A stretch of DNA of 64,000 nucleotides, taken from the NCBI RefSeq assembly GCF_902626525.1, contig NZ_CACOFR010000003.1, positions 1-64,000 of the forward strand, written 5' to 3'. Of the stretch, positions 1 to 64,000 are shown piece after piece (the first letter of the stretch is position 1; each line of letters starts with the position of its first letter). The notes below the pieces were generated by a model. The model made no database searches. It had not been told where the DNA came from and saw only the letters and a program-made list of their open reading frames with translations. The translations under genes and the position numbers were made by a program. The stretch comes from an uncultured Prochlorococcus sp. (GTDB lineage Bacteria > Cyanobacteriota > Cyanobacteriia > PCC-6307 > Cyanobiaceae).

Positions 1-2
1 AT

Positions 3-401
3 ACAAATTTATTTGATTATTGTTATTCTTTTGAAAAAATAATTTCTAGAAACTCTCTAGAAAAAAGAAAAAATTTATCAAAAAGAGTCAAGATTTTTGC
101 AGAAAATATTAGTATGTTTGGTACAAGCAAAACTAAAGGAACTTTGGCAAATAAGATTATTGAGGATTATAAAAATTCAAAAAAATCATTAATTATTAAA
201 TTTGTTCCTACTAAATTTTATTGTTTTGCAGGATATTGGATCGAGCAGATAAGTCCAGGAACATTTGCGTCAATTTTCTATGAGAAAAGTAAAAAAACAA
301 TAAATCAATATAATGATATCAAAAAAGAAGTAGATGAATTTTTTAGAGACATTAATTCAGAATATAAGTCAATAAAAAAAGAAATTGACGATCTCTTTTA
401 G
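3..401 (+). CDS. Hypothetical protein, 5' end beyond the window
   Basis: The first in-frame ATG is at 114 (95 residues), but the same frame stays open without a stop to base 3. The gene therefore probably begins upstream of the window, and at least 132 codons are visible. The protein is lysine-rich with no clear membrane segment until a short hydrophobic patch (FVPTKFYCFAGYW). The C-terminal third is charged and probably helical (NQYNDIKKEVDEFF), suggesting a coiled coil. I recognise no family. ATG114 remains possible as the real start, since AT-rich DNA can stay open by chance for 37 codons. Confidence 0.5.
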   Translation, partial: TNLFDYCYSFEKIISRNSLEKRKNLSKRVKIFAENISMFGTSKTKGTLANKIIEDYKNSKKSLIIKFVPTKFYCFAGYWIEQISPGTFASIFYEKSKKTINQYNDIKKEVDEFFRDINSEYKSIKKEIDDLF

Positions 402-763
402 AAATTAAAAATTTTTCATAAAAAATTTAAGTCATCTTTTTTATATTCTTTAGAAAAATCTAAATTGAATATTTAATAAGGAATTGATAAAAAAATAGTT
501 TAATTTAACAAAATTCTAGAATCCTTTTTATTTATGCCATCATAATTTAGTACTAGTTATTAACTTAAGCAAAGAATTGGTCATTGTGAGTTCAAATATT
601 TTTTTATATAAAAATAAAAAATTTATATTAAAGAAAATCAATAAATAAGATTTTTATTTTTAAGAAAAACAGTTTATTATTTATTGGCACTCATAATAAA
701 TTTCAAAAGAAAGCCACAGATCAATATAAAACTCTTTTAAGATAATTAAAAATTAACTTAAAG
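402..763. other. Intergenic stretch, nothing recognised
   Basis: About 360 bases of very AT-rich sequence between two plus-strand genes. No reading frame with convincing codon use, no tRNA and no strong hairpin was found. The promoter of the small gene at 764 should lie in its right part, but I cannot single out an element. Confidence 0.5.
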
Positions 764-907
764 ATGAACATTTACTTATTTTGGATACTATTTTTAGCAT
801 TATGGGCAATAGTTCCATTAATGATTATAAAAGGTAAGACAGATGAAACACCAAAATTAAATACATCCCCAGAAGTTAAGGAGAAGAAGAAAGGTTGGTT
901 TAATTAA
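764..907 (+). CDS. Small single-helix membrane protein (47 aa)
   Basis: ATG at 764 and TAA at 905-907 give 47 residues. The N-terminus MNIYLFWILFLALWAIVPLM is one hydrophobic helix, followed by a short polar, lysine-rich tail ending in KKKGWFN. This is the layout of the small thylakoid or plasma-membrane proteins that are abundant in picocyanobacteria. A terminator-like hairpin lies 25 bases downstream, which supports a real transcription unit. Family and function are unknown. Confidence 0.55.
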   Translation: MNIYLFWILFLALWAIVPLMIIKGKTDETPKLNTSPEVKEKKKGWFN

Positions 908-932
908 TAAAAATACTAATCTTATTTTTTAA

Positions 933-966
933 CTGAAAAAATAAATATCTTTTTCAGATTTTTGTG
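933..966 (+). terminator. Rho-independent terminator-like hairpin
   Basis: CTGAAAAA at 933-940 pairs perfectly with TTTTTCAG at 950-957 across a 9-base loop and is followed by ATTTTTG. It fits as the terminator of the 47-residue gene ending at 907. The stem is AT-rich, so it is weak. From here to 1232 I see nothing further. Confidence 0.45.
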
Positions 967-1232
967 TAAGTATTTAAATTAAAATATTGAATTACTTTTT
1001 TATCTCAGTTATGGAGCCTATGATTTTTTGATTTTTTAAGAAAGAATTTTCTAGCATCATTTAGTAACTATATATTTAAAGTTTTTTAAAATATGTACTC
1101 GATCGATGATTAAAAAATAGATTTAAAAATTTAAAATAAAAAATAAAATCAAAATAGTTGTTTTCAACAATGCACCAAAAATAAATGAAAATTTGGGTTG
1201 TTAATTTCTAACTCTATAAAAGAGAGTCTATT

Positions 1233-1418
1233 TTGAAAAAATTGAAGTTGATCTTTTTGTATCTCAAATTTTCACTAGAGGCAAAGAAAATACCAAAACC
1301 TAAATGGTCATTTAGTTTTAGAAAAACTCATAAAGATAATCTTTTATCTTTAGAAATGATTAGAGATATAAATGATTATGAATTTATAAAAAATATAGAT
1401 AAAGGGTTTTTAAAATAG
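1233..1418 (+). CDS. Hypothetical basic protein (61 aa)
   Basis: The frame opens with a TTG at 1233, preceded by an AGAGAG purine run that could serve as a ribosome binding site. The product is basic, with a short hydrophobic start (LIFLYLKFSL) and a KPKWSFSFRK stretch. No ATG exists near the start and no family is recognised. It could be a chance frame in AT-rich DNA. Codon use is unremarkable for the window. Confidence 0.35.
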   Translation: MKKLKLIFLYLKFSLEAKKIPKPKWSFSFRKTHKDNLLSLEMIRDINDYEFIKNIDKGFLK

Positions 1419-1501
1419 AATTAAAAAATGATTTTAGTAAACAGAAAATTATCCCTATTTTTTAGATATAAGAAACTATTTAAGACACTTTTAATTAAAT
1501 A

Positions 1502-2710
1502 TTATCTTATATCTTTTTTTTCAATTATTTTTTGCTTAAAAGTATCATTTAAACTTTCTTTAGAGAAAAATCTTAGAATAAATAATGAGATAATTGCTGC
1601 TAAATAACCAGAGATATTTAGGAAAGGAGGCAATATTAATGGAAGAGCAATTATAATTTTTAGAGAAGGTTTTATTTTTTCATAACTATAGATAAACAAG
1701 GGAACATACCAAAATAAACCCATAATCCATGATATTGGGTTTATTATATTAATCCAATTCATTATCGCGAAAAAACTTAAGGGTATTGAATATTTTGAGT
1801 ATTTGAAGAGGCAACTGAAAGCTCCAATAGTTCCAATAATTCCGCTTAAAAATAGATTGCTAGAAAGGAGTGGATTAGCAAATCCAAAAACAAAAAAATG
1901 GGAATGAAATAAATTTCTAGAATCGGATGTTCTTACCATCATTGAATCTTTAATAACCCCTAAATTGTTTGGAAGCTCTTTTAAGTCTCCTAGTGGCATT
2001 TTGTTCCATGGAATTGTTATTCTTTCAATAAATAATTCTCTCCATTCCAAAGGACATAAAATTAAATTCAAAAAGTAAAGAATAAGTAATGAAATTATTA
2101 GGTATATAAAAAATTTATTTTTTTTATAACTTTTAATAAAGGCGACTGCTAATAATAAAGGAAATACTTTGATAAATCCTAAAATTGCAATTAAACTGGC
2201 GCTTAAAAAAATTTTATCTTTTTTATAAAAGTATAAGGATAGCAATGCTATGCAAACTATTAAAATCTCTACTTGTCCTCTTGATATTATAGATAAAACA
2301 GGAAAACTAATCCCAACAATAATTAAAGAATAAGGATTAATATAAAAAATTCTTTTTTTTATAATAAAGAATGTTAGTAATAAAATACTTAAAAGAGAAA
2401 TAAGATTAAAAATATTTTTCGAGAGTTCATATGGTAAAGAAGCAAGAGGTGTAAAAATATAGGATGCTAATGGTGGATATTTCCAACCAGAATATTTAGA
2501 TAGTTCAGAATTTATTGGCCCATAGAAATCACTACTTAATGAAATATGATTTAAGTAGGGATTTAAATTATTAAGAACAGATTTCCCTGCCAAATAGAAG
2601 GCTCTATAGTCAATAGCGTAGGTCTCATTACTTATATAAAAAATAAGAAAAATTGGAGTTAAAGCAATAATATATTTATCCCATTCGATTTTCTTTTTAA
2701 TACTATTCAT
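1502..2710 (-). CDS. GT87/DUF2029-type integral membrane glycosyltransferase
   Basis: 402 residues with roughly nine to ten hydrophobic helices. The extracytoplasmic segment near residues 35-80 holds YRAFYLAGKS and YGPINSELSKYSGWKYPP. A short GQVE motif then precedes further helices. This layout is typical of the GT87/DUF2029 family, membrane mannosyltransferase-like enzymes that use polyprenyl-phosphate sugars. It is divergent from, and 68 bases away from, a GT2-GtrA gene that could make or present such a lipid-linked sugar, so the pair may act together on envelope glycans. The family call rests on fold-level resemblance; the sugar and acceptor are unknown. Confidence 0.65.
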   Translation of the reverse strand: MNSIKKKIEWDKYIIALTPIFLIFYISNETYAIDYRAFYLAGKSVLNNLNPYLNHISLSSDFYGPINSELSKYSGWKYPPLASYIFTPLASLPYELSKNIFNLISLLSILLLTFFIIKKRIFYINPYSLIIVGISFPVLSIISRGQVEILIVCIALLSLYFYKKDKIFLSASLIAILGFIKVFPLLLAVAFIKSYKKNKFFIYLIISLLILYFLNLILCPLEWRELFIERITIPWNKMPLGDLKELPNNLGVIKDSMMVRTSDSRNLFHSHFFVFGFANPLLSSNLFLSGIIGTIGAFSCLFKYSKYSIPLSFFAIMNWINIINPISWIMGLFWYVPLFIYSYEKIKPSLKIIIALPLILPPFLNISGYLAAIISLFILRFFSKESLNDTFKQKIIEKKDIR

Positions 2711-2778
2711 CTCAATTTTATTTGATTAAATAATGAACTAAGCTACTATAGAATGATTAGGTTCAATAGTCCAAAGTA

Positions 2779-3870
2779 ATGATATCCATAGTTATACCTA
2801 CATTTAATGAAGCAGAAAATATAATACCTCTTTTAAAAAATTTAGTTGAATTAGTAAATGATTTTGAATACGAAATTATAGTTATTGATGATGATTCTCC
2901 TGATGGGACTTCCGATGAGGTAAATAAATATATGAAGTTTAATAAAAGAATTAAATTAATAACAAGAATCGGGAGATCTGGTTTATCTAGTGCTATTAAA
3001 GAAGGTTTAATTTTCGCTCAAGGCAAATATTTATTAGTTCTTGACGGTGATGGTCAACATCATCCTTCCTTTGTTTTAGAAATGTTAGAAGAAATAAAAC
3101 AAACTAAATCTGATATTGTTATTGGGAGTAGGTTTCTTAACAGCTCTAAACTAGAAGGATTATCAAATAAAAGAAGTTTAGGATCAAAAATTGCTAATAA
3201 GCTGGCACGTATATCTTTGAGTAAAAATTATATGAAATTAACAGATTATTTAAGTGGATGTTTTTGCTTAGATAAAGAAACGACAAAGAAATTTATAAGA
3301 AAAATTGAAATTAATGGATTTAAATTTTTATATGAATTACTCTCTTTAAGTAGAGGCAAGTTGTCTGTGATTGAAGTACCATTGCTTTTTAAGGAGCGAA
3401 AGTTTGGTAATTCAAAATTAGATATAGCTATAGTTTGGGATTTTCTAATATCAATTATTCATAACCTAACTTTAAGATTATTGCCAAGAAGGGCGATTAG
3501 TTTTGGACTCGTTGGTATTTCTGGAGTATTTGTTCAACTTTTTATGACTTCATTTTTAGTAGAAATATTTTCAATTGATTTCTATAATGCATTACCTTTC
3601 GCAGTAATATCTGCAGCGACATCTAATTTTCTAATTAATAATCAATTAACTTTTCGTTCAGATAGATTAAAGAATTTAGCTTTATTGATTGGTCTTTTAA
3701 AATTTCTTATAGTTGCTTCATTGCCTGTTATTGCGAATGTGGGCATAACTACAGCTTTTTATAAATATATATCTGCCGACACATTTATCGCGCAGATTGC
3801 AGGTATTGCAATTGTGTATGCATGGAATTATTTAGCTAGTAGCTCATTTGTATGGAAAAAATCAATTTAG
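2779..3870 (+). CDS. GT2 dolichol-phosphate-mannose-synthase-like glycosyltransferase with GtrA domain
   Basis: Residues 1 to about 225 are a GT-A glycosyltransferase: the start ISIVIPTFNEAENI, the nucleotide-binding VIDDDSPDGT, and LVLDGDGQHHP carrying the metal-binding acidic residues. Residues from about 235 to the end contain four hydrophobic helices of the GtrA type (FGLVGISGVFVQ, NFLINNQLTF). This DPM1-plus-GtrA fusion is common in bacteria. It charges polyprenyl phosphate with a hexose and helps move the lipid-linked sugar across the membrane. Its stop lies 9 bases before the LptF/G-type gene, suggesting co-transcription. The sugar is not predictable from sequence. Confidence 0.85.
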   Translation: MISIVIPTFNEAENIIPLLKNLVELVNDFEYEIIVIDDDSPDGTSDEVNKYMKFNKRIKLITRIGRSGLSSAIKEGLIFAQGKYLLVLDGDGQHHPSFVLEMLEEIKQTKSDIVIGSRFLNSSKLEGLSNKRSLGSKIANKLARISLSKNYMKLTDYLSGCFCLDKETTKKFIRKIEINGFKFLYELLSLSRGKLSVIEVPLLFKERKFGNSKLDIAIVWDFLISIIHNLTLRLLPRRAISFGLVGISGVFVQLFMTSFLVEIFSIDFYNALPFAVISAATSNFLINNQLTFRSDRLKNLALLIGLLKFLIVASLPVIANVGITTAFYKYISADTFIAQIAGIAIVYAWNYLASSSFVWKKSI

Positions 3871-3879
3871 TTTTTTAAA

Positions 3880-5076
3880 ATGAAAGATGAATTCATGGCC
3901 GTAAAAATAATAAAGAGAAACTTTAGGAAATTAATCATAAAAATCCCACTTGTTGATCGTTGGTTAATTGGTCAATTGCTACCCCCTATGTTTTTTGCAA
4001 TAGGCGCATTTACTGCAGTGAGTTTAAGTGTGGGAATTATGTTTGATTTAGTAAGGAAAATTGTTGAATTTGGCTTGCCATTACAAATTGCATTGAAAGT
4101 ACTGATTCTAAAGCTTCCCGGTTTCCTTGTTTTGTCATTTCCTATGTCAATGCTTTTGGCTACTTTGCTTGCATATGGAAAACTATCTTCTAATTCGGAA
4201 TTATTAGCTTTAAAGAGTTTAGGATATACAAATAAAAGAATTATAGTCCCAGTAATTTTTCTTTCATTATTAATGACATGTATAACTTTTAATTTTAATG
4301 ATAGTCTTGTACCTATTTCAAATAGAGTTGCAGAAAATATTATGAGATCTTCTTTAGGAAAAGCTATTAGTAGTGAAGAAGGAAAACATATAATGTTTTC
4401 TAGATATGGATCGCAAATTGACTCTTCTAATCAGATTTCTAAATCTAACGAAAATTTAACTCATATTTTTTATGCAAAGTTCTTTCGTAATAATTTTATG
4501 GAAGAAGTAACTCTTATTGATTATTCAAGAATTGGTATTGAACAAACTCTAAAAGCAAAAAAAGGAGAATTTGATCAAAATAATAATCTGTGGATATTTT
4601 ATGATGGCAGATTAACTATTACTCAAGATGATGGGACAGTAAGTTTTATGAACTTTAATAAGTATCAATACCCTTTAGGAGAGGGTCCAAGAGAGTTAGC
4701 GGAAGTTCCCTCAGATGCTAATGATATGACATTAAAACAAGCAAAAAAGGCAGAAAGTTTGTATCAAAAATCTGGAAATACAAAAGAAGCGAGAAGAATG
4801 AGAGTAAGAATACAAGAAAAATTTACTCTTCCAGCCGCTTGCTTAGTTTTTGGTCTAATAGGAAGTGCTTTTGGTGTTAGAACATTTTCAAGGTCTTCAA
4901 AAAGTCAAGGATTTGGCCTAAGTGTGTTATTAATATTCAGTTATTATATTTTATCTTTTTTCTCAAGTTCACTTGGTGTTAAGGGAATTTTAAACCCATT
5001 TATAGCTGCATGGACGCCTGTTTTTATATCTATTACAGTGGCATTACTTCTAATTAAAAGGGCAAGTAAAATATAA
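3880..5076 (+). CDS. LptF/LptG family permease (YjgP/YjgQ)
   Basis: 398 residues with the family layout: three N-terminal membrane helices (residues about 20-135, including the LALKSLGYTNKRI coupling-helix region), a large extracytoplasmic domain of about 140 residues, and three C-terminal helices. LptF/G permeases extract lipopolysaccharide from the inner membrane with LptB and pass it to the periplasmic bridge. Cyanobacteria often carry one such protein. The lipid A genes lpxC, fabZ, lpxA and lpxB lie later in this window. The start is ATG at 3880; ATG at 3895 is an alternative. Confidence 0.82.
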   Translation: MKDEFMAVKIIKRNFRKLIIKIPLVDRWLIGQLLPPMFFAIGAFTAVSLSVGIMFDLVRKIVEFGLPLQIALKVLILKLPGFLVLSFPMSMLLATLLAYGKLSSNSELLALKSLGYTNKRIIVPVIFLSLLMTCITFNFNDSLVPISNRVAENIMRSSLGKAISSEEGKHIMFSRYGSQIDSSNQISKSNENLTHIFYAKFFRNNFMEEVTLIDYSRIGIEQTLKAKKGEFDQNNNLWIFYDGRLTITQDDGTVSFMNFNKYQYPLGEGPRELAEVPSDANDMTLKQAKKAESLYQKSGNTKEARRMRVRIQEKFTLPAACLVFGLIGSAFGVRTFSRSSKSQGFGLSVLLIFSYYILSFFSSSLGVKGILNPFIAAWTPVFISITVALLLIKRASKI

Positions 5077-5191
5077 ATTTTGAGATTTAAGTATTATCAA
5101 TTAAATAAAATTAATTTAAAAATTCACATTGAAAGATTATCTATTGAAATTAAGCTAACTTTTTGTTTAATTAGAGTAAATTTTAATATTT

Positions 5192-5311
5192 ATGAAATCT
5201 AAAACATCTATAAAAAAATGTAATTGCATTCATTGTCAAGAAAAACAAGAACAAATAAACCGTTCAAGAGTATATTGGTCAAAAATTATTGAAATTCAAT
5301 TAAAAAATTGA
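5192..5311 (+). CDS. Small cysteine-containing protein (39 aa)
   Basis: ATG at 5192 to TGA at 5309-5311. The product is 39 residues, basic, and contains KKCNCIHCQEKQ, three closely spaced cysteines and a histidine in a CxCxHC arrangement that could bind a metal. There is no membrane segment. The spacing of Cys and His argues for selection, but I know no family, and the size makes the call uncertain. Confidence 0.42.
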   Translation: MKSKTSIKKCNCIHCQEKQEQINRSRVYWSKIIEIQLKN

Positions 5312-5688
5312 TTTTGAAGAATGATTGATTTTGAGAGTTTTTTCAAATATTTATAAATTCAATATTCTTTACGTTCAATAGAAATAAATTTGCCGAATGT
5401 ATGTAATATTAATTTGTTTTTTTATTTTGCGTTAAGTCTTATTTTCTGGATTTGATAATTATAAAATTGCACTAATTATAAAATGATTAAGAATAAAATT
5501 TAAAAGATGTTTTAATTGTGACGAGATTTATTTTATGAAATTTATTCTATTTTAAATAGAAACAAATTTTATTAATAAATTATAATTAAGAATTAAAAGC
5601 TTAATTTTGTATTCTTTGAAATAAAATTAAGTTCAGTATATTATTTGGTTATTTTTTAAAGTATTAAATGATTTTATTGAAATTCAAA

Positions 5689-5720
5689 AGAGCTTGATAG
5701 TATCCCTATATGCAAGCTCT
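5689..5720 (+). ncRNA. Hairpin, candidate small-RNA or leader element
   Basis: AGAGCTTG (5689-5696) pairs perfectly with CAAGCTCT (5713-5720), and an inner ATAG/CTAT helix closes a TATCC loop. There is no T-run behind it, so it is not a standard terminator. The loop region contains GTATCCCTA, which also occurs, read on the minus strand, in the loop of a second hairpin at 7099-7137. Strand and transcript ends are unknown. Confidence 0.35.
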
Positions 5721-5939
5721 CATGACGAATTAGTTAATTTCAGATTATCTGACCTTAACCAGCTAAGCACTTCCTAAATGCTATAACTATATATTATTAA
5801 GTAAATTTACTCAGTGTGAGTATAAATGCTTATATTGACGATGTTTAATAAAAATCTTCATATTTTCAAAAGACTTAAGCAATATCGTTGCATTTTCTTC
5901 ACAGTTAAATTGAGCTTATACCTTTATTGATTGCAAAGG

Positions 5940-5957
5940 TTTACATAAGTTAATATT
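5940..5957 (+). promoter_or_regulatory. HLR1-like site upstream of hli (RpaB-type)
   Basis: TTTACATA at 5940-5947, a 2-base spacer, then TTAATATT at 5950-5957. The first half matches the published HLR1 half-site (G/T)TTACA(T/A)(T/A) exactly; the second matches 6 of 8. It sits about 35 bases before the hli ATG, where RpaB, the partner of the NblS kinase, regulates high-light genes in other cyanobacteria. AT-rich background makes chance matches likely. Confidence 0.3.
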
Positions 5958-5991
5958 TGTGTTACTTTAGTTAACAATTATCTCTTTATTA

Positions 5992-6198
5992 ATGTCAAAT
6001 TCAGAAGTTACAACAGAATCAGGCGGAAGACAAAATATGTTCCCATCTGAAACTAGGCCATATATTGATGAATCAGTTTCTTATGAAGGGTATCCTCAGA
6101 ATGCAGAAAAAGTAAATGGTAGATGGGCAATGATTGGATTCGTTGCATTAGTTGGTGCCTACATAACAACTGGACAGATCATCCCTGGAATTTTCTAA
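5992..6198 (+). CDS. hli: High-light-inducible protein (Hli/Ssl family)
   Basis: 68 residues. The N-terminal half is polar and probably stromal; the C-terminal half is one membrane helix with the chlorophyll-binding signature AEKVNGRWAM (ExxNxR), ending in TTGQIIPG plus a short tail. Hli proteins are one-helix relatives of plant light-harvesting proteins that bind chlorophyll and carotenoid and protect photosystems under light or nutrient stress. The TGQIIPG ending marks the multi-copy class also found in cyanophages. It faces two further hli genes on the opposite strand about 400 bases away. Confidence 0.93.
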   Translation: MSNSEVTTESGGRQNMFPSETRPYIDESVSYEGYPQNAEKVNGRWAMIGFVALVGAYITTGQIIPGIF

Positions 6199-6316
6199 TA
6201 AATTCTTCATTTTTATTAAATTTTCTCCTTTTAAAAGTTCATTTTTAATAAACTAATAACAAATTTATTTAAGAAAATACATTTAACTAAATTATTTTCT
6301 TATTTATATTAAATGG

Positions 6317-6454
6317 TTAATTTAATTTCGAGAAAAAGAAAAACCAAATAAAAGTTAATGCATTAAGAGAAAATATTATTGCAATAAAGATATATGCAAA
6401 TTTTTTACCAATAAACGCTGTTTCAGGTTCAAGCTTTACTCTCCTAAAGATCAT
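6317..6454 (-). CDS. Small membrane protein beside hli genes (45 aa)
   Basis: ATG at 6454 (minus strand) to TAA at 6317. The product begins MIFRRVKLEPETAFIGKK and continues as one hydrophobic helix (FAYIFIAIIFSLNALTFIWF), ending in a short basic tail. A polar start with one helix is typical of small photosynthetic-membrane proteins. It lies between the two oppositely oriented hli units and could act alongside them, but that is inference from position. No family is recognised. Confidence 0.5.
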   Translation of the reverse strand: MIFRRVKLEPETAFIGKKFAYIFIAIIFSLNALTFIWFFFFSKLN

Positions 6455-6553
6455 TTAATTATTTTGATTAAGATAGCATTTATTAAAAATTTTACTTTGT
6501 AGTAATTAATTTCTGTTTTTTATTTTTTTATTGTATATTTATCAATTTTAAAT

Positions 6554-6590
6554 AAAAAAAACCTAATTTAGAAATTAAATTAGGTTTTTA
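6554..6590 (-). terminator. Terminator of the minus-strand hli pair
   Basis: ACCTAATTT (6561-6569) pairs perfectly with AAATTAGGT (6577-6585) across a 7-base loop, flanked by A7 on the left and T5 on the right. Read on the minus strand, the stem is followed by seven T residues, starting about 20 bases after the stop of the hli gene at 6609. The flanks allow bidirectional use. Confidence 0.7.
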
Positions 6591-6608
6591 AATTTTTTTA
6601 AAAGTATG

Positions 6609-6749
6609 TTAGATAAAACCGGGGATGATTTGACCAGTTGTTAGGTATGCACCAATAAGTGCTATAAAACCCAACATAGCAAATCTCCCATTAAGCTTTT
6701 CAGCTACAATTTTTTCTTTTTCTACAATTTTAGGTCCGCTACTTTTCAT
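6609..6749 (-). CDS. hli: High-light-inducible protein (46 aa)
   Basis: The protein runs from MKSSGPKIVEKEKIVAEK to TTGQIIPGFI, 46 residues, with the chlorophyll-binding motif AEKLNGRFAM and one membrane helix. I place the start at the ATG at 6749, which shares one base with the TAA stop of the upstream hli (TAATG), so translation is probably coupled. A longer frame reaching 6827 overlaps that upstream gene in another phase and is not real. A terminator follows at 6554-6590. Confidence 0.92.
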   Translation of the reverse strand: MKSSGPKIVEKEKIVAEKLNGRFAMLGFIALIGAYLTTGQIIPGFI

Positions 6750-6856
6750 TAGAACCATCCTGGAATAATTTGGCCAGTTGTTACATATGCGCCAACCGCT
6801 GCAACGAAACCTAGCATTGCGGCCCAACCATTAAAACGTTCTGCTTCTGGAGTCAT
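6749..6856 (-). CDS. hli: Short high-light-inducible protein (35 aa), Trp variant of motif
   Basis: ATG at 6856 to TAA at 6749-6751. The 35 residues are nearly only the helix: start MTPEAERFNGWAAM, end TTGQIIPGWF. The pigment-binding motif reads ERFNGW, so the usual arginine of ExxNxR is tryptophan, while its two neighbours keep NGR. The arginine normally forms an ion pair with a partner helix's glutamate, so this protein may only work as a heterodimer. The first gene of a two-gene unit with the hli at 6609. Confidence 0.88.
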   Translation of the reverse strand: MTPEAERFNGWAAMLGFVAAVGAYVTTGQIIPGWF

Positions 6857-7219
6857 TTTTTTAAAACAATTTGTAAATAAATATAACATATTTATTTATT
6901 AATGTAAAGAGAATTATAGAAAATTATCGATTTTTTTTAAAAAATACCAGAAACGTTACAAATATGTATCGGAATATACCTTACTCGTGTATGGATCTCT
7001 ACCTTAATATTTATAAATTCAAAATAGAAAATATAAGTTAGAGGCTTTTCTTTTTAGGAGTAAATCCTCAATTAGAGGTAATTTAAATTATTATATGAAT
7101 AAGGGTTAGCTAGTAGGGATACAGGCTGACCCCTTATAAGAATTAAATTTGTGTTTAAAAAAAATATAGTTTCTAGAAGCCAAATAATTGCTATTAATTA
7201 AATAGATATATATAAATTA
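6857..7219. other. Intergenic stretch with hli promoter and a strong hairpin
   Basis: No gene is seen. Near the hli start on the minus strand are HLR1-like half-sites (TTTACAAA at 6877-6870, TTTACATT at 6908-6901) and a TATAAT at 6918-6913. Further right, AAGGGTTAGC (7101-7110) pairs with GCTGACCCCTT (7125-7135) with one bulge, extended by two A-T pairs, and the 14-base loop holds TAGGGATAC. This G+C-rich hairpin stands out in the AT-rich surroundings and has no T-run on either strand, so it looks like structured RNA rather than a terminator. Confidence 0.45.
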
Positions 7220-7384
7220 ATGTCATTTTCGACTTATTACATGCATTTAATTTTTGCGAGGATTCCTTCTTTATTGAATTCTGATTTAATACTTTATATT
7301 GTCCCTGCCCTTACGATTTTAATATTATTTTTAAGCTTAAAAATAATGTTTTTTAATACGCCGAAATTGAGAAAAGCGAAATAA
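7220..7384 (+). CDS. Small membrane protein (54 aa)
   Basis: ATG at 7220 to TAA at 7382-7384. After the start MSFSTYYMHLIFARIPSLL there is a strong hydrophobic helix (LILYIVPALTILILFLSL) and a basic end (TPKLRKAK). One helix with a positively charged tail suggests a small photosynthetic or plasma-membrane protein. No family is recognised. The decayed DUF938 gene begins 53 bases downstream on the same strand. Confidence 0.45.
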   Translation: MSFSTYYMHLIFARIPSLLNSDLILYIVPALTILILFLSLKIMFFNTPKLRKAK

Positions 7385-7437
7385 AAAAGAACTTAGAATA
7401 ATTTTTCATATTACACTTCTTAATTCTAATAAATTGG

Positions 7438-8012
7438 GATATTAGACTTTTTCCAGTAACTCAATGAAATAAAAACAGGATGAAAAATGTACTATATAAG
7501 ATCATAAAAAATGGTTCAATTTTAGAAATTGGCTCTGGTATTTGCGAGCATAGTGTGGTCTTTCAAAAACTCTTTTCTTAAATAATATGGCAAACAAGTT
7601 ATCAAAAGTTAGTTTATAAAAAGGTATAAATTATTCTAAAGTTTATGAAAAATTAAATAAAAAAAATGCCTTAGCCTTTTGATCTTGCTTGTACAAATAA
7701 TTCCTTGAAAATTCCATTCAAATTATCATACTCCTGGCAAGAGATAGTTTGGCATAAATATGATTCATGAGGGTACAGTCGACTTATAATAAAGGGCTTT
7801 TGGGATAGTCGGGGAAAATACTCAAAAAGGGAAAAAGTTTAATATTAATCTAGTCTTTAAAATTTGGTAGTAATCCTTTAAGTCATAGTAATTATATTTT
7901 TGATAATTCATTGAAAATGAAAAATGATCTTTGGGGCATAAGAAATATAGAGGAAGTTAGTCAAGAAGAAAAAAAATTGTTTTTTAAAAGGATATTATTA
8001 ATCTGCAGATAA
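7438..8012 (+). pseudogene. Decayed DUF938 SAM-dependent methyltransferase
   Basis: Three stretches in shifting frames recall one DUF938 protein in order. First comes RLFPVTQ, a stop, then NKNRMKN and the SAM-binding motif ILEIGSGICEHSVVFQ (about 7444-7576). Next is IIWQTS (about 7583-7600) and, after stops, PFDLACTNNSLKIPF (about 7679-7723). Last is SLKMKNDLWGIRNIEEVSQE (about 7910-7969). Intact members are near 200 residues with these blocks in this order. Several in-frame stops and at least one frameshift separate them, so this is a relic. Identification rests on remembered family motifs, not a search. Confidence 0.7.
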
Positions 8013-8098
8013 AAATTTTATTAATGATTTATAGAAAAGTATTTTATGAAATGCAAAAAAATTATTAAATACTTATAGTTGTTTATTAAATTTACTTA

Positions 8099-8260
8099 TC
8101 AAATTGAGAGCTTTCTGCTCCATTCTTTATGCTTCTCATCTAAATCTGAAACTTTTTCTCCTAAACTTAATTGCCTTTCTAATAATTCTATCTTCGTGAG
8201 AGTAATTATCTCAGAATAAAATTTGATAGGCTGCTTCCCATGTAAATTGTCTCCACTCAT
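8099..8260 (-). CDS. Hypothetical small soluble protein (53 aa)
   Basis: ATG at 8260 to TGA at 8099-8101. The product is charged and largely helical, with LTKIELLERQLSLGEKVSD followed by LDEKHKEWSRKL, a short coiled-coil-like pattern. No membrane segment. The heptad-like hydrophobic spacing supports a real protein, but the family is unknown. It ends next to the methyltransferase relic and starts upstream of the desaturase's 3' end on the same strand. Confidence 0.5.
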   Translation of the reverse strand: MSGDNLHGKQPIKFYSEIITLTKIELLERQLSLGEKVSDLDEKHKEWSRKLSI

Positions 8261-8381
8261 AGAACATAACTAAATTACCTAGATAATTTTTAATATGAAA
8301 AGTTAAATATTACTAAATCTTTTATATTATTTTCAGATTTGAGTAAATTAATGTGATGAAGTATTCATATTTATTGTGTTT

Positions 8382-9605
8382 TTATTTTTTTGTATTGTAC
8401 GCAGATTGCCAGATATAACCTCCCTTGTTATTTGACTTTACAGCAACACAATTGCAGGCAATATTCCAGAGGGCTTTGGGTATAGGATCAGGATTAAAAA
8501 GATACACTTTTTTGAAGGCTTTTTTAATTAAGAAAGTAGCTTTTTTTGCATGATAATGAGGAATAGTAGGGCAAACATGATGAACTACATGGCTAGAACC
8601 TATATTATGGTGAAGAAAATTAAGAATCTTACCGTAAGGCCTGTCAATAGATAGAAATGCTCCTCTCATAAAGGAAAATTCCGCATTTGAAAGATGAGGC
8701 ACATCTGAATCTGTATGATGAAGCCATGTATAAATAACTAACCAACAATTAACTACAAGTAAAGGACCAAGATACATAGCAATTACTTGAAATAATCCAT
8801 ACTTAAGAACTAAGAAAAAAATACCAAATAATGTTAATGCCACGCCTACATCTGATATCCACACTTTTTTAGTCCATATTGAGGGCCATAATGCTTTCGA
8901 AAATGGTTTAATTGGCCAAAAATGATTCGAAGTTCCATATTTAACACCTCCTGTACTACCTGTAAGTAAATAAGCAGGCCAGCCAAATATTAGATGCAAA
9001 AGAAGTTGAAGAATTCCGTAATTTTTCTTACCTATGGAATTTGAAAAATATAATTCTTTTTCTCCGCCAACCTTCTCTGTAAATCCATTTCCTTTAATTA
9101 CTAAAGGTACGTGAGTTTCACCATTGGTTATATTATTTGTGAATCGATGATGTATTGCATGTGAACGCTGCCAAGAAAAATAAGGAACTAGTAGTAATGA
9201 ATGTAGTAAATATCCAGTAATAGTTTCCAAAGCCTTGTTTTGAGAGAATGCTCCATGTCCACATTCATGGGCAATTACCCAGAATCCCATCGCAGTTGTA
9301 CCGGAAAGTAATGAGTAAATGATCCAAATTGGGATCATTTTTTGAGTCAATGGAATAGATAATCCTATTACAATTACAAATAATTGAATTAAAGCTGATT
9401 GAAAAAGATATCTCAAGGAAGTTTTAGTATTGCACTTGAAATAGTGATCTGGGATCACATCCTTAAATTCTTTTATGCTTGGAATATCCTTTTGTTCTAT
9501 TACAAGCGCTTGGCCTTTTAGACCTGAAAATTTTATATTACTCAAATTTTTTTTTAGGTAAGAATTTAGATAAATCAAAATGAATTTATATAATCTATTA
9601 TCCAA
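8382..9605 (-). CDS. Membrane fatty acid desaturase (DesA/DesB-like)
   Basis: 407 residues with the three histidine boxes of acyl-lipid desaturases: HECGH, HAIHH with a nearby THVP, and HVVHH followed by CPTIPHYHAKKA. These bind the di-iron centre, and hydrophobic helices lie between them. The order and the HHNIGSSHVVHH context match the plastid/cyanobacterial delta-12 and omega-3 class. It introduces double bonds into glycerolipid acyl chains in thylakoid or plasma membranes, using ferredoxin as donor. The only in-frame start is TTG at 9605, after a nearby stop. The double-bond position cannot be fixed from sequence. A fatty-acid desaturase beside stress genes fits cold or light acclimation. 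Confidence 0.88.
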   Translation of the reverse strand: MDNRLYKFILIYLNSYLKKNLSNIKFSGLKGQALVIEQKDIPSIKEFKDVIPDHYFKCNTKTSLRYLFQSALIQLFVIVIGLSIPLTQKMIPIWIIYSLLSGTTAMGFWVIAHECGHGAFSQNKALETITGYLLHSLLLVPYFSWQRSHAIHHRFTNNITNGETHVPLVIKGNGFTEKVGGEKELYFSNSIGKKNYGILQLLLHLIFGWPAYLLTGSTGGVKYGTSNHFWPIKPFSKALWPSIWTKKVWISDVGVALTLFGIFFLVLKYGLFQVIAMYLGPLLVVNCWLVIYTWLHHTDSDVPHLSNAEFSFMRGAFLSIDRPYGKILNFLHHNIGSSHVVHHVCPTIPHYHAKKATFLIKKAFKKVYLFNPDPIPKALWNIACNCVAVKSNNKGGYIWQSAYNTKK

Positions 9606-9783
9606 TACAGGATCAACTTATGAAAATAATTTATTGTTTTTTTTTTAATAAAATTCTCATCAAATAATTTAATTTGAATAAAACATTTTTATTCTATTCT
9701 TTCATAAAAAAATTTCTTAATTTATCTATGCAGTTATTTTTACACCTTAATGTATTAGTTCTTCTTTAAAGCTAATTTCATTT

Positions 9784-9915
9784 TTAAAGACCTCTTATGT
9801 ACCTCTTTGGGAGACGTTGCTGTTTTCGTGGTTTTACTAAAATGGGTAGAATAATTACTCCAACGGTAAAAAGACAGATAGGAGCAACTACCATCAATAT
9901 AGATTCTAGAGACAT
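9784..9915 (-). CDS. Small membrane protein (43 aa)
   Basis: ATG at 9915 to TAA at 9784-9786. MSLESILMVVAPICLFTVGV continues into one hydrophobic helix, followed by a strongly basic tail containing KPRKQQRLPKRY. A helix with a cytoplasmic basic end is characteristic of small photosystem- or NDH-associated subunits, but no known subunit is recognised. Codon use resembles the neighbouring genes. Confidence 0.5.
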   Translation of the reverse strand: MSLESILMVVAPICLFTVGVIILPILVKPRKQQRLPKRYIRGL

Positions 9916-10111
9916 AAAATAATTTTTAAATTTATTTATAAATAGCAGGATTTTTTTTTTAAGTCATGCGTATTTATATCTATTTAGTTAAAGTTAAATC
10001 GAAATTTATAAAAATATTAAGCAAAAAAGAAAAAAATATTAAAAAACATCTATTTTTTCAAAATTTATCCTAAGTAATTAACCAGTATTTCAAAAAAAAG
10101 TTATTTTTCTC

Positions 10112-10252
10112 ATGGATCAAGAAAAAAAATGGATGTTAATGACTTATTATTGCCCAACTCATGGCGATTTAGGTTTAGTCAAACCGATTGAAATAACAAA
10201 AAAAGAAATTAGTAATACTTTCTTGAAAAAAGTTAGTAAGCCTAAAAATTGA
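10112..10252 (+). CDS. Hypothetical protein (46 aa)
   Basis: ATG at 10112 to TGA at 10250-10252. The sequence contains MTYYCPTHGDLGLVKPIE, a Cys-x-x-His pair resembling the first half of a zinc ribbon, and a basic C-terminus. It is soluble. Family unknown; a picocyanobacterial orphan is most likely. Confidence 0.45.
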   Translation: MDQEKKWMLMTYYCPTHGDLGLVKPIEITKKEISNTFLKKVSKPKN

Positions 10253-10554
10253 CTATTCAGAATTATGTGTAAATCCTTGAGAAAAGGTTCTAATCCTGAT
10301 TAAAATTTCATCAATAAAGATTTAATAACGATTAAAAACCTTTTACCTGCTTTTAAATAGCAGCAGGAATATGTAAGTGCACATAATGCAAATTTGGAAT
10401 CTAGTATTATTATATTTTTGAAAAAACTAAATAAAGAGAAATTGTCTTATTGTAAAAAGAATAACTATAAATTAAATTTTTTTAGAATGTAATAATGAAT
10501 TTATCTTGTAATTAATAATTTATCAATTTAGAAAAGTTCAAGTATTTTTAATGT
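10253..10554. other. Intergenic stretch with one hairpin
   Basis: Convergent region between a plus-strand and a minus-strand small gene. CCTGCT (10346-10351) pairs with AGCAGG (10362-10367) across ten bases, without a T-run on the plus side. It could help end transcription or belong to a small RNA. Nothing else is seen. Confidence 0.4.
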
Positions 10555-10707
10555 TTAAAAATCTTCAGCATCGCAGGTCAATTCACATTGATTGAGATCA
10601 TTTGACGAAATCTTCTCTAAAATTCTTAACATATCAATTGAGGAAAGCTCTCCATTGGATTTCCATTTTAAAGTTGTTTTTCTTTGTTGTGAATATTTTT
10701 TATTCAT
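10555..10707 (-). CDS. Small CX3C protein, second gene of a pair (50 aa)
   Basis: ATG at 10707 to TAA at 10555-10557. The N-terminus is basic (MNKKYSQQRKTTLKWKS), the middle helical, and the end acidic with NQCELTCDAEDF, a single CX3C motif. The start overlaps the upstream gene's end by 8 bases and is preceded by GGAGGT within that gene, a strong ribosome binding site, so the two are probably co-translated. The partner also carries CX3C motifs. Function unknown. Confidence 0.6.
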   Translation of the reverse strand: MNKKYSQQRKTTLKWKSNGELSSIDMLRILEKISSNDLNQCELTCDAEDF

Positions 10708-10858
10708 CTTGAATACCTCCCTTTAAATGAATTTCTACACAACGGGTAATACATTCTTGATGGCCATCCACCATACTACATTCAGTAATACATTCAAAAT
10801 ATGAATTAATAGAATCTATTTCTGTATTCTGGACATTAGAAATAACTGAATCATTCAT
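10700..10858 (-). CDS. Small twin-CX3C protein, first gene of a pair (52 aa)
   Basis: I choose the ATG at 10858 (MNDSVISNVQNTEID) over a frame extension to 10897, because the extension reads as upstream sequence. The middle holds ECITEC, eight residues, then ECITRC: two CX3C motifs in a repeated ECIT(E/R)C unit, able to form a disulfide-linked helical hairpin or bind metal. It overlaps the next small CX3C gene by 8 bases. No family is recognised; the twin CX3C layout recalls mitochondrial small Tim proteins only superficially. Confidence 0.62.
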   Translation of the reverse strand: MNDSVISNVQNTEIDSINSYFECITECSMVDGHQECITRCVEIHLKGGIQDE

Positions 10859-11190
10859 GAATTTGGGTTGTTTATTTGGGAAAGAGATATAGCACAAAAT
10901 TATTGTTAATAATTTACTTTATTAAGTGAATTAAAAAAAATGAGTATTATTTACTAAATTAATATTCCTAATTTAGAAGTTAAGAAAAGTTAGTAATTTT
11001 ATATTGTAAAAGATGAAAAAAATTATAAATTTTACTTTTAAAGTAAGTTTATGACTTTTATCGGTTCAAATATTTGATTAATTCATACTAAATTTTTTAT
11101 AAAACGACTTTTTAAAAAATCAGCATAAAGACTGATTTACTTTTTAATAATTTTGTTAGATCATAGAAAAGTACACTTTTAAATTTTCAC
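10859..11190. other. Divergent intergenic stretch with a hairpin
   Basis: The stretch separates the minus-strand CX3C pair from a plus-strand gene and must contain both promoters. AAATCAG (11117-11123) pairs with CTGATTT (11132-11138), followed by ACTTTTTAA, a terminator-like element with no gene to its left on the plus strand. It might end a short transcript. Confidence 0.4.
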
Positions 11191-11343
11191 ATGAAATCAG
11201 TAATTAATTGGCTTTCGAAAATGTTAGAGAGTATGGCAAATGCTTTTATGCATCCTCTTAAGAATGACATGCCACCATCTATTGGAACGCATGCGTATAG
11301 CAGTATTCCTATTAAAAGAAAATTAAGAAAAAGTTTTAATTAG
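11191..11343 (+). CDS. Hypothetical small protein (50 aa)
   Basis: ATG at 11191 to TAG at 11341-11343. An amphipathic N-terminal helix (MKSVINWLSKMLESMANAFM) is followed by HPLKNDMPPSIGTHAYSS and a basic end KRKLRKS. The composition, with several Met, Trp, His and Pro residues in an AT-rich genome, indicates a selected protein rather than a chance frame. Family unknown. Confidence 0.6.
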   Translation: MKSVINWLSKMLESMANAFMHPLKNDMPPSIGTHAYSSIPIKRKLRKSFN

Positions 11344-11574
11344 GTAATTAAATACTTTTTGGAATTAATTTTTTATTCTTGATTATCATAAATAAACTAT
11401 ATTTGAGGCATTTTGGAAAAATTTCTTAATTTAAGAACTTAGATTGATACAGCAAATGACTTTTTGTATCATGACATATTCTTAAATAATAAATTAGTAT
11501 TTTTTTTAAATAAATTTTATAAATTTATAAAATATTAAAATTATAAAAAAATATATCTATACTTATATCTTTTA

Positions 11575-11730
11575 CTAAAGAATAAATTCTTTAGACATAG
11601 TCCTCAATTGATCTAGATTTAATCTATTTAAGTAATTTTTGAAATCACTAAGATTCTTATTTGATTCAGAATCTTTACCCTCATAAACAAGGCTATTAGA
11701 AATTAAGTCGATAAGATGATCTTTATCCAT
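11575..11730 (-). CDS. Hypothetical small acidic protein (51 aa)
   Basis: ATG at 11730 to TAG at 11575-11577, with a GGGAATATGG context at the start. The product is soluble and helical (MDKDHLIDLISNSLVYEGKD, then YLNRLNLDQLRTMSKEF). No cysteines or membrane segment. Family unknown; the regular hydrophobic spacing supports a real gene. Confidence 0.5.
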   Translation of the reverse strand: MDKDHLIDLISNSLVYEGKDSESNKNLSDFKNYLNRLNLDQLRTMSKEFIL

Positions 11731-12029
11731 ATTCCCTTATAGTCCATAATTCATGTTTAAGAAATTAAGGTCTTGAATTCGAGATTATTAAGTCATTTTT
11801 AAAAAATTATTTTTAAGAATTTTTATTAGAATTTAATTTCAACCATCCCTTACAATAAAATAATAGTAATAAAAACTTTTCCATAGGTAACTTTATAGGT
11901 AATAATTTTATTTTTTATTTAAACCTAATAATTAAGGTTTATTTTTAGTTCTTTTTTATAAAAATGAGTAATTGTACAGCTGCCAAAGATTGAATTACTA
12001 ATAATGATTAAATTAGTAAAAATTACTTT

Positions 12030-12344
12030 ATGAAAGAAATCCTGAATAAAAAATATAATAAAAACGAGCCATGGTTTAAATGGTTAACGAGAGAATTGAA
12101 TTCTTATGATGCTTTTAATGATTTCGACTCAGGTAAAAATCCAGAGGATGTTGCAGAGGATTTTATTTCTAATAATGAATTTGCTATTTCGGAAGTTTTT
12201 GAAAATTTTGACGAAGAAGATAAAGATACACTTGATCAATTTCTTAAATTAACAGAATGCGAATGGCATGTTTTTAAAATTCTTGAAAAACAAATAGCCT
12301 TAAGAAAAAAAATAAGATTTGTAGATTTCAAAAAAAGAAAATAA
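12030..12344 (+). CDS. Hypothetical acidic protein, paralogue of the gene at 22828
   Basis: 104 residues, soluble and acidic, with WFKWLTREL near the start, VAEDFISNN in the middle and FLKLTECEWHVFKI near the end. The same three blocks in the same order (WFSWFYEKW, IAERFVNEN, FMKLSESELHILKY) occur in the 88-residue protein at 22828-23094, so the two are probably a small paralogous family. Predicted all-helical. Function unknown, and neither gene's neighbours suggest one. Confidence 0.7.
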   Translation: MKEILNKKYNKNEPWFKWLTRELNSYDAFNDFDSGKNPEDVAEDFISNNEFAISEVFENFDEEDKDTLDQFLKLTECEWHVFKILEKQIALRKKIRFVDFKKRK

Positions 12345-12371
12345 AAAGTTTTTATATAAATGCAACTTTTT
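12343..12371 (+). terminator. Weak terminator-like hairpin
   Basis: AAAAAGTT (12343-12350) pairs with AACTTTTT (12364-12371), the stem overlapping the last bases of the preceding stop codon. Two G-C pairs only, so stability is low. From here to 12614 nothing else is seen. Confidence 0.35.
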
Positions 12372-12614
12372 AATATTTCTTTAGGTTGTTAAATATACTA
12401 TATTCTTTGATTCTTAAGATCGATAAAGAATTTAATTTAAATTTTCAATATTATATAGTTTTAAATTTTAACTAAAAGTTAAAAATAAATTAATTTCTTT
12501 CTTTTTTGGATAAAAAAGTTAATCAAAAAATTCCAAAAAATTAAAATTTTTCTCTTATATAACTCTTTTTATCTAATAAAAGATAGAGATTTTTCAGGAG
12601 ATTTGATCAATTTT

Positions 12615-12950
12615 TTAAATAAATTTCTGTTTAGCAATGCCTTGCTTACCAAAGCCTAACCAGATAAACCATAAGATCCATCCGAAAATCGGTATAAAAT
12701 TTATAAATATCCATTTCCAATCCTTCCCAAAATCTCTTATTCTTCTGATATCTATGGCTAATTGGGGAATAATGCAAATCACCCCATATGCATTAAAACC
12801 GAATGTTTTTAAAAATATTGGCAATGTTAAGAAGGAAATTATTAGATTCGCTAGTTGAACCTGCCACCAGTCTGATCGCGATGTTAGTCCACTGAAGTCA
12901 ATAGCTCTAACCCAAAAATCTTGATATGCATTTAAAAAGGTTTTAAGCAT
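12615..12950 (-). CDS. DUF805 family membrane protein
   Basis: 111 residues. The start LNAYQDFWVRAIDFSGLTSR, then SDWWQVQL, is the typical DUF805 opening (FxGRxxRxxYW in many members). Two to three membrane helices follow, with DIRRIRDFGKDW (family RRLHDIGRSGW) and a final helix ending IWLGFGKQG. DUF805 proteins are small inner-membrane proteins of unknown role found across bacteria. Length is slightly below the usual 110-130. Confidence 0.75.
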   Translation of the reverse strand: MLKTFLNAYQDFWVRAIDFSGLTSRSDWWQVQLANLIISFLTLPIFLKTFGFNAYGVICIIPQLAIDIRRIRDFGKDWKWIFINFIPIFGWILWFIWLGFGKQGIAKQKFI

Positions 12951-13021
12951 AAAATAAAAGCCAAAGCATTAAATTGAATAATACCAATTTAATCTTTATT
13001 TCATAAAATGTTTTTTATTTA

Positions 13022-13207
13022 TTAAATAGGATCAAACAAATTCATATCATTTTTATCTTGCTTTGATATATCTTTTTGATTTGGTATTGAGCAAAATCCG
13101 TCTTTACAAATAATATTTTCTTTCGCAATATTTCTAGTTTCTGAATACCTGTTTTTATTATGGGTGTTTGAAGATTCTTTTAGCATAGGTACAAAAATTA
13201 GAGCCAA
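13022..13207 (-). CDS. Hypothetical small protein with Cys pair (61 aa)
   Basis: A short hydrophobic start (LALIFVPML) is followed by a polar Asn/Lys-rich chain containing IICKDGFCSIPNQ, a CX4C pair. This suggests a membrane-anchored or exported small protein. The start is uncertain: TTG at 13207 is the best candidate because a stop lies about 15 bases upstream in frame and no ATG is available until MLKES. Family unknown. Confidence 0.45.
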   Translation of the reverse strand: MALIFVPMLKESSNTHNKNRYSETRNIAKENIICKDGFCSIPNQKDISKQDKNDMNLFDPI

Positions 13208-13262
13208 TATTAAATTAATAACTTAATTTATTTTGATAGGCAACAAAATTTATATTAATTAT

Positions 13263-13361
13263 TTATTTATTTTTTTGATTTGGTAAGTCTCTCCAAAAAA
13301 TGGCCATAATATATATAAATAAAAAAATAGAACAAATATAAATTAAAGAATTAAGGTGCAT
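13263..13361 (-). CDS. Tiny membrane peptide (32 aa)
   Basis: ATG at 13361, preceded by a plausible spacing to an upstream purine run, to TAA at 13263-13265. Almost all of it is one helix (LIYICSIFLFIYIMAIFW) followed by RDLPNQKNK. It has the shape of photosynthetic one-helix subunits, but in AT-rich DNA such hydrophobic frames can arise by chance. Confidence 0.35.
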   Translation of the reverse strand: MHLNSLIYICSIFLFIYIMAIFWRDLPNQKNK

Positions 13362-13423
13362 ATTTATTTACGATGGTAATTATGAGGGTAAGCTGCTAGC
13401 AAAGAAATAACAAATTTGAGGTT

Positions 13424-13564
13424 TCATTTTGAAGGCTTGTTTATCTCTTTAAGAGCTTTCCTACCTTCTTTAAGTGTTTTCAAGGTGAGCCATGATAAAG
13501 ATGTGATAATTAAAAAGGTAAGAATTGCTAGTGAAATAAAAGTATAATCAGTATGATTAGACAT
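13424..13564 (-). CDS. Small membrane protein (46 aa)
   Basis: ATG at 13564 to TGA at 13424-13426. MSNHTDYTFI leads into one helix (SLAILTFLIITSLSWLTL) and a basic amphipathic tail (KTLKEGRKALKEINK). It sits in a run of four minus-strand small genes between 13022 and 13787, possibly one transcription unit. Family unknown. Confidence 0.5.
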   Translation of the reverse strand: MSNHTDYTFISLAILTFLIITSLSWLTLKTLKEGRKALKEINKPSK

Positions 13565-13604
13565 TTAATATTCTAAATTTAAATCAAAATTTTAAAAATG
13601 AATT

Positions 13605-13787
13605 TTAAGAATTTGATCTTGAGTAGGCTGGAATTAGCATTCCACCGTCTTGGTCATCATTGTTATCATCATCAAATCCACCACCAAGTAATAATTCAAA
13701 TAATACCAGTAAAGCCATTGGATATAAACACCAAAGTATTGCTGTGAAAGGGCTTATGGAGGAGGAGGAGGTATATAGTTCAGACAT
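13605..13787 (-). CDS. Small membrane protein with acidic DDQDGG tail (60 aa)
   Basis: The N-terminus MSELYTSSSSISPFTAIL leads into one helix (LYPMALLVLFELLLG) and then a striking acidic stretch, FDDDNNDDQDGGMLIP, before the end. The 44-residue protein at 14916 shares the same architecture and the DDQDGG(M/K)LI motif, so the two form a small family. The acidic tail could bind calcium or a basic partner at the membrane surface. No known family is recalled. Confidence 0.65.
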   Translation of the reverse strand: MSELYTSSSSISPFTAILWCLYPMALLVLFELLLGGGFDDDNNDDQDGGMLIPAYSRSNS

Positions 13788-14075
13788 AAATAAATAATAA
13801 ACAAATGTAAAGGAAATTGTGGATTCTTTAGAGAAGTTAAGTGTTTTAATTTTTATAAATATTTAAAAATTGTTTTTCAGTCATAATAATTTCTTTTTAA
13901 AGTATCTGATATTTATAAGAGTTATTTACTTAAAAGAAAATTTAATTTATCTAATAATGATCAATAGAAAAATAACTATGACATAATGAATCATTAAAAT
14001 GTTATTTTTTATACTTAACAATAATTGTACAATTTTGATCCAAAAACTATTATTTATCTTGATTTTATAAATTCT

Positions 14076-14207
14076 ATGTTTTCTTTCACTTTTGATCCTT
14101 TAGCTGCGATATTTGGTATATCAGGAATTGTAGGCTTCTTTTTCTTCGTTTCAGCTGCTAAGGGAAGTTCTAGTATAAATACTAAACCAAATAAGGAATT
14201 GGAATAG
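14076..14207 (+). CDS. Small membrane protein (43 aa)
   Basis: I choose the ATG at 14076 (MFSFTFDPLAAIFGISGIVG) over an upstream TTG at 14025, because the extension looks non-coding. One helix (AAIFGISGIVGFFFFVSAA) with small residues on one face is followed by a polar tail KGSSSINTKPNKELE. The Gly/Ala-lined face suits packing against another helix. Family unknown. Confidence 0.55.
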   Translation: MFSFTFDPLAAIFGISGIVGFFFFVSAAKGSSSINTKPNKELE

Positions 14208-14269
14208 AACCTTTTCATTTAGAAAAATAAATTGAGAGTTTAATTCAAGTATTTTTAAAAGGTTTGTTA

Positions 14270-14440
14270 TTACTTATTCCATTGTCTAGAAATAAATTCA
14301 AGAAAATTTTCTAGGTCCTCTTCTGGACAATCTGTTTTTTTTTGTAAATTAATACAAATCTGCTTAATATTTTCATAAGCTTCTTTTACAGTTTCATTTT
14401 TCTCGATAACCTCAAAATATTCTTGATCAGTGAAAGGCAT
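14270..14440 (-). CDS. Hypothetical small acidic protein (56 aa)
   Basis: ATG at 14440 to TAA at 14270-14272. The product is helical and acidic (MPFTDQEYFEVIEKNETVKE, later CPEEDLENFLEFISRQW) with two cysteines 12 residues apart. No membrane segment. The pattern supports a small folded protein of unknown family. Confidence 0.5.
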   Translation of the reverse strand: MPFTDQEYFEVIEKNETVKEAYENIKQICINLQKKTDCPEEDLENFLEFISRQWNK

Positions 14441-14915
14441 AAAATTAGTTTTGCTTTTAAAGATTATTAATCTATTATAATTAATTTCCCTAAAGGTAAT
14501 AATAAGAGAAATAAAAATTTTGTTCCTTTAATTTTTTTTCCCAATTTATAATTTTTTTAAACTCTTATTTAACTCATAATGGCAGTCAATCCATCATGAG
14601 GATTTAACTAAATCTCCAAATTAAATAAGATAATTTTCACTTTTATTTTACTCATAATTGCTTGGCCTCATAGAACTAAACAAATTTTTTTTAAAGTAAA
14701 GTACCATTTAAATATGCTTGCTCGCATTTCCAAATCGGCCAATTTGCTATTCCATAATTGATAATTATACTTGCAATGCAGTGGTAGTTATTAGAACCAT
14801 CATGAAGAGATCGAATATTTCTTTTACTAATGATAGAAATTTTTATCTTCGAGACTGTAAAAATGTTTACTTTCTTCTAATGTTTTTCGTTTATTATAAA
14901 AAAAAATTTTTATTT
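14441..14915. other. Intergenic stretch, possible gene remains
   Basis: About 475 bases without a convincing gene. From about 14718 the sequence is less AT-rich and open in more than one frame on both strands, but no frame has both a start and recognisable protein features. It may be the eroded remnant of a gene; I could not identify it. Confidence 0.4.
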
Positions 14916-15050
14916 ATGGATGAGCTTTCTGTATTGTCAATTTCTTTATCTATAGCTTCACTAGGGATATTTTTTCTATTTTTTATGTCAAATGATGACG
15001 ATGACCAAGATGGAGGTAAGTTGATAAAATCAATTCAAAAAATTAATTAA
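14916..15050 (+). CDS. Small membrane protein with acidic DDQDGG tail (44 aa)
   Basis: I place the start at the internal ATG 14916 (MDELSVLSISLSIASLGIFF) rather than at 14718, because only this part has the features of the related protein at 13605-13787. Both have one membrane helix, then a run of aspartates ending in DDQDGG, then (M/K)LI. The tail here is NDDDDQDGGKLIK. Two copies about 1.2 kb apart on opposite strands suggest an old duplication. Function unknown. Confidence 0.6.
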   Translation: MDELSVLSISLSIASLGIFFLFFMSNDDDDQDGGKLIKSIQKIN

Positions 15051-15052
15051 TT

Positions 15053-15169
15053 TCAAATAAATAAAACATTCAATAAAGATTTATAACCTAAAAAACCTAC
15101 ATACAGGCAAACTAAAAAAATAAAATATACTTCAAGTACACCAAGATTTTTTTTCTTTAAAGTTTTCAT
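15053..15169 (-). CDS. Tiny membrane peptide (38 aa)
   Basis: ATG at 15169 to TGA at 15053-15055, ending two bases from the oppositely oriented gene at 14916-15050. MKTLKKKNLG is followed by one helix (VYFIFLVCLYVGFLG). A basic start before a helix is plausible for a small membrane protein, but evidence is limited to layout. Confidence 0.38.
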   Translation of the reverse strand: MKTLKKKNLGVLEVYFIFLVCLYVGFLGYKSLLNVLFI

Positions 15170-15245
15170 TAAAAAACTATCTTTTAAATAATTTTAATCG
15201 ATGTTTTTTCTATTAACATGAGTATTTATTACACTAACTTTGAAA

Positions 15246-16118
15246 TTAAAAAATTATTAATGTTAAGCCCAAAAATAAAAAACATGTGAAAAATATTGTT
15301 TCTTTTGTAATTTGTCTTTCCTCATTTTTAGTAAAAAATAAAGAAATTACTGGAGATGTACTTAGTAAAGCCCAACCTAATCCAAGAGGAAGATTTTTAA
15401 ATACAATTTGTTGTAGCAATATACCTATATTAGTACCTAGAAATATTGAAAACAAAAATCTTTTTTTTTGACTCTTTTCTAAGTTGTTTAAGAAGAAATT
15501 AATCTTAAATCCTTTTAAAGTAAATAAAAAAATTATTGCGCCTAATAATCGAATCTCAGTAGTAAGTAGTGGTGATAAGTTACTTTTTAGGAAAACTATA
15601 CGAGAAAAAAGACCGCCTACAACAGCACATAAAACTGATAAAAAAGGAAATATGTAAATCTTAAAGTTATTTTTTCTTGAAAAAGCAGAGTTTTCTTTTT
15701 TAAATTCAGTCCCTTTTTTGAGAATTATAAAAAGTGAAATAGATACTATTATTATTCCAATCCATGATTTGGAGGTTAAGTTTTCATTAATAAAAATTTC
15801 CCCCGACAAAGCAGCCATTAAAGGAGAAAGAGTTTCTATAGATAGAGTTTTTCTTGTCCCTATTATTTGTAATGACTTTAGATAAAAAGTATCGCCCAGA
15901 CCAATACCTATGATCCCACTAAATAGTAGGGTGAATATGTTTTTCAATTCATTCGCAGAATTTAAATTTATAAAAGCTGGTATGAAGACTAAAAAAGCTA
16001 TTATATTTTTTATTAAATTTATATCTATTGATCTATATTTTAGGGTTTGCGATCGCCAAATAAAACATGCATATGTCCATGAAAAAGCAGCTCCAAAAGC
16101 AGAAAGGATTCCAATCAA
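15246..16118 (-). CDS. EamA/DMT superfamily transporter
   Basis: 290 residues with about ten hydrophobic helices in two similar halves, each with the EamA pattern: GIIGIGLGDTFYLKSLQIIG and LSPLMAALSGEIFINENLT in the first, GTNIGILLQQIVFKNLPLGL and STSPVISLFFTKNE in the second. Such drug/metabolite transporters export amino acids or other small metabolites across the plasma membrane; substrate is not predictable. The start is TTG at 16118, forced by an in-frame stop about 20 bases upstream. A tiny membrane-peptide frame ends 14 bases upstream of it. Confidence 0.8.
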   Translation of the reverse strand: MIGILSAFGAAFSWTYACFIWRSQTLKYRSIDINLIKNIIAFLVFIPAFINLNSANELKNIFTLLFSGIIGIGLGDTFYLKSLQIIGTRKTLSIETLSPLMAALSGEIFINENLTSKSWIGIIIVSISLFIILKKGTEFKKENSAFSRKNNFKIYIFPFLSVLCAVVGGLFSRIVFLKSNLSPLLTTEIRLLGAIIFLFTLKGFKINFFLNNLEKSQKKRFLFSIFLGTNIGILLQQIVFKNLPLGLGWALLSTSPVISLFFTKNEERQITKETIFFTCFLFLGLTLIIF

Positions 16119-16131
16119 AACGAATAGTTTT

Positions 16132-16230
16132 TTATTTTATAAATTGAGTTAAAGCTAAAAAGAATACGTAAATGAGAATTAAAATACCTGGTAAGTATTG
16201 GAATAAAGACTTTAAATTATTTATTTTCAT
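16132..16230 (-). CDS. Tiny membrane peptide upstream of EamA gene (32 aa)
   Basis: ATG at 16230 to TAA at 16132-16134, on the same strand as the EamA transporter. MKINNLKSLFQYLPG precedes one helix (ILILIYVFFLALTQF). It could be a small subunit or a leader peptide affecting translation from the transporter's TTG start. Low confidence because of size. Confidence 0.35.
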   Translation of the reverse strand: MKINNLKSLFQYLPGILILIYVFFLALTQFIK

Positions 16231-16255
16231 GATTAATTAATAATGATTTGAGATT

Positions 16256-16492
16256 TTAGACTGTTTTTTTTCTACTTGGGTATAAACTTTCTAACTTTTT
16301 TCTTCTTTTAACTTTTGCATTAATTCTATCCTCCTTTTCTTTTTTCTTTATTTCATCATTTATTTTGTTTTGCCTGTAACCAAACCAAAGTAGAACCCAA
16401 ATAACGGAAGTTAGTAAAAGAAGCGCAGTGTATTGGCCTGTCATAGGAAAACTGGCCTCTGAATATTTAACGTAAGAAAATAAGAAATTCAT
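16256..16492 (-). CDS. Small membrane protein with long basic tail (about 78 aa)
   Basis: The frame opens at ATG 16510; I prefer the second ATG at 16492 (MNFLFSYVKYSEASFPM), though the start is unproven. One helix (YTALLLLTSVIWVLLWFGYR) is followed by about 40 highly charged residues rich in Lys, Arg and Glu (EIKKKEKEDRINAKVKRRKK), probably a cytoplasmic helix able to bind nucleic acid, ribosomes or acidic partners. Family unknown. Confidence 0.55.
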   Translation of the reverse strand: MNFLFSYVKYSEASFPMTGQYTALLLLTSVIWVLLWFGYRQNKINDEIKKKEKEDRINAKVKRRKKLESLYPSRKKTV

Positions 16493-16659
16493 GTAATTAA
16501 AATAAACCATAAAAATAATGAGTGCGTTGATTTTTTCAAAAACAAAAAAATAAAAAATAAAGACAAATTTTTTTTTGATATTTCATTTTGGATATATTTT
16601 GTAAGTTTTAAGGAATGATTTTTATTTATATCTCCTTGCTATTATTAGGTTATTGAATA

Positions 16660-17922
16660 ATGAAGAATAATTTTTTGGAACCTTTTGATTTGGCTATTAT
16701 TGGTGGAGGCGCTGCGGGCTTTATGACAGCTATAACTGCTGCTGAAAATGGAGTTAAAAGAATAATAATTCTTGAAGGTTCTGCAAAACTTATGGAGAAA
16801 GTAAGGATTAGTGGAGGCGGAAGATGTAATATTACGAATGCAACATGGATACCAAATGAACTAGTTGAGAATTATCCAAGAGGGGGTGTTCGGCTTTTGG
16901 AGTCTTTTAATCGTTTTGCTGCTGGAGATGTCTTTGAATGGTTTGAGAAAAGAGGGCTAAATTTAAAAATTGAAGAAGATCAAAGAGTATTTCCAGTGTC
17001 TAATTCCTCTTTAGATGTTATTGATTGCTTAAGAAAAAGTGCTTTATCAAAAAACGTAGAGATATTGACAAAATTTTTTGTAAAGGAAATTATCAAAACT
17101 CCAAATAATTTATTTAATATTTTTAGTCTTAAAAGGAAAAAAGTAATTTCACAAAATATTATTATTTCTACTGGTGGTAATCCAAGCGGATATAAATTGG
17201 CTCAAAATCTTGGACACAGCATTGTTAAACCTGTGCCCTCACTTTTTACTTTTTCTACAAAAGAACCAAATTTGTCTGAATGTAGTGGGGTATCCATAAA
17301 GGATATAGATATAGAAATAAGATTAAATACTAAGACCTTTAAAAATCGAGGAGATTTGCTGATAACTCATTTGGGTTTTAGTGGCCCAGCTATTTTAAAA
17401 CTTTCATCAGTAGCCGCTAGGGAAATTTTTAACCAAAATTACAAATTTAATCTAATAATCAAATGGTCAGTTTTAGGTTATGAGGAGTTGAAAGAAAAAA
17501 TTAATTATTTAAGATTAAATAAAGGTAAGGTTAATTTAATTAATAGTAGACCTGTTCCATTATTAACAAAAAGATTATGGATTTTTTTATTAAATAAAAT
17601 AGGTATTAGTAAAGAAAAAAAGTGGGCTAATTTAATTGCTGATGAAAGAGACAAAATCATAAATATACTTATTAGGGATAAATATATAATTTCTGGGAAA
17701 GGACCATTTGGAGAGGAATTTGTTACTTCGGGTGGAGTAAAAATTAACGAGGTTAATTTTAAAAGTATGGAGAGTTTAATTTGCCCAGGATTATTTTTTT
17801 CTGGAGAAGTTTTAGATATTGATGGGATCACTGGTGGGTTTAATTTTCAACATTGTTGGACAAGTGGATGGATAGCCGGTAGAGCAGTTTCAAAATTAAA
17901 TAATAAAGTAACAAATCAATAA
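16660..17922 (+). CDS. HI0933/BaiN-like FAD-dependent oxidoreductase
   Basis: 420 residues of the HI0933-like (YhiN/BaiN) flavoprotein family. The N-terminal dinucleotide fold reads LAIIGGGAAGFMTAI, followed by VRISGGGRCNITN, a family hallmark, and the C-terminal flavin-contacting block GEVLDIDGITGGFNFQ. These cytoplasmic enzymes are NAD(P)H-linked flavoproteins whose substrate is unknown in most bacteria. Length and motif order are normal. Transcribed alone, 87 bases before the GAF gene. Confidence 0.88.
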   Translation: MKNNFLEPFDLAIIGGGAAGFMTAITAAENGVKRIIILEGSAKLMEKVRISGGGRCNITNATWIPNELVENYPRGGVRLLESFNRFAAGDVFEWFEKRGLNLKIEEDQRVFPVSNSSLDVIDCLRKSALSKNVEILTKFFVKEIIKTPNNLFNIFSLKRKKVISQNIIISTGGNPSGYKLAQNLGHSIVKPVPSLFTFSTKEPNLSECSGVSIKDIDIEIRLNTKTFKNRGDLLITHLGFSGPAILKLSSVAAREIFNQNYKFNLIIKWSVLGYEELKEKINYLRLNKGKVNLINSRPVPLLTKRLWIFLLNKIGISKEKKWANLIADERDKIINILIRDKYIISGKGPFGEEFVTSGGVKINEVNFKSMESLICPGLFFSGEVLDIDGITGGFNFQHCWTSGWIAGRAVSKLNNKVTNQ

Positions 17923-18008
17923 GTTTATCTTTATTTTTATTAAGTATTCGAAGGAAAAAGTTTTTTAAAGAAACTTTAATTTTAAAGTTTTAATATTGGT
18001 TAAGGTTT

Positions 18009-18728
18009 ATGCAAAATCTTGTATCAAAAAAAGAAGATGAGAAAAGAAGGTTAAAAGCTTTAGCAGAATATAGGATATTGGGAACAAAGCCAGAATCATG
18101 TTATGACGATATTACAAAGATTGCAGCTGAGACCTGTAATGTACCTATTTCCTTAATGACTTTAGTAGACAAAGATAAACAATGGTTTAAATCCAAAGTT
18201 GGACTTCAAATATCAGAGACTAGAAGAGATTGGTCTTTCTGTACACATGCAATAAAAGAAAATAGTCCATTAATTATTCGTGATGCTTACCAAGATGAAA
18301 GATTCATAAATAATCCATTGGTAACAGGAGACCCAAAAATTCGCTTTTATGCAGGTTTTCCTCTTAAAAATAGCGAGGGTAATAAGCTTGGAACTCTTTG
18401 TGTAATTGATAGAAAACCTGGAAATCTAACTACACAACAATTTAATATTATGGAATTATTATCTAAGCAAATAGTTTCTTTTTTAGAGCTTAGAAAAAAG
18501 TCATTAAACTTGTTAGATGCGTTGTCTAATTTGCATAAACAAGAAGGAATTTTGTCTGTTTGTTCATATTGCAGAGAAGTAAAAAATAAAGATGGGGATT
18601 GGATGCATTTGGAAAAATATCTTTCCAAAATTAGTGATATTAGATTTAGTCATGGAGTTTGCGATAACTGCATGGAAAAACACTTCCCAGATGTTATCGA
18701 AGTATGGAATAAAAAAGATTTTTTTTAA
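18009..18728 (+). CDS. GAF-domain protein with C-terminal four-cysteine motif
   Basis: Residues about 20-165 form a GAF domain of the sensor-like kind that starts LAEYRILGTKPESCYDDIT and contains DWSFCTHAI and GFPLKNSEGNKLGTLCVID. Residues 180-235 carry CSYC (C185, C188) and HGVCDNC (C218, C221), a motif also found after receiver and PAS domains in other bacteria and likely to bind zinc. No kinase or cyclase output domain is present. It may be a soluble small-ligand or redox sensor that signals by protein contact. A perfect inverted repeat lies 26 bases downstream. Confidence 0.82.
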   Translation: MQNLVSKKEDEKRRLKALAEYRILGTKPESCYDDITKIAAETCNVPISLMTLVDKDKQWFKSKVGLQISETRRDWSFCTHAIKENSPLIIRDAYQDERFINNPLVTGDPKIRFYAGFPLKNSEGNKLGTLCVIDRKPGNLTTQQFNIMELLSKQIVSFLELRKKSLNLLDALSNLHKQEGILSVCSYCREVKNKDGDWMHLEKYLSKISDIRFSHGVCDNCMEKHFPDVIEVWNKKDFF

Positions 18729-18753
18729 GATATTCAAAAAAGGTATTTTGATT

Positions 18754-18778
18754 CTTAGAAGTATTAATTGCTTCTAAG
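18754..18778 (+). terminator. Hairpin after the GAF gene, possible terminator
   Basis: CTTAGAAG (18754-18761) and CTTCTAAG (18771-18778) form a perfect 8-base inverted repeat with a 9-base loop. No T-run follows on the plus strand, so if it ends transcription it does so weakly or by 3' processing. Confidence 0.35.
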
Positions 18779-18844
18779 TCGATACTAAATTTCTAGACAA
18801 ATTCTTAATTTGGTGGTTAGTATTGTATAAATTTTGACTAGAAA

Positions 18845-19330
18845 ATGTTAATTGGAACTTTATTTACAGGGGAAATTGCTAAAAGTGCTCTAGTAGCTTA
18901 TATCCATTATTTAGGTATTATATTGTGTTTCGGATCTCTATTGTATGAAAGATTGATGTTAAAGGTAGATCTTAGTAGAAATGAGACAATTTCAATGATT
19001 ATTGCCGATGTGGTTTATGGCTTGGCAGGAGTTGCGATATTGGTTACTGGAATATTGCGTGTAAAGTACTTTGGCCAAGGAGGCGATTTTTACACAGGTA
19101 ACCCTTTGTTTTGGATAAAAGTATCTCTTTATATTGTGGTTGGATTGCTTTCTTTGTACCCAACAACAACCTATATATTATGGGCTATTCCATTAAGTAA
19201 GAATAAATTACCTGAAATCCCAGAGAACCTTGTTAAGAGGTTTAGATTTATCATTACTACTGAATTAGTAGGCTTTGCAACAATACCATTATTTGCAACT
19301 CTTATGGCTAGAGGTGTAGGTTTAGGGTGA
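18845..19330 (+). CDS. DUF2214 family membrane protein
   Basis: 161 residues with four hydrophobic helices and the family opening region YIHYLGIILCFGSLLYERL, followed by YGLAGVAILVTGILRVKYFG and FWIKVSLYIVVGLLSLYPT. DUF2214 proteins are small integral membrane proteins common in cyanobacteria and proteobacteria, role unknown. The stop overlaps the GTG start of the next gene (GTGA), so the two are probably translationally coupled. Confidence 0.8.
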   Translation: MLIGTLFTGEIAKSALVAYIHYLGIILCFGSLLYERLMLKVDLSRNETISMIIADVVYGLAGVAILVTGILRVKYFGQGGDFYTGNPLFWIKVSLYIVVGLLSLYPTTTYILWAIPLSKNKLPEIPENLVKRFRFIITTELVGFATIPLFATLMARGVGLG

Positions 19331-19869
19331 AAAATTTATTTCTAGAAAGAAATTGTTTAATAAGTGAGAACAAACTATATAGATGGAGTTTAAGTTATGA
19401 GATTTCTAAATCTACAAAACAAATTATTTTTATTGGCTTAAATCCTTCGTTATCAGATTTAGTTTTTTTGGATAATACAACAAAAAAGATAATCAAAATT
19501 TCAAAAAAGCATAATTATGGGAAAGTAAGATTAATCAATCTATTCGCCCTTATATCAAGTAATCCAAAAAAACTTGTTAATCACCAAAACCCTGTTGGGT
19601 ATCTAAACGATGCTTATATTTATAAAAATTTAAAATACTGGTCTGAAAATAAAAATTGTGACTTATGGTTGGGTTGGGGTAATAATGGGAAGTTTCTAAA
19701 TAGAAATAAAAAAATATCAAAAAGAATAATGCGATTTAATTCAATTAGGAAAAATAACTTTGATAATTCTCTTGGACCGCTTTTAATTAAGAAAACAATA
19801 AAAGATAATCCAATACATCCTCTATACTGCTCAGATAATTCTATTCTCAAAGCTGTGAAAACTATTTGA
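19327..19869 (+). CDS. DUF1643 domain protein
   Basis: 180 residues with the DUF1643 core: FIGLNPSLSD near residue 38, a variant of the family's MLNPSxAD, then RLINLFALISSNPKKL and a later LWLGWGNNGK block. The family is soluble and of unknown function, occurring in bacteria and phages. GTG start at 19327, overlapping the DUF2214 stop by four bases. The C-terminal DNPIHPLYCS block is also family-like (HPLY). Confidence 0.82.
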   Translation: MKNLFLERNCLISENKLYRWSLSYEISKSTKQIIFIGLNPSLSDLVFLDNTTKKIIKISKKHNYGKVRLINLFALISSNPKKLVNHQNPVGYLNDAYIYKNLKYWSENKNCDLWLGWGNNGKFLNRNKKISKRIMRFNSIRKNNFDNSLGPLLIKKTIKDNPIHPLYCSDNSILKAVKTI

Positions 19870-19921
19870 TGTAAAGGTTTATGAGGCAATAAATTTGATT
19901 TTTGTTAAAGTAAGTTTAAGA

Positions 19922-20062
19922 ATGAGTAAAATTATGAGTAACACAAAGCAACTGCAAAAACTTAAAAATTTAAATGTAAAAGCAGAAAAATGCCTTACAA
20001 GAGATGAAGCAAAAAAAATATTGAAAAAGGCTACTAAAGCTCAGAATAAGATAAATTTTTAA
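19922..20062 (+). CDS. Hypothetical small basic protein (46 aa)
   Basis: ATG at 19922 (a second ATG at 19934) to TAA at 20060-20062. It is lysine-rich and helical (TKQLQKLKNLNVKAEKCLTR, then DEAKKILKKATKA), with a pattern reminiscent of short repeats such as the EAxxILxK helix. Soluble. It may bind nucleic acid, but the basic charge is the only support. Confidence 0.5.
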   Translation: MSKIMSNTKQLQKLKNLNVKAEKCLTRDEAKKILKKATKAQNKINF

Positions 20063-20152
20063 ATTCGATTTTTAATTTTTTAGGAATGATCTATAAAATT
20101 TTTACAAATATTTTTTTGATTATTTAGAGTTTTGTATCCTATTTAAATTTTG

Positions 20153-20881
20153 ATGGTTTTTAATGTTATTAAACTAAGAAAATCCGATGATAGATTTTTA
20201 ACAAGAAGGTATTGGCTGCATTCAATGCATTCATTTTCTTTTGCAGACCACAGAGATTCAAAATGGGATAATTTTGGGAATATTAGAGTCATAAATGAAG
20301 ACACTATTTCTCCAAATTCTGGTTTTAATATGCATTCACATTCCGAAATGGAGATAATTACTGTTGTAACAAAAGGTGCAATTACTCATCGGGACTCATT
20401 AAATAATTCAGGAAAAATTTATGAAAATGAAGTTCAAGTTATGTCTGCTGGCACTGGGATTACACATAGTGAGAGAAATGAAGAGAATAAACCCTGTAAG
20501 TTATTTCAGATTTGGATTTATCCCAAAAAAATTAATCTTAAACCTGACTACAAGCAAAAATCATTTAAAAATATTATGGGAGAGAATCTCATTATTGATT
20601 ACTTAGATGGAAAAAATAAACTTTTAATAAATCAAGATATCTCTTTATGGCGTTGTAAATATAAACCTACTAAAGAAAAAAAATTGCCATCAAAAATTGA
20701 TAAATATAATTGGATACAAATAATAGAAGGTAATCTTTTATTAAAAAGTAAAGAGCCTAATTCAAATATATATCTATCATCTGGAGATGGCTTGGGGTTT
20801 GAAGTTATTAATGCTAGAGATATTTCTATTGATTCGGAAAAAGAACTAGATTTTCTTTTATTTTCAATGCCTTCCTTGTAG
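20153..20881 (+). CDS. Pirin family protein (YhhW-like bicupin)
   Basis: About 242 residues. The N-terminal cupin contains the pirin hallmarks RYWLHSMHSFSFADH, NMHSHSEMEIITVV (metal-binding histidines and glutamate) and the block SAGTGITHSERNEEN; the C-terminal cupin is degenerate. Bacterial pirins are iron-binding soluble proteins, some with quercetin 2,3-dioxygenase activity and others regulatory. Start chosen at ATG 20153; a TTG three bases earlier is in frame. The stop lies 8 bases from the convergent next gene. Confidence 0.88.
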   Translation: MVFNVIKLRKSDDRFLTRRYWLHSMHSFSFADHRDSKWDNFGNIRVINEDTISPNSGFNMHSHSEMEIITVVTKGAITHRDSLNNSGKIYENEVQVMSAGTGITHSERNEENKPCKLFQIWIYPKKINLKPDYKQKSFKNIMGENLIIDYLDGKNKLLINQDISLWRCKYKPTKEKKLPSKIDKYNWIQIIEGNLLLKSKEPNSNIYLSSGDGLGFEVINARDISIDSEKELDFLLFSMPSL

Positions 20882-20889
20882 TTTATCTA

Positions 20890-21204
20890 TTACTCATCAA
20901 CTTCTTTATTGAATACATTAAATGCTTGCAAAGCCATGTTAAGGTGAACTTCCATAGCACCAAGAGCAATTAAAGAATTTGGGGATCTATCTTTTAGTAA
21001 ATTATCTTTTCTTTTTGATAACTCGTTAATTACTTTCTTAGTTGAAGCTTCCCAATTGTTTATTAAATCGTCAAATTCTTTTTTTTCTAGGCTTTCTATT
21101 TCGGCTAATTCATCAGAAAAATGAGAATCCTTTTGTGCCTTTAGCATTAAGTAACTTAATTTTTTATGACTTATTGCTTGAGGTAAATTGTTAGATTCAC
21201 TCAT
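20890..21204 (-). CDS. Hypothetical helical protein (104 aa)
   Basis: 104 residues, soluble and strongly helical, with LSYLMLKAQKDSHFSDELAE and later SLIALGAMEVHLNMALQAF. Two conserved-looking hydrophobic helices flank a charged central segment. The pattern indicates a real folded protein, probably conserved among picocyanobacteria, but no named family comes to mind. It lies downstream of murD on the same strand with a 116-base gap. Confidence 0.65.
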   Translation of the reverse strand: MSESNNLPQAISHKKLSYLMLKAQKDSHFSDELAEIESLEKKEFDDLINNWEASTKKVINELSKRKDNLLKDRSPNSLIALGAMEVHLNMALQAFNVFNKEVDE

Positions 21205-21320
21205 TGTTAATAGTAAATTTATAATTAAAATCTAACTAATTAAGTGGATATTTGCTAGATGGGAGACGGTTGTGATGACCGACCTGAAAATTACTTAATA
21301 ATTTTAAGAAAAAAATAGTA

Positions 21321-22727
21321 TTAATTAACCTTTAATTTTTCACTTATTAGTTTTTTGAAATAATCTCCTCGCTCTTCATAATTTTTAAATTGATCAAAAC
21401 TTGAACAGGAAGGTGAGAATAATAATGTTCCACCCTTATTATTTTGCAAATATTGAAAAACAAAATTTATAAGATCTTTGAGTTCTGAAAATTCAAAAAT
21501 ATCTTTTTTAAATCCTTCATTAATAAGCGCCATTTTTAGGACTTTAGAGCTTTCTCCAAAAAGACAAACATATTTAACTTTTTTCTTTAAAACTTTTACC
21601 CATTCAGTGTATTTATTGCCTTTTAATCTTCCTCCAGCAATTAGTATTATTTGACCCTCAATCGAATCTATTCCTGCAATAGATGAATCAAAATTCGTAG
21701 CTTTACTATCATTAATTATTTCCAAATCATTATTTTTATAAATTGTTTCCATTCTATGCGGTAATTGTTTGTAATTAGATAAAGAATATTTAATCTTCTC
21801 TCCAGATAATCCAACTTTTCTTGCTGCTGCAATAACTAATAGAAGATTTTGAAGATTATGCATTCCTTTTAAAGGAAAATGATCAAGTTTGAATAGTCTT
21901 TTTCCTTTTTCAACTATGAATGCTTGATCATCTATCCAATAATCGCATTTAATAAAATTTGATTGATCTAAACTAGTTGTTATCCAAACCCCTTTTGATA
22001 GTTCACTATAGTTATTTCTTAGATTTTCATCGTCATAATTATAAATTCTAAAATCTGATTTTTCTAGTAAGCTTTTTTTTATTTTGAAATAGTTTTCAAG
22101 CGTTTTATGTCTTTCAAGATGATCTTCTGTAAAGGTTGTCCAGATTCCAATATTAGGTTTTACTTCTGGGGATATTTCTATTTGATAACTGCTTAGTTCA
22201 GCAACAACCCAGTCAATTTTTTCGTGTTTTTTAGAGTAAGCATATCTACATAAAGGTGTACCAATATTTCCAGCAAATGGAGCATATAATTTATTCTCAC
22301 ATAGTATATGGCTTAGTAAATGAGTAACAGTAGTCTTACCATTAGTGCCAGTAATACCTATCCAATTTGTGTCTTTTAAAATTTCCCATGCAATATTAAT
22401 TTCTCCAATTACTTTAATTCCATTTTTTTTTAATTTAATAATAGTTTCATGGTCATAAGGTATTGATGGACTAACAACAACAGATTCGATCTCTTTTACA
22501 AAGGGGTGAATTTCTTCAAATAAAAATTCTTTATTTAGAGAAACTAGTATATTAAGTTCTTCCAATTCTGTTTTTGTATTAAAGAATTCTTTCCCATCTT
22601 TACTTTCCCAAACAATTACTTTCTTATCCATGCTTCTTAAATACTTAGCAGCCCAAAATCCAGATTTACCTAATCCAATTACAAGATTAATATTTTTTCT
22701 TATACTTAGATGATTATTATCTATCAT
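21321..22727 (-). CDS. murD: UDP-N-acetylmuramoyl-L-alanine--D-glutamate ligase
   Basis: 468 residues. The N-terminal domain begins [16 protein letters not shown]; the ATP-binding loop is [15 protein letters not shown] near residue 127; the central domain has [12 protein letters not shown]; and the C-terminal domain has [18 protein letters not shown] and ILIAGG. MurD adds D-glutamate to UDP-MurNAc-L-Ala in the cytoplasm during peptidoglycan precursor synthesis. Length and motifs are complete. It is isolated from other mur genes, as is common in Prochlorococcus. Confidence 0.96.
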
Positions 22728-22827
22728 TAAATTTATAATTGAATCTATATTAAATGTGTTTGAGGCTTAATTCAATCATGAGATCTAACTTCAATATTTA
22801 TAAAATTCGCCAAATAAAAATTAATTA

Positions 22828-23094
22828 ATGGAAGATAATACTGCAAAATATTGGTTCTCTTGGTTTTATGAAAAGTGGGAGAAAAATGCTCCTGGTGAAT
22901 TAATAGAAAAAGGTTTAACTCCATCTCAGATAGCTGAGCGCTTTGTTAATGAAAACAATGATAATCTTATTAAATTATCAAAAAAAATTGATGAAAAAAA
23001 TTATTATGCCTTAAAGGAGTTTATGAAACTCTCAGAGAGTGAGTTACATATATTGAAGTATTTTTTAAAGTTAGTAAAATTGAAAAATTTATAA
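22828..23094 (+). CDS. Hypothetical protein, paralogue of the gene at 12030
   Basis: 88 residues, soluble and helical. WFSWFYEKW, IAERFVNENND and FMKLSESELHILKYF match in order the 104-residue protein at 12030-12344. It is smaller and lacks that protein's acidic insert. The pair suggests a small family duplicated within this genome. Its 3' end overlaps the convergent SDR gene by six bases. Confidence 0.68.
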   Translation: MEDNTAKYWFSWFYEKWEKNAPGELIEKGLTPSQIAERFVNENNDNLIKLSKKIDEKNYYALKEFMKLSESELHILKYFLKLVKLKNL

Positions 23095-24018
23095 AAAATT
23101 TTTTAATATTTCAAGGCTTTTTTCCCATAAAGCTTTTCTTTCCTTGTTATTAGTGGCAAAAGGAGAGGTAGGGGATAATTTTGGATGACCTCTGAAATTA
23201 AATTTTGGACCATAATGATCACCCCCTCTTACATCTGGGGAAGTAGCGGCAAAAAGTTGAGGTAGAGCACCCATCTCAGCTGATTGAAAAATAGGGCTAA
23301 ATAATTCCATAGAAATTGTTTCTATTAGACTAGGTTTAGGTTTTTGAGCAGTAAAAAGATTTGTTTTTGCTATTCCAGGGTGAGCAGCTAAAGAAAGTAT
23401 ATTTTTGTGTTTTAAGTTCTCATTTAATTCCAAAGCGAACATTACATTTGCCAATTTACTATTGGAATAAGATTCCCATTTGTTGTAGTAGTTCTCTGCT
23501 TTCAGATTTTCCCAACCAACTTTGCCAAAGAATTGTGCACCAGAAGTAACCGTCACTATTCTAGATTCCTCTTTTTTTTCAATAATTGGAAGAAGCTTAA
23601 GGGTCAAAAGCATATGAGCTAAATGATTAACTGCAAATTGTATTTCATAGCCTTGGGCACTTAGTGTTTTAGGCGGATGCATTATGCCTGCATTATTTAT
23701 TAGTAAATCCAAATTTTCAAAATGATCAAAAATTTTGGACTGAACTTCAATAACATTTTTTAAATCTGATAAATCTAATTCTAAAGGTGTAAATAATCCT
23801 TCTGAATTAAAAGCTTTTAGCTTTTTGATAGTTTGATTAGCCTTTTCAATAGATCTACAGGCTATAATTACATGAGCATTTTTTTCGGCTAAGGCTTTTG
23901 CCGTGTAGTATCCAAGACCACTATTAGCACCAGTAATTAGTGCTGTTTTGCCCACAAGATTAGGGATATTAGATGTACCCCAGTTGGAAATTTTAGTTCT
24001 TGAAATAGTGGCATTCAT
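23089..24018 (-). CDS. Short-chain dehydrogenase/reductase
   Basis: 309 residues, classical SDR. The NAD(P)-binding motif is TALITGANSGLGYYTA, followed by ACRSIEKA (NADPH-type arginine), LLINNAGIM, and catalytic SGAQFF plus YSNSKLA (Tyr and Lys of YxxxK). It resembles the retinol-dehydrogenase/WW-oxidoreductase and protochlorophyllide-reductase-like group seen in cyanobacteria, but the particular substrate cannot be read from sequence. Soluble, probably cytoplasmic. Its end overlaps the convergent gene at 22828 by six bases. Confidence 0.88.
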   Translation of the reverse strand: MNATISRTKISNWGTSNIPNLVGKTALITGANSGLGYYTAKALAEKNAHVIIACRSIEKANQTIKKLKAFNSEGLFTPLELDLSDLKNVIEVQSKIFDHFENLDLLINNAGIMHPPKTLSAQGYEIQFAVNHLAHMLLTLKLLPIIEKKEESRIVTVTSGAQFFGKVGWENLKAENYYNKWESYSNSKLANVMFALELNENLKHKNILSLAAHPGIAKTNLFTAQKPKPSLIETISMELFSPIFQSAEMGALPQLFAATSPDVRGGDHYGPKFNFRGHPKLSPTSPFATNNKERKALWEKSLEILKNFL

Positions 24019-24125
24019 TAAGTAAATCTACAAATTGCTTTGGTTTTAAACCAACCTTAAATACTGTCTTAGTGTAAATACTGGAAATAAGTATCGTGAG
24101 ATCTTTTGAAAGGTACTATTTAATA

Positions 24126-24875
24126 TTATTTTTCAATTGCGTATTGCCATTCTTTATTTTGCGATAGACTCATCTCTCTAAGTAACTGCAGTTTCCTACT
24201 ATTTATTTTAATAACTATCCCATCAGTTGGATATTTCGCAAATATTTTTCTTTCTAACCAATTTTTTTTATATATTTCGATTTCGCTTGTAAGATTTGTG
24301 AAGTAACTGTGAGGGGTGCAGAAGCCACATTTTTTAAGATAGTTAAGGGTTTCATATTGGTTAAGTCTTCCATTAAGTATTTGGAAACAGCAAAAGCTGA
24401 GACCTTCTCCAATCCCTTGCTTATCATTGAGGTATTTTCCTGCAATTTTTTTGGAAATTCCGGCAATATGGTTTGCCGCGTAAAGTTCACCTCTAATTTG
24501 AAAATCTCGTTTGATAGGAATACAATCGGGGACATTTTTAATTTGTTTAATCTTGCTTGAGACATCAAATCCTCTTTTTGTAATAGCCTTATTAAACTTG
24601 CCATTAATATATCTAATTGCAATAGCGCAACCGTCAATTTTTGGTTGAATACTTAATCTTGTTTTTGTTAATAAACTTCCCAAAAAATCTTTGTAATTTT
24701 TTTTTGCTAATTTCGGTAAGATTATTTTATTTCTTTGATTAAAATAGTCATATTTTGTATCAGCAGGTATAAATAGCTTTTCAAGTTGTTTAAAGGCTTT
24801 ATCCGATATAACTCTTTCACCGATTCTATATTGCTCATCAAGATACTTAACATTCTTTTCTAATAAATTATTCAT
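24126..24875 (-). CDS. Stand-alone NAD+-dependent DNA ligase-like adenylation domain
   Basis: 249 residues. QPKIDGCAIAIRY supplies the adenylated lysine K79 in a KxDG motif. It is followed by NKAITKRGFDVSSKIKQIKN, QIRGELY (arginine and glutamate of the RGE motif) and YPTDGIVIKIN (DGVVIK motif). The N-terminus, with YRIGERVISDKAFKQLEKLF, resembles the NAD-binding Ia helices of LigA. The usual OB-fold, zinc, helix-hairpin-helix and BRCT domains are absent, whereas full-length LigA has about 670-700 residues. It could bind AMP without completing ligation, or act on RNA or ends with partners. No sign of frameshift in the flanks. Confidence 0.72.
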   Translation of the reverse strand: MNNLLEKNVKYLDEQYRIGERVISDKAFKQLEKLFIPADTKYDYFNQRNKIILPKLAKKNYKDFLGSLLTKTRLSIQPKIDGCAIAIRYINGKFNKAITKRGFDVSSKIKQIKNVPDCIPIKRDFQIRGELYAANHIAGISKKIAGKYLNDKQGIGEGLSFCCFQILNGRLNQYETLNYLKKCGFCTPHSYFTNLTSEIEIYKKNWLERKIFAKYPTDGIVIKINSRKLQLLREMSLSQNKEWQYAIEK

Positions 24876-25155
24876 AATATTTTAGAAAATATTTAAAAAT
24901 CTTCTAGAAAATTTTTTCTTATTTAAAAATCTTAAGAAAAAAATTAAAACTAGATCTTAAAAGTAATTGACAACTAAATATCCTCCTACGCAGAGAGTAA
25001 ATTAAGTGTATAAAATGTACATAATAGGAGTCTTAAATTAAATACTTCAATCAAACATATTTACTTAAAAATGAAAAAGTAAAATTTTTAAATTTAATTT
25101 TAAAATAGTTTTCGAAGTTAATATTAATCCTAAAAACTTTAAAATTTATCAGAAA

Positions 25156-26310
25156 ATGTCATTTTTATTAAAAGCTAAAAATATTTGGGAAGAATTTGCC
25201 AAATATAAAATCAATGATTATGCAAAATTAAGAAATTTTGATTTTGGGCCAAATACAGAAAGTTCAGTTTCAAAATTATCACCCTTTGTCACACATAGAA
25301 TAATTTCAGAATATGAACTAGTTCATGATATTAAAAGTAAATACAAAATTAAAAATCCAACTAAATTTGTTGAAGAAATTTTTTGGAGAGTTTACTGGAA
25401 AGGGTGGATGGAAAATAGACCGAAAGTATGGCAAAATTTTATTTCAGAAAAAAATCTTAAATATGATCATGAGCTTTATGAACGTGCAATTAATGGAAAT
25501 ACAGAATTAGATTTTTTTAACTCTTGGGTACTTGAATTAAAAAAACATAACTATTTGCATAATCACACAAGAATGTGGTTTGCGAGTACTTGGATTTTTA
25601 ATTTAGGCCTCCCATGGCAATTAGGAGCAAAGTTTTTCTTTAAGTATCTGTTTGACGGTGATGCCGCCTCAAATCTCCTCAGTTGGAGATGGGTCGGCGG
25701 ATTGCAGACAAAAGGAAAGCAATATCTTTTTTCATCTTCAAACCTTAGGAAATTTTCTAATAATAGATTCACTGTAGAAAAAATAATTAACAAACAAATT
25801 TTTCTTGAGGAATCAGATCAAATTCCACTAGAAGATGAGATTTATAAAAATAATATGTATCCTAAATCAGATAATCTTATTATGTTTGAAAATGATCTAC
25901 ACCTTGCAACCCTTAAAAATTTACTTCCAAGCTACAAAAAAGTTTTTATCCTACTATTAAAAAATGAACAAAGACAAATTAAATTGTCTGAAGCTGTTTT
26001 AAAATTTAAACAAGATCTAGTCTCTGAATTTGTAGAGCAATTTGATAATGTTGAACAGATTGATCCTCATTCACTGGAAATTTCACTTAAAAATATTAAT
26101 GAAATAGATATTATCTATCCTGGGGTTGGAGAAAATTATGACTTTATAACTGATTTTAAAAAATTACACAATAAAAATATTTTTAATCTTGTGAGAGATG
26201 AAGATTTATTTGCGTGGAAATTCGCCAAAAAAGGGTTTTTTAAGTTTAAAGAAAATATCCCGAAAATAAATCAGAGAATATTAGAAAATTATGCAAAAAA
26301 TAATTTTTAA
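25156..26310 (+). CDS. Photolyase/cryptochrome-like FAD protein, FAD domain first
   Basis: Residues about 28-210 match the FAD-binding domain of cryptochromes and photolyases: EEIFWRVYWKGWMENRP, HNYLHNHTRMWFAS, FDGDAASNLLSWRWVGG. Residues about 240-370 look like an alpha/beta domain with LIMFENDLHLATLKNLLP and a terminal GFFKFKENIPKI, both recalling the antenna domain that in ordinary photolyases comes first. The domain order therefore appears reversed. It may be a flavin photoreceptor or DNA repair enzyme. No antenna domain precedes the FAD domain at the N-terminus. Confidence 0.75.
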   Translation: MSFLLKAKNIWEEFAKYKINDYAKLRNFDFGPNTESSVSKLSPFVTHRIISEYELVHDIKSKYKIKNPTKFVEEIFWRVYWKGWMENRPKVWQNFISEKNLKYDHELYERAINGNTELDFFNSWVLELKKHNYLHNHTRMWFASTWIFNLGLPWQLGAKFFFKYLFDGDAASNLLSWRWVGGLQTKGKQYLFSSSNLRKFSNNRFTVEKIINKQIFLEESDQIPLEDEIYKNNMYPKSDNLIMFENDLHLATLKNLLPSYKKVFILLLKNEQRQIKLSEAVLKFKQDLVSEFVEQFDNVEQIDPHSLEISLKNINEIDIIYPGVGENYDFITDFKKLHNKNIFNLVRDEDLFAWKFAKKGFFKFKENIPKINQRILENYAKNNF

Positions 26311-26325
26311 CTTAGGTGAACTCAT

Positions 26326-26412
26326 AACCAGAAAAGAACCCCTGAGCTGGCTAAGTATAAATACTTAATTAGCTATGACTTTTGCTGTTTAATCCACGAT
26401 GGGGACTGTGAC
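26326..26412 (+). ncRNA. Candidate structured RNA between photolyase-like gene and doxX
   Basis: In the 135-base gap, AGCTGGCTAAGTA (26345-26357) and TACTTAATTAGCT (26362-26374) form a hairpin of mostly paired bases closed by TAAA. CCCC at 26339-26342 could pair with GGGG at 26401-26404 to enclose it. The segment is less AT-rich than nearby spacers. It could be a small RNA or a leader of the DoxX gene; no family is recognised. Confidence 0.3.
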
Positions 26413-26445
26413 TAGTTATTTTTACTTAAGGATAAATTTTTTATA

Positions 26446-26997
26446 GTGCTTTCAACAATTCTTACCAAGTCGTTTAGCAAAGATACTGCTTTATTAATTC
26501 TTAGAGTCATAACAGGAACTGTCCTCATTCACCACGGTTATGAAAAATTAGCAAATATAGAAAATTTTGCAGATGCTTTTGTCAGACCTTTACATCTTCC
26601 ATTTCCAATATTTTTATCATACATAGCAGCATTTTCAGAGATAGGAGGTAGTTGGTTACTTATTATCGGTTTAGCTACAAGATTTGGAGCTTTGGCTATT
26701 GTAGGAACAATTTCTGTCGCTATATACCACGCACTTGTTACTGCAGGTTTTAATATTTTTTTACTAGAGCTTTTACTCCTATATTTTGCTTCGGCCACTT
26801 CAATTGCTTTAACAGGACCTGGTAATTTCTCTTTGGATGAAGTTATTATTAGAATCTTGAGATCTGAAGATCAAGAAGAAATTATATCTTCAACAAAATC
26901 AAAATCCTCTAAGAAAGAAGAAATTAAAGAAGAGGTAAGTAAAGGAGGATTATTTCAATTTCTTCAAGCGAACATACTCTCAGACACTTCAAGCTAA
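26446..26997 (+). CDS. DoxX family membrane protein
   Basis: 183 residues with four hydrophobic helices and the DoxX pattern LLILRVITGTVLIHHGYEKL, PLHLPFPIFLSYIAAFSEIG and WLLIIGLATRFGA, followed by a Ser/Lys/Glu-rich tail of about 40 residues. DoxX proteins are small integral membrane proteins, some associated with thiosulfate:quinone oxidoreductase or redox stress, others uncharacterised. GTG start at 26446. The 3' end overlaps the convergent 57-residue gene by 9 bases. Confidence 0.85.
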   Translation: MLSTILTKSFSKDTALLILRVITGTVLIHHGYEKLANIENFADAFVRPLHLPFPIFLSYIAAFSEIGGSWLLIIGLATRFGALAIVGTISVAIYHALVTAGFNIFLLELLLLYFASATSIALTGPGNFSLDEVIIRILRSEDQEEIISSTKSKSSKKEEIKEEVSKGGLFQFLQANILSDTSS

Positions 26998-27162
26998 TTC
27001 TTTAGGATAAAGGTTATTAATTAGTTCTAACCTTTTGCGATAGCTATTCCTTTTCTCAAGTTTTATCTTAATTGTTGCTTCAGAAAGGCTTATGAAAAAT
27101 CCTAAAGCCGTCACCCAAGATAAAAATATAAATGGGTTTTCTGGAATTTCTGAGAAACTCAT
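26989..27162 (-). CDS. Small membrane protein (57 aa)
   Basis: ATG at 27162 to TGA at 26989-26991. MSFSEIPENPFIFLSWVTAL continues as one helix (FLSWVTALGFFISLSEA), then a basic helical tail (TIKIKLEKRNSYRKRLELIN). It overlaps the DoxX 3' end tail to tail by 9 bases. Layout typical of small membrane subunits. Family unknown, but the clear helix and charged tail favour a real gene. Confidence 0.55.
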   Translation of the reverse strand: MSFSEIPENPFIFLSWVTALGFFISLSEATIKIKLEKRNSYRKRLELINNLYPKELA

Positions 27163-27235
27163 ATGAATAATATTCTTTTTTTAAACTGACCGATTACTAT
27201 ATTTTTTTCAACCTAAATATACAATTTAGAAATAT

Positions 27236-27787
27236 TTAAGGATTGATTTCAATTTTTTCCCATTTCTTAATCTTTTCCCATAGATATCTTTTATGAATAG
27301 GTTGTTCTAATTTAAGAAGATCTACTGAATCAATTTCAAAATTTAGTACTATAAAATTTTCTGATTTGGGTGTATTGGATAATACTTCATAAGTAGATTG
27401 CACTTTTGGGTTTATTTTCTCTCCTGGAGATCCCCAAAACCAAGAAGATTTTGATTTTTCTGATAATTTATCCCAATAATTTTTGTTATCACTTAATTCA
27501 CTTATTTTCCCTTTGAATCTAAATTGTGATTTGGTTTTCAAAAAAAACCATAATATTTCTGCATTAGGGTTATATTTTATATGCTCAATTTTCTCACTTC
27601 TTCTATCTGTAAAAATAATCATTGAACTATCTTTATGCCATCCCCTGAAAACAACTGTTCTTAATCTCGGCTCATTTTTTTCGCTAACTGTTGCAAGCTG
27701 AATCCATTTTGTAGAAGGTAATTTACCCTCTTTTTTTTGAGAAGATTTTAAATTTTGTCTCCAACTTGGTAAGTTGTTTTCAAGCAT
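27236..27787 (-). CDS. PPOX-type FMN-binding flavoprotein (pyridoxamine-phosphate-oxidase-like)
   Basis: 183 residues. The opening LENNLPSWRQNL, then WIQLATVSEKNEPRLRTVVFRGW and IIFTDRRSEKIEHIKYNP, matches the split-barrel FMN-binding family (Alr4036/Npun_F5749 group) rather than true PdxH. Such cyanobacterial flavoproteins are of uncertain substrate; the group binds FMN and related cofactors. Length is normal. Its start overlaps the stop of the upstream DUF1295-like gene by 8 bases, so the two share an mRNA. Confidence 0.82.
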   Translation of the reverse strand: MLENNLPSWRQNLKSSQKKEGKLPSTKWIQLATVSEKNEPRLRTVVFRGWHKDSSMIIFTDRRSEKIEHIKYNPNAEILWFFLKTKSQFRFKGKISELSDNKNYWDKLSEKSKSSWFWGSPGEKINPKVQSTYEVLSNTPKSENFIVLNFEIDSVDLLKLEQPIHKRYLWEKIKKWEKIEINP

Positions 27788-28397
27788 TTAATTTAGGAAG
27801 AATAAGACCAGTTTTTTTCTTATATTCTTCGAATGAATTATATTTTGTAAGCGATTTATCTTTTTTTATCATTCTTGGTAGAAAAACTATAAAGAAAAAT
27901 ATTGCAAGGATTACTAATGGAATGAGACTCATTGAGAGGATAGCAAATGATAGATAAATTAAGATTTCCCCTAGATAATTTGTGTTTCTTATATTTTTGA
28001 AAAATCCTTCTTTAATTAAATCTTTTTTTAATTTAAGAGAAAAATATTTTTGGGCATCACTAGCAAAGTGTAAAAACACACCAACTATATTTATAGATAT
28101 AGATGCAGCTATTACCACATTTGGAACAGATTTTTGAGATGAAATAAGAATGAAGGGAGCTATCCAGTAACTTCCAAGGAAAATAAAACCAGTAACTGAA
28201 GTTAAAAAATTGATTTTTTCTTTAAAGTAAGGATCCGGAAATATCTTTTCTTTAAGTAGCCAAAGTAAACCATAAGTACCATGCAGAGCTAAATAAACGT
28301 AGGGCGCGATTGTAAAATTATCAAAAAATACCATAAGTCCTAAAACTACGAACGCAGTGAGACCTTTATGAAGATTAATTATTTGATTAAGTTTCAT
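27780..28397 (-). CDS. Integral membrane methyltransferase-like protein (DUF1295/ICMT-like)
   Basis: 205 residues with about five helices. The C-terminal block NTNYLGEILIYLSFAILS, ending in FEEYKKKTGLILPKL, follows the pattern of the isoprenylcysteine-methyltransferase/steroid-reductase (DUF1295-like) superfamily (RxPxYxGE variants). Members methylate or reduce lipidic substrates using a cytosolic cofactor at the membrane. Role here unknown. It overlaps the PPOX gene by 8 bases. Confidence 0.7.
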   Translation of the reverse strand: MKLNQIINLHKGLTAFVVLGLMVFFDNFTIAPYVYLALHGTYGLLWLLKEKIFPDPYFKEKINFLTSVTGFIFLGSYWIAPFILISSQKSVPNVVIAASISINIVGVFLHFASDAQKYFSLKLKKDLIKEGFFKNIRNTNYLGEILIYLSFAILSMSLIPLVILAIFFFIVFLPRMIKKDKSLTKYNSFEEYKKKTGLILPKLNA

Positions 28398-28464
28398 CTT
28401 TTTGAATAATCTAAAAAATGAAATTATTTTCTGTGGATATAACCTAGGTCGTCAAAAATTTTGA

Positions 28465-28536
28465 TGGGCGATACTGGATTCGAACCAGTGGCCACTACCG
28501 TGTCGAGGTAGTGCTCTACCACTGAGCTAATCGCCC
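28465..28536 (-). tRNA. tRNA-Val(GAC)
   Basis: Read on the minus strand, GGGCGAT and ATCGCCC form a perfect 7-base acceptor stem with discriminator A. The D-arm has AGCTCAGTGGTAGAGC. The anticodon stem ACTACC/GGTAGT flanks the loop TCGACAC, giving anticodon GAC, and the T-arm has GGTTCGAATCC. No CCA is encoded. It stands alone between the DUF1295-like and PSII S4 genes. Confidence 0.96.
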
Positions 28537-28585
28537 AAATTGAGGATTTTTTAATACCCCTTATAAGAAAATAGCAGGTTAAGTT

Positions 28586-29377
28586 TCATTTTCTAAGTAA
28601 TTTAACTTTCCATCTTTCTCTTTTGGTGATTTCTAAATCTAGAATTTCGATAAATCCTTTATTTTCAAGTTGTAGTTTGTCGCCAATTTTTAAATTAATA
28701 GTTGGCTTATTAACTTTGTTCCCATTTAATCTGAGCATTCCATTTTCTATCCTTTCAATAATTTTGGTTCGGGATATCCGAAAGCCTGCTGAAGCTATAG
28801 CGTCTAATCTTGTTGAAGCTTCTACAGTGTTAACAAGTTTTTTTAATCTTCCAGTAGGTATTTGTAATTCATCTATACCTACTACATTAATTTTTACTTT
28901 TACGTCTCTCAAATAAAAAATCTTTTCACTTAGATGCTCAATATCTAAATTATCAATTATTCCTTGTGCTCCTCTATCGCCAATATTCCATACATCTCCA
29001 ATTTTTTTTTCATTTACCCCATTTTCAATTAAGAGGGATCTAAAGTCATCTTGCGTAGCATTATCAAATAAAAAATTGCCGTTAATTTGTATTCCTTTTG
29101 CTGGAAAATTTCTTTTTAGTGTATCCTCTTCAGGAATATTATCTTCTCTAAAGCAAGCTATTCTTGATCTTTGAGAAGAGGGAAATCCTCCATAAACAAA
29201 AAATTTGAAATCATTTATATTTTCAAAATCTTTTAAAATCTCCTCGCAAACATAGGTCGAATTAAATCCAGTCCAATAAGTTTTCCAGTGTTTGTAAACT
29301 AAGTTGGCAATATTTATTAATTCCTTTGTTTCTTTTTTATAGTTTGAATTTCTTAAGATTTCTTTTAAGTCAATCAT
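28586..29377 (-). CDS. Photosystem II S4-domain RNA-binding protein
   Basis: 263 residues. The N-terminal two thirds are the YlmH-like domain (FFVYGGFPSSQRSRIACFRE, and FPAKGIQINGNF); the C-terminal S4 domain near residues 180-245 has STRLDAIASAGFRISRTKI and NGNKVNKP. This is the cyanobacterial/plastid PSII S4 family, thought to bind RNA and support photosystem II. Its ATG directly follows the stop of the upstream gene. Confidence 0.9.
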   Translation of the reverse strand: MIDLKEILRNSNYKKETKELINIANLVYKHWKTYWTGFNSTYVCEEILKDFENINDFKFFVYGGFPSSQRSRIACFREDNIPEEDTLKRNFPAKGIQINGNFLFDNATQDDFRSLLIENGVNEKKIGDVWNIGDRGAQGIIDNLDIEHLSEKIFYLRDVKVKINVVGIDELQIPTGRLKKLVNTVEASTRLDAIASAGFRISRTKIIERIENGMLRLNGNKVNKPTINLKIGDKLQLENKGFIEILDLEITKRERWKVKLLRK

Positions 29378-29944
29378 TTAACCTTCTAAAAAAATTATAT
29401 CTTTTGCTTCTGTTTGTTTTATTAAAGCCCAAGGTAATTCAGTCCCAATTTGATTTTCAAGCAGAATAAGCCATTTACCCTCTTTATTAAATTTAATAAT
29501 TGATCTCAACTCTTTATTTCTATTAATGTTGATACTTGCAGAAGAAACTATGCTTCCTAAATATCCTGAACTCATTCCTAAAAGACCTCCAATTAAGGAT
29601 TCCCCGATGTTATTTAAACCAAGAAAGCTGAAAGTAGATAAATTTGTCATGTTAGAAAAAGCTATGCCAGCGATAAAACCAAATGGCATTAGCCATTTAC
29701 TCATATCTTTTTGTCTGATCTTTCTATCAAGTTTAGGATTTAAGATTCTTATATCTTCAAATTTTTGAAACTTAAATGATATATTTGATTTCGAATTTAG
29801 CAAATCGGTGTAATCTGAAGATATTTTTTCACTTAATGGTGGGATCAAAATAGCTTCAGAAAGCATTACTGATTTTTCTTTAAAAACATTAAATAGCTTT
29901 ATACATTCATCAATGTTTTCAAATATCACAATACTTTTAGTCAA
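29378..29944 (-). CDS. Conserved hypothetical membrane-associated protein
   Basis: 188 residues. A soluble N-terminal part (MTKSIVIFENIDECIKLF) is followed by two glycine-rich hydrophobic segments (WLMPFGFIAGIAFSNMTNL and LIGGLLGMSSGYLGSIVSSA) and a C-terminal domain. The glycine-zipper-like helices suggest membrane insertion. TTG start at 29944; stop abuts the PSII S4 start, so they are probably one operon and the protein may be linked to photosystem maintenance. Named family not recalled. Confidence 0.7.
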   Translation of the reverse strand: MTKSIVIFENIDECIKLFNVFKEKSVMLSEAILIPPLSEKISSDYTDLLNSKSNISFKFQKFEDIRILNPKLDRKIRQKDMSKWLMPFGFIAGIAFSNMTNLSTFSFLGLNNIGESLIGGLLGMSSGYLGSIVSSASININRNKELRSIIKFNKEGKWLILLENQIGTELPWALIKQTEAKDIIFLEG

Positions 29945-30043
29945 ATTTCATTCCTCAAATGTTTGTGTGTTATTCAAATTAATAAAATAAGATACATACA
30001 CTATAGATTAAGTTAAAGTAAAAGATTAAAGAACCTATCTTAA

Positions 30044-31630
30044 ATGACAAAAGTTCTAATTACAGATCCAATTGATCAAACAGGAATAGATATTCTCTCA
30101 CAAGTTGCTCAGGTTGATCAGAAAATAGGAATTTCAACCTCTGAGTTAGTATCAATCATCGACGAATATGATGCCTTAATGATAAGGTCAGGTACTCAAG
30201 TGACAGAAGAAATTATTAACTCTTCAAATAAACTTAGAATTATTGGAAGAGCAGGAGTAGGAGTTGATAATGTAGATGTCAAAGCTGCTACGCAAAAAGG
30301 AGTTCTTGTTGTTAATTCACCAGGAGGAAATACTATAGCTGCTGCTGAACATACAATAGCTATGATGTTGTCCTTATCTAGGCATATTCCAATTGCTAAT
30401 AACAGTACTTTGTTAGGTAAATGGGAAAGAAAAAAATTTGTTGGGAATGAACTTTTTAAGAAAAAATTAGGAGTTGTAGGTCTAGGAAAAATTGGCGCTC
30501 ATGTAGCGAAAGTTGCTAATGCATTAGGAATGGAGGTTTACGGATATGATCCTTTTGTTTCAAATGAAAGAGCTCAACAAATACAAGTTAAACTTTCTGA
30601 ACTAGATGTCTTATTCCAACAATCCGATTATGTGACTTTGCATTTGCCTCGCACGCCAGAGACAGAGAATTTAGTAAATATTAAGGTGCTTCAAAGTATG
30701 AAAAGTAGCGCAAAATTAATTAATTGTGCTCGAGGAGGTTTAATTGACGAAGAAGCATTAGCAGATGCTTTAAATAAATCCTTGATTGGAGGAGCAGCAA
30801 TAGATGTTTTTTGTAAAGAACCCTTGGAGTCTAATTCACCACTTCTAAAAGTTAAAAAAAATCTTATTCTTACCCCTCATTTAGGAGCATCTACAAAAGA
30901 AGCTCAAGAAAATGTAGCTGTTGACGTTGCTGAACAAATAAGAGATGTTTTGCTTGGTTTGTCTGCTAGAACTGCTGTTAATATTCCTGGTTTAAGCCCT
31001 GACATTATGGATAGCCTTAAGCCTCATTTACAGTTGGCAGAGACAATGGGTCTACTTATGAGTCAGCTTTCAGGGGGACAGATTCAGAAATTAGAGGTAA
31101 AGCTTCAAGGTGAATTTGTTCAACTTCCTTCTCAGCCATTAATTATAGCTAGTCTAAAGGGTCTTCTAAGTAAAGCTTTGGGGGACAGGATTAACTATGT
31201 GAATGCTTCTCTAGAGGCAGATTCAAGGGGGATTTCGGTCGTCGAGAATAAAGATGAGGCAAGGCCTGAATTTGCTAGTGGATCGCTTCAATTAACAACC
31301 TATGGAGATAATGGTGACCATAGCGTAGCAGGCAGTATTTTTGCTGATGGAGAATTGAGAATTATTAGTATCGATCAATATCCAGTTAACGTATCGCCAA
31401 GCAGATATATGTTAGTTACGAGGCACAGAGATATGCCCGGTATTATTGGGAAACTGGGTTCTTTATTAGGGAGTAATAATGTTAATATTGCCTCCATGCA
31501 AGTTGGACGAAAAATTGTTAGGGGGGAAGCTGTTATGGTTTTAAGTATTGATGATCCAATACCTAACAAGTTGCTTGACGCCATTATTGAAGTAGAGGGA
31601 ATTACTAGCGCTAATCCGGTTACTTTATGA
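30044..31630 (+). CDS. serA: D-3-phosphoglycerate dehydrogenase
   Basis: 528 residues, the long form. The N-terminal catalytic domain begins VLITDPIDQTGIDILS; NAD-binding motif LGVVGLGKIGAHVA; active-site region CARGGLIDEEAL and the catalytic histidine in LTPHLGASTKEAQ. It ends with an intervening domain and a C-terminal ACT domain (RHRDMPGIIGKLGSLLGSN). It makes 3-phosphohydroxypyruvate, the first step of serine synthesis. prmA follows after 19 bases. Confidence 0.97.
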   Translation: MTKVLITDPIDQTGIDILSQVAQVDQKIGISTSELVSIIDEYDALMIRSGTQVTEEIINSSNKLRIIGRAGVGVDNVDVKAATQKGVLVVNSPGGNTIAAAEHTIAMMLSLSRHIPIANNSTLLGKWERKKFVGNELFKKKLGVVGLGKIGAHVAKVANALGMEVYGYDPFVSNERAQQIQVKLSELDVLFQQSDYVTLHLPRTPETENLVNIKVLQSMKSSAKLINCARGGLIDEEALADALNKSLIGGAAIDVFCKEPLESNSPLLKVKKNLILTPHLGASTKEAQENVAVDVAEQIRDVLLGLSARTAVNIPGLSPDIMDSLKPHLQLAETMGLLMSQLSGGQIQKLEVKLQGEFVQLPSQPLIIASLKGLLSKALGDRINYVNASLEADSRGISVVENKDEARPEFASGSLQLTTYGDNGDHSVAGSIFADGELRIISIDQYPVNVSPSRYMLVTRHRDMPGIIGKLGSLLGSNNVNIASMQVGRKIVRGEAVMVLSIDDPIPNKLLDAIIEVEGITSANPVTL

Positions 31631-31649
31631 ATAATTCTTATTTAAATGT

Positions 31650-32561
31650 ATGGCAACTAAAGATTGGTATAAACTAACCTTTCAAATAGAAAGCGATTCT
31701 GAAGAAATTGTTATTTGGAAATTAAATGAGTTAGGGATTTTTAGTTTCTCTTTTGAATATTTGATAAAAACTGAAAAAAAAAAAGAAGTAAATATATGGC
31801 TCCCAATTGATGAATGGGATGAGAGTTCTAGGCTTGATTTTGAAAAAATGATTAGCAAACTTCTTAATTTTAATGATACTAAGAGAGAACTATTTGACTG
31901 GATAATTATTAAAGAGGAGGATTGGTTAACAAGCTGGAAAAAATATTGGGCTCCTCAATTAGTAGGGAATAATTTTTTAATATTGCCTTGTTGGATAAAT
32001 CTGAATGAAAAATTTGCGAAAAAAAAGATTATCAAGATTGACCCTGGAGCAGCCTTTGGTACTGGGAGTCATCCCTCGACGTTCCTATGTTTAGAAAAAA
32101 TCGATAATATTTCACTTTCTAATAAAAAAATATTAGATATTGGCAGTGGAAGCGGGATTTTAAGCATTGCAGCAAGATTAAAAGGTGCTAAAGAGGTTTG
32201 TGCAGTTGATAATGATTATTTAGCTATTAATTCTACTAACTCTAATTATCAACTAAATTTCGGTAACTTAAATAAATTAAACACATATTTGGGATCTTTT
32301 AATGAGGTGATTTTACAATATCAACTCAAAAAATTTGATTTTGTTTTATGTAATATCCTTGCTGAAGTAATAAAAGAAATGATTCCAAATATTTATAAAT
32401 GTTTAAAACAAAATGGGGAAGTAATTTTTAGTGGAATTCTTAATTCACAAAAAGATGAAATTATAAAAATATTAATTCAAAATAACTTGAAATTATTAGA
32501 TGTATCATCTAGAAAAGATTGGGTGTGTATTTCTGCGCAAAAGGCTAAGAATTCAACCTAA
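31650..32561 (+). CDS. prmA: Ribosomal protein L11 methyltransferase
   Basis: 303 residues. The PrmA hallmark [20 protein letters not shown] and the SAM motif [15 protein letters not shown] are present, followed by [10 protein letters not shown] with the NxLA-type active site. The N-terminal substrate-recognition domain precedes a flexible linker. PrmA trimethylates ribosomal protein L11. ATG at 31650, 19 bases behind serA, suggests co-transcription. Confidence 0.96.
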
Positions 32562-32692
32562 ATATAAGTTTTTCTTATTGATACTCCTTAATACATTTTA
32601 TTGTGTCATTTTTTACTTCAAAATCTCACATATCGATCTAATCGGTGTTAAAAATGTAATTGATAGGTACTTTTTATCAACAATTTTTTAAA

Positions 32693-32992
32693 ATGGCTTC
32701 TTACAAAGTTACACTCATCAGCGAAGGTGAAGGTCTAAATTCAACTATTGAAGTGCCCGATGACCAATACATTCTAGACGCAGCTGAGGAGCAGGGTATC
32801 GACCTTCCTTACTCATGTAGAGCTGGAGCTTGTTCTACATGTGCTGGGAAAGTTACATCAGGTAGTGTTGATCAATCAGACCAAAGTTTTTTAGATGATG
32901 ATCAATTAGAAGCCGGTTTTGTGCTTACCTGTGTAGCATATCCAACTTCCGATTTGACAATTACAACTCACGCTGAGGAGGATTTGTATTAA
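32693..32992 (+). CDS. petF: Plant-type [2Fe-2S] ferredoxin
   Basis: 99 residues with the cluster ligands in [14 protein letters not shown] and VLTCVAYP and an acidic surface. It carries electrons from photosystem I to ferredoxin-NADP reductase and other reductive pathways, including desaturases such as the one at 8382. I place the start at ATG 32693 ([14 protein letters not shown]), since earlier in-frame codons read as leader. A strong terminator follows at 33039. Confidence 0.96.
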
Positions 32993-33038
32993 TTATAAAA
33001 AATTAACTTATTTGAGTTGATAATTTTTTATTTCTCTG

Positions 33039-33066
33039 CCACCCTCTAAAAAGGTGGTTTTTTTTT
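33039..33066 (+). terminator. Terminator of petF
   Basis: CCACC (33039-33043) pairs with GGTGG (33053-33057) across nine bases and is followed by nine T residues (33058-33066). This is the clearest intrinsic terminator in the window. The next coding frame begins right after the T-run. Confidence 0.85.
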
Positions 33067-33072
33067 GTGACA

Positions 33073-33438
33073 ATGAATAAGTTTGAATTTTTTAGGACTG
33101 GAAGTGTTCAATCAAGTCATGGCGGCCAGTACAGTTATAAGATTATTGGACCATGTTGTAGGTTATATGATAGGGAGGAGTTACCTTGGCCTTGTTCAAG
33201 GCTTGCTTGGAGAAGTAAGGAGCCGAGTTGGAGAAGAATAGGTTCTAGATTCGTAGCAGATATGGCTTCAAGAAAATGTCCCTCATATTCGGTTCAAATT
33301 TTGGAACCTGGTTCAAAGCCTGTTGAAACTGTAATTACTTTTTTTTCAAAGAATTTTTCCTCTGAGATACAAGAATGGTGGTACAGCAAAAAACCAGGCT
33401 CAAAAGAGCCTAGTAATGTCTACCCCTCTAAAGTTTAA
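33073..33438 (+). CDS. Conserved hypothetical protein (Trp/Arg/Cys-rich, about 121 aa)
   Basis: I prefer ATG 33073; an in-frame GTG at 33067 adds two residues. The protein has SHGGQYSYKIIGPCCRLYD, LPWPCSRLAWRSKEPSW, RRIGSRFVADM and KCPSYSV, a composition rich in Trp, Arg, Cys and Pro and atypical for this AT-rich genome, so it is under selection. Possibly metal- or nucleic-acid-binding. It starts immediately behind petF's terminator, leaving little room for its own promoter. Family not recalled; I believe it is conserved in cyanobacteria. Confidence 0.65.
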   Translation: MNKFEFFRTGSVQSSHGGQYSYKIIGPCCRLYDREELPWPCSRLAWRSKEPSWRRIGSRFVADMASRKCPSYSVQILEPGSKPVETVITFFSKNFSSEIQEWWYSKKPGSKEPSNVYPSKV

Positions 33439-33455
33439 TAACTTGAATATTAGTA

Positions 33456-34016
33456 TTAGGCTTTTGGTTTTGGAGGGGTATATCCTTTAAGGCCTGCGCA
33501 TTCAAGGCTGTCTGCTGTATTTACACCTGTCTGAGAATTAGTACCAGTGGCTCTTTCACAGAGAGATTTTCTTGTTTTTAAATCAAGGTTAGCATCTGTA
33601 AAATCTGCCCCATCTATAATTGCTCCATCAAAAACACTTTTCATTAGCTCACCATTAGTGAGATTTGCATCAGTAAAATCAGCATTATCAAATCGTGTTG
33701 CATATGCAATAAGGTCCTTCATATTAGCTCCTTTAAAACTAGAATTTTTCGCAGTTGTTACGCTCATATAGGCACCTTGAAGATTAGCTTCACCTAAATC
33801 TTGATTAGATAAATCATATTTTACATATTCAGTATTTTGAAGATCAGCACCATGAAGATCATCTTTTAGTACGTCAACTGATGAAGGATCACTGGGATAA
33901 AGTGCTTTTGCAGATATTGGATTAAGAAGTAAACCAATAATTAAAGGAAGAAAAATAAATAGTCTTTTTAAAGACTTATGTAGTGATGAAAAAAAAGAAA
34001 CCATTTCGATCAACAT
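33456..34016 (-). CDS. Exported pentapeptide-repeat protein
   Basis: 186 residues. The N-terminus has a basic then hydrophobic stretch (LKRLFIFLPLIIGLLLNPIS) ending AKA, a signal peptide. The mature part holds about 13 pentapeptide units of A(D/N)LxX type, for example LHGADLQNTEY, LGEANLQGA, FKGANMKDL and ADFTDANL. It folds as a right-handed quadrilateral beta-helix, probably in the thylakoid lumen or periplasm; role unknown. ATG at 34016; a later ATG at 34004 is possible. Confidence 0.85.
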   Translation of the reverse strand: MLIEMVSFFSSLHKSLKRLFIFLPLIIGLLLNPISAKALYPSDPSSVDVLKDDLHGADLQNTEYVKYDLSNQDLGEANLQGAYMSVTTAKNSSFKGANMKDLIAYATRFDNADFTDANLTNGELMKSVFDGAIIDGADFTDANLDLKTRKSLCERATGTNSQTGVNTADSLECAGLKGYTPPKPKA

Positions 34017-34090
34017 CTAATAGATAAACCTATGACTATTATTTCATGGGTTGGCCATTTACAACCCTTCTGCTCACGAACTGTTGCAGT

Positions 34091-35029
34091 TTATTTGATT
34101 TCTGCAGTTAGAAAATCTTTGGCAAGGTGAGTATTGGGAAAAACTTTTTGCGCTTCTTTAAGCAAATCGCTTGGGGTAATTGAATTTCTATTGGTATATC
34201 TTGGACTAAAATGAGTAATAATTAATTTTTTTGCATTTGATAATAATGCTGTTTTCGCCGCCATGATTGTAGTGGAATGTAATTTTTTAAAGGCCATGCT
34301 TTCATCCTCTTGGGAAAATGTAGATTCATGTACAAGTAAATCGGCATTTTTTGATAATGACACCGCTGATTCACTGAAGACAGTATCTGTGCAATAAACA
34401 AAACTTTCACCCTTTCTAGGTGGTCCGCAAAAGTCTTTCCCATCAAATATCCTGCCATCAGCTAATGAGATCTTTTTACCTTGTTGTAATTCTGAATAGA
34501 TTGGTCCAGGAGCTATTTTTAAAGACTCTGCTTTTTTGATATCAAATATACCTGGCTTATCTTTTTCGCTCACTCGAAAACCATAGGCGGGTATTTTATG
34601 TTTAAGGCGGGCACAATTTACTTTTATTTTGTTGTTTTCAAATAAAGGTTTATTTTCAGATGCAAAATTTTCAACTTCTACGAAATATAATGGAAATGAC
34701 AATTTGCAAAAACTACTACTAAGAGCAGAATTTATGAAACTTCGCAGTCCTGTTGGACCATAAATTTCAATACCCTTACTATTTCCAGATAAACCTAAGG
34801 TAGCCAAAAGGCCAGGTAAACCATAAATATGGTCTCCATGCATATGAGTAATAAATATTTTTTTAATTTGCGAAGATTTAATATTGCTTTTCATTATTTG
34901 GTGCTGTGTTCCCTCTCCACAGTCAAAAAGCCAAACTTCTGAAGATTGAGATAATTTGAGAGCTAAGGAAGAAACATTTCTCGTTAAGGAAGGGACTCCT
35001 GAACTCGTTCCTAAGAAGGTGATATTCAC
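34091..35029 (-). CDS. rnz: Ribonuclease Z
   Basis: 312 residues, beta-lactamase fold. The metal motif is THMHGDHIYGLPGLL, with FDCGEGTQHQ upstream, and later VHESTFSQED and the THFSPRY block. It removes 3' trailers from tRNA precursors, consistent with tRNA genes here lacking encoded CCA. GTG start at 35029. Full length for the family. Confidence 0.95.
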   Translation of the reverse strand: MNITFLGTSSGVPSLTRNVSSLALKLSQSSEVWLFDCGEGTQHQIMKSNIKSSQIKKIFITHMHGDHIYGLPGLLATLGLSGNSKGIEIYGPTGLRSFINSALSSSFCKLSFPLYFVEVENFASENKPLFENNKIKVNCARLKHKIPAYGFRVSEKDKPGIFDIKKAESLKIAPGPIYSELQQGKKISLADGRIFDGKDFCGPPRKGESFVYCTDTVFSESAVSLSKNADLLVHESTFSQEDESMAFKKLHSTTIMAAKTALLSNAKKLIITHFSPRYTNRNSITPSDLLKEAQKVFPNTHLAKDFLTAEIK

Positions 35030-35116
35030 TTATAATGATATTTTTATTTTGAAATCTGGATTAAATCTAGACTTTTAGTCAAACTTAGGCAAATTAAGAG
35101 TTCGTTTTTAAACAAA

Positions 35117-36502
35117 GTGACATTTAAATTAATAAAAATTACTCATAATTTCTTTTTTATATTAATTATAAATTTTGGCGTTTTTCAGACAAGATCTTTA
35201 TATGCCTCGAGGTTACCAACTATAAAGGTTTTAATTTCAAAAAATACAAAAATTAGGATTAGATCAGATAGATCAATCCCATTAACTTTTGAAGGTAAAG
35301 GATTTTCTAATAAAAAATTTAAAGGTTTAACTTTAAAACTAGAAAAAGATAGAAAATTTATGTTTTTTGATAAAAACAAACAAAAAGTTTATGATCTTAA
35401 GAATAAGGATAATTTTGTAGTGGAAACTTCAGATGTCAGAGGCATTTGGGTTGGTCAGAAAAGATACTCAGGTAAATTAAAGATTTTTGTACTTCATAAT
35501 AAGATATTGGTAGTTAATATTCTTGGTGTTGAAAATTATCTGACTAGCGTAGTTGGTTCTGAGATGCCAACTAAATGGCCAATGGAAGCATTGAAAGCTC
35601 AAGCAATTGCTTCAAGAACTTATGCTTTAAAACAAAGAGGAAATGCTCTGTATGATATTGATTCTACAAATAACAATCAGGTCTATAGTGGACTTGAGGC
35701 AAGAACATACAGAACTACAAAAGCTGTAAATAGTACAAATTCATTAGTTTTGATCTATAAAAATAAACTAATTAATTCTTTATTTCATAGTAGTTCAGCT
35801 GGTATGACTGAAAATAGTGAAGATGTATGGGGAAATGAATATCCATATTTATCTAGCGTTAAAGACTTTGATAAAAACAATCCTAAACTTAGATGGCAGA
35901 AAACATTTGCAAATGAAGAATTGAAAAAATTATTTCCAAGTACTGGAGGAATAAAACAAATTGAGATTTTAAACATAACTAATACAGGAAGAGTAAAAAA
36001 TGTAAAAATTCAAGGTGAGTTTGGATCGAATCAATTATCAGGAACAGATATTCGTAAAAGGCTGAATCTTAACAGTACTTTAGTCAGATTTAAATTAGTT
36101 GAAGATCATGAAACCCCATCGGATAATGAAAACCCCAAACTATTATCAGCTTCAACATTAGAAAATAACCCTACAACCCATGTTGTTAAACCGGGTGAGA
36201 GTTTATTTGATATTGCTGTTCGATACAATGTGAATTTAAATAATATTGTTACCCTTAATAAAATTAAAGATCCATCAATAATAAACATTAATCAAATATT
36301 AATAATTCCAAAAAAGCCTTTGAATAAAGTCCCTAAAATAGAAAAGATTTTAGTTGTTACAGGATATGGATATGGGCATGGTGTAGGAATGAGTCAATGG
36401 GGAGCAAGATACTTGGCTTCTAAGGGAGCCAAAGCTGAGGAAATACTAAAACATTTTTATAAAGGGGTTAAAATAAAATCTTTTAAAAGGTATTTTTTAT
36501 AA
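35117..36502 (+). CDS. SpoIID/LytB-domain protein with LysM
   Basis: 461 residues. A hydrophobic N-terminus (FFFILIINFGVFQ) is a signal peptide or anchor. The SpoIID domain contains VLGVENYLTSVVGSEMP, LKAQAIASRTYAL and STNNNQVYSG, with the conserved HSSSAGMTENSEDVW. A LysM motif follows (VKPGESLFDIAVRYNVNL), and the end has GYGYGHGVGMSQWGA. SpoIID proteins are peptidoglycan lytic transglycosylases; LysM binds the wall. GTG start at 35117. Likely periplasmic wall remodelling. Confidence 0.9.
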   Translation: MTFKLIKITHNFFFILIINFGVFQTRSLYASRLPTIKVLISKNTKIRIRSDRSIPLTFEGKGFSNKKFKGLTLKLEKDRKFMFFDKNKQKVYDLKNKDNFVVETSDVRGIWVGQKRYSGKLKIFVLHNKILVVNILGVENYLTSVVGSEMPTKWPMEALKAQAIASRTYALKQRGNALYDIDSTNNNQVYSGLEARTYRTTKAVNSTNSLVLIYKNKLINSLFHSSSAGMTENSEDVWGNEYPYLSSVKDFDKNNPKLRWQKTFANEELKKLFPSTGGIKQIEILNITNTGRVKNVKIQGEFGSNQLSGTDIRKRLNLNSTLVRFKLVEDHETPSDNENPKLLSASTLENNPTTHVVKPGESLFDIAVRYNVNLNNIVTLNKIKDPSIININQILIIPKKPLNKVPKIEKILVVTGYGYGHGVGMSQWGARYLASKGAKAEEILKHFYKGVKIKSFKRYFL

Positions 36503-36505
36503 AAA

Positions 36506-37423
36506 TCATTTTGCATTAAGAACTAATTTTGGATTTATACATGTTAGTTCTTTATTTAAAAAACCTATACCAAGAAGATTTTTATTATCATCTATAACCT
36601 TTATAGGTTTTTTATCATCAAAAATATTGATTTTATTAAATTCATTAATATCAACTTTTATAGCTCTTCCAGTTTGCCAAAAATTGATTTCATCTTCACC
36701 GGTTAAAAAAAATGTGGGGATATGATTAAGGGCAGAAATTGTAGGAATAATAAAATCTCTGGGATTATTTTTATCTTTTTTTATATCAGATATTTTAATG
36801 GAATTTTGTTCATGAAATCCTGATGCTGAAATTCTTTTTAATAAGAAAAGACAACCCTCGGAATTCAGAACTTTTCCCAAATCTCTAGCAATTGATCTTA
36901 TATATGTACCTGAGGAACATTGTATTTTTATTTCTACTATTCCATTTAGTTGGTCCCAATTCATTAATATTAGCTCATCTATTTTTACTTCTCTAGGTGC
37001 TAATTCAAAATTTTCATTATTAAAAAATTTTTTATAAGCTCTCTCACCATTAACGTGCACGCTAGATACTTTTGGTGGAATTTGTTTAATTATTCCTCTA
37101 AAATGATTTAAATATTGATCTAATTCTTCATTAGAAATTTTTGGCCAATCTTTTTGATTAATTATTTTGCCATCAATATCATCAGTGTTTGTTCTAATAC
37201 CTAACTTAATTTGTCCTATGTAAATTTTACCTTGCGGAAGATATTGAATAAATCTAGTTGCACTTCCTATCGCAATTGGTAAGATACCTGTAACTTGAGG
37301 ATCAAGAGTCCCTGTGTGACCAACTTTTTTTGTATTTAACAAATTTCTTATTTGTTTAACACAATCATGGGATGTACATCTTTTTTCTTTATTAATTATT
37401 AAGAATCCATTATTATTTTCCAT
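36506..37423 (-). CDS. truB: tRNA pseudouridine(55) synthase
   Basis: 305 residues. [20 protein letters not shown] carries the catalytic aspartate; the N-terminus has [13 protein letters not shown] (family KPxGxTSxD), and later [14 protein letters not shown]. It makes pseudouridine at position 55 of tRNA. The C-terminal PUA-like part is short. Convergent with the SpoIID gene, 3 bases between stops. Confidence 0.95.
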
Positions 37424-37498
37424 TTCTAATATTAAGAATACTTTGATAAAGATTTCTAATTAATTTATCATTTTAGTATAGGGAATTAACATAAGAAA

Positions 37499-38239
37499 TT
37501 GAAAAAAAATAATTTAATAATAAGCGAGTTCTTAGATGATGCTTTTAATTTGAAATCTCATTTAGTCGAATTCTTATCTATCAAAGAATGTGATCTAGAG
37601 GGTTTTCTTGAAAATGCAAAGATGAATTTGGCTAATTTACATCCTGGCGATGTTCTTGGTAATGTGTCAGATTTTTATACTGATATTGTTGGGGATAGAC
37701 ATCTAGCGGATTTAGCTGCTTGGCATATTACAAGTAAAGATTATATCGCTGATACTTTAAAACTTCAGCAGAGATTTTCAAGAGATTTGGTTTTAGATTT
37801 TGGGGGAGGGATTGGAACCCATGCATTGGCTAATGCTATGTCTTCAAATATAAAGCATGTATTCTTTGTAGACATCAATCAAACAAATAGGAAATTTGTT
37901 GAATTTAGGGCTAAGAAATTAGGAGTAGAAAATAAACTTACTTTTTGTAGGACAATCAAAGAAACCAATATAAAAATATTTGATACGATTGTTTGCCTTG
38001 ATGTCTTAGAACATCTTGCTGATCCAGCTTCTCAGATTGAAATCTTTTATGAGATTATGCATTCTAATTCAATTGCTCTATTCAATTGGTATTTCTATAA
38101 AGGTGAAAAAAATGAATACCCATTCCATATTGACGACAGTCTTATTGTTGAAAACTTTTTTGAAAAACTTCAATCTAAATTTTTAGAAGTTTTTCATCCT
38201 ATCCTTATAACTACAAGAGCTTATAAGAAATTTAAATGA
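37499..38239 (+). CDS. SAM-dependent methyltransferase of unknown substrate
   Basis: 246 residues. The SAM-binding motif is [17 protein letters not shown], with [11 protein letters not shown] as the second motif and [15 protein letters not shown] as the third, the usual Rossmann order. The N-terminal 90 residues are family-specific ([20 protein letters not shown]). The only practical start is TTG at 37499. Substrate unknown. The last 8 bases overlap rpmA, which ends at 38232 on the other strand. Confidence 0.8.
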
Positions 38240-38492
38240 CGATGTTTACTCTTTTTCTATTTCTTAGATTTCTTTTTATACTTTCAAAACTCACAGTGCC
38301 TTCTTTCAGTGCATAAAGCGTATCATCTTTACCTTTGCCAACATTGATTCCTGGAAGAAAAGAGGTCCCTCTTTGACGAATCAAAATTGATCCAGCAGTT
38401 ACTTTTTCTCCGCCATAAGCTTTTACACCTAATCTTTTAGAGTTTGAATCTCTTCCGTTTCTGGTAGAACCTGTTCCCTTTTTATGTGCCAT
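38232..38492 (-). CDS. rpmA: Ribosomal protein bL27
   Basis: 86 residues beginning [20 protein letters not shown], then [20 protein letters not shown], the bL27 signature. It lies near the peptidyl-transferase centre of the 50S subunit. Follows rplU with a 24-base gap, a common operon. Start MAHKKG needs no leader cleavage. Confidence 0.97.
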
Positions 38493-38516
38493 TAGAAATG
38501 TTTAATTCTTTGTTTT

Positions 38517-38942
38517 TTAAGATTTTGTTTTAGTTTCCTTCTTAATAGCTTCCTTTTTAGAAGAAGATTTAGGTGAAGGTTTTCCTAATGATATAGATTT
38601 TACCATAACTCTTGTTAGTTCTTGTCTATGTCCCATCTTTCTTCTTGTCTTCTTTTTGGGGCGCATCTTATATACAAGAATTTTCTTATCTCTTTTGTGT
38701 GAGACGACCTCTAGTTCAATTTTTGCGTCTTTTACATAAGGTTTACCTATAGTAATTGAATCTTTATTTTTTAAAAGTAAAACTTTTTCTAGTATTATTT
38801 TATCTTTAACTTTTGCGTTTAACCTATCAATATCATAATATCTATCAACTTCGAACCAAAATTGCTGACCTGAAGTTTCTGCTATTGCATACAATTCATT
38901 ATTTTTATAAGAATTGTTAGAGATGTTTTTAGAATTTGTCAT
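38517..38942 (-). CDS. rplU: Ribosomal protein bL21
   Basis: 141 residues; core YAIAETSGQQFWFEVDRYYDI, later KMRPKKKTRRKMGHRQ, which is the bL21 RNA-binding motif. A lysine/serine-rich C-terminal extension of about 25 residues (SKKEAIKKETKTKS) and a 15-residue N-terminal extension (SNNSYKNNE) exceed the usual length near 103. It heads the rplU-rpmA operon and has a large inverted repeat upstream at 38958-38990. Confidence 0.96.
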   Translation of the reverse strand: MTNSKNISNNSYKNNELYAIAETSGQQFWFEVDRYYDIDRLNAKVKDKIILEKVLLLKNKDSITIGKPYVKDAKIELEVVSHKRDKKILVYKMRPKKKTRRKMGHRQELTRVMVKSISLGKPSPKSSSKKEAIKKETKTKS

Positions 38943-38957
38943 GTTTTAAAGACGCTT

Positions 38958-38990
38958 TTAGGCTCAAATTTATAATTTGATTAAGCCTAA
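38958..38990 (-). promoter_or_regulatory. Inverted repeat in rplU leader / kaiB upstream region
   Basis: TTAGGCT (38958-38964) pairs with AGCCTAA (38984-38990), and CAAATT (38965-38970) pairs with AATTTG (38974-38979), with ATTA unpaired on one side. It begins 16 bases upstream of the rplU ATG, so on the minus strand it would be a hairpin in the rplU 5' leader, as expected for ribosomal-protein autoregulation. It lies about 95 bases from kaiB, so it could alternatively be a DNA operator there. Confidence 0.45.
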
Positions 38991-39085
38991 TAAGCAATCG
39001 GAATGTTTGTTTATTTTCTTATTTTGTAGTGTAATAAGTCAAGGGTTTTTTTTAATCTTTTAAATCTATTTAGGGGACCATAACA

Positions 39086-39403
39086 ATGGCAGCAAGAAAA
39101 ACATATATTTTAAAACTCTATGTTGCTGGAAATACCCCTAATTCAATGAGAGCTTTAAACACTTTAAGAGAAATCTTAGAAAATGAATTTAAAGGAGTTT
39201 ATGCCTTGAAGGTTATCGATGTACTTAAGCAACCACAACTTGCAGAGGAAGATAAAATTTTGGCTACTCCGACCTTAGCTAAAATTTTACCTCCCCCAGT
39301 TAGAAGAATAATTGGTGACCTCTCTGATAGAGAGAAAGTTTTAATTGGTTTAGATCTACTTTTTGATGAATTAACTGAAACTGAATATAGTGGAGATAAG
39401 TAA
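39086..39403 (+). CDS. kaiB: Circadian clock protein KaiB
   Basis: 105 residues starting [20 protein letters not shown], with [20 protein letters not shown] and [20 protein letters not shown], the KaiB thioredoxin-like (fold-switching) signature. Together with KaiC it forms the timing complex. An excellent ribosome binding site region (AGGGGACC) precedes ATG 39086. No kaiA is found between rplU and kaiB, where other cyanobacteria have it. Confidence 0.97.
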
Positions 39404-39457
39404 GATATAGAATGCTTTTTAAAATTAAGATTTTTTTAGTTTCCTTAGATCAAAACT

Positions 39458-40987
39458 ATGAAAGATAAGAAATTTGGTAAATCAAATAAAATGCAAGTGC
39501 AAAAATTACCTACTGGTATAGAAGGCTTTGATGATGTATGTAGGGGTGGGTTGCCTGTATCTAGAAGCACACTAATTAGTGGCACCTCAGGAACTGGTAA
39601 AACTGTTTTTTCTCTGCAATACTTACACCATGGAATTTGTAATTTTGATGAGCCAGGGATCTTTGTTACCTTTGAGGAATCACCTCTAGACATCATTAGA
39701 AATGCCGCAAGTTTTGGTTGGGATTTACAAGAATTAATTGATCAAAATAAACTTTTTATTTTAGATGCTTCGCCTGACCCTGATGGTCAGGATGTTGCTG
39801 GTAACTTTGACTTATCTGGTCTTATCGAGAGAATTAGTTATGCAATTAGAAAATATAAAGCTAAAAGAGTTGCAATAGATTCAATAACTGCTGTTTTTCA
39901 ACAATATGATGCTATTTACGTTGTGAGAAGAGAAATATTTAGACTGATTGCAAGATTAAAAGAAATAGGAGTAACAACAGTTATGACTACAGAAAGGGTT
40001 GATGATTACGGACCTATTGCTAGATATGGAGTAGAAGAATTTGTTTCTGATAATGTTGTCTTATTAAGAAATGTTCTAGAGTCGGAAAAGAGGAGAAGAA
40101 CTTTAGAAGTTTTGAAGTTAAGAGGTACTGTGCATATGAAAGGGGAATATCCATTCACTATGGGTATAGATGGTATAAGTGTGTTTGCCCTTGGAGCAAT
40201 GAGACTTACTCAAAGATCTTCGAATATTAGGATTAGTTCAGGAGTTAAAGATCTTGATGACATGTGTGGTGGTGGATATTTTCAAGATTCTATTATTCTT
40301 GCCACTGGAGCTACTGGTACAGGTAAGACAATGTTAGTATCAAAATTTGTAGAAGATGCTTATAACAACAGTGAAAGAGCAATACTTTTCGCGTATGAAG
40401 AATCCAGGGCCCAATTACTTAGAAATGCCACAAGTTGGGGAATAGATTTTGAAAAGATGGAGAGTGATGGGCTATTAAAAATTATATGTGCATATCCTGA
40501 ATCAACTGGTTTGGAAGATCACTTACAAATAATAAAAACGCAAATTAATCAATTTAAACCAAAGAGAATGGCAATAGATTCTCTCTCAGCATTAGCCAGA
40601 GGTGTAAGTTTGAATGCATTCAGACAGTTTGTAATCGCAGTAACTGGTTATACAAAACAAGAGGAGATAGCTGGCTTCTTTACTAATACTGCAGAAGAAT
40701 TCATGGGGAGCCACTCTATTACTGATTCTCACATATCAACAATTACGGATACGATTTTATTATTACAATATGTTGAGATAAAAGGTGAAATGGCTAGAGC
40801 TCTAAATGTTTTTAAAATGCGAGGATCTTGGCATGATAAACGAATAAGGGAATTTATTATCACTAATAGAGGCCCTGAAATAAAAGATTCTTTTTCTAAC
40901 TTCGAACAGATATTTAGTGGTGCTCCTCATAGAGTCGTTCCTGATCAAAATGTTCAAAATATTTTTAAAGGTTTAGAAAATAATTAG
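39458..40987 (+). CDS. kaiC: Circadian clock ATPase/kinase KaiC
   Basis: 509 residues with two RecA-like repeats. Walker A motifs are GTSGTGKT (42-49) and GATGTGKT (284-291); catalytic glutamate pairs are E73-E74 and E314-E315. The autophosphorylation pair is S427-T428 in ITDSHISTITDT, matching S431/T432 of Synechococcus elongatus KaiC. The C-terminal tail after GAPHRV is about 10 residues shorter than in that KaiC, where it binds KaiA. 54 bases after kaiB; ends overlapping nblS by four bases. Confidence 0.97.
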   Translation: MKDKKFGKSNKMQVQKLPTGIEGFDDVCRGGLPVSRSTLISGTSGTGKTVFSLQYLHHGICNFDEPGIFVTFEESPLDIIRNAASFGWDLQELIDQNKLFILDASPDPDGQDVAGNFDLSGLIERISYAIRKYKAKRVAIDSITAVFQQYDAIYVVRREIFRLIARLKEIGVTTVMTTERVDDYGPIARYGVEEFVSDNVVLLRNVLESEKRRRTLEVLKLRGTVHMKGEYPFTMGIDGISVFALGAMRLTQRSSNIRISSGVKDLDDMCGGGYFQDSIILATGATGTGKTMLVSKFVEDAYNNSERAILFAYEESRAQLLRNATSWGIDFEKMESDGLLKIICAYPESTGLEDHLQIIKTQINQFKPKRMAIDSLSALARGVSLNAFRQFVIAVTGYTKQEEIAGFFTNTAEEFMGSHSITDSHISTITDTILLLQYVEIKGEMARALNVFKMRGSWHDKRIREFIITNRGPEIKDSFSNFEQIFSGAPHRVVPDQNVQNIFKGLENN

Positions 40988-43050
40988 TTGATTTCACTGA
41001 TTTCAGTTCTTGAAAAATTATCTATATTATTAATGGTTTGAGTCAATAATTCATCTTTATCAGATTGTGCTAAGGCTAAATCAAACCAGAAGGTTGTCCC
41101 AACCCCTAATTCACTAGCCATACGGATTTCTCCACCATGTTTTTCAATTATTCCTCTGACGATAGATAAACCTAAACCTGTTCCTTGCTCAGTATGAACA
41201 GAATTCTCTACTCTATAAAAACGGTCAAATATCTTTTCTTGATCAGCTTGAGATATTCCTGAACCTGTATCAGCGATCTCTATTCTAACTTTTGGTAATG
41301 GTGAAACTAGTTCACATTGAGGCGCACCACCATCTTTATTGCTTGGGGGTAAGGCAGGACAGGAATCTGGCCAAGTATAAGCTCTTATCATTAGGTTGCT
41401 ATTTTTTGGACTAAATTTCAATCCATTACCCAATAAATTATCAAAAACTTGCAAAAGTAAATCAAAATTCCCAAGAATTGAAGGAATAGTTTCTTCTATA
41501 TCGTGTGCTAATGAGACATTTTTTTCTGTAGCATTAAGTCTATAATTTCGGAGAGTTTGCTCTATAGCTGGTTTTATATCCATTTCTTCTAGTTGTATTA
41601 TTTTTCCTGATTCCAATCTTGATAAATCTAGTACATCATTAACAAGTCTTGTTAGCCTATCAGTCTCTGAATTTGCAATACCCAGAAATTCAATTTGCTC
41701 TTCATTAGAAAGTTGATCTTTTAAATCATGTAATGTCTCTACGTAACTTTTGATGTTGAAAAGTGGAGTCCTTAATTCATGAGAAACATTACTAATAAAT
41801 CTATTTTGTGCAGCATTTAATTCTACCTCTCTTGTCAGATCTTGGATTGTGACAGCAATACCTTTTAATTCAACTTTGTTTGTATCTAATACTGATTGTA
41901 AGACAATTCTTAAAGTTCTAGCTGGTTCTCCTAAGCTAAACCTTAAATCATCTTTCTCCTTTTCTCTATTTAAAATAGATTCTATATTTGTATGTAAGTC
42001 ATTAGATAAAATTTCTGGTATCTCATTTAAAAAATATTTTCCTTCTAGAAATCTTCCTTCCCATCTAAATAATCTTTTTGCTGTGGGATTAGTAAGAACA
42101 ATCTTTCCTTCTGAATCCAATAATATTGCACCATCAGCCATAGTAGCTATTAGTGATTGTTGCTTTATTTGAGCAGCCTTTAGCTCTTCAATATTTGCTT
42201 CGTCATAGTTTTCTAACTGAGTAGCCATTCTGTTAAATCCATTTAAAAGTTCCCCTAGATCTCCTGTCATTGGTAAAGAAATTCTGGATTTAAAGTTTCC
42301 TTTAGAAATTTCCCTTACACCTCTTACTAACTCCCTGACAGGTCTTGTAATTGTTAATGCATTAAATACAGCTCCAAGTATTACTAAAACCCATATAGAA
42401 ATAAAAACCGCTATTGTGACTTCCCTTGTTAGTGCGGCACTTGCTAAGGCTTTTTTATTAGGAGTAACTCCTAAAGCTAAAGTTCCAAGATATTTCCCTT
42501 TCCATAACATTGGGACAAATACATCTGTTACTTGACCTTGAGGTGTAACATGCTGCCTAATTAAAGGGAATTGTGGTCTTTTCTTTAATTCTGAAGGTAG
42601 TTTTAATCTTCTAGTGAGCTGAAATTGACTATCTGAACTTGTTGGAGTGGCACTAATAGGGATTCCAAGTTGAACTATGTCTTCAGCATCAGTAAAAAAT
42701 ATGTAACGTAGATTTCGACTTGATCTCCAAAACTTTTCAGCTACATTTGAAATTTCTTGTTTTTGGTTATTAGCGACTAATTCTGTGACGTTGCCAGATA
42801 ACAATAATCCAAGATCTCGAGCATATCTAGTATCATTCATTCCTGCATCTCTTTGTATGCTATTTAATGCAAAAAAGGTTATTCCTGTCATTAGTAGACT
42901 TACAACGAGAGTAGCGATTGCTAACAATTTTGTTCTTAAACTAAACCCGCTCCACCAGGCAATCAGTCCATTTATCCAATAGTTATTTTTAATATCTTCA
43001 TTATCAGTCATTTGATATTCTCTACTTTCTCGATTATTTGTATCAACCAT
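40984..43050 (-). CDS. nblS: Histidine kinase NblS (Hik33/DspA)
   Basis: 688 residues. Two membrane helices (about 40-62 and 211-234) flank an extracytoplasmic sensor region. Then come HAMP (about 235-290), PAS (about 298-405), HisKA with the phosphorylated H424 in FISNVSHELRTP, and HATPase with NLLGNGLKFSP, GSGISQAD and GTGLGLSIV. NblS senses high light and other stress and acts through RpaB-type regulators on hli and photosystem genes. Its end overlaps kaiC's by four bases; purD ends 5 bases upstream of its start. Confidence 0.95.
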   Translation of the reverse strand: MVDTNNRESREYQMTDNEDIKNNYWINGLIAWWSGFSLRTKLLAIATLVVSLLMTGITFFALNSIQRDAGMNDTRYARDLGLLLSGNVTELVANNQKQEISNVAEKFWRSSRNLRYIFFTDAEDIVQLGIPISATPTSSDSQFQLTRRLKLPSELKKRPQFPLIRQHVTPQGQVTDVFVPMLWKGKYLGTLALGVTPNKKALASAALTREVTIAVFISIWVLVILGAVFNALTITRPVRELVRGVREISKGNFKSRISLPMTGDLGELLNGFNRMATQLENYDEANIEELKAAQIKQQSLIATMADGAILLDSEGKIVLTNPTAKRLFRWEGRFLEGKYFLNEIPEILSNDLHTNIESILNREKEKDDLRFSLGEPARTLRIVLQSVLDTNKVELKGIAVTIQDLTREVELNAAQNRFISNVSHELRTPLFNIKSYVETLHDLKDQLSNEEQIEFLGIANSETDRLTRLVNDVLDLSRLESGKIIQLEEMDIKPAIEQTLRNYRLNATEKNVSLAHDIEETIPSILGNFDLLLQVFDNLLGNGLKFSPKNSNLMIRAYTWPDSCPALPPSNKDGGAPQCELVSPLPKVRIEIADTGSGISQADQEKIFDRFYRVENSVHTEQGTGLGLSIVRGIIEKHGGEIRMASELGVGTTFWFDLALAQSDKDELLTQTINNIDNFSRTEISEIN

Positions 43051-43054
43051 AAAC

Positions 43055-44386
43055 TTAATTCTCCTTAAAAAAGTTTTCTCTTACTTGATGACCTATATCT
43101 CTTCTAAAGTAAATACCCTCAAAGTCTATTTCATTTAAATTTTTGTATGCTTTTTCGAAAACTTTATCAAAATCTTTATCTTGACAAACGATGCTTAAGA
43201 CTCTTCCACCATCAGTTAACAGTTCACCATTTTTATTTAAAGAAGTTCCTGAGTCGAAAATTTGACAATCAATTGAATCAATCTTTCCTATTGTTATTGG
43301 AAAGCCAGTTTTATATTCGTAAGGATAACCTGTTGAGGTCGCTATCACACAACCACTAACTTTATTGGAAGACTCTATTCTTTCGTCACCAGTGAGATTT
43401 CCCATAGAACATTTTTCTAAAAGATGTACAAAATTTTGATCCATCAAAGGCATTATTGTTTGACATTCTGGATCACCAAACCTGCAATTATATTCTATAA
43501 CTTTCGGTCCGTATTTTGTGATCATTAATCCAAAATAAATTACCCCTTTATAGTCAATCTTTTTTTTGTTAAGTTCATCTATTGTCGGTTCAATTATCTC
43601 TTTGATAATTCTCTGAAGGTAATCATCTGTTAATAGCGGAGCAGGGGAATAAGCTCCCATCCCTCCTGTATTTGGACCTTTATCTTTCTCCTTGAGACGT
43701 TTGTGATCTTGAGCTGTTGGAAGTAATATAAATCTCTCTCCATCACATAGAGCAAAAACTGAAACTTCCGGACCATGAATTTTTTCTTCTAGAACTACAA
43801 AATTCCCAGATTCACCAAATTTACCATTTAGAATTAATTCAGCTGCTCTATAACATTCTTCTTTTGAATCGGGAATAAAAACACCTTTACCTGAAGCTAA
43901 ACCATCCGCCTTTACTACCAATGGAATGGATGAAGAATAGATAATTTTTTTAGCTTCCTCTAAAGAATTAACTTTCCAAAAGTTAGCAGTTGGAATATTT
44001 GCATCTTGCATGAATTCCTTTGCCCATGATTTGCTATATTCCAATTTTGCTCCATCTTTACCAGGGCCAAATACTTTAAAATCTTTTTTGCGGAGAAAAT
44101 CTGCTAACCCATTAGCTAAAGGAATTTCTGGCCCAATAACAATTAAATCTATTTTTAAAAAATCAAGCTTTTCAAGTAATTCATTCTTATTGTTGATATC
44201 AACTTCTATTCTTTGACATTTACTTATTCTTTCTGATCCAGCGTTACCTGGTATTAAATAAACTTTTTTGACGATTTCGTTTTTTTGAATAGCCCATGCC
44301 AAAGAATTTTCTCTTCCACCATTTCCAATTATTAAAATATTCTCTAGTCTATTGAAGTTTTTAAACCTAGTTGATTTAATACTCAT
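43055..44386 (-). CDS. purD: Phosphoribosylamine--glycine ligase
   Basis: 443 residues, ATP-grasp. The N-terminus has ILIIGNGGRENSLAWAIQK, the phosphate-binding block IPLVVKADGLASGKGV, and the metal site VIEYNCRFGDPECQ. GAR synthetase ligates glycine to phosphoribosylamine in purine synthesis. It precedes nblS on the same strand with a 4-base gap, so the kinase may share its transcript. Confidence 0.96.
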   Translation of the reverse strand: MSIKSTRFKNFNRLENILIIGNGGRENSLAWAIQKNEIVKKVYLIPGNAGSERISKCQRIEVDINNKNELLEKLDFLKIDLIVIGPEIPLANGLADFLRKKDFKVFGPGKDGAKLEYSKSWAKEFMQDANIPTANFWKVNSLEEAKKIIYSSSIPLVVKADGLASGKGVFIPDSKEECYRAAELILNGKFGESGNFVVLEEKIHGPEVSVFALCDGERFILLPTAQDHKRLKEKDKGPNTGGMGAYSPAPLLTDDYLQRIIKEIIEPTIDELNKKKIDYKGVIYFGLMITKYGPKVIEYNCRFGDPECQTIMPLMDQNFVHLLEKCSMGNLTGDERIESSNKVSGCVIATSTGYPYEYKTGFPITIGKIDSIDCQIFDSGTSLNKNGELLTDGGRVLSIVCQDKDFDKVFEKAYKNLNEIDFEGIYFRRDIGHQVRENFFKEN

Positions 44387-44522
44387 AAATTTACTTTGTG
44401 ATGGTTATGAGGTTTAGATGAATAATTAGTTAAATAGAATTAACTTTTTTGAAAAGTTGATTTCTAACAAATATATTAATTAGAAATGGTACTTTTAGTA
44501 ATTATAATGAGGTCTTAAATTA

Positions 44523-45251
44523 ATGAATAAGAAATATGAATTAATTTATGAAGGCAAAGCAAAAAAAATATTTTCTCATGATGATCCAGATAAAGTAATA
44601 ATTGAATTTAAAGATGATGCTACAGCTTTTAATGCGTTAAAAAAAGCTAAATTTAAGGGAAAGGGCAAACTTAATTGCCTCATAAGTGCAAGAATTTTTG
44701 AACTTCTTATAAAGGAGAATATCCCAACTCATTTTATTGAAATTAAAAATGAAAATAAAATGATTGCACATAAAATAAAAGTCATTCCCTTAGAAATTGT
44801 CCTGAGGAATATTGCTTACGGTTCTTTGTGTAAACAAACAACTATTAATTCAGGCACTACTTTAGCAAAACCATTAATTGATATTTATCTCAAAAATGAT
44901 GAACTTAATGATCCACTACTTACAAAAGATAGAATTGAATTAATGAACATAATAAGTTCTAAAGATTTAAATTTCATAACAGATTTAACTTTAAAAATTA
45001 ATAACATACTAAAAATTTTTTTTAAAAACATTCAGCTTCAACTTGTAGATTTCAAGTTGGAGTTTGGTTATGATATTAAAAATAATATACTTCTCGGTGA
45101 TGAAATAAGTCCCGATAATTGTAGATTTTGGGACCTCAATCAGAAAAATGATACAATTGTAAGTCTAGACAAAGACAGATTTAGAAATGATTTAGGTGGT
45201 TTAATTGAAGCTTACAGTGAAATTAACCGAAGAATTAATGATTTCATTTAA
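44523..45251 (+). CDS. purC: SAICAR synthetase
   Basis: 242 residues, starting ELIYEGKAKKIF, with VIIEFKDDATAFN, PLEIVLRNIAYGSL and DFKLEFGYD. It joins aspartate to CAIR in purine synthesis. Divergent from purD with 136 bases between, so the pair shares a promoter region. Length normal. Confidence 0.96.
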   Translation: MNKKYELIYEGKAKKIFSHDDPDKVIIEFKDDATAFNALKKAKFKGKGKLNCLISARIFELLIKENIPTHFIEIKNENKMIAHKIKVIPLEIVLRNIAYGSLCKQTTINSGTTLAKPLIDIYLKNDELNDPLLTKDRIELMNIISSKDLNFITDLTLKINNILKIFFKNIQLQLVDFKLEFGYDIKNNILLGDEISPDNCRFWDLNQKNDTIVSLDKDRFRNDLGGLIEAYSEINRRINDFI

Positions 45252-45296
45252 TCCAACTCAATAAAAAAAGATTTATTTACATTAATCAAAATTACT

Positions 45297-47429
45297 ATGC
45301 AAAAACATTTTTTAAAATTTAGAAAAGTTTTCACATATGTTGCCTGTTCTCCCTTGATTTTGATATCAAACAATTTAGAGTTAGCTGCTAGTTATTTACC
45401 AAATGATGTTGAGCATTCAAGAACAAATTTAGAAATAAATACCATTAAGAATCGTTTAATTCAAGACTTTGATATTCAAAAGGAGAATAATCTCTTAATT
45501 GCAGAAAATAAAAAAAATAATAATCAAGAAAGTGTTTTAATATCAGAAATAATTATTGAAGGTTGGGAAAATCACCCTGAGGGGAGAAAACTTGAATTAG
45601 CTGCCTATGATGCTATGAAAATAAGGCCGGGAAGTGTTGTGAATAGGGAAATGATAGAGAGAGATTCCAATCAAATTATTGCCTCTGGGTGGTTTTCTGA
45701 TCGTAGTATTAAACCTGAAAATGGACCTTTAGGGGTCAGGCTGATAGTGACCGTCGTACCTAATCCAATATTAAAAAAGGTTGTCATTAACCCAGAAAAT
45801 TCAATCTTTACTGAAAAAGATGTAAATGATCTGTTTAAAAATTCCTATGGAACTACTATTAATACAAACCAAGTTATCGATAAGATTGAATTAATTAAGA
45901 ATTGGTATGTAGAGAAAGGTTATTCGCTAGCCAGGGTTTATCCGCCAAATAGAATTTCTAATGATGGAGTGATTAATTTAAGAGTTTTAGAGGGTACAGT
46001 ATCTGATATTAAACTAAGATTCCTAGGGTCAGATGGTGAATCTACTATCGATGGGAAACCTAGAAAAGGAAAAACAAAAGAATGGGTTATAAAAAGAGAG
46101 TTAAAAACAAAACCTGGCACTGTATTTAATAGAAAAACATTAGAAGCTGATATCAGTCGACTTTACTCTACATCATTATTTGATGATGTTAAGGTGTCGC
46201 TTGGTCCTGATAATTCTAATCCTGGCAAAGTTGTAATTTTTTTAGATTTAAGCGAGGTGAGGACAGGATCATTAACAGGTGGACTTGGTTATAGCAATAG
46301 CTCAGGAATCTTTGCAACTGTTGGTTTGCAGGAAACTAATGCATTTGGTAGAGCATGGTCTACGAATCTAAACCTGAATTTTGGAGAATATTCAACTACT
46401 TACAATTTATCTTTATCTGATCCATGGATAAAAGGAGATAAATATAAAACTTCTTTTAGAACTAATATTTTTCTAGGTAGAGACTCTCCACAAGAATTTA
46501 AAAGTGAAAATAATGGGAGAATATATGCTGTAGATGATAAAAATACTTCATCATCTGATGCTTTTTCGTCAATAGTTTTAGAAAAAACTGGAGGGGGATT
46601 TTCTTTCTCAAGGCCTTTAAATGGTGGAGATCCATTTAAAGTCGCTAAATGGAAAGTTCTTGCAGGTATGAATTTTAAGAAAGTAAAGATGATAGATGGT
46701 AGTGGAAATAAAAAACCATATGGTGATATGACTCCAACAACAGGCAATATAAGCGAAATTATCTGTATTGGATTTACACCAAAAGATGGATCATGCCCTG
46801 AAGAAAATACATTAGTAAGTGTTATTGCAAGTACATCTAGAAATAATTTGAATAATGCTTCAAACCCAACATCAGGAAATAAATTAACCTTTGGTACTGA
46901 ACAATTTTTTTCAATGGGACAAAACTCCCCAACTTTCAATAGGATGTTGGCCTCATATTCATTTTTTATACCAACAAAATTTATAAATTTAACCAAAGCT
47001 TGTAAGTCTACTAATTTTGTCAGCGAAGATTGTCCTCAAGCTATTGGATTTCAGTTTAAAGCTGGGACTATCTTTGGGGACTTGCCTCCTTATGAAGCAT
47101 TTTGTATGGGAGGGACATCATCTGTTAGAGGTTGGGGATCTTGTGGTTTGGGTGTAAGTAAAAGTTTTGTAGAAGGCACAGTAGAATACAGATTTCCTGT
47201 TTGGAGAATGATATCAGGAGCTTTATTCGTTGATGCAGGAAGTGATTTAGGAACTCAAAAGGATGTCCCAGGTAAACCTGGTAAATTATTGAAGAAATCA
47301 GGATCTGGTTATTCTCTTGGAGGGGGAGTTGGAGTGAAAACGCCAATTGGTCCATTAAGGTTAGATGTTGCAAGTGAGGACTTAAGTGGAGATTGGAGAT
47401 ATACACTTGGAGTTGGATGGAAGTTTTAA
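45297..47429 (+). CDS. bamA: Omp85-family outer membrane protein (BamA/Toc75-like)
   Basis: 710 residues. A signal peptide region (VFTYVACSPLILISNNL) is followed by three POTRA domains (about 80-150, 155-230 and 235-335, including YVEKGYSLARVYPP and RKTLEADISRLYSTSLFDDV). The C-terminal barrel carries GGTSSVRGW (family VRGY/F motif) and ends in GVGWKF, the outer-membrane sorting Phe. It inserts barrel proteins into the outer membrane; cyanobacterial members are ancestral to Toc75. lpxC begins in the next base. Confidence 0.92.
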   Translation: MQKHFLKFRKVFTYVACSPLILISNNLELAASYLPNDVEHSRTNLEINTIKNRLIQDFDIQKENNLLIAENKKNNNQESVLISEIIIEGWENHPEGRKLELAAYDAMKIRPGSVVNREMIERDSNQIIASGWFSDRSIKPENGPLGVRLIVTVVPNPILKKVVINPENSIFTEKDVNDLFKNSYGTTINTNQVIDKIELIKNWYVEKGYSLARVYPPNRISNDGVINLRVLEGTVSDIKLRFLGSDGESTIDGKPRKGKTKEWVIKRELKTKPGTVFNRKTLEADISRLYSTSLFDDVKVSLGPDNSNPGKVVIFLDLSEVRTGSLTGGLGYSNSSGIFATVGLQETNAFGRAWSTNLNLNFGEYSTTYNLSLSDPWIKGDKYKTSFRTNIFLGRDSPQEFKSENNGRIYAVDDKNTSSSDAFSSIVLEKTGGGFSFSRPLNGGDPFKVAKWKVLAGMNFKKVKMIDGSGNKKPYGDMTPTTGNISEIICIGFTPKDGSCPEENTLVSVIASTSRNNLNNASNPTSGNKLTFGTEQFFSMGQNSPTFNRMLASYSFFIPTKFINLTKACKSTNFVSEDCPQAIGFQFKAGTIFGDLPPYEAFCMGGTSSVRGWGSCGLGVSKSFVEGTVEYRFPVWRMISGALFVDAGSDLGTQKDVPGKPGKLLKKSGSGYSLGGGVGVKTPIGPLRLDVASEDLSGDWRYTLGVGWKF

Positions 47430-48266
47430 GTGTTTTCTTGGCCTACTAATTATGATTCTTGCTATACCTTAGCTGGTGTTATTTCCAGAGAAGGTGTTGG
47501 TCTTCATAGTGGAGAAAAAACGAGAGTGAAAATTTCTTCTCACGAAAAAGAAGGATATCATGTCTCTTTTAGGGATAAGCCCAATGAGATTTACAAACTA
47601 ACTCAAGATTTAATTGGAAGTACAATGCTTTGTACAGCGGTTAAATTAGGGGATAGAAATTTATATACTATTGAACATTTATTATCTTCAATGGCGGGGT
47701 GCGGGTTAAGTTATATTCATATTGAGGTTGATGGGAAAGAGATTCCGCTTTTAGATGGGTCGGCTATACAGTGGGTTAAAGCTTTTGAAGAAGTTGGGAT
47801 AAAAAAGGCACCTAAACCAGATAATTATTTTTATGAGATTAATAAATCAATAATTTTAAATAAAGAAGGCTCCGTTATAGCGGCAACTCCTTCTAAAAAA
47901 ACGACAATTATATCCACTATAAGTTTTTCCTACAAAGCGATTGGAAATCAAACTTTTGTGATTGATTTAAATCCAAAAAATTTCGTTGAAATGATTGCTC
48001 CTGCAAGGACATTTGGTTTTAAGGATCAATTTCAAGAATTAAGCGAACTTGGATTAATAAAAGGAGGAAGTTTGGAAAATGCCCTGGTTTGTGATGGTGA
48101 TCAATGGGTTAATCCACCATTAAGATTTGATAATGAACCTATAAGACATAAGATTTTAGACTTAATTGGGGACCTGGCTTTGGTAGGGTTACCTAAGGCC
48201 CAAATTTTAGTTTATAAAGGATCGCATTCTTTGAATGCTTTATTGGCCTCATCGCTAAAAAATTAA
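47430..48266 (+). CDS. lpxC: UDP-3-O-acyl-N-acetylglucosamine deacetylase
   Basis: 278 residues. [14 protein letters not shown] opens the fold; zinc ligand motif [26 protein letters not shown]; and [11 protein letters not shown]. The terminal [14 protein letters not shown] carries the second metal site. It performs the first committed step of lipid A synthesis. GTG start directly after the bamA stop, so they are coupled. Confidence 0.96.
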
Positions 48267-48283
48267 CTTCATCTTTAATTGTT

Positions 48284-48742
48284 TTGGAAAAGAAATTGTC
48301 AATTGAAAATAATCAACTCACCTCAGAGAATATACTAGGTTTATTACCTCATAGATATCCTTTCGCTCTTGTTGATAAAGTCATAGACTACATTCCTGGG
48401 GAGAGGGCTGTTGCAATAAAAAATGTAACTATAAATGAACCTCAATTTCAAGGACATTTTCCTGAAAGGCCCTTAATGCCTGGAGTTCTAATTGTTGAAT
48501 CAATGGCTCAAGTTGGAGGAATAATAGTAACTCAAATGCCCGATCTTCCTAAAGGACTTTTTGTCTTTGCGGGAATAAATAATATAAAGTTTAGAAAACC
48601 TGTTTTACCTGGAGATCAATTGATTATCTCTTGTGAATTGCTAAGCATTAAAAGACAAAGATTTGGCAAGGTTAAAGGAGAGGCACATGTCGATGGGAAA
48701 TTGGTTTGTGCCGGCGAATTAATGTTCTCATTAGTTGATTAG
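48284..48742 (+). CDS. fabZ: 3-hydroxyacyl-[ACP] dehydratase
   Basis: 152 residues. [35 protein letters not shown] (catalytic histidine and glutamate) and [16 protein letters not shown] are the FabZ hallmarks. It dehydrates 3-hydroxyacyl-ACP in fatty-acid synthesis, competing with LpxA for the same hydroxyacyl pool. TTG start at 48284 with no ATG nearby. Between lpxC and lpxA, a conserved order. Confidence 0.96.
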
Positions 48743-48746
48743 AGAT

Positions 48747-49589
48747 ATGGAGAATAAAAATATCGAATTAAATAAGAGTTCTAGTGGCGTGAAAGTGCAT
48801 CCAAATGCTTTTGTTGATCCGGGTGCTGAAATACATAATGGGGTCATTATCTCTCAAGGCGCTATTATCGGTCCTAATGTGATTATCGGGGAAGGAACCG
48901 AAATAGGGCCAAATGCTGTTATCTCTGGAAGAACTCAAATTGGAATTAATAACAAAGTTTTCCCAAACGTTTTTATTGGTATGGACCCCCAAGATTTAAA
49001 GTATAAAGGTGCATCTACAGAAGTAATTATTGGAGATAATAATACTTTTAGAGAATGTGTAACTATTAATAAGGCAACTGATGAAGGAGAAAGAACTACT
49101 ATAGGTAATAATAATTTGTTGATGGCCTATACTCACATAGGCCATAATTGTGAACTTGGGAATGGGATAGTTTTATCAAACGGTGTTCAAGTCGCAGGCC
49201 ATGTAAAAGTTGAAGATAAAGCTGTTATTGGTGGCTGTTTAGGTGTTCATCAATTTGTGCATATTGGATATTTAGCAATGATTGGAGGAATGACAAGAGT
49301 AGATAGAGACGTACCTCCTTTTTGTTTAGCTGAAGGGCATCCAGGAAGATTGAGAGGTTTGAATAGGATTGGAATTAAGAGAAGTGGTTTGATGGAGAAT
49401 AAAAATTTTGACTTAAAATTACTTCAAAGTACTTGGAATCTACTTTTTAAATCTAACGATGCGATTTCAAATTCATTAGAAAAAGTAATGACAGGAGAAT
49501 TAGATATTTCATCTGCAAAATTATGTAATTTTTTAAAAGAGTCAATATCTAAAGAAAGACGAGGACCAATGCCTATAGTGAATTTATGA
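48747..49589 (+). CDS. lpxA: UDP-N-acetylglucosamine acyltransferase
   Basis: I use ATG 48747 (MENKNIELNKSS); a TTG at 48735 overlaps fabZ. 280 residues with hexapeptide repeats of a left-handed beta-helix (GVIISQGAIIGPNVIIGEG), the catalytic histidine in NLLMAYTHIGHNCELGN, and the C-terminal LpxA helices. It transfers 3-hydroxyacyl groups to UDP-GlcNAc in lipid A synthesis. Overlaps lpxB by four bases (ATGA). Confidence 0.96.
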   Translation: MENKNIELNKSSSGVKVHPNAFVDPGAEIHNGVIISQGAIIGPNVIIGEGTEIGPNAVISGRTQIGINNKVFPNVFIGMDPQDLKYKGASTEVIIGDNNTFRECVTINKATDEGERTTIGNNNLLMAYTHIGHNCELGNGIVLSNGVQVAGHVKVEDKAVIGGCLGVHQFVHIGYLAMIGGMTRVDRDVPPFCLAEGHPGRLRGLNRIGIKRSGLMENKNFDLKLLQSTWNLLFKSNDAISNSLEKVMTGELDISSAKLCNFLKESISKERRGPMPIVNL

Positions 49590-50764
49590 ATAAAAAGATA
49601 TTTATAAGTACTGGAGAAGTCTCTGGGGATTTGCACGGAAGTTTGTTATCAAAAGCATTATTAGAGGAAGCTAAAAAACAATCCATAGATTTAGAAATTT
49701 GTGGATTAGGGGGGGAAAGAATGAAGCAAGAAGGTGTAAAAATTCTTCAAGATACCACATCAATTAGTGCAATAGGGATTTGGGAGGCTTTACCTCTTAT
49801 TCTTCCTACAATAAGAATTCAAAAAAAGTTCTATAAATTACTAAAAAAATATCCTCCAGATTGCTTAATTTTAATTGACTATATGGGTCCCAATATAAAA
49901 ATTGGAACTAAATTAAAAAGATCGAAGACTAAAATTCCAATTTTTTACTACATTGCTCCTCAAGAGTGGGCTTGGAGGGTTGGCAATAATACTACAACGA
50001 ATCTAATAAAATTTTCTGATAAAATTTTAGCGATTTTCAAGAGAGAAGCAGCTTTCTACAAAAAGAGGGGAGGAAATGTTTTGTGGGTTGGACATCCCAT
50101 GATTGATTTGACAAAAAAACTTCCTCTAAAGAGAGATGCCAGAACTATTTTGAACCTTCGCGCTGATCAAAATATTTTACTTTTGATGCCCGCTTCAAGA
50201 CCTCAAGAATTAAGATATATATTACCTACTTTTATGAAAGCGGCTAAAAAATTACAACAAAAATATCCAAATTTGGTTGTCTATATTCCTTCCTGTCGAA
50301 GCTCTTTTGATGAAATTTTCAAAAAAGCCTTTTGCAAATATCAAGTTAAAGGACTTGTTATTTCTCATAAAGATAGTACAAAATTAAAGCCTTATATTTA
50401 TTCACTCACTAAAATTGCTTTTTGTAAATCTGGGACAGTTAATATGGAATTAGCTTTATATGGAATCCCGCAAATTGTTGGTTATAGAGTAAGTAGGGTA
50501 ACAGCTTTTATAGCAAAAAAAATTCTCAATTTCAAAGTAAGATTTATTTCCCCTGTAAATTTATTAGTTAATAAATTGATAATCCCTGAGTTTGTACAGA
50601 GAGAGTTTGACGAAAAGAAAATCTTCTATAAATCTTGTAGGATTCTTGAGAGAAAGTCAGAAAAAATAAAAATAAAAAAAGGTTATGCTTTTCTAAAAAA
50701 AGAATTAGGTGAAGAGGGCGTAGTGCAGAGAGCGGCTAAAGAGATTATTAATTCTATAATTTAA
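49586..50764 (+). CDS. lpxB: Lipid A disaccharide synthase
   Basis: 392 residues, GT19. IFISTGEVSGDLHGSLL, the GGERMKQEGV block and IGIWEALPLI are diagnostic. Later PQEWAWR, WVGHPMID and LMPASRPQELR appear. It joins two glucosamine precursors into the lipid A backbone. ATG at 49586 overlaps the lpxA stop. Last of the lpx run; msrA follows after 16 bases. Confidence 0.95.
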   Translation: MNKKIFISTGEVSGDLHGSLLSKALLEEAKKQSIDLEICGLGGERMKQEGVKILQDTTSISAIGIWEALPLILPTIRIQKKFYKLLKKYPPDCLILIDYMGPNIKIGTKLKRSKTKIPIFYYIAPQEWAWRVGNNTTTNLIKFSDKILAIFKREAAFYKKRGGNVLWVGHPMIDLTKKLPLKRDARTILNLRADQNILLLMPASRPQELRYILPTFMKAAKKLQQKYPNLVVYIPSCRSSFDEIFKKAFCKYQVKGLVISHKDSTKLKPYIYSLTKIAFCKSGTVNMELALYGIPQIVGYRVSRVTAFIAKKILNFKVRFISPVNLLVNKLIIPEFVQREFDEKKIFYKSCRILERKSEKIKIKKGYAFLKKELGEEGVVQRAAKEIINSII

Positions 50765-50780
50765 ACTTTATAATAAAAAA

Positions 50781-51383
50781 ATGAAATATTTCTTACCTCT
50801 AATAATAGCTCTTTCAATATTTATAAACCCTATAAGTACTTTTGCAGAGGAATTGATTCTTGCAGGAGGTTGTTTTTGGTGTTTAGAACATGATTTAGAG
50901 TCATTAAAGGGGGTAAATTTTGTGCAAAGTGGCTATTCAGGTGGAGATTTGCAAAAGCCTACCTACGAAAATCATGAAGGACATCAGGAAGTGGTTTTAG
51001 TGGACTATGATGCCCAATTGGTAACTTTACCCGAGATACTTAGGCTTTATTTTAGAAATATTGATCCTTTGGACGCCAAGGGTCAATTTTGTGATCGTGG
51101 AGATTCTTATAGGCCAGTGATCTTTTTCAAAGATGAAACTGAGGAAAGTGATGCAAAAAATGCAATTGTTTCTGCCTCTAATGAGTTGCAAGTGCCATTA
51201 GAAAAAATAGCTGTAGAACTAAAATCAAAAGGTCAATTTTGGTTGGCTGAAGAATATCATCAGGATTTTGCTGAGAGAAATGAATTAAAATATAAGTTCT
51301 ATAGATTCTCATGTGGGCGAGATCAGAGGTTGGATAAATTATGGAAGGATAATGCTAGATCAACAAATTTTTGGACTGACTGA
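50781..51383 (+). CDS. msrA: Exported methionine sulfoxide reductase MsrA
   Basis: 200 residues. A signal peptide (MKYFLPLIIALSIFINPIST, cut near FAEE) precedes ILAGGCFWCLEHD. The catalytic cysteine sits in GCFWC rather than the usual GCFWG. Further blocks are GYSGGDL, NHEGHQEVVLVDYD and QFCDRGDSYRPVIFF. It repairs oxidised methionine in the periplasm or lumen. 16 bases after lpxB, so it may be the last gene of the envelope operon. Confidence 0.93.
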   Translation: MKYFLPLIIALSIFINPISTFAEELILAGGCFWCLEHDLESLKGVNFVQSGYSGGDLQKPTYENHEGHQEVVLVDYDAQLVTLPEILRLYFRNIDPLDAKGQFCDRGDSYRPVIFFKDETEESDAKNAIVSASNELQVPLEKIAVELKSKGQFWLAEEYHQDFAERNELKYKFYRFSCGRDQRLDKLWKDNARSTNFWTD

Positions 51384-51395
51384 TTATAAATATAG

Positions 51396-52868
51396 TTATT
51401 TATTTTTGATCCATTGAACAAGAGTTTTAACTCCAAAACCAGTTGCTCCTGATGGATTAATCCCTTTATTCTTATCAGTCCAACAAGTCCCAGCAATATC
51501 AATATGGGCCCATTTAATGTCTTTATCAAAGAATTCTTCTAAAAACAGAGCAGCAGTTATTGACCCACCTGCTCTAGGCCCTGTATTTTTCATATCAGCT
51601 ATATGAGACTTTAAACCTTCTTTATAAGATTTTTGTAAAGGCATTTGCCATAATTCTTCTCCAGCCTGGGCTGATGCAGCTTTTAGATCATTTGCTAGAT
51701 CATTATTATTGCTCCAAAATCCGGCTATATCATTTCCTAATGCAACAACAATAGCTCCTGTTAAAGTGGCGAGATCAATTATTGAATCCGGTTTTAAATT
51801 GGATGCGTAAGTTAAAGCATCAGCTAATGTGAGTCTACCCTCTGCATCAGTGTTATTTATTTCAATTGTCTTTCCATTAGACGCCTTAATTACGTCTCCG
51901 GGATGCACTGCAGATCCATTTATCATATTTTCGCAAGCTGCCACAATAAAATGTATTTCTAATCCCTTTGGTTTGATAGCTCCAAGTGCTTTTGCTGCTC
52001 CTAATACTGCAGCGCTTCCGCCCATATCATATTTCATCATTTCAATTTGTGAGGCACCTACTTTGAGGTTGTATCCTCCAGAATCAAAGGTTAAACCCTT
52101 CCCAACAAGAGCAATCTTTTCTTTTATTGGATCCTCTGACTTCAAAGTAAGATGTATAAATTTAGGATCTAGATCAGAACCTTTCGCTACAGCTAAATAT
52201 GCACCCATCCCTAAATCTTCACATTCTTTTGCTTCTAAAATTTTTACTTCCAAATCATGATCTTTAGCAATTTGAGAAGCTTGCATAGACATTTCTTGAG
52301 GTGTAAGACTATTTGGAGGAGCGGCTACAAGTCTTCTGGCTAGTTCTACACCTTCACATATTTTTTCTGTCTCTTCAAAGCTAATATTCTTAAATTTTTT
52401 TAAATTCAAAAACTCAATTTCCTTAAGAACCTTCTTTTCATCTTTTTTCTTATTAAATCGATTGTCCTTGTAAGCAGATAATCTGGCTAACTCTGCCAAT
52501 TGATTTATTTCTAGTTGTGAATTTATTGATTCCCAAGGGAATAAGATGCTAACTTTTTCATTTTTATCAACAGTTTTTCTGATTAGATTTCCTATGGAGT
52601 TTTCTATATCACTTTTAGTTAGATCTTTTGATTTGCCAAGACCAACAATGATTAGAGTTTCTAATTTTTGATCTAAAAATTCAAAGCTTAAAGTTTTTCC
52701 TTTTTCTCCTTTGAATTTTTTTTGAGTAACTTTTTTTAGTAATAATTTTGGGTCAACAACAAATTGTATATTTTCAAGTTGGCTTGCAATTTCTTCCTCT
52801 AAAACCCCAAAAATTAATGAAGCACCTTGCCAGTTATCTAGATTTTTTTTGAATGTGGAAAATTGCAT
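51396..52868 (-). CDS. pepA: Leucyl aminopeptidase
   Basis: 490 residues, M17 family. The metal site is [14 protein letters not shown] with [14 protein letters not shown] and [14 protein letters not shown] before it, and the C-terminal [16 protein letters not shown] block here reads [17 protein letters not shown]. It removes N-terminal residues from peptides in the cytoplasm, using two metal ions. Length and order are normal. Convergent with msrA. Confidence 0.96.
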
Positions 52869-52892
52869 TTGTAAAATGGATTTAATTAACTT

Positions 52893-53504
52893 TTAGTTAT
52901 TTGTGAAAGTAGTTGTCCACCTATCTCGAGTTTCTTTATTAAAAGGTGGTAACCATAAATATATCAGTTGCTGTTCTAATTTACGTCTTAATTTTACTTC
53001 TTTAGGTACATCTAAGAAGAAACGAATATCTTGGTGATTTGAGAGGTTGTTATGAGCTAGGGCTTCTTTATAGTTCATGAGGTAATTTTTACAGTCATGT
53101 TCTCCCTTCCATCTTTTATTTGCTAAATTTGTCTCTCCTATGTAAAGGATTATTTTTGAACCCTCCATCGAGTCAATTACAAAATATATTGCTGGACCAT
53201 TGTGTATATATTGATTAGTTCTCCAAAAGTTCAATGATAATGGCTGCAGGGAAAAAGGATCAATTTTTATTTCACTAGAAATTGCATTTATTGGAAGACT
53301 TGTTTGGTGCAAAGTTTCATTATGAGAATCTTTTGAAATTTTGAATTGGTGATTATGAATTCTATTTCTCCATTCAGTTAGGATTTCGCCTTTGATTTTT
53401 AGATTATTTGAGTGTTGAAAGTTAATTGATGTATTTACATTTGAACCAAATAGTTCAAATTGTCTATTTGAGTTTGAAATATTATTTACGTTGAATTTTT
53501 TCAA
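52893..53504 (-). CDS. GIY-YIG nuclease-family protein
   Basis: 203 residues. The GIY-YIG fold spans about 100-190: AIYFVIDSMEGSKIILYIGE (IYF and YIG standing for GIY and YIG), then TNLANKRWKGEH with the catalytic arginine, and the family glutamate in KLEQQLIYLWLPPF with PPFN. The N-terminal 95 residues are unlike other members. It may cut DNA or RNA; which one cannot be inferred. TTG start at 53504. Neighbouring genes give no hint. Confidence 0.72.
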   Translation of the reverse strand: MKKFNVNNISNSNRQFELFGSNVNTSINFQHSNNLKIKGEILTEWRNRIHNHQFKISKDSHNETLHQTSLPINAISSEIKIDPFSLQPLSLNFWRTNQYIHNGPAIYFVIDSMEGSKIILYIGETNLANKRWKGEHDCKNYLMNYKEALAHNNLSNHQDIRFFLDVPKEVKLRRKLEQQLIYLWLPPFNKETRDRWTTTFTNN

Positions 53505-53656
53505 TATTTAAAAAAACATGTCTACTAAATTTAATTCTGAAATAATATAAATCAAAGAATTATTTATAAACTAAAATTTATTAATGTTCTAATCAATTTA
53601 AAAGATTCTTGTTATCGTGTAATTGAGCCTTAATCTTGCGAAGTAAAAAAATAGAA

Positions 53657-53980
53657 ATGGGATTTTTTGAGTCAGACATCGTTCAAGAAGAAGCTAAAAA
53701 GCTTTTTTTAGATTACCAAGAACTTATGAAACTTGGTTCTGATTATGGGAAATTTGACAGAGAAGGGAAAAAAATGTTTATTAAAAAAATGGAATCTCTT
53801 ATGGATCGTTATAAGGTTTTTATGAAGAGATTTGAATTGTCTGAAGATTTTCAAGCCAAAATGACAGTAGAACAACTAAAGACACAGTTAAGTCAATTTG
53901 GGATTACTCCTGATCAAATGTTTGATCAGATGAATAAAACCTTAATAAGAATGAAAGATGAACTTGATAAAACTTCTTAA
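53657..53980 (+). CDS. DUF1825 family protein
   Basis: About 107 residues. I choose ATG 53657 (MGFFESDIVQEEAKKLFLDY), because family members begin MxFFxSxIVQEEA; the TTG at 53636 would add seven residues. The rest is helical, with MKRFELSEDFQAKMTVEQL and FGITPDQMFDQM. DUF1825 is confined to cyanobacteria and plastid-containing relatives, soluble, function unknown. 19 bases before tyrS, so probably co-transcribed. Confidence 0.85.
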   Translation: MGFFESDIVQEEAKKLFLDYQELMKLGSDYGKFDREGKKMFIKKMESLMDRYKVFMKRFELSEDFQAKMTVEQLKTQLSQFGITPDQMFDQMNKTLIRMKDELDKTS

Positions 53981-53999
53981 ATTTAATTGTTAAAGCTTA

Positions 54000-55238
54000 A
54001 TGTCAAATAATTTAATATTGCCATCATGGCTGTCAAGAGGAATTGAAGAATATTTTCCAATAAAGGGAATAGATCAAACTTTTTCGGAGAAAATTGATCA
54101 TGCGAAAAAAAATAATAAAAAATTAAGGGTTAAACTCGGAATCGATCCAACTGGAACAGATATTCATCTTGGGCACAGCATATTGTTTAAAAAACTTAGG
54201 GCATTTCAAGATAATGGACATATTGCAGTTTTAATTATTGGGGATTTTACTGCTCAAATTGGAGACCCAACTGGAAAAAATAAAACAAGAATACAGTTAT
54301 CGGAAAAACAAGTAAAGGATAATGCAAAAACATACTTAACTCAACTAGGAATGGGTAAGCCAGCTAATGAATCTATTTTAGATTTTGATTCAAAAGATAG
54401 AATAGAAATTAGATATAACAGTGAATGGTTAAAAGGATTAAATCTTAATTCAATAATTGAATTAATGGGGAGTGCCACAGTAAGTCAAATGTTAGCTAAG
54501 GAGGAATTTAATAAAAGGTACACTTCACAAGTTCCAATTGCTTTGCATGAATTCTTATATCCAATATTACAAGGTTACGATTCGGTAGTTGTTCAATCAG
54601 ATATTGAGCTTGGAGGTACAGATCAGAAATTTAATATTGCAATAGGAAGAGATCTTCAAAGGCATTTTAAACAAGAACCTCAATTTGGTGTTCTGTTGCC
54701 AATTTTGACAGGTTTAGATGGAATTAAGAAGATGAGTAAATCTGAATTTAATACCGTCGCCTTGACTGATGATCCTCTTTCAATGTACTCAAAATTAGAA
54801 AAAGTTCCCGATAATATAATACCTACCTATTTTGAATTACTTACTGAATTAGATTTAAGTTTTCTTGAAAACTCAAATCCTCGTGAATTACAGAGAAGAA
54901 TGGCTTTAGAAGTTACTACTTTATTCCATGGGTATGAAGAAGCATTAAAGGCGCAATCAAACTGTGAAAAATTATTTCTTGGACACAAAGAAAAAGTTGG
55001 AGAAATTCCAGAGATTTCATTAAAAGAAATAGTTTTTCCAGTTAAGTTTTTTTACTTGCTAAGTGCTCTAAAACTTTTCAAATCTAGCAGCGAATCCAAA
55101 AGATCTATTAAAGGTGGTGGTGTAAAAATTGATAGTCAGAAAATAATAAATCCTGATTTAGTTTTTGATTCAAAAAGTGATTTGGAAGGAAAAATTCTGC
55201 AAATTGGGAAAAAAATAATTAAGAGGTTTGTAAACTGA
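54000..55238 (+). CDS. tyrS: Tyrosyl-tRNA synthetase
   Basis: 412 residues, class [20 protein letters not shown] carries the HIGH-type motif (HLGH), and KKMSKSE the KMSKS motif; [20 protein letters not shown] lies between. A C-terminal S4-like part follows ([12 protein letters not shown]). It charges tRNA-Tyr. pyrF begins three bases after its stop. Confidence 0.96.
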
Positions 55239-55241
55239 AAA

Positions 55242-55973
55242 TTGATTAATAATAGATCTAATTTAGAAGATAAAATAATATTGGCAATTGATGGACTAGA
55301 TGTGAGTCAAGCAAAATTACTTCTAGAAAAATGTCCTAATATTAAGTGGGTGAAAGTTGGTTTAGAGCTTTTTGTTAGGGAAGGTCCAAGAGTTATTGAA
55401 ATATTTAAAAGTTTAAATAAAAATATTTTTTTAGACTTAAAATTTCATGATATTCCAAATACCATGAGTGCAGCATGTTTCCAAGTTTCAAAATTAGGGG
55501 TTGATATAATTTCTATTCATGCTTCAGCAGGTCTAAAAGCTCTTAAAGATGCGAAAAAAGCATCTTTAGAAGGAGCCACCTCAGTCAGTGTAAAACCTCC
55601 ATTTGTTGTGGGAATAACTGTTTTAACAAGCTTTTCTCTTAAAGATTTTCAAAATGATCTTGATAGAAATAATTCAATTGAGGAAAATGTATTGAGACTT
55701 GCAAAGTTGTCTTTTGATGCTGGATTAGATGGATGTGTTTGTTCCCCTTGGGAGGTGAAAAAGTTGAGATCTATTTATAAAGATAATTTTGAACTAATTA
55801 CACCAGGTATCAGGTTAAAGATTGAAAATAAAGATGATCAAAATAGAATTATGACTCCCCATGAAGCGATAGATAATGGCGCCTCTAAATTAGTCATTGG
55901 TAGATCAATATCAAAAGCTATAGATCCTAATAAAGCTATATTAGAAATATTTAAATCTATTAATTCTGATTGA
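55242..55973 (+). CDS. pyrF: Orotidine 5'-phosphate decarboxylase
   Basis: 243 residues. [28 protein letters not shown] and the catalytic [12 protein letters not shown] are diagnostic, with ITPGIRL and LVIGRSI for phosphate binding. It makes UMP in pyrimidine synthesis. The start is TTG at 55242, three bases behind tyrS. Its end overlaps the convergent plsY by 14 bases. Confidence 0.95.
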
Positions 55974-56550
55974 TTTTGGATTCTTCTCCCTTGAGCAATC
56001 TTGTTACGTTTGTTCTATGTTTCCAGATTACTAATAATGACACAATTAAACTTATAAAAAAGTATGAATGCATAAAGTTACCGAGGTAAAAAAACATAAA
56101 AATAGGAAGTAAGATTGCAGCTGAAATACTTGATAAAGATACAAATTTAGTTTTTGCCAACACTATTAAAAAAATGCCAAGAGACGCTAGTCCAACCTTC
56201 CAGGAGAGAGCCAAAAACATACCTAATCCAGTTGCGACAGCTTTCCCTCCCTTACCTTTTAGCCATATTGGCCAAATATGTCCTGAAATAGCGGATATGC
56301 CTGCTATAACTTCTATTAATTCTTGATCTGTATAATATTGAGCAATTTTTACTGCAATAAGGCCTTTCCCAACGTCAATGATAAATACAAAAAGTGCTGG
56401 CCATTTTCCTACATTTCTTAAGACATTTGTCGCGCCTGTCGATCCAGAACCAATAGTTCTTAGATCTATATTTTTGAGAAATTTTCCAATTAAAAAACCT
56501 GTGGGAAGGGATCCTAATAAATAACTTACAAAGATTATTAAAATATTCAT
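55960..56550 (-). CDS. plsY: Glycerol-3-phosphate acyltransferase PlsY
   Basis: 196 residues, about five helices. The three PlsY loops are [31 protein letters not shown] and [16 protein letters not shown]. It acylates glycerol-3-phosphate from acyl phosphate, the first step of membrane lipid synthesis. Downstream of the DUF3086 gene on the same strand, 5 bases apart. Confidence 0.95.
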
Positions 56551-56555
56551 AAAGA

Positions 56556-57566
56556 TTAGTTTAGGTCAAGATCATCGTAAATTTCATTATTTGAACCAGC
56601 GAATGCAAGCCATAATGGGAATTGAAGTATTGGAATTTCAACCGATTTTTCTGCTGCATCAATAATAATGAATGGTAATTCCTCATTAGCTTCTAACCTA
56701 TCAGCTCTTTCGATAACACCTTCAGGTCTTTCAAAAAGAACAATCCCACTATTAGGTCCAAAATCATCTCTAGTGAGACCAAGTGAATCTTGAAGAATTC
56801 TTCTCCATTCTCCTAATCGTTCAGGCTGCGAAGCTAAGATAAGAGTCTGAAATTGATCTCCATATAATTCGCCAAGAATAGATATTAAACCAGCTGATAA
56901 TAAGGCATTTTTTTGTCGAGATCCCCTACTTTCAAGAGAACCTCTGCCACCCATATTAAAGAACCAATCATCCATCATTTCTATATCTGAAGAATCAAGG
57001 CTGCGCCTTAATTTCCAAGGTTCAGCATAAAAATCGGGTTGTTCGGTGAAAGTTGAAAAGCAGTTTTTTATAATCTGCTCATCAGGCTTAAATGTTTCAG
57101 AAAGAGCAGGAATATTAACTACATTATTTGTAATAAGCTCTTGTTTCTTTTCATCAAGTGGAGAAGGCTTTACTATTATTGGTTGAGATACTAATTCAAG
57201 TTTCTCAACATTTTGTGAGAGATTCTGTAAAGCTCCGGTTAAGTACTCTTGAAAGCCCTTAACTCTTTTAGCAATATTATCTGATTGCCCTTTAAAGTTT
57301 GAATCAATATCTTTTTCTAACTCATTTTTTTTTGTTTCTAACTCTTTTATTTCTCTAACTAAAGAATCTTTTTTTGAAACTAGATCTTTAAAAATCTCAT
57401 TAGAAATTTCATCGAAAGATTTGTTTTTATTATCATTTTTTGAACCAGTTTTTTTATTTTGTGCTGTATCTTTTTTACTTATTTGTTTGGATTTATCACC
57501 TGAAATAGATTTATCTATTGTTAATTCCTTTTCAGAATTATTGTTTGAAATTTCTGTATTTTTCAT
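56556..57566 (-). CDS. DUF3086 domain protein with coiled coil
   Basis: 336 residues. The first 60 residues are Lys/Ser/Asn-rich; a coiled coil follows ([20 protein letters not shown]) up to about residue 125; the C-terminal domain from about 155 has [38 protein letters not shown] and [19 protein letters not shown], the cyanobacterial DUF3086. Soluble, function unknown. Between DUF3119 and plsY in a minus-strand run of lipid-linked genes. Confidence 0.82.
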
Positions 57567-57599
57567 TAAAATAATCTCGATAAATAAACAAACATAAAT

Positions 57600-58016
57600 T
57601 TAGGAATTTTTAATCTCCAAGGATTCAACTTTTTTTATAAGTTCATCTTTTAATTGCTTTGGATTAAATAATATTGGTAATAAATGTGGACTAGACTTTT
57701 CTCTAAAATAAAAAATACCCGGGATTACAGGAAAGAATAATTTCCAAGATATCCAGTTTTTAAATGGAAAAGTCCTAATCTCTTTCCCTAATTGTAAAAC
57801 GATTAAATCATCACTTGTAATTTTTATTCTTAAGGTAAATGATTGAAGCAATAAAAAAAAGCTAAAAGATGCAAAAAATATTGTAGGCAAAGAACCAATA
57901 TTTAAAAATAAAAGCATAAAACTTAAAACTATTAAAATGATTGGTAATTGAAATGATGGTGAAATTATTACTGGTTCTTCTTTTTTTGTTTTAGTGTTAA
58001 TCATTGAATCATCCAA
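57600..58016 (-). CDS. DUF3119 family membrane protein
   Basis: 138 residues. Two N-terminal helices (LPIILIVLSFMLLFLNIG and PTIFFASFSFFLLLQSF) precede a soluble C-terminal domain with LRIKITSDDLIVLQLGKEIR and FPFKNWISWKLFFP, the DUF3119 pattern of cyanobacteria. Its start overlaps the end of the MlaE permease gene by 8 bases, so the two are probably coupled and may act in the same lipid transport process. Confidence 0.85.
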   Translation of the reverse strand: MDDSMINTKTKKEEPVIISPSFQLPIILIVLSFMLLFLNIGSLPTIFFASFSFFLLLQSFTLRIKITSDDLIVLQLGKEIRTFPFKNWISWKLFFPVIPGIFYFREKSSPHLLPILFNPKQLKDELIKKVESLEIKNS

Positions 58017-58764
58017 ATAAAATTTGTGTTAGGAATACATCCATTAAAGATACAGTAACGAGAGTCATTACGACCGCGCCTGTTGTGCTTGTTCCAACTT
58101 CTTTTGGACCACCTTTAGTGGTTAGTCCATATCCACAAGCAATAATTGAAATAAGTAATCCGAACACTACAGATTTTATTATCATCGAGGTTAAATCTGA
58201 ACTAGTTAAACTTACATTACCTGATCTTACAGATGTCCAAAAAACTATCGGAGGAACTTTATAAAAAATTGTGCTCCAAATTTGTCCACTCCACAAAGCT
58301 ACGGATAAAAACAAAAGACACTGTATCGGAGACATTATTATCATAGATAGTAATCTTGGAACTACTAAATATTGGACTGGTTCAGTCCTTAACATTGTTA
58401 TAGCCTCAATTTGTTCTGTAACTTTCATAGTACCTAGTTGAGCAGCATAAGCTGTGGCAACCTTCCCAGTCATTAAAGTAGCAGTTAGAAGAGGAGCCAT
58501 TTCTCTCGCCATTCCTACTGCCAATAGACCGCCTATTTCACTTGAAACCCCCATACTTGTAAGTTGTGATGCAACTTGAATATTAAAGACTGTACCCGCA
58601 GCAATTCCTGTAATTAATACAATCAATAAACTTCCGGGACCTGACTCCATTAGTTGGTCAAAGAGATCATTTTTGGAAATTTTACCCCTAAAGATAAAGT
58701 TGATTGCTTGCCCGCCAATGATAAAGCTGCTTAGAAGTCTTTTGAAAAAAATTGGGAAATACAT
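58009..58764 (-). CDS. MlaE-family ABC transporter permease
   Basis: 251 residues, about five helices. GSLLIVLITGIAAGTVFNIQ, AREMAPLLTATLMTGKVATA and YAAQLGTMKVTEQIEAITML are MlaE hallmarks. It is the membrane part of a lipid ABC transporter between the plasma, thylakoid or outer membranes, related to plastid TGD1. The ATPase and substrate-binding subunits are not in this window. Overlaps DUF3119. Confidence 0.93.
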   Translation of the reverse strand: MYFPIFFKRLLSSFIIGGQAINFIFRGKISKNDLFDQLMESGPGSLLIVLITGIAAGTVFNIQVASQLTSMGVSSEIGGLLAVGMAREMAPLLTATLMTGKVATAYAAQLGTMKVTEQIEAITMLRTEPVQYLVVPRLLSMIIMSPIQCLLFLSVALWSGQIWSTIFYKVPPIVFWTSVRSGNVSLTSSDLTSMIIKSVVFGLLISIIACGYGLTTKGGPKEVGTSTTGAVVMTLVTVSLMDVFLTQILFG

Positions 58765-58773
58765 ATTTCTATA

Positions 58774-60171
58774 TTAGTTTGAAATTGATTCTCGATCCCA
58801 TTTTCGCATTACTAAAAGACCAATTATTACTAATACTGAGGGTATAAAACCAATACATAATCTAATAGTTAATTGTGCTGAAGTACATTGTTCAATAATA
58901 TTAAAACTATTTTTATCTACAAAACATGACTGATAACCAGATAAATACAACAGTAATCCTAATAACTGGACACTCAAAGCGATTCCAATTTTCTGAATAA
59001 GTACCATCCAAGCAGTATATAATCCTGCTGGTTTCTCTGGATCTTCGTCTATTGCATCAGGAAGTAGTGACCAAGGGATAAGAAAAGCAGTTGAAGCTCC
59101 AATGCCAATAAGACAAATTATGAAAATTAAAACAATGAACAAAATTATGTTACCGGGATTAAAAAATAGACTATACCCAACTCCTGAAACTTTTGATAAA
59201 GAAGGCAAAAATAAAGCTGCCGTGCAAGAAATAATCCACAAAATCGCTCCATAGTTTAATGCTGAAATTCTATTTAATTTATTTGAAACTCTTGTCCATA
59301 TTTGTAAACCTACTAAGGCGCTTATTTGGAAAGGTATCGGGATCCATTTTGCAATATCTGTTGGCACTCTTAGTACATCCTCTACATAGATTAATGCTAC
59401 CGTTTGCATCAATTGTAAGGCGCACCAGAGAAGAATATAAAGCGTAATAACTTTAAGAAATTTTTTATTTCTGAAGATCCTTTTGAATTGAAGTGTTACA
59501 GCTTCAACTTTTCCTGAAGGCCTTCTTGCCTTTTTTGCATATGGAGCCAATCCCCAACAAGATATTAATGTTGATGTAACTGCAATACAGCCACTTATCT
59601 TACCCATTAAAAAATATTCATTATTTAATGATCCCTCAGAACCTAAAACAACTCCAGCAATTATCAAACCAGTTAATCCTGCTATTATTGATCCTGTAAA
59701 TCTAGATGCGTTTAACCTTGTTCTTATTGATGTTTTTGCAGAAATTTCAGTTGAAAGAGCAGCAAAAGGTAGATTAATACTTGTATAGGCAGTCATTACG
59801 ACTATAGAAATTATGGCATAGTAAATAGTCTTATTTAGTACGGAACCTGTAGGTGTCCACCATATTGCAGCTAAAGAAAAACCAAGAGGGACAGATGCTG
59901 CTAACATCCAAGGTATTCTAGGTCCCCATCTTGATTTGGTGCGATCACTTAACCATCCTATTAAAGGATCATTTATAGCGTCCCATATCTTTATTAACAT
60001 CAATAATGAGCCTGCAACTATAACAGGTAATCCAGCCGAAATAAAAAATTTGAATAGAAAAAAACCAAATTGAGTCGCCACTAAACCAGTGCCTGCATCT
60101 CCTAGTCCATAGGAGATCATCAATCTTGTTGTTGATCCAGTAATATTTTTTTTCGAGTGTGAATTTTTCAA
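58774..60171 (-). CDS. GPH-family (MelB-like) sugar:cation symporter
   Basis: 465 residues, twelve helices. WDAINDPLIGWLSDRTKSRWGPRIPW is split here by its length into DAINDPLIGWLSDRT and RWGPRIPWML, the GPH signature; later AFLIPWSLLPDAIDEDPEKP. Such transporters move glycosides or other sugars with cations. TTG start at 60171, or the ATG of MISYGLGDAG further in. Beside glgX, so a role in sugar or glucosylglycerate-type solute handling is plausible but unproven. Confidence 0.86.
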   Translation of the reverse strand: MKNSHSKKNITGSTTRLMISYGLGDAGTGLVATQFGFFLFKFFISAGLPVIVAGSLLMLIKIWDAINDPLIGWLSDRTKSRWGPRIPWMLAASVPLGFSLAAIWWTPTGSVLNKTIYYAIISIVVMTAYTSINLPFAALSTEISAKTSIRTRLNASRFTGSIIAGLTGLIIAGVVLGSEGSLNNEYFLMGKISGCIAVTSTLISCWGLAPYAKKARRPSGKVEAVTLQFKRIFRNKKFLKVITLYILLWCALQLMQTVALIYVEDVLRVPTDIAKWIPIPFQISALVGLQIWTRVSNKLNRISALNYGAILWIISCTAALFLPSLSKVSGVGYSLFFNPGNIILFIVLIFIICLIGIGASTAFLIPWSLLPDAIDEDPEKPAGLYTAWMVLIQKIGIALSVQLLGLLLYLSGYQSCFVDKNSFNIIEQCTSAQLTIRLCIGFIPSVLVIIGLLVMRKWDRESISN

Positions 60172-60232
60172 CCTTTTTAGTTTGTTGATTGTTTGATAAT
60201 GTATTATTGCAATGGTAATTCTATTACTTTTT

Positions 60233-60303
60233 GCGGGCGTGGTTTAGTGGTAAAACCTCAGCCTTCCAAGCTGAAGATGCGGGTTCGATTCCCGCCGCCC
60301 GCT
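60233..60303 (+). tRNA. tRNA-Gly(TCC)
   Basis: GCGGGCG and CGCCCGC form a perfect acceptor stem with discriminator T. The D-arm has GGTTTAGTGGTAAAACC; the anticodon stem TCAGC/GCTGA flanks CTTCCAA, giving TCC; the T-arm has GGGTTCGATTCCC. No CCA is encoded. Its 3' end is one base from the stop of the oppositely oriented glgX. Confidence 0.96.
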
Positions 60304-60304
60304 T

Positions 60305-62335
60305 TTAGAATAAATTATTTTTTGTTCCAAATACTTCTTCTGAAATAATTAATAGAGAGCTTCTACTTTTTATTAAAACAGATTTTTCGTTTATAGTTAA
60401 GGGTTCAAAAAATTCGGACATACTAGTGTCAATAACTTTTAACCATTTAAATTTACTTTTTGGTAATTGAAAATCTATACTTTTTGAATACGCGTTCAAA
60501 CCTATCCAGATTAAAGGATTATTTTTACCTTTATTAATGCTAAATGCAACTGTGTGTGACCAACTACTCCAATCAGGGTTATCTAACTTTGTTCCATGCC
60601 AATGATATGTAGGAATATTGTCATTGTTTTTATTGTTAGTTAATAATGCTGGATTAAAAATGTTTATAAGTTTTTTTCGAATTTTTATAACGTATTTGCA
60701 ATAATTTAATAATTCTAAATCTTGTTGACAATGATCCCAATTCATCCAACCCAATAAATTATTTTGGCACCAAGAATTATTGTTACCTCCTTGAGACCTC
60801 CCTATTTCATCACCCATAAGTAACATAGGAACACCTCTAGAGATAAGTAAACTAAGCAGAAGATTTTTTTGTTGTCTTTTTCTTAAATCATTGATTAACA
60901 GATTTGTAGTTGGACCCTCTATTCCATGATTCCAAGAATTATTGTGATTATCTCCATCTCTATTTTGTTCTCTATTCGCAAAATTATGTTTTCCATTAAA
61001 AGTTACTAAATCTTTTAGGGTAAAACCATCATGTGAAGTGATAAAGTTTATGGAATTTGGGAAAATACTATCTTTATAAATAGATGGACTCCCTTTTATT
61101 TTATCGCTCATATTCCAAGCTGTTTCTTTATCTCCTTTCCAAAATCTTCGAAGGTCATCTCTAAAATGACCATTCCAAGTGAAGGTATTCTTAGATGGGA
61201 AATCACCTAGTTTATATAGACCACCACAATCCCATGGTTCACTTATAAACTTGATATCTATCAACTCTGGTTCACACTCAATATCTTCAAAAATTGGTGG
61301 ATTATTTAGTGGTATGAGATTTTCTCCTCTTGATAGGGCAATTCCTAAATCAAATCTAAAGCCATCAACTCCAAATTCACTTGCCCAACATTTTAATGAT
61401 TCAATTATTAGTTTTCTTACTAATCCTCTGTTAGCTGCAATAGTATTTCCACATCCAGAGACATCCTGGTAATTTTTGTCTTTTCCAATAAAGTAATAAA
61501 GATTTTCGTCGATACCTTTCCAAGATAAAGTAGGCCCTTGAGAATCTCCTTCAGATGTGTGGTTGAATACAACATCCAATATAACTTCTATGTTTGCTTT
61601 ATGACATTCCTCTACAAACATTCTAAATTCCTCTCTATTTTTATCAGCGGATTCATTCGAAAGATATTCAAAATGCGGGGTGAACCAACTGATTGGACTA
61701 TAACCCCAAAAATTCTCTAAACCTTTTGGAGCATCAGTTGGATCAAAACAAAAAATTGGAAGTAATTCTATTGTTGTTACGCCCAATTCTTTTAGATATG
61801 GAATTTTTTTTAAAACTTTCTTAAAACAACTTTCATCTTTATCAATTGATTCAGTAAAGGCTTTTATATGAAGTTCATAAATAATTGTTTCTTCCCAAGA
61901 ATGTTTCGGTCTTGGATAATCTTTAAAATTAAATAAGTTCCTTTCGCAAACAACGCTTTTGAGACAAGAATTGACATTTTCATTCTTTTTTAAAGCATTT
62001 TCTCTTTTATAACTTCTCCATCCAGTAATACCTCTTGAACATGGATCAAGTAATACTTTTTTTTCGTAGTTATTGTTAATGCCATTATTTTTCTGTTTTA
62101 TTCTAAAAGCATAAATACAACCTTCATATATATTCCTTATTTCAGCATGCCAATAGGGTCCTGTATTATGATTCTGATCAAGTTTTAATATTGTTTTTGG
62201 TAAAGTGGAATCCTCTTTCTCAAAAATTAAGATTTCTACGTATTCTGCATTTGTGGCTATTAGGGAAAAATTAACTCCTTGTGAAGTTAGAGAACTTCCT
62301 AAAGGAAATGGTTTGCCTTTATTGATATGATTCAC
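60305..62335 (-). CDS. glgX: Glycogen debranching enzyme GlgX (isoamylase-type)
   Basis: 676 residues. An N-terminal carbohydrate-binding domain (GKPFPLGSSLTSQGVNFSLI) precedes the GH13 barrel: VILDVVFNHTSEGD, DGFRFDLGIALSRG with the nucleophile, FISEPWDCGG with the acid, and NFITSHDGFTLKDL. It hydrolyses alpha-1,6 branches in glycogen after phosphorylase. GTG start at 62335. Convergent with tRNA-Gly. Confidence 0.93.
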   Translation of the reverse strand: MNHINKGKPFPLGSSLTSQGVNFSLIATNAEYVEILIFEKEDSTLPKTILKLDQNHNTGPYWHAEIRNIYEGCIYAFRIKQKNNGINNNYEKKVLLDPCSRGITGWRSYKRENALKKNENVNSCLKSVVCERNLFNFKDYPRPKHSWEETIIYELHIKAFTESIDKDESCFKKVLKKIPYLKELGVTTIELLPIFCFDPTDAPKGLENFWGYSPISWFTPHFEYLSNESADKNREEFRMFVEECHKANIEVILDVVFNHTSEGDSQGPTLSWKGIDENLYYFIGKDKNYQDVSGCGNTIAANRGLVRKLIIESLKCWASEFGVDGFRFDLGIALSRGENLIPLNNPPIFEDIECEPELIDIKFISEPWDCGGLYKLGDFPSKNTFTWNGHFRDDLRRFWKGDKETAWNMSDKIKGSPSIYKDSIFPNSINFITSHDGFTLKDLVTFNGKHNFANREQNRDGDNHNNSWNHGIEGPTTNLLINDLRKRQQKNLLLSLLISRGVPMLLMGDEIGRSQGGNNNSWCQNNLLGWMNWDHCQQDLELLNYCKYVIKIRKKLINIFNPALLTNNKNNDNIPTYHWHGTKLDNPDWSSWSHTVAFSINKGKNNPLIWIGLNAYSKSIDFQLPKSKFKWLKVIDTSMSEFFEPLTINEKSVLIKSRSSLLIISEEVFGTKNNLF

Positions 62336-62962
62336 TGTCTCCTTATCATTAGTTATTTATATAATGAGATAATTTATTGAATTATTTATATTTGAATAAT
62401 AGATGCAAAATTAAAAAAGAAAATCAAATTTAAGGTTTCACTAATTAACTTTATTAAATTTTGGAGACTATTAATTTTTTAGTTAATTGCAATTTATCTA
62501 TGTATCTGCTCTGTAAATAAAGTTATTGAAATAGAAAGATTAATCAAAAAAAAATCTAGATTTTTCTTGATTTCAAAATACAAATTAGGCTGTTTCATGT
62601 GATGAGAAGAAAATATATCTGAAAATTAATAAAATATAATAAAAAGTTCAAATTCTTTACTTCATTACCTTTGGAGATTTTTTTCACTGATATATGTAGT
62701 CAGATTTTTTAAGACATAATCCAGTCCTACCAATCGATTTAGCAGTTTTTTAGATAAAGAGATTATTTCTTATAAAAGAGCAATGTGCGGCCATTCGATT
62801 AAACATGATAGCTAAAAATGTCCCTATGATTTGTATAAAGCTATGCGCCGCCGGCATTTTCGGTTGCCGTATTCGTATTTGCTCCATATGATGTGCAAGT
62901 TCGAGGTTTTAAGACTTGATTAAAAATCCTGTCTTTTGAATCTCTGCTTTATAAACAATTCA
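62336..62962. other. Non-coding stretch before hup with structured element
   Basis: The left 430 bases are AT-rich without recognisable features. From about 62787 the sequence is far richer in G and C. ATAGCT (62808-62813) pairs with AGCTAT (62839-62844), and CGGCA (62852-62856) pairs with TGCCG (62865-62869). The loop of the first has GTCCCTATG. This is a candidate small RNA or a structured 5' leader of hup; no family recognised. Confidence 0.45.
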
Positions 62963-63238
62963 ATGAACAAAGCTGATTTAGTAAATCTTGTTGCTGCTCG
63001 TACAGAGCTCACAAAAACGGATGTTTCTTTAGTTGTTGATGCAGCTATTGAAACCATCGTTGATTCAGTAGTGGAAGGCAAAAAAGTCTCCATACTAGGA
63101 TTTGGTTCTTTCGAACCAAGAGATCGTTCTGCAAGACAGGGCTTAAACCCTAAGACAGGCGAAAAAATAGCAATACCTGCGAAAAGGGTTCCTACATTTT
63201 CAGCAGGCAAACTTTTTAAGGATAGAGTTCAAGGGTAA
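62963..63238 (+). CDS. hup: DNA-binding protein HU
   Basis: 91 residues from ATG 62963 (MNKADLVNLVAARTELTKTD); the frame extends upstream but the HU family starts here. The DNA-binding arm and signature are GFGSFEPRDRSARQGLNPKT and GEKIAIPAKRVPTFSAGK. HU bends and compacts the nucleoid. A terminator follows. Confidence 0.95.
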   Translation: MNKADLVNLVAARTELTKTDVSLVVDAAIETIVDSVVEGKKVSILGFGSFEPRDRSARQGLNPKTGEKIAIPAKRVPTFSAGKLFKDRVQG

Positions 63239-63269
63239 TTTTTTTAATCTTATTCTTCCTTTAATATTT

Positions 63270-63299
63270 AAGATGCTCTTGATGGGCATCTTTTTTTTT
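63270..63299 (+). terminator. Terminator of hup
   Basis: AAGATGC (63270-63276) pairs with GCATCTT (63286-63292) across nine bases, then T residues continue to 63299. Good intrinsic terminator on the plus strand. Confidence 0.8.
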
Positions 63300-63376
63300 G
63301 AGTTGTAATAAATTATTATTGTCTATATTCCTGAAAATTTTAAAAAACTTACCCCAAAATTTAGCCTTAGCAAATA

Positions 63377-63688
63377 ATGAAATTTTTCTCTATTGTATTT
63401 TTGAAATTTTTGTTTTTATCTAATTTTCTTATGGCAGAGACAATGCCAACAATGTCAAAGATTTTAAAGCAATCAAGTGAATGTATTAAAGATTCTCAAA
63501 ATCAAGTATGTGGAGAATTAGTCTCTCAGATAGAAATACTGCAATTGGTAGCATTTGATCAAAATAAATTCAAATGTCAATCCAGTTTACTGGGGTTGCA
63601 GTCGGAACTTATTGAAACTTATTTTTTCAAAAATTCTTTTAATGAAAAAATTTCATTAATGGTTCCATATGTGATTAAAAATTGTTAA
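63377..63688 (+). CDS. Hypothetical exported protein (103 aa)
   Basis: The first 20 residues (MKFFSIVFLKFLFLSNFLMA) are a signal peptide with a cut after MAE. The mature part has four cysteines (SECIKDSQNQVCGE, KFKCQSS, IKNC), an even number suggesting two disulfides in the periplasm or lumen. Helical. Family unknown. Not adjacent to related genes. Confidence 0.6.
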   Translation: MKFFSIVFLKFLFLSNFLMAETMPTMSKILKQSSECIKDSQNQVCGELVSQIEILQLVAFDQNKFKCQSSLLGLQSELIETYFFKNSFNEKISLMVPYVIKNC

Positions 63689-63742
63689 TTATTAAAATAA
63701 TTTCTTTTTTTGGCATATTATAAATTTGTTATTAAAGGTGTA

Positions 63743-63988
63743 ATGGTAAAAGGTTTCTCAGATGATGAAGTTAAGACTGATACTCAAATAAAAGATTCTA
63801 AAAAAGAAAGAAAAGGTTTAGCTTCATTTCTTAAAGGCAAAAAGTTTACTTACACTTTACCAGGTAAAAAACAAATAAATATTTTTGGAACAATAGTTCT
63901 AGGACTGAATATAATTTTAGTACTTTTGGTCATCTTGTATTTAAACAATCAAGATTTCCATGAATTTGTTTTTAATGTAGGACGTTAA
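63743..63988 (+). CDS. Hypothetical C-terminally anchored membrane protein (81 aa)
   Basis: I choose ATG 63743 (MVKGFSDDEVKTDTQ) over a TTG at 63710, because the extension lacks the polar style of the rest. A charged N-terminal half (KDSKKERKGLASFLKGKK) is followed by one helix (INIFGTIVLGLNIILVLLVI) near the C-terminus. Topology suggests a cytoplasmic part anchored to a membrane. Family unknown. Confidence 0.6.
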   Translation: MVKGFSDDEVKTDTQIKDSKKERKGLASFLKGKKFTYTLPGKKQINIFGTIVLGLNIILVLLVILYLNNQDFHEFVFNVGR

Positions 63989-64000
63989 CTTTTTTATCAG

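Follow-up and report, generated by a model that had tools for sequence, protein, structure and literature searches.

Why does a Prochlorococcus gene encode a photolyase-like protein whose two domains stand in the reverse of the textbook order? The window, a 64,000-nucleotide stretch of DNA from an uncultured Prochlorococcus sp., contains on its forward strand a 384-aa open reading frame with an ATG start (25156-26310), for which the original prediction proposed an FAD-binding half followed by an antenna-like domain, resulting from a natural circular permutation. The reversed domain order in this protein is real. It is not new, however: reversed-order photolyases were published in 2020-2022 under the names NewPHL and Phr7, and the gain of the present analysis therefore lies in the distribution of the gene, which has relatives among marine Proteobacteria, SAR11 and SAR86 included, in its probable transfer, and in a link between the C-terminal Z-domain and the antenna fold. 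The order of catalytic and antenna modules found in textbooks is not obligatory, which bears on the question of whether the family originated from separate modules. Given the relatives in SAR11, SAR86 and Prochlorococcus, this enzyme, although little studied, may occur commonly in surface seawater.

In the account of Haney et al. 2022 (PMC9426592), Phr7 of Prochlorococcus HL and LLI strains joins an FAD domain at its N-terminus to a Z-domain at its C-terminus. They equate it with NewPHL, the class of cyclobutane pyrimidine dimer (CPD) photolyases acting on single-stranded DNA that Emmerich et al. introduced in 2020 (NAR 48:12845), and describe Phr4+Phr5 and Phr6 as reversed-order photolyases with Fe-S cysteines. 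NewPHLs have an inverted topology and repair CPDs in single-stranded DNA; members named as characterised come from Dinoroseobacter (D. shibae, A8LJA9) and Methylobacterium (M. mesophilicum, M7YZC8) (PMC9426592, PMC13274461, PMC8948257), and the D. shibae NewPHL is described as having "a mere Trp dyad" (PMC8948257). Among the titles returned by a literature search, none concerned a permuted photolyase.

Domain order and catalytic residues

The gene and its parts are as follows.

25156..26310, forward strand: coding sequence of the very probable Phr7/NewPHL-type photolyase (phr7), 384 aa, no cysteine
25156..25818, forward strand: residues 1-221, helical FAD/catalytic photolyase domain (Pfam, phmmer, VIA-align)
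25375..25389, forward strand: E74, W77 and R78, corresponding to A. nidulans E283, W286 and R287 (alignment; invariant in the 40-row alignment)
25561..25575, forward strand: N136 to M140, with counterparts N349 and M353 (alignment)
25615..25617, forward strand: W154, corresponding to W367 of the Trp triad (alignment)
25654..25692, forward strand: D167 to W179, corresponding to D380, D382, N386, W390 and W392 (alignment)
25819..25857, forward strand: residues 222-234, interdomain linker (boundary read from the secondary structure of the AF2 model)
25858..26307, forward strand: residues 235-384, five-stranded alpha/beta domain (the "Z-domain" of Phr7) with an antenna-like fold (AF2, VIA-align, HHalign bridge)

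The position of the FAD half at the N-terminus was borne out by three concordant lines of evidence. The Pfam profile FAD_binding_7 (PF03441) matches residues 71-194 (E 1e-14), and in a phmmer search residues 12-207 pair with 217-421 of photolyase 1tez, which places this half at the N-terminus. An AF2 model of the whole protein, built with 40 aligned relatives, has a pLDDT of 89.2 and a pTM of 0.90, and VIA-align superimposes its FAD domain on residues 176-420 of 2j07 (Z 15.8, rmsd 3.1, 215 aligned). The sequence alignment of the FAD domain ends near canonical residue 421 (phmmer), and the structural alignment with 1owl reaches residue 465 (212 aligned). The protein thus has the FAD fold and the conserved FAD residues that define the photolyase/cryptochrome superfamily, and its arrangement, with the catalytic domain at the N-terminus and a second domain at the C-terminus, is that of NewPHL and Phr7. 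Of the proposed circular permutation, the reversed order holds; the canonical interdomain linker and the tail of the FAD domain have no clear full counterpart, so that a permutation in the strict sense does not follow. A chance reading frame was rejected on the ground that phr7 is conserved across many genomes, and a frameshifted ordinary photolyase because a 479-aa photolyase frame sits elsewhere in the genome.

The predicted motifs EEIFWRVYWKGW, HNYLHNHTRMWF and DGDAASNLLSWRWVGG are present and match the FAD and lesion-site residues of canonical cyanobacterial photolyase, the reference row being numbered as in A. nidulans. The FAD-site residues Y228, S241, L243, S244, R287, N349, D380, D382 and N386 are kept as Y22, S39, L41, S42, R78, N136, D167, D169 and N173. 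Lesion-site residues E283, W286, M353 and W392 are kept as well, together with Trp390 and Trp367. Four of the 13 listed FAD-site residues are changed (T240 to V38, W280 to F71, W346 to Y133, and A385 to S172), and so is residue 297 (R88). The roles of E283, W286, residue 297, M353, W392 and the Trp triad are given as usually assigned in photolyases. In the alignment W314 has no counterpart, leaving W177 and W154 as a Trp dyad instead of a triad, as in NewPHL and Phr7; the third Trp is present in nearly all canonical photolyase rows. The 40-row alignment (A2) consists of the window protein and 39 of 80 loci kept from a contig scan; 69 of its columns are invariant, proteobacterial relatives at 42-49% identity included, and E74, W77, N136, M140 and W179 are among the residues that never vary. 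The list of FAD-site residues was taken from PMC9426592, where the residue given as T346 is a W in the reference row. The protein contains no cysteine and so lacks the Fe-S cysteines, which again agrees with NewPHL and Phr7. Phr4 has four Fe-S cysteine columns; among the 40 Phr7-family rows, 32 still have a cysteine in the first column and none has one in the other three.

Taken together, the window protein is very probably a photolyase of the Phr7/NewPHL class, and it most likely repairs CPDs in single strands, having a Trp dyad but no Fe-S cluster. Compared by description rather than by sequence, it shows no essential difference from the Phr7 of Haney et al.: it comes, to judge by its nearest named loci, from the same genus as the HL and LLI proteins, and it combines an FAD domain and a Z-domain without Fe-S cysteines. 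With NewPHL it shares the inverted topology and the Trp dyad, while five annotated, uncharacterised alphaproteobacterial relatives are somewhat longer (388-410 aa, compared with 384). Phr4/Phr5 and Phr6 of Synechococcus and Cyanobium also have the FAD domain first and an antenna-type domain second, in two genes or one, but they differ in their Fe-S cluster cysteines, recognisable antenna domain and separate branch. The canonical class I CPD photolyase of the same genome (the 479-aa frame on G000:C2) has the same FAD fold and lesion-site residues, whereas its antenna domain comes first and the third Trp is nearly always present in such enzymes.

In the mechanism proposed, FAD would be held in the N-terminal helical domain, as its conserved residues indicate. 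Blue or near-UV light would excite reduced FAD, from which an electron would pass to a cyclobutane pyrimidine dimer lying near E74, W77, M140 and W179 and split it, and the flavin would be kept reduced via W177 and W154. A preference for single-stranded DNA is expected by analogy with the characterised NewPHLs. The C-terminal domain may pack against the FAD domain and serve as its structural lid, probably without an antenna pigment. Emmerich et al. (2020) reportedly ascribed such a lid role to the C-terminal domain of NewPHL. The reversed order would be a property of the whole lineage and would have come into Prochlorococcus with the gene, most likely from marine Proteobacteria.

The C-terminal domain and the antenna fold

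The C-terminal domain was predicted to resemble the antenna-binding domain of standard photolyases, and this comparison is probably right. Modelled alone (residues 226-384), it folds into five main strands with alternating helices (AF2 pLDDT 88.2, pTM 0.81). In VIA-align, which re-examined 1000 chains that Foldseek had preselected, the best match is residues 2-131 of photolyase 8ijy (Z 8.7, rmsd 2.7, 109 aligned), followed among others by 8a1h (Z 8.2); photolyases fill the first 13 rows, photolyases and cryptochromes make up 38 of 50, and the first unrelated fold, Can2, scores 6.8. Many rows extend to model residue 159 at an rmsd above 4, with the tail lying inside the known structure's FAD domain; the antenna-like part therefore comprises approximately model residues 13-129. 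Foldseek itself gave no match at E up to 0.001 and ranked CoaD first (0.004), with PhrB at E 0.0086-0.018 and TM 0.50-0.53, the highest among the listed rows. CoaD chains are absent from the 50 VIA-align rows, an absence that excludes nothing. Structure prediction and superposition thus recovered the FAD fold and an antenna-like fold, with the reservation that Foldseek prefers CoaD; antenna domains are the best match to this alpha/beta fold, and since the scores are middling, the likeness is good evidence rather than proof of descent. The two sequence cues of the original prediction fared differently. LIMFENDL forms a strand at the place of photolyase strand 1, with residue 13 of the C-terminal model falling on residue 2 of 8ijy. 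For GFFKFKENIP, read as the family's linker, no tool produced a residue pairing, and where photolyase rows of VIA-align extend to residue 159, the end of the chain lies in the FAD domain of the known structures (approximately residues 232-306) and not in their antenna domain.

Direct sequence searches gave the antenna comparison no support. With the C-terminal 156 aa as the sole query, Pfam returned no match (E up to 1), and with the whole protein only a chance-level DUF1257 match in the C-terminal half (E 0.13), and phmmer against the PDB gave nothing better than E 0.77 for this domain; the antenna cue is thus unconfirmed by direct search. NCBIfam gave only a weak CoaD match (TIGR01510, E 0.0027), which, at E up to 0.1, recurs in four of 40 family members (best 0.004). 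When the Phr7 family was compared with antenna and Phr5 profiles in HHalign, no match emerged (probability 0.1), nor did one with the Z-domain rows pooled (10.5 against antenna; further scores 14.4 and 17.8). The domain has no significant match to the PF00875 profile, whose cut-off none of the scanned Phr5 or Phr6 proteins reached either (best E 0.0073). The antenna-like character of the domain is therefore upheld by its best structural matches but not by direct sequence comparison.

The sole sequence link between the C-terminal domain and the antenna, of moderate strength, would run through the alphaproteobacterial relatives. Their C-terminal domains are clear homologues of that in the window (HHalign E 1.3e-15), and they align collinearly with the antenna profile (E 4e-4, probability 35%, 99 columns), which was built from 25 of 30 loci after five had failed a motif filter; all HHalign E-values refer to single pairs. 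The score of this alignment, 30.7, exceeds the maxima of 150 column shuffles (20.4) and 150 block shuffles (28.95). A combined antenna and Phr5 profile gave E 1.4e-5, and addition of a Deinococcus relative gave 1.2e-5 with a probability of 81%, both values standing without a shuffle control. Against Phr5 alone the alphaproteobacterial domain scored 25.2, below the shuffle maxima of 29.3 and 31.2. Phr5, for its part, is clearly homologous to the antenna domain (E 1.3e-8; 1.1e-10 with Deinococcus added).

A separate likeness was met in the structural comparisons. The FAD domain (model m57a33f611fab, residues 1-209) matches chain Ff of 7pub, a Trypanosoma brucei mitoribosomal assembly intermediate, with Z 13.9, and the C-terminal domain (model mbc4d50099f73) matches chain Ff of 7pua with Z 5.9; chain Ff is perhaps a photolyase-like ribosome assembly factor.

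Distribution and tree placement

Within the genus, a full-length or nearly full-length phr7 copy (E < 1e-100) occurs in 77 of 101 genomes; of the 29 genomes with a completeness of 90% or more, 26 have one. Any match at all was obtained in 95 of the 101, the other 18 being weak and of the ordinary-photolyase kind, and in several full-length rows the matching region is interrupted by one or two stop codons. A search at the level of the order revealed a further genus, g3, apparently LLI-like, with full-length copies in 13 of 22 listed genomes (40-43% identity) and one more copy broken by five stops (G316). The contig scan confirmed at least 593 stretches, from which 80 loci were kept; 24 of these listed loci are picocyanobacterial and 56 proteobacterial by title. 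Among the latter, at 42-50% identity, 47 belong to Pelagibacteraceae or Pelagibacter, and nine to SAR86, other Gammaproteobacteria, Rhodobacteraceae or Puniceispirillum. In the class around the genome of locus L091, a relative at E < 1e-70 is found in 17 of 240 genomes, the L091 genome included. Relatives in Ruegeria sp. TM1040, Peteryoungia, Niveispirillum, Asticcacaulis and Novosphingobium are plasmid-borne and, where annotated, are named "FAD-binding domain-containing protein". In accordance with the expectation that marine relatives would keep the order, all frames read were FAD-first. A phage-borne phr7 was rejected, since 15 pattern matches in the viral contig set yielded no confirmed case; ten phage records match the FAD part only, at 24-26% identity. 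The literature search returned no publication on SAR11 photolyase and single-stranded DNA. In one SAR11 genome the phr7 homologue (G519:C1:307188-308818) lies approximately 1 kb from a 495-aa frame on the opposite strand that has a weak FAD_binding_7 match and is perhaps a PhrB-like photolyase.

Two trees of FAD domains were compared. In the first (65 rows), HL and LLI-like copies share an unresolved fork with Proteobacteria. The second comprises 71 domains rooted on canonical photolyases, 18 rows of the first having been dropped as near-copies or by thinning of the canonical rows; the new loci L202-L204, L218, L237, L240 and L242 and the characterised D. shibae and M. mesophilicum enzymes stand outside it. 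To our knowledge, the Alphaproteobacteria named in the tree (Ruegeria, Peteryoungia, Asticcacaulis and Novosphingobium) have uncharacterised enzymes. HL and LLI-like Prochlorococcus rows group together in the second tree (91/87, not starred), which favours a single origin of these copies. They are nested in a marine proteobacterial group (99/94), itself within a clade holding the alphaproteobacterial relatives (100/99), and bootstrap support is weak (80-89) at the forks that separate the Prochlorococcus rows from the base of the marine group. Phr4 and Phr6 stand apart with FAD-only proteobacterial and Deinococcus genes (81/39, weak). As the Prochlorococcus copies lie inside the marine proteobacterial group and not with Synechococcus Phr4/Phr6, the tree suggests horizontal transfer of phr7 into Prochlorococcus.

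Related reversed-order genes occur in split and fused forms. A phr4 gene is followed by phr5 in eight loci, and the two are fused in three; a pattern for three cysteines near the end of the FAD domain was found in ten of 11 Phr4/6 rows, and L060, with wider spacing, was missed by it. A class-level search gave Phr4-like matches in 25 of 116 genomes (E 3e-105 to 8e-69). On a plasmid of Deinococcus sp. QL22 (L241:1360-2651), an FAD-first gene with four cysteines at matching motifs overlaps by four bases a "hypothetical protein" gene resembling Phr5, and from sequence this looks like a split FAD-then-antenna-like pair outside cyanobacteria. No earlier mention of the tree placement, the Deinococcus pair or the spread of Phr4-like genes was found in a search mostly of titles, and no priority is claimed.

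Competing explanations and neighbouring genes

How the architecture arose can be explained in several ways. A strict circular permutation, in which the same two domains and their packing are preserved with the chain ends moved and the antenna pigment still bound, would account for the reversed order and the antenna-like fold; it is nevertheless unlikely, because the C-terminal domain lacks a direct sequence match to antenna domains, the canonical interdomain linker has no clear counterpart, and FAD-first genes exist in which the C-terminal domain is not in frame or the antenna-type domain is the next gene. Such FAD-only or split genes suggest that the domains were joined as modules rather than derived from a permuted full-length gene. 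A more serious contender, though still the less probable side of the question, is that an unrelated Rossmann-like or HUP domain, perhaps of the CoaD kind, was fused to an FAD domain and resembles the antenna by convergence. The weak TIGR01510 matches of the domain alone and of four of 40 members, the first rank of CoaD in Foldseek (E 0.004) and the failure of direct and pooled HHalign against antenna and Phr5 all speak for it. It is opposed by the predominance of photolyases in VIA-align (first 13 rows, 38 of 50 overall), by the collinear alphaproteobacterial alignment with antenna profiles (E 4e-4, above 150 plus 150 shuffles), which reaches E 1.2e-5 and a probability of 81% once Phr5 and its Deinococcus relative are added, and by the clear antenna homology of Phr5, which Phr6 carries as a fused part in the corresponding position.

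It has also to be considered whether Prochlorococcus Phr7 arose by local fusion and decay of a Synechococcus phr4-phr5 pair. The domain order is the same, Phr7 is closest to Phr4 and Phr6 in the tree of Haney et al. (PMC9426592), and the first Fe-S cysteine column is still occupied in 32 of 40 rows. In the second tree, however, to which proteobacterial rows were added, the copies are placed among rows of SAR86, other Gammaproteobacteria and Puniceispirillum, and SAR11 follows as the next neighbour (an order inside this group that the first tree leaves unresolved), and Phr4/6 branch with other FAD-only genes; transfer from marine Proteobacteria is accordingly favoured by that tree, and local fusion appears improbable. 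A cryptochrome-like light sensor devoid of repair activity is the least probable reading of all: loss of the third Trp and several FAD-site substitutions would fit it, but E74, W77, N136, M140 and W179 are kept without exception in 40 rows, and characterised NewPHLs are described as repairing CPDs (PMC9426592, PMC13274461). Beyond the preferred assignment to Phr7/NewPHL, a broader proposal stands at about even chances: the Z-domain would be a degenerate descendant of the antenna domain, and the FAD-first photolyases (Phr4+Phr5, Phr6, NewPHL/Phr7 and the Deinococcus pair) would form one lineage whose modules were rejoined in reverse and which entered Prochlorococcus from marine Proteobacteria after loss of the Fe-S cluster and of the antenna role.

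Two further loci are of interest in their own right. A Persicobacter plasmid (L240:928-2268, forward strand) carries a Bacteroidota FAD-first protein whose C-terminal domain has an antenna-like ending (YYPSFFAYWKKARKYL), although profile comparison of this domain gave nothing clear; the beginning of the frame immediately after this gene resembles that of an ordinary photolyase. In the window, the gene divergent from phr7 (24126-24875, reverse strand) encodes a 249-aa stand-alone adenylation domain of NAD-dependent DNA ligase (PF01653, E 2.8e-18). The PF01653 frames listed are at most 263 aa long in all 19 genus genomes examined, single-contig ones included, often with two per genome, and one of them adjoins phr7, both in the window and in genomes such as G041. 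In other cyanobacteria such frames measure 479-740 aa (11 of 11). The LigA OB domain (PF03120) is likewise present in all 11 of those genomes and in none of the 19 of the genus, and all 19 possess a frame of 440-452 aa that encodes an ATP-dependent ligase (PF01068).
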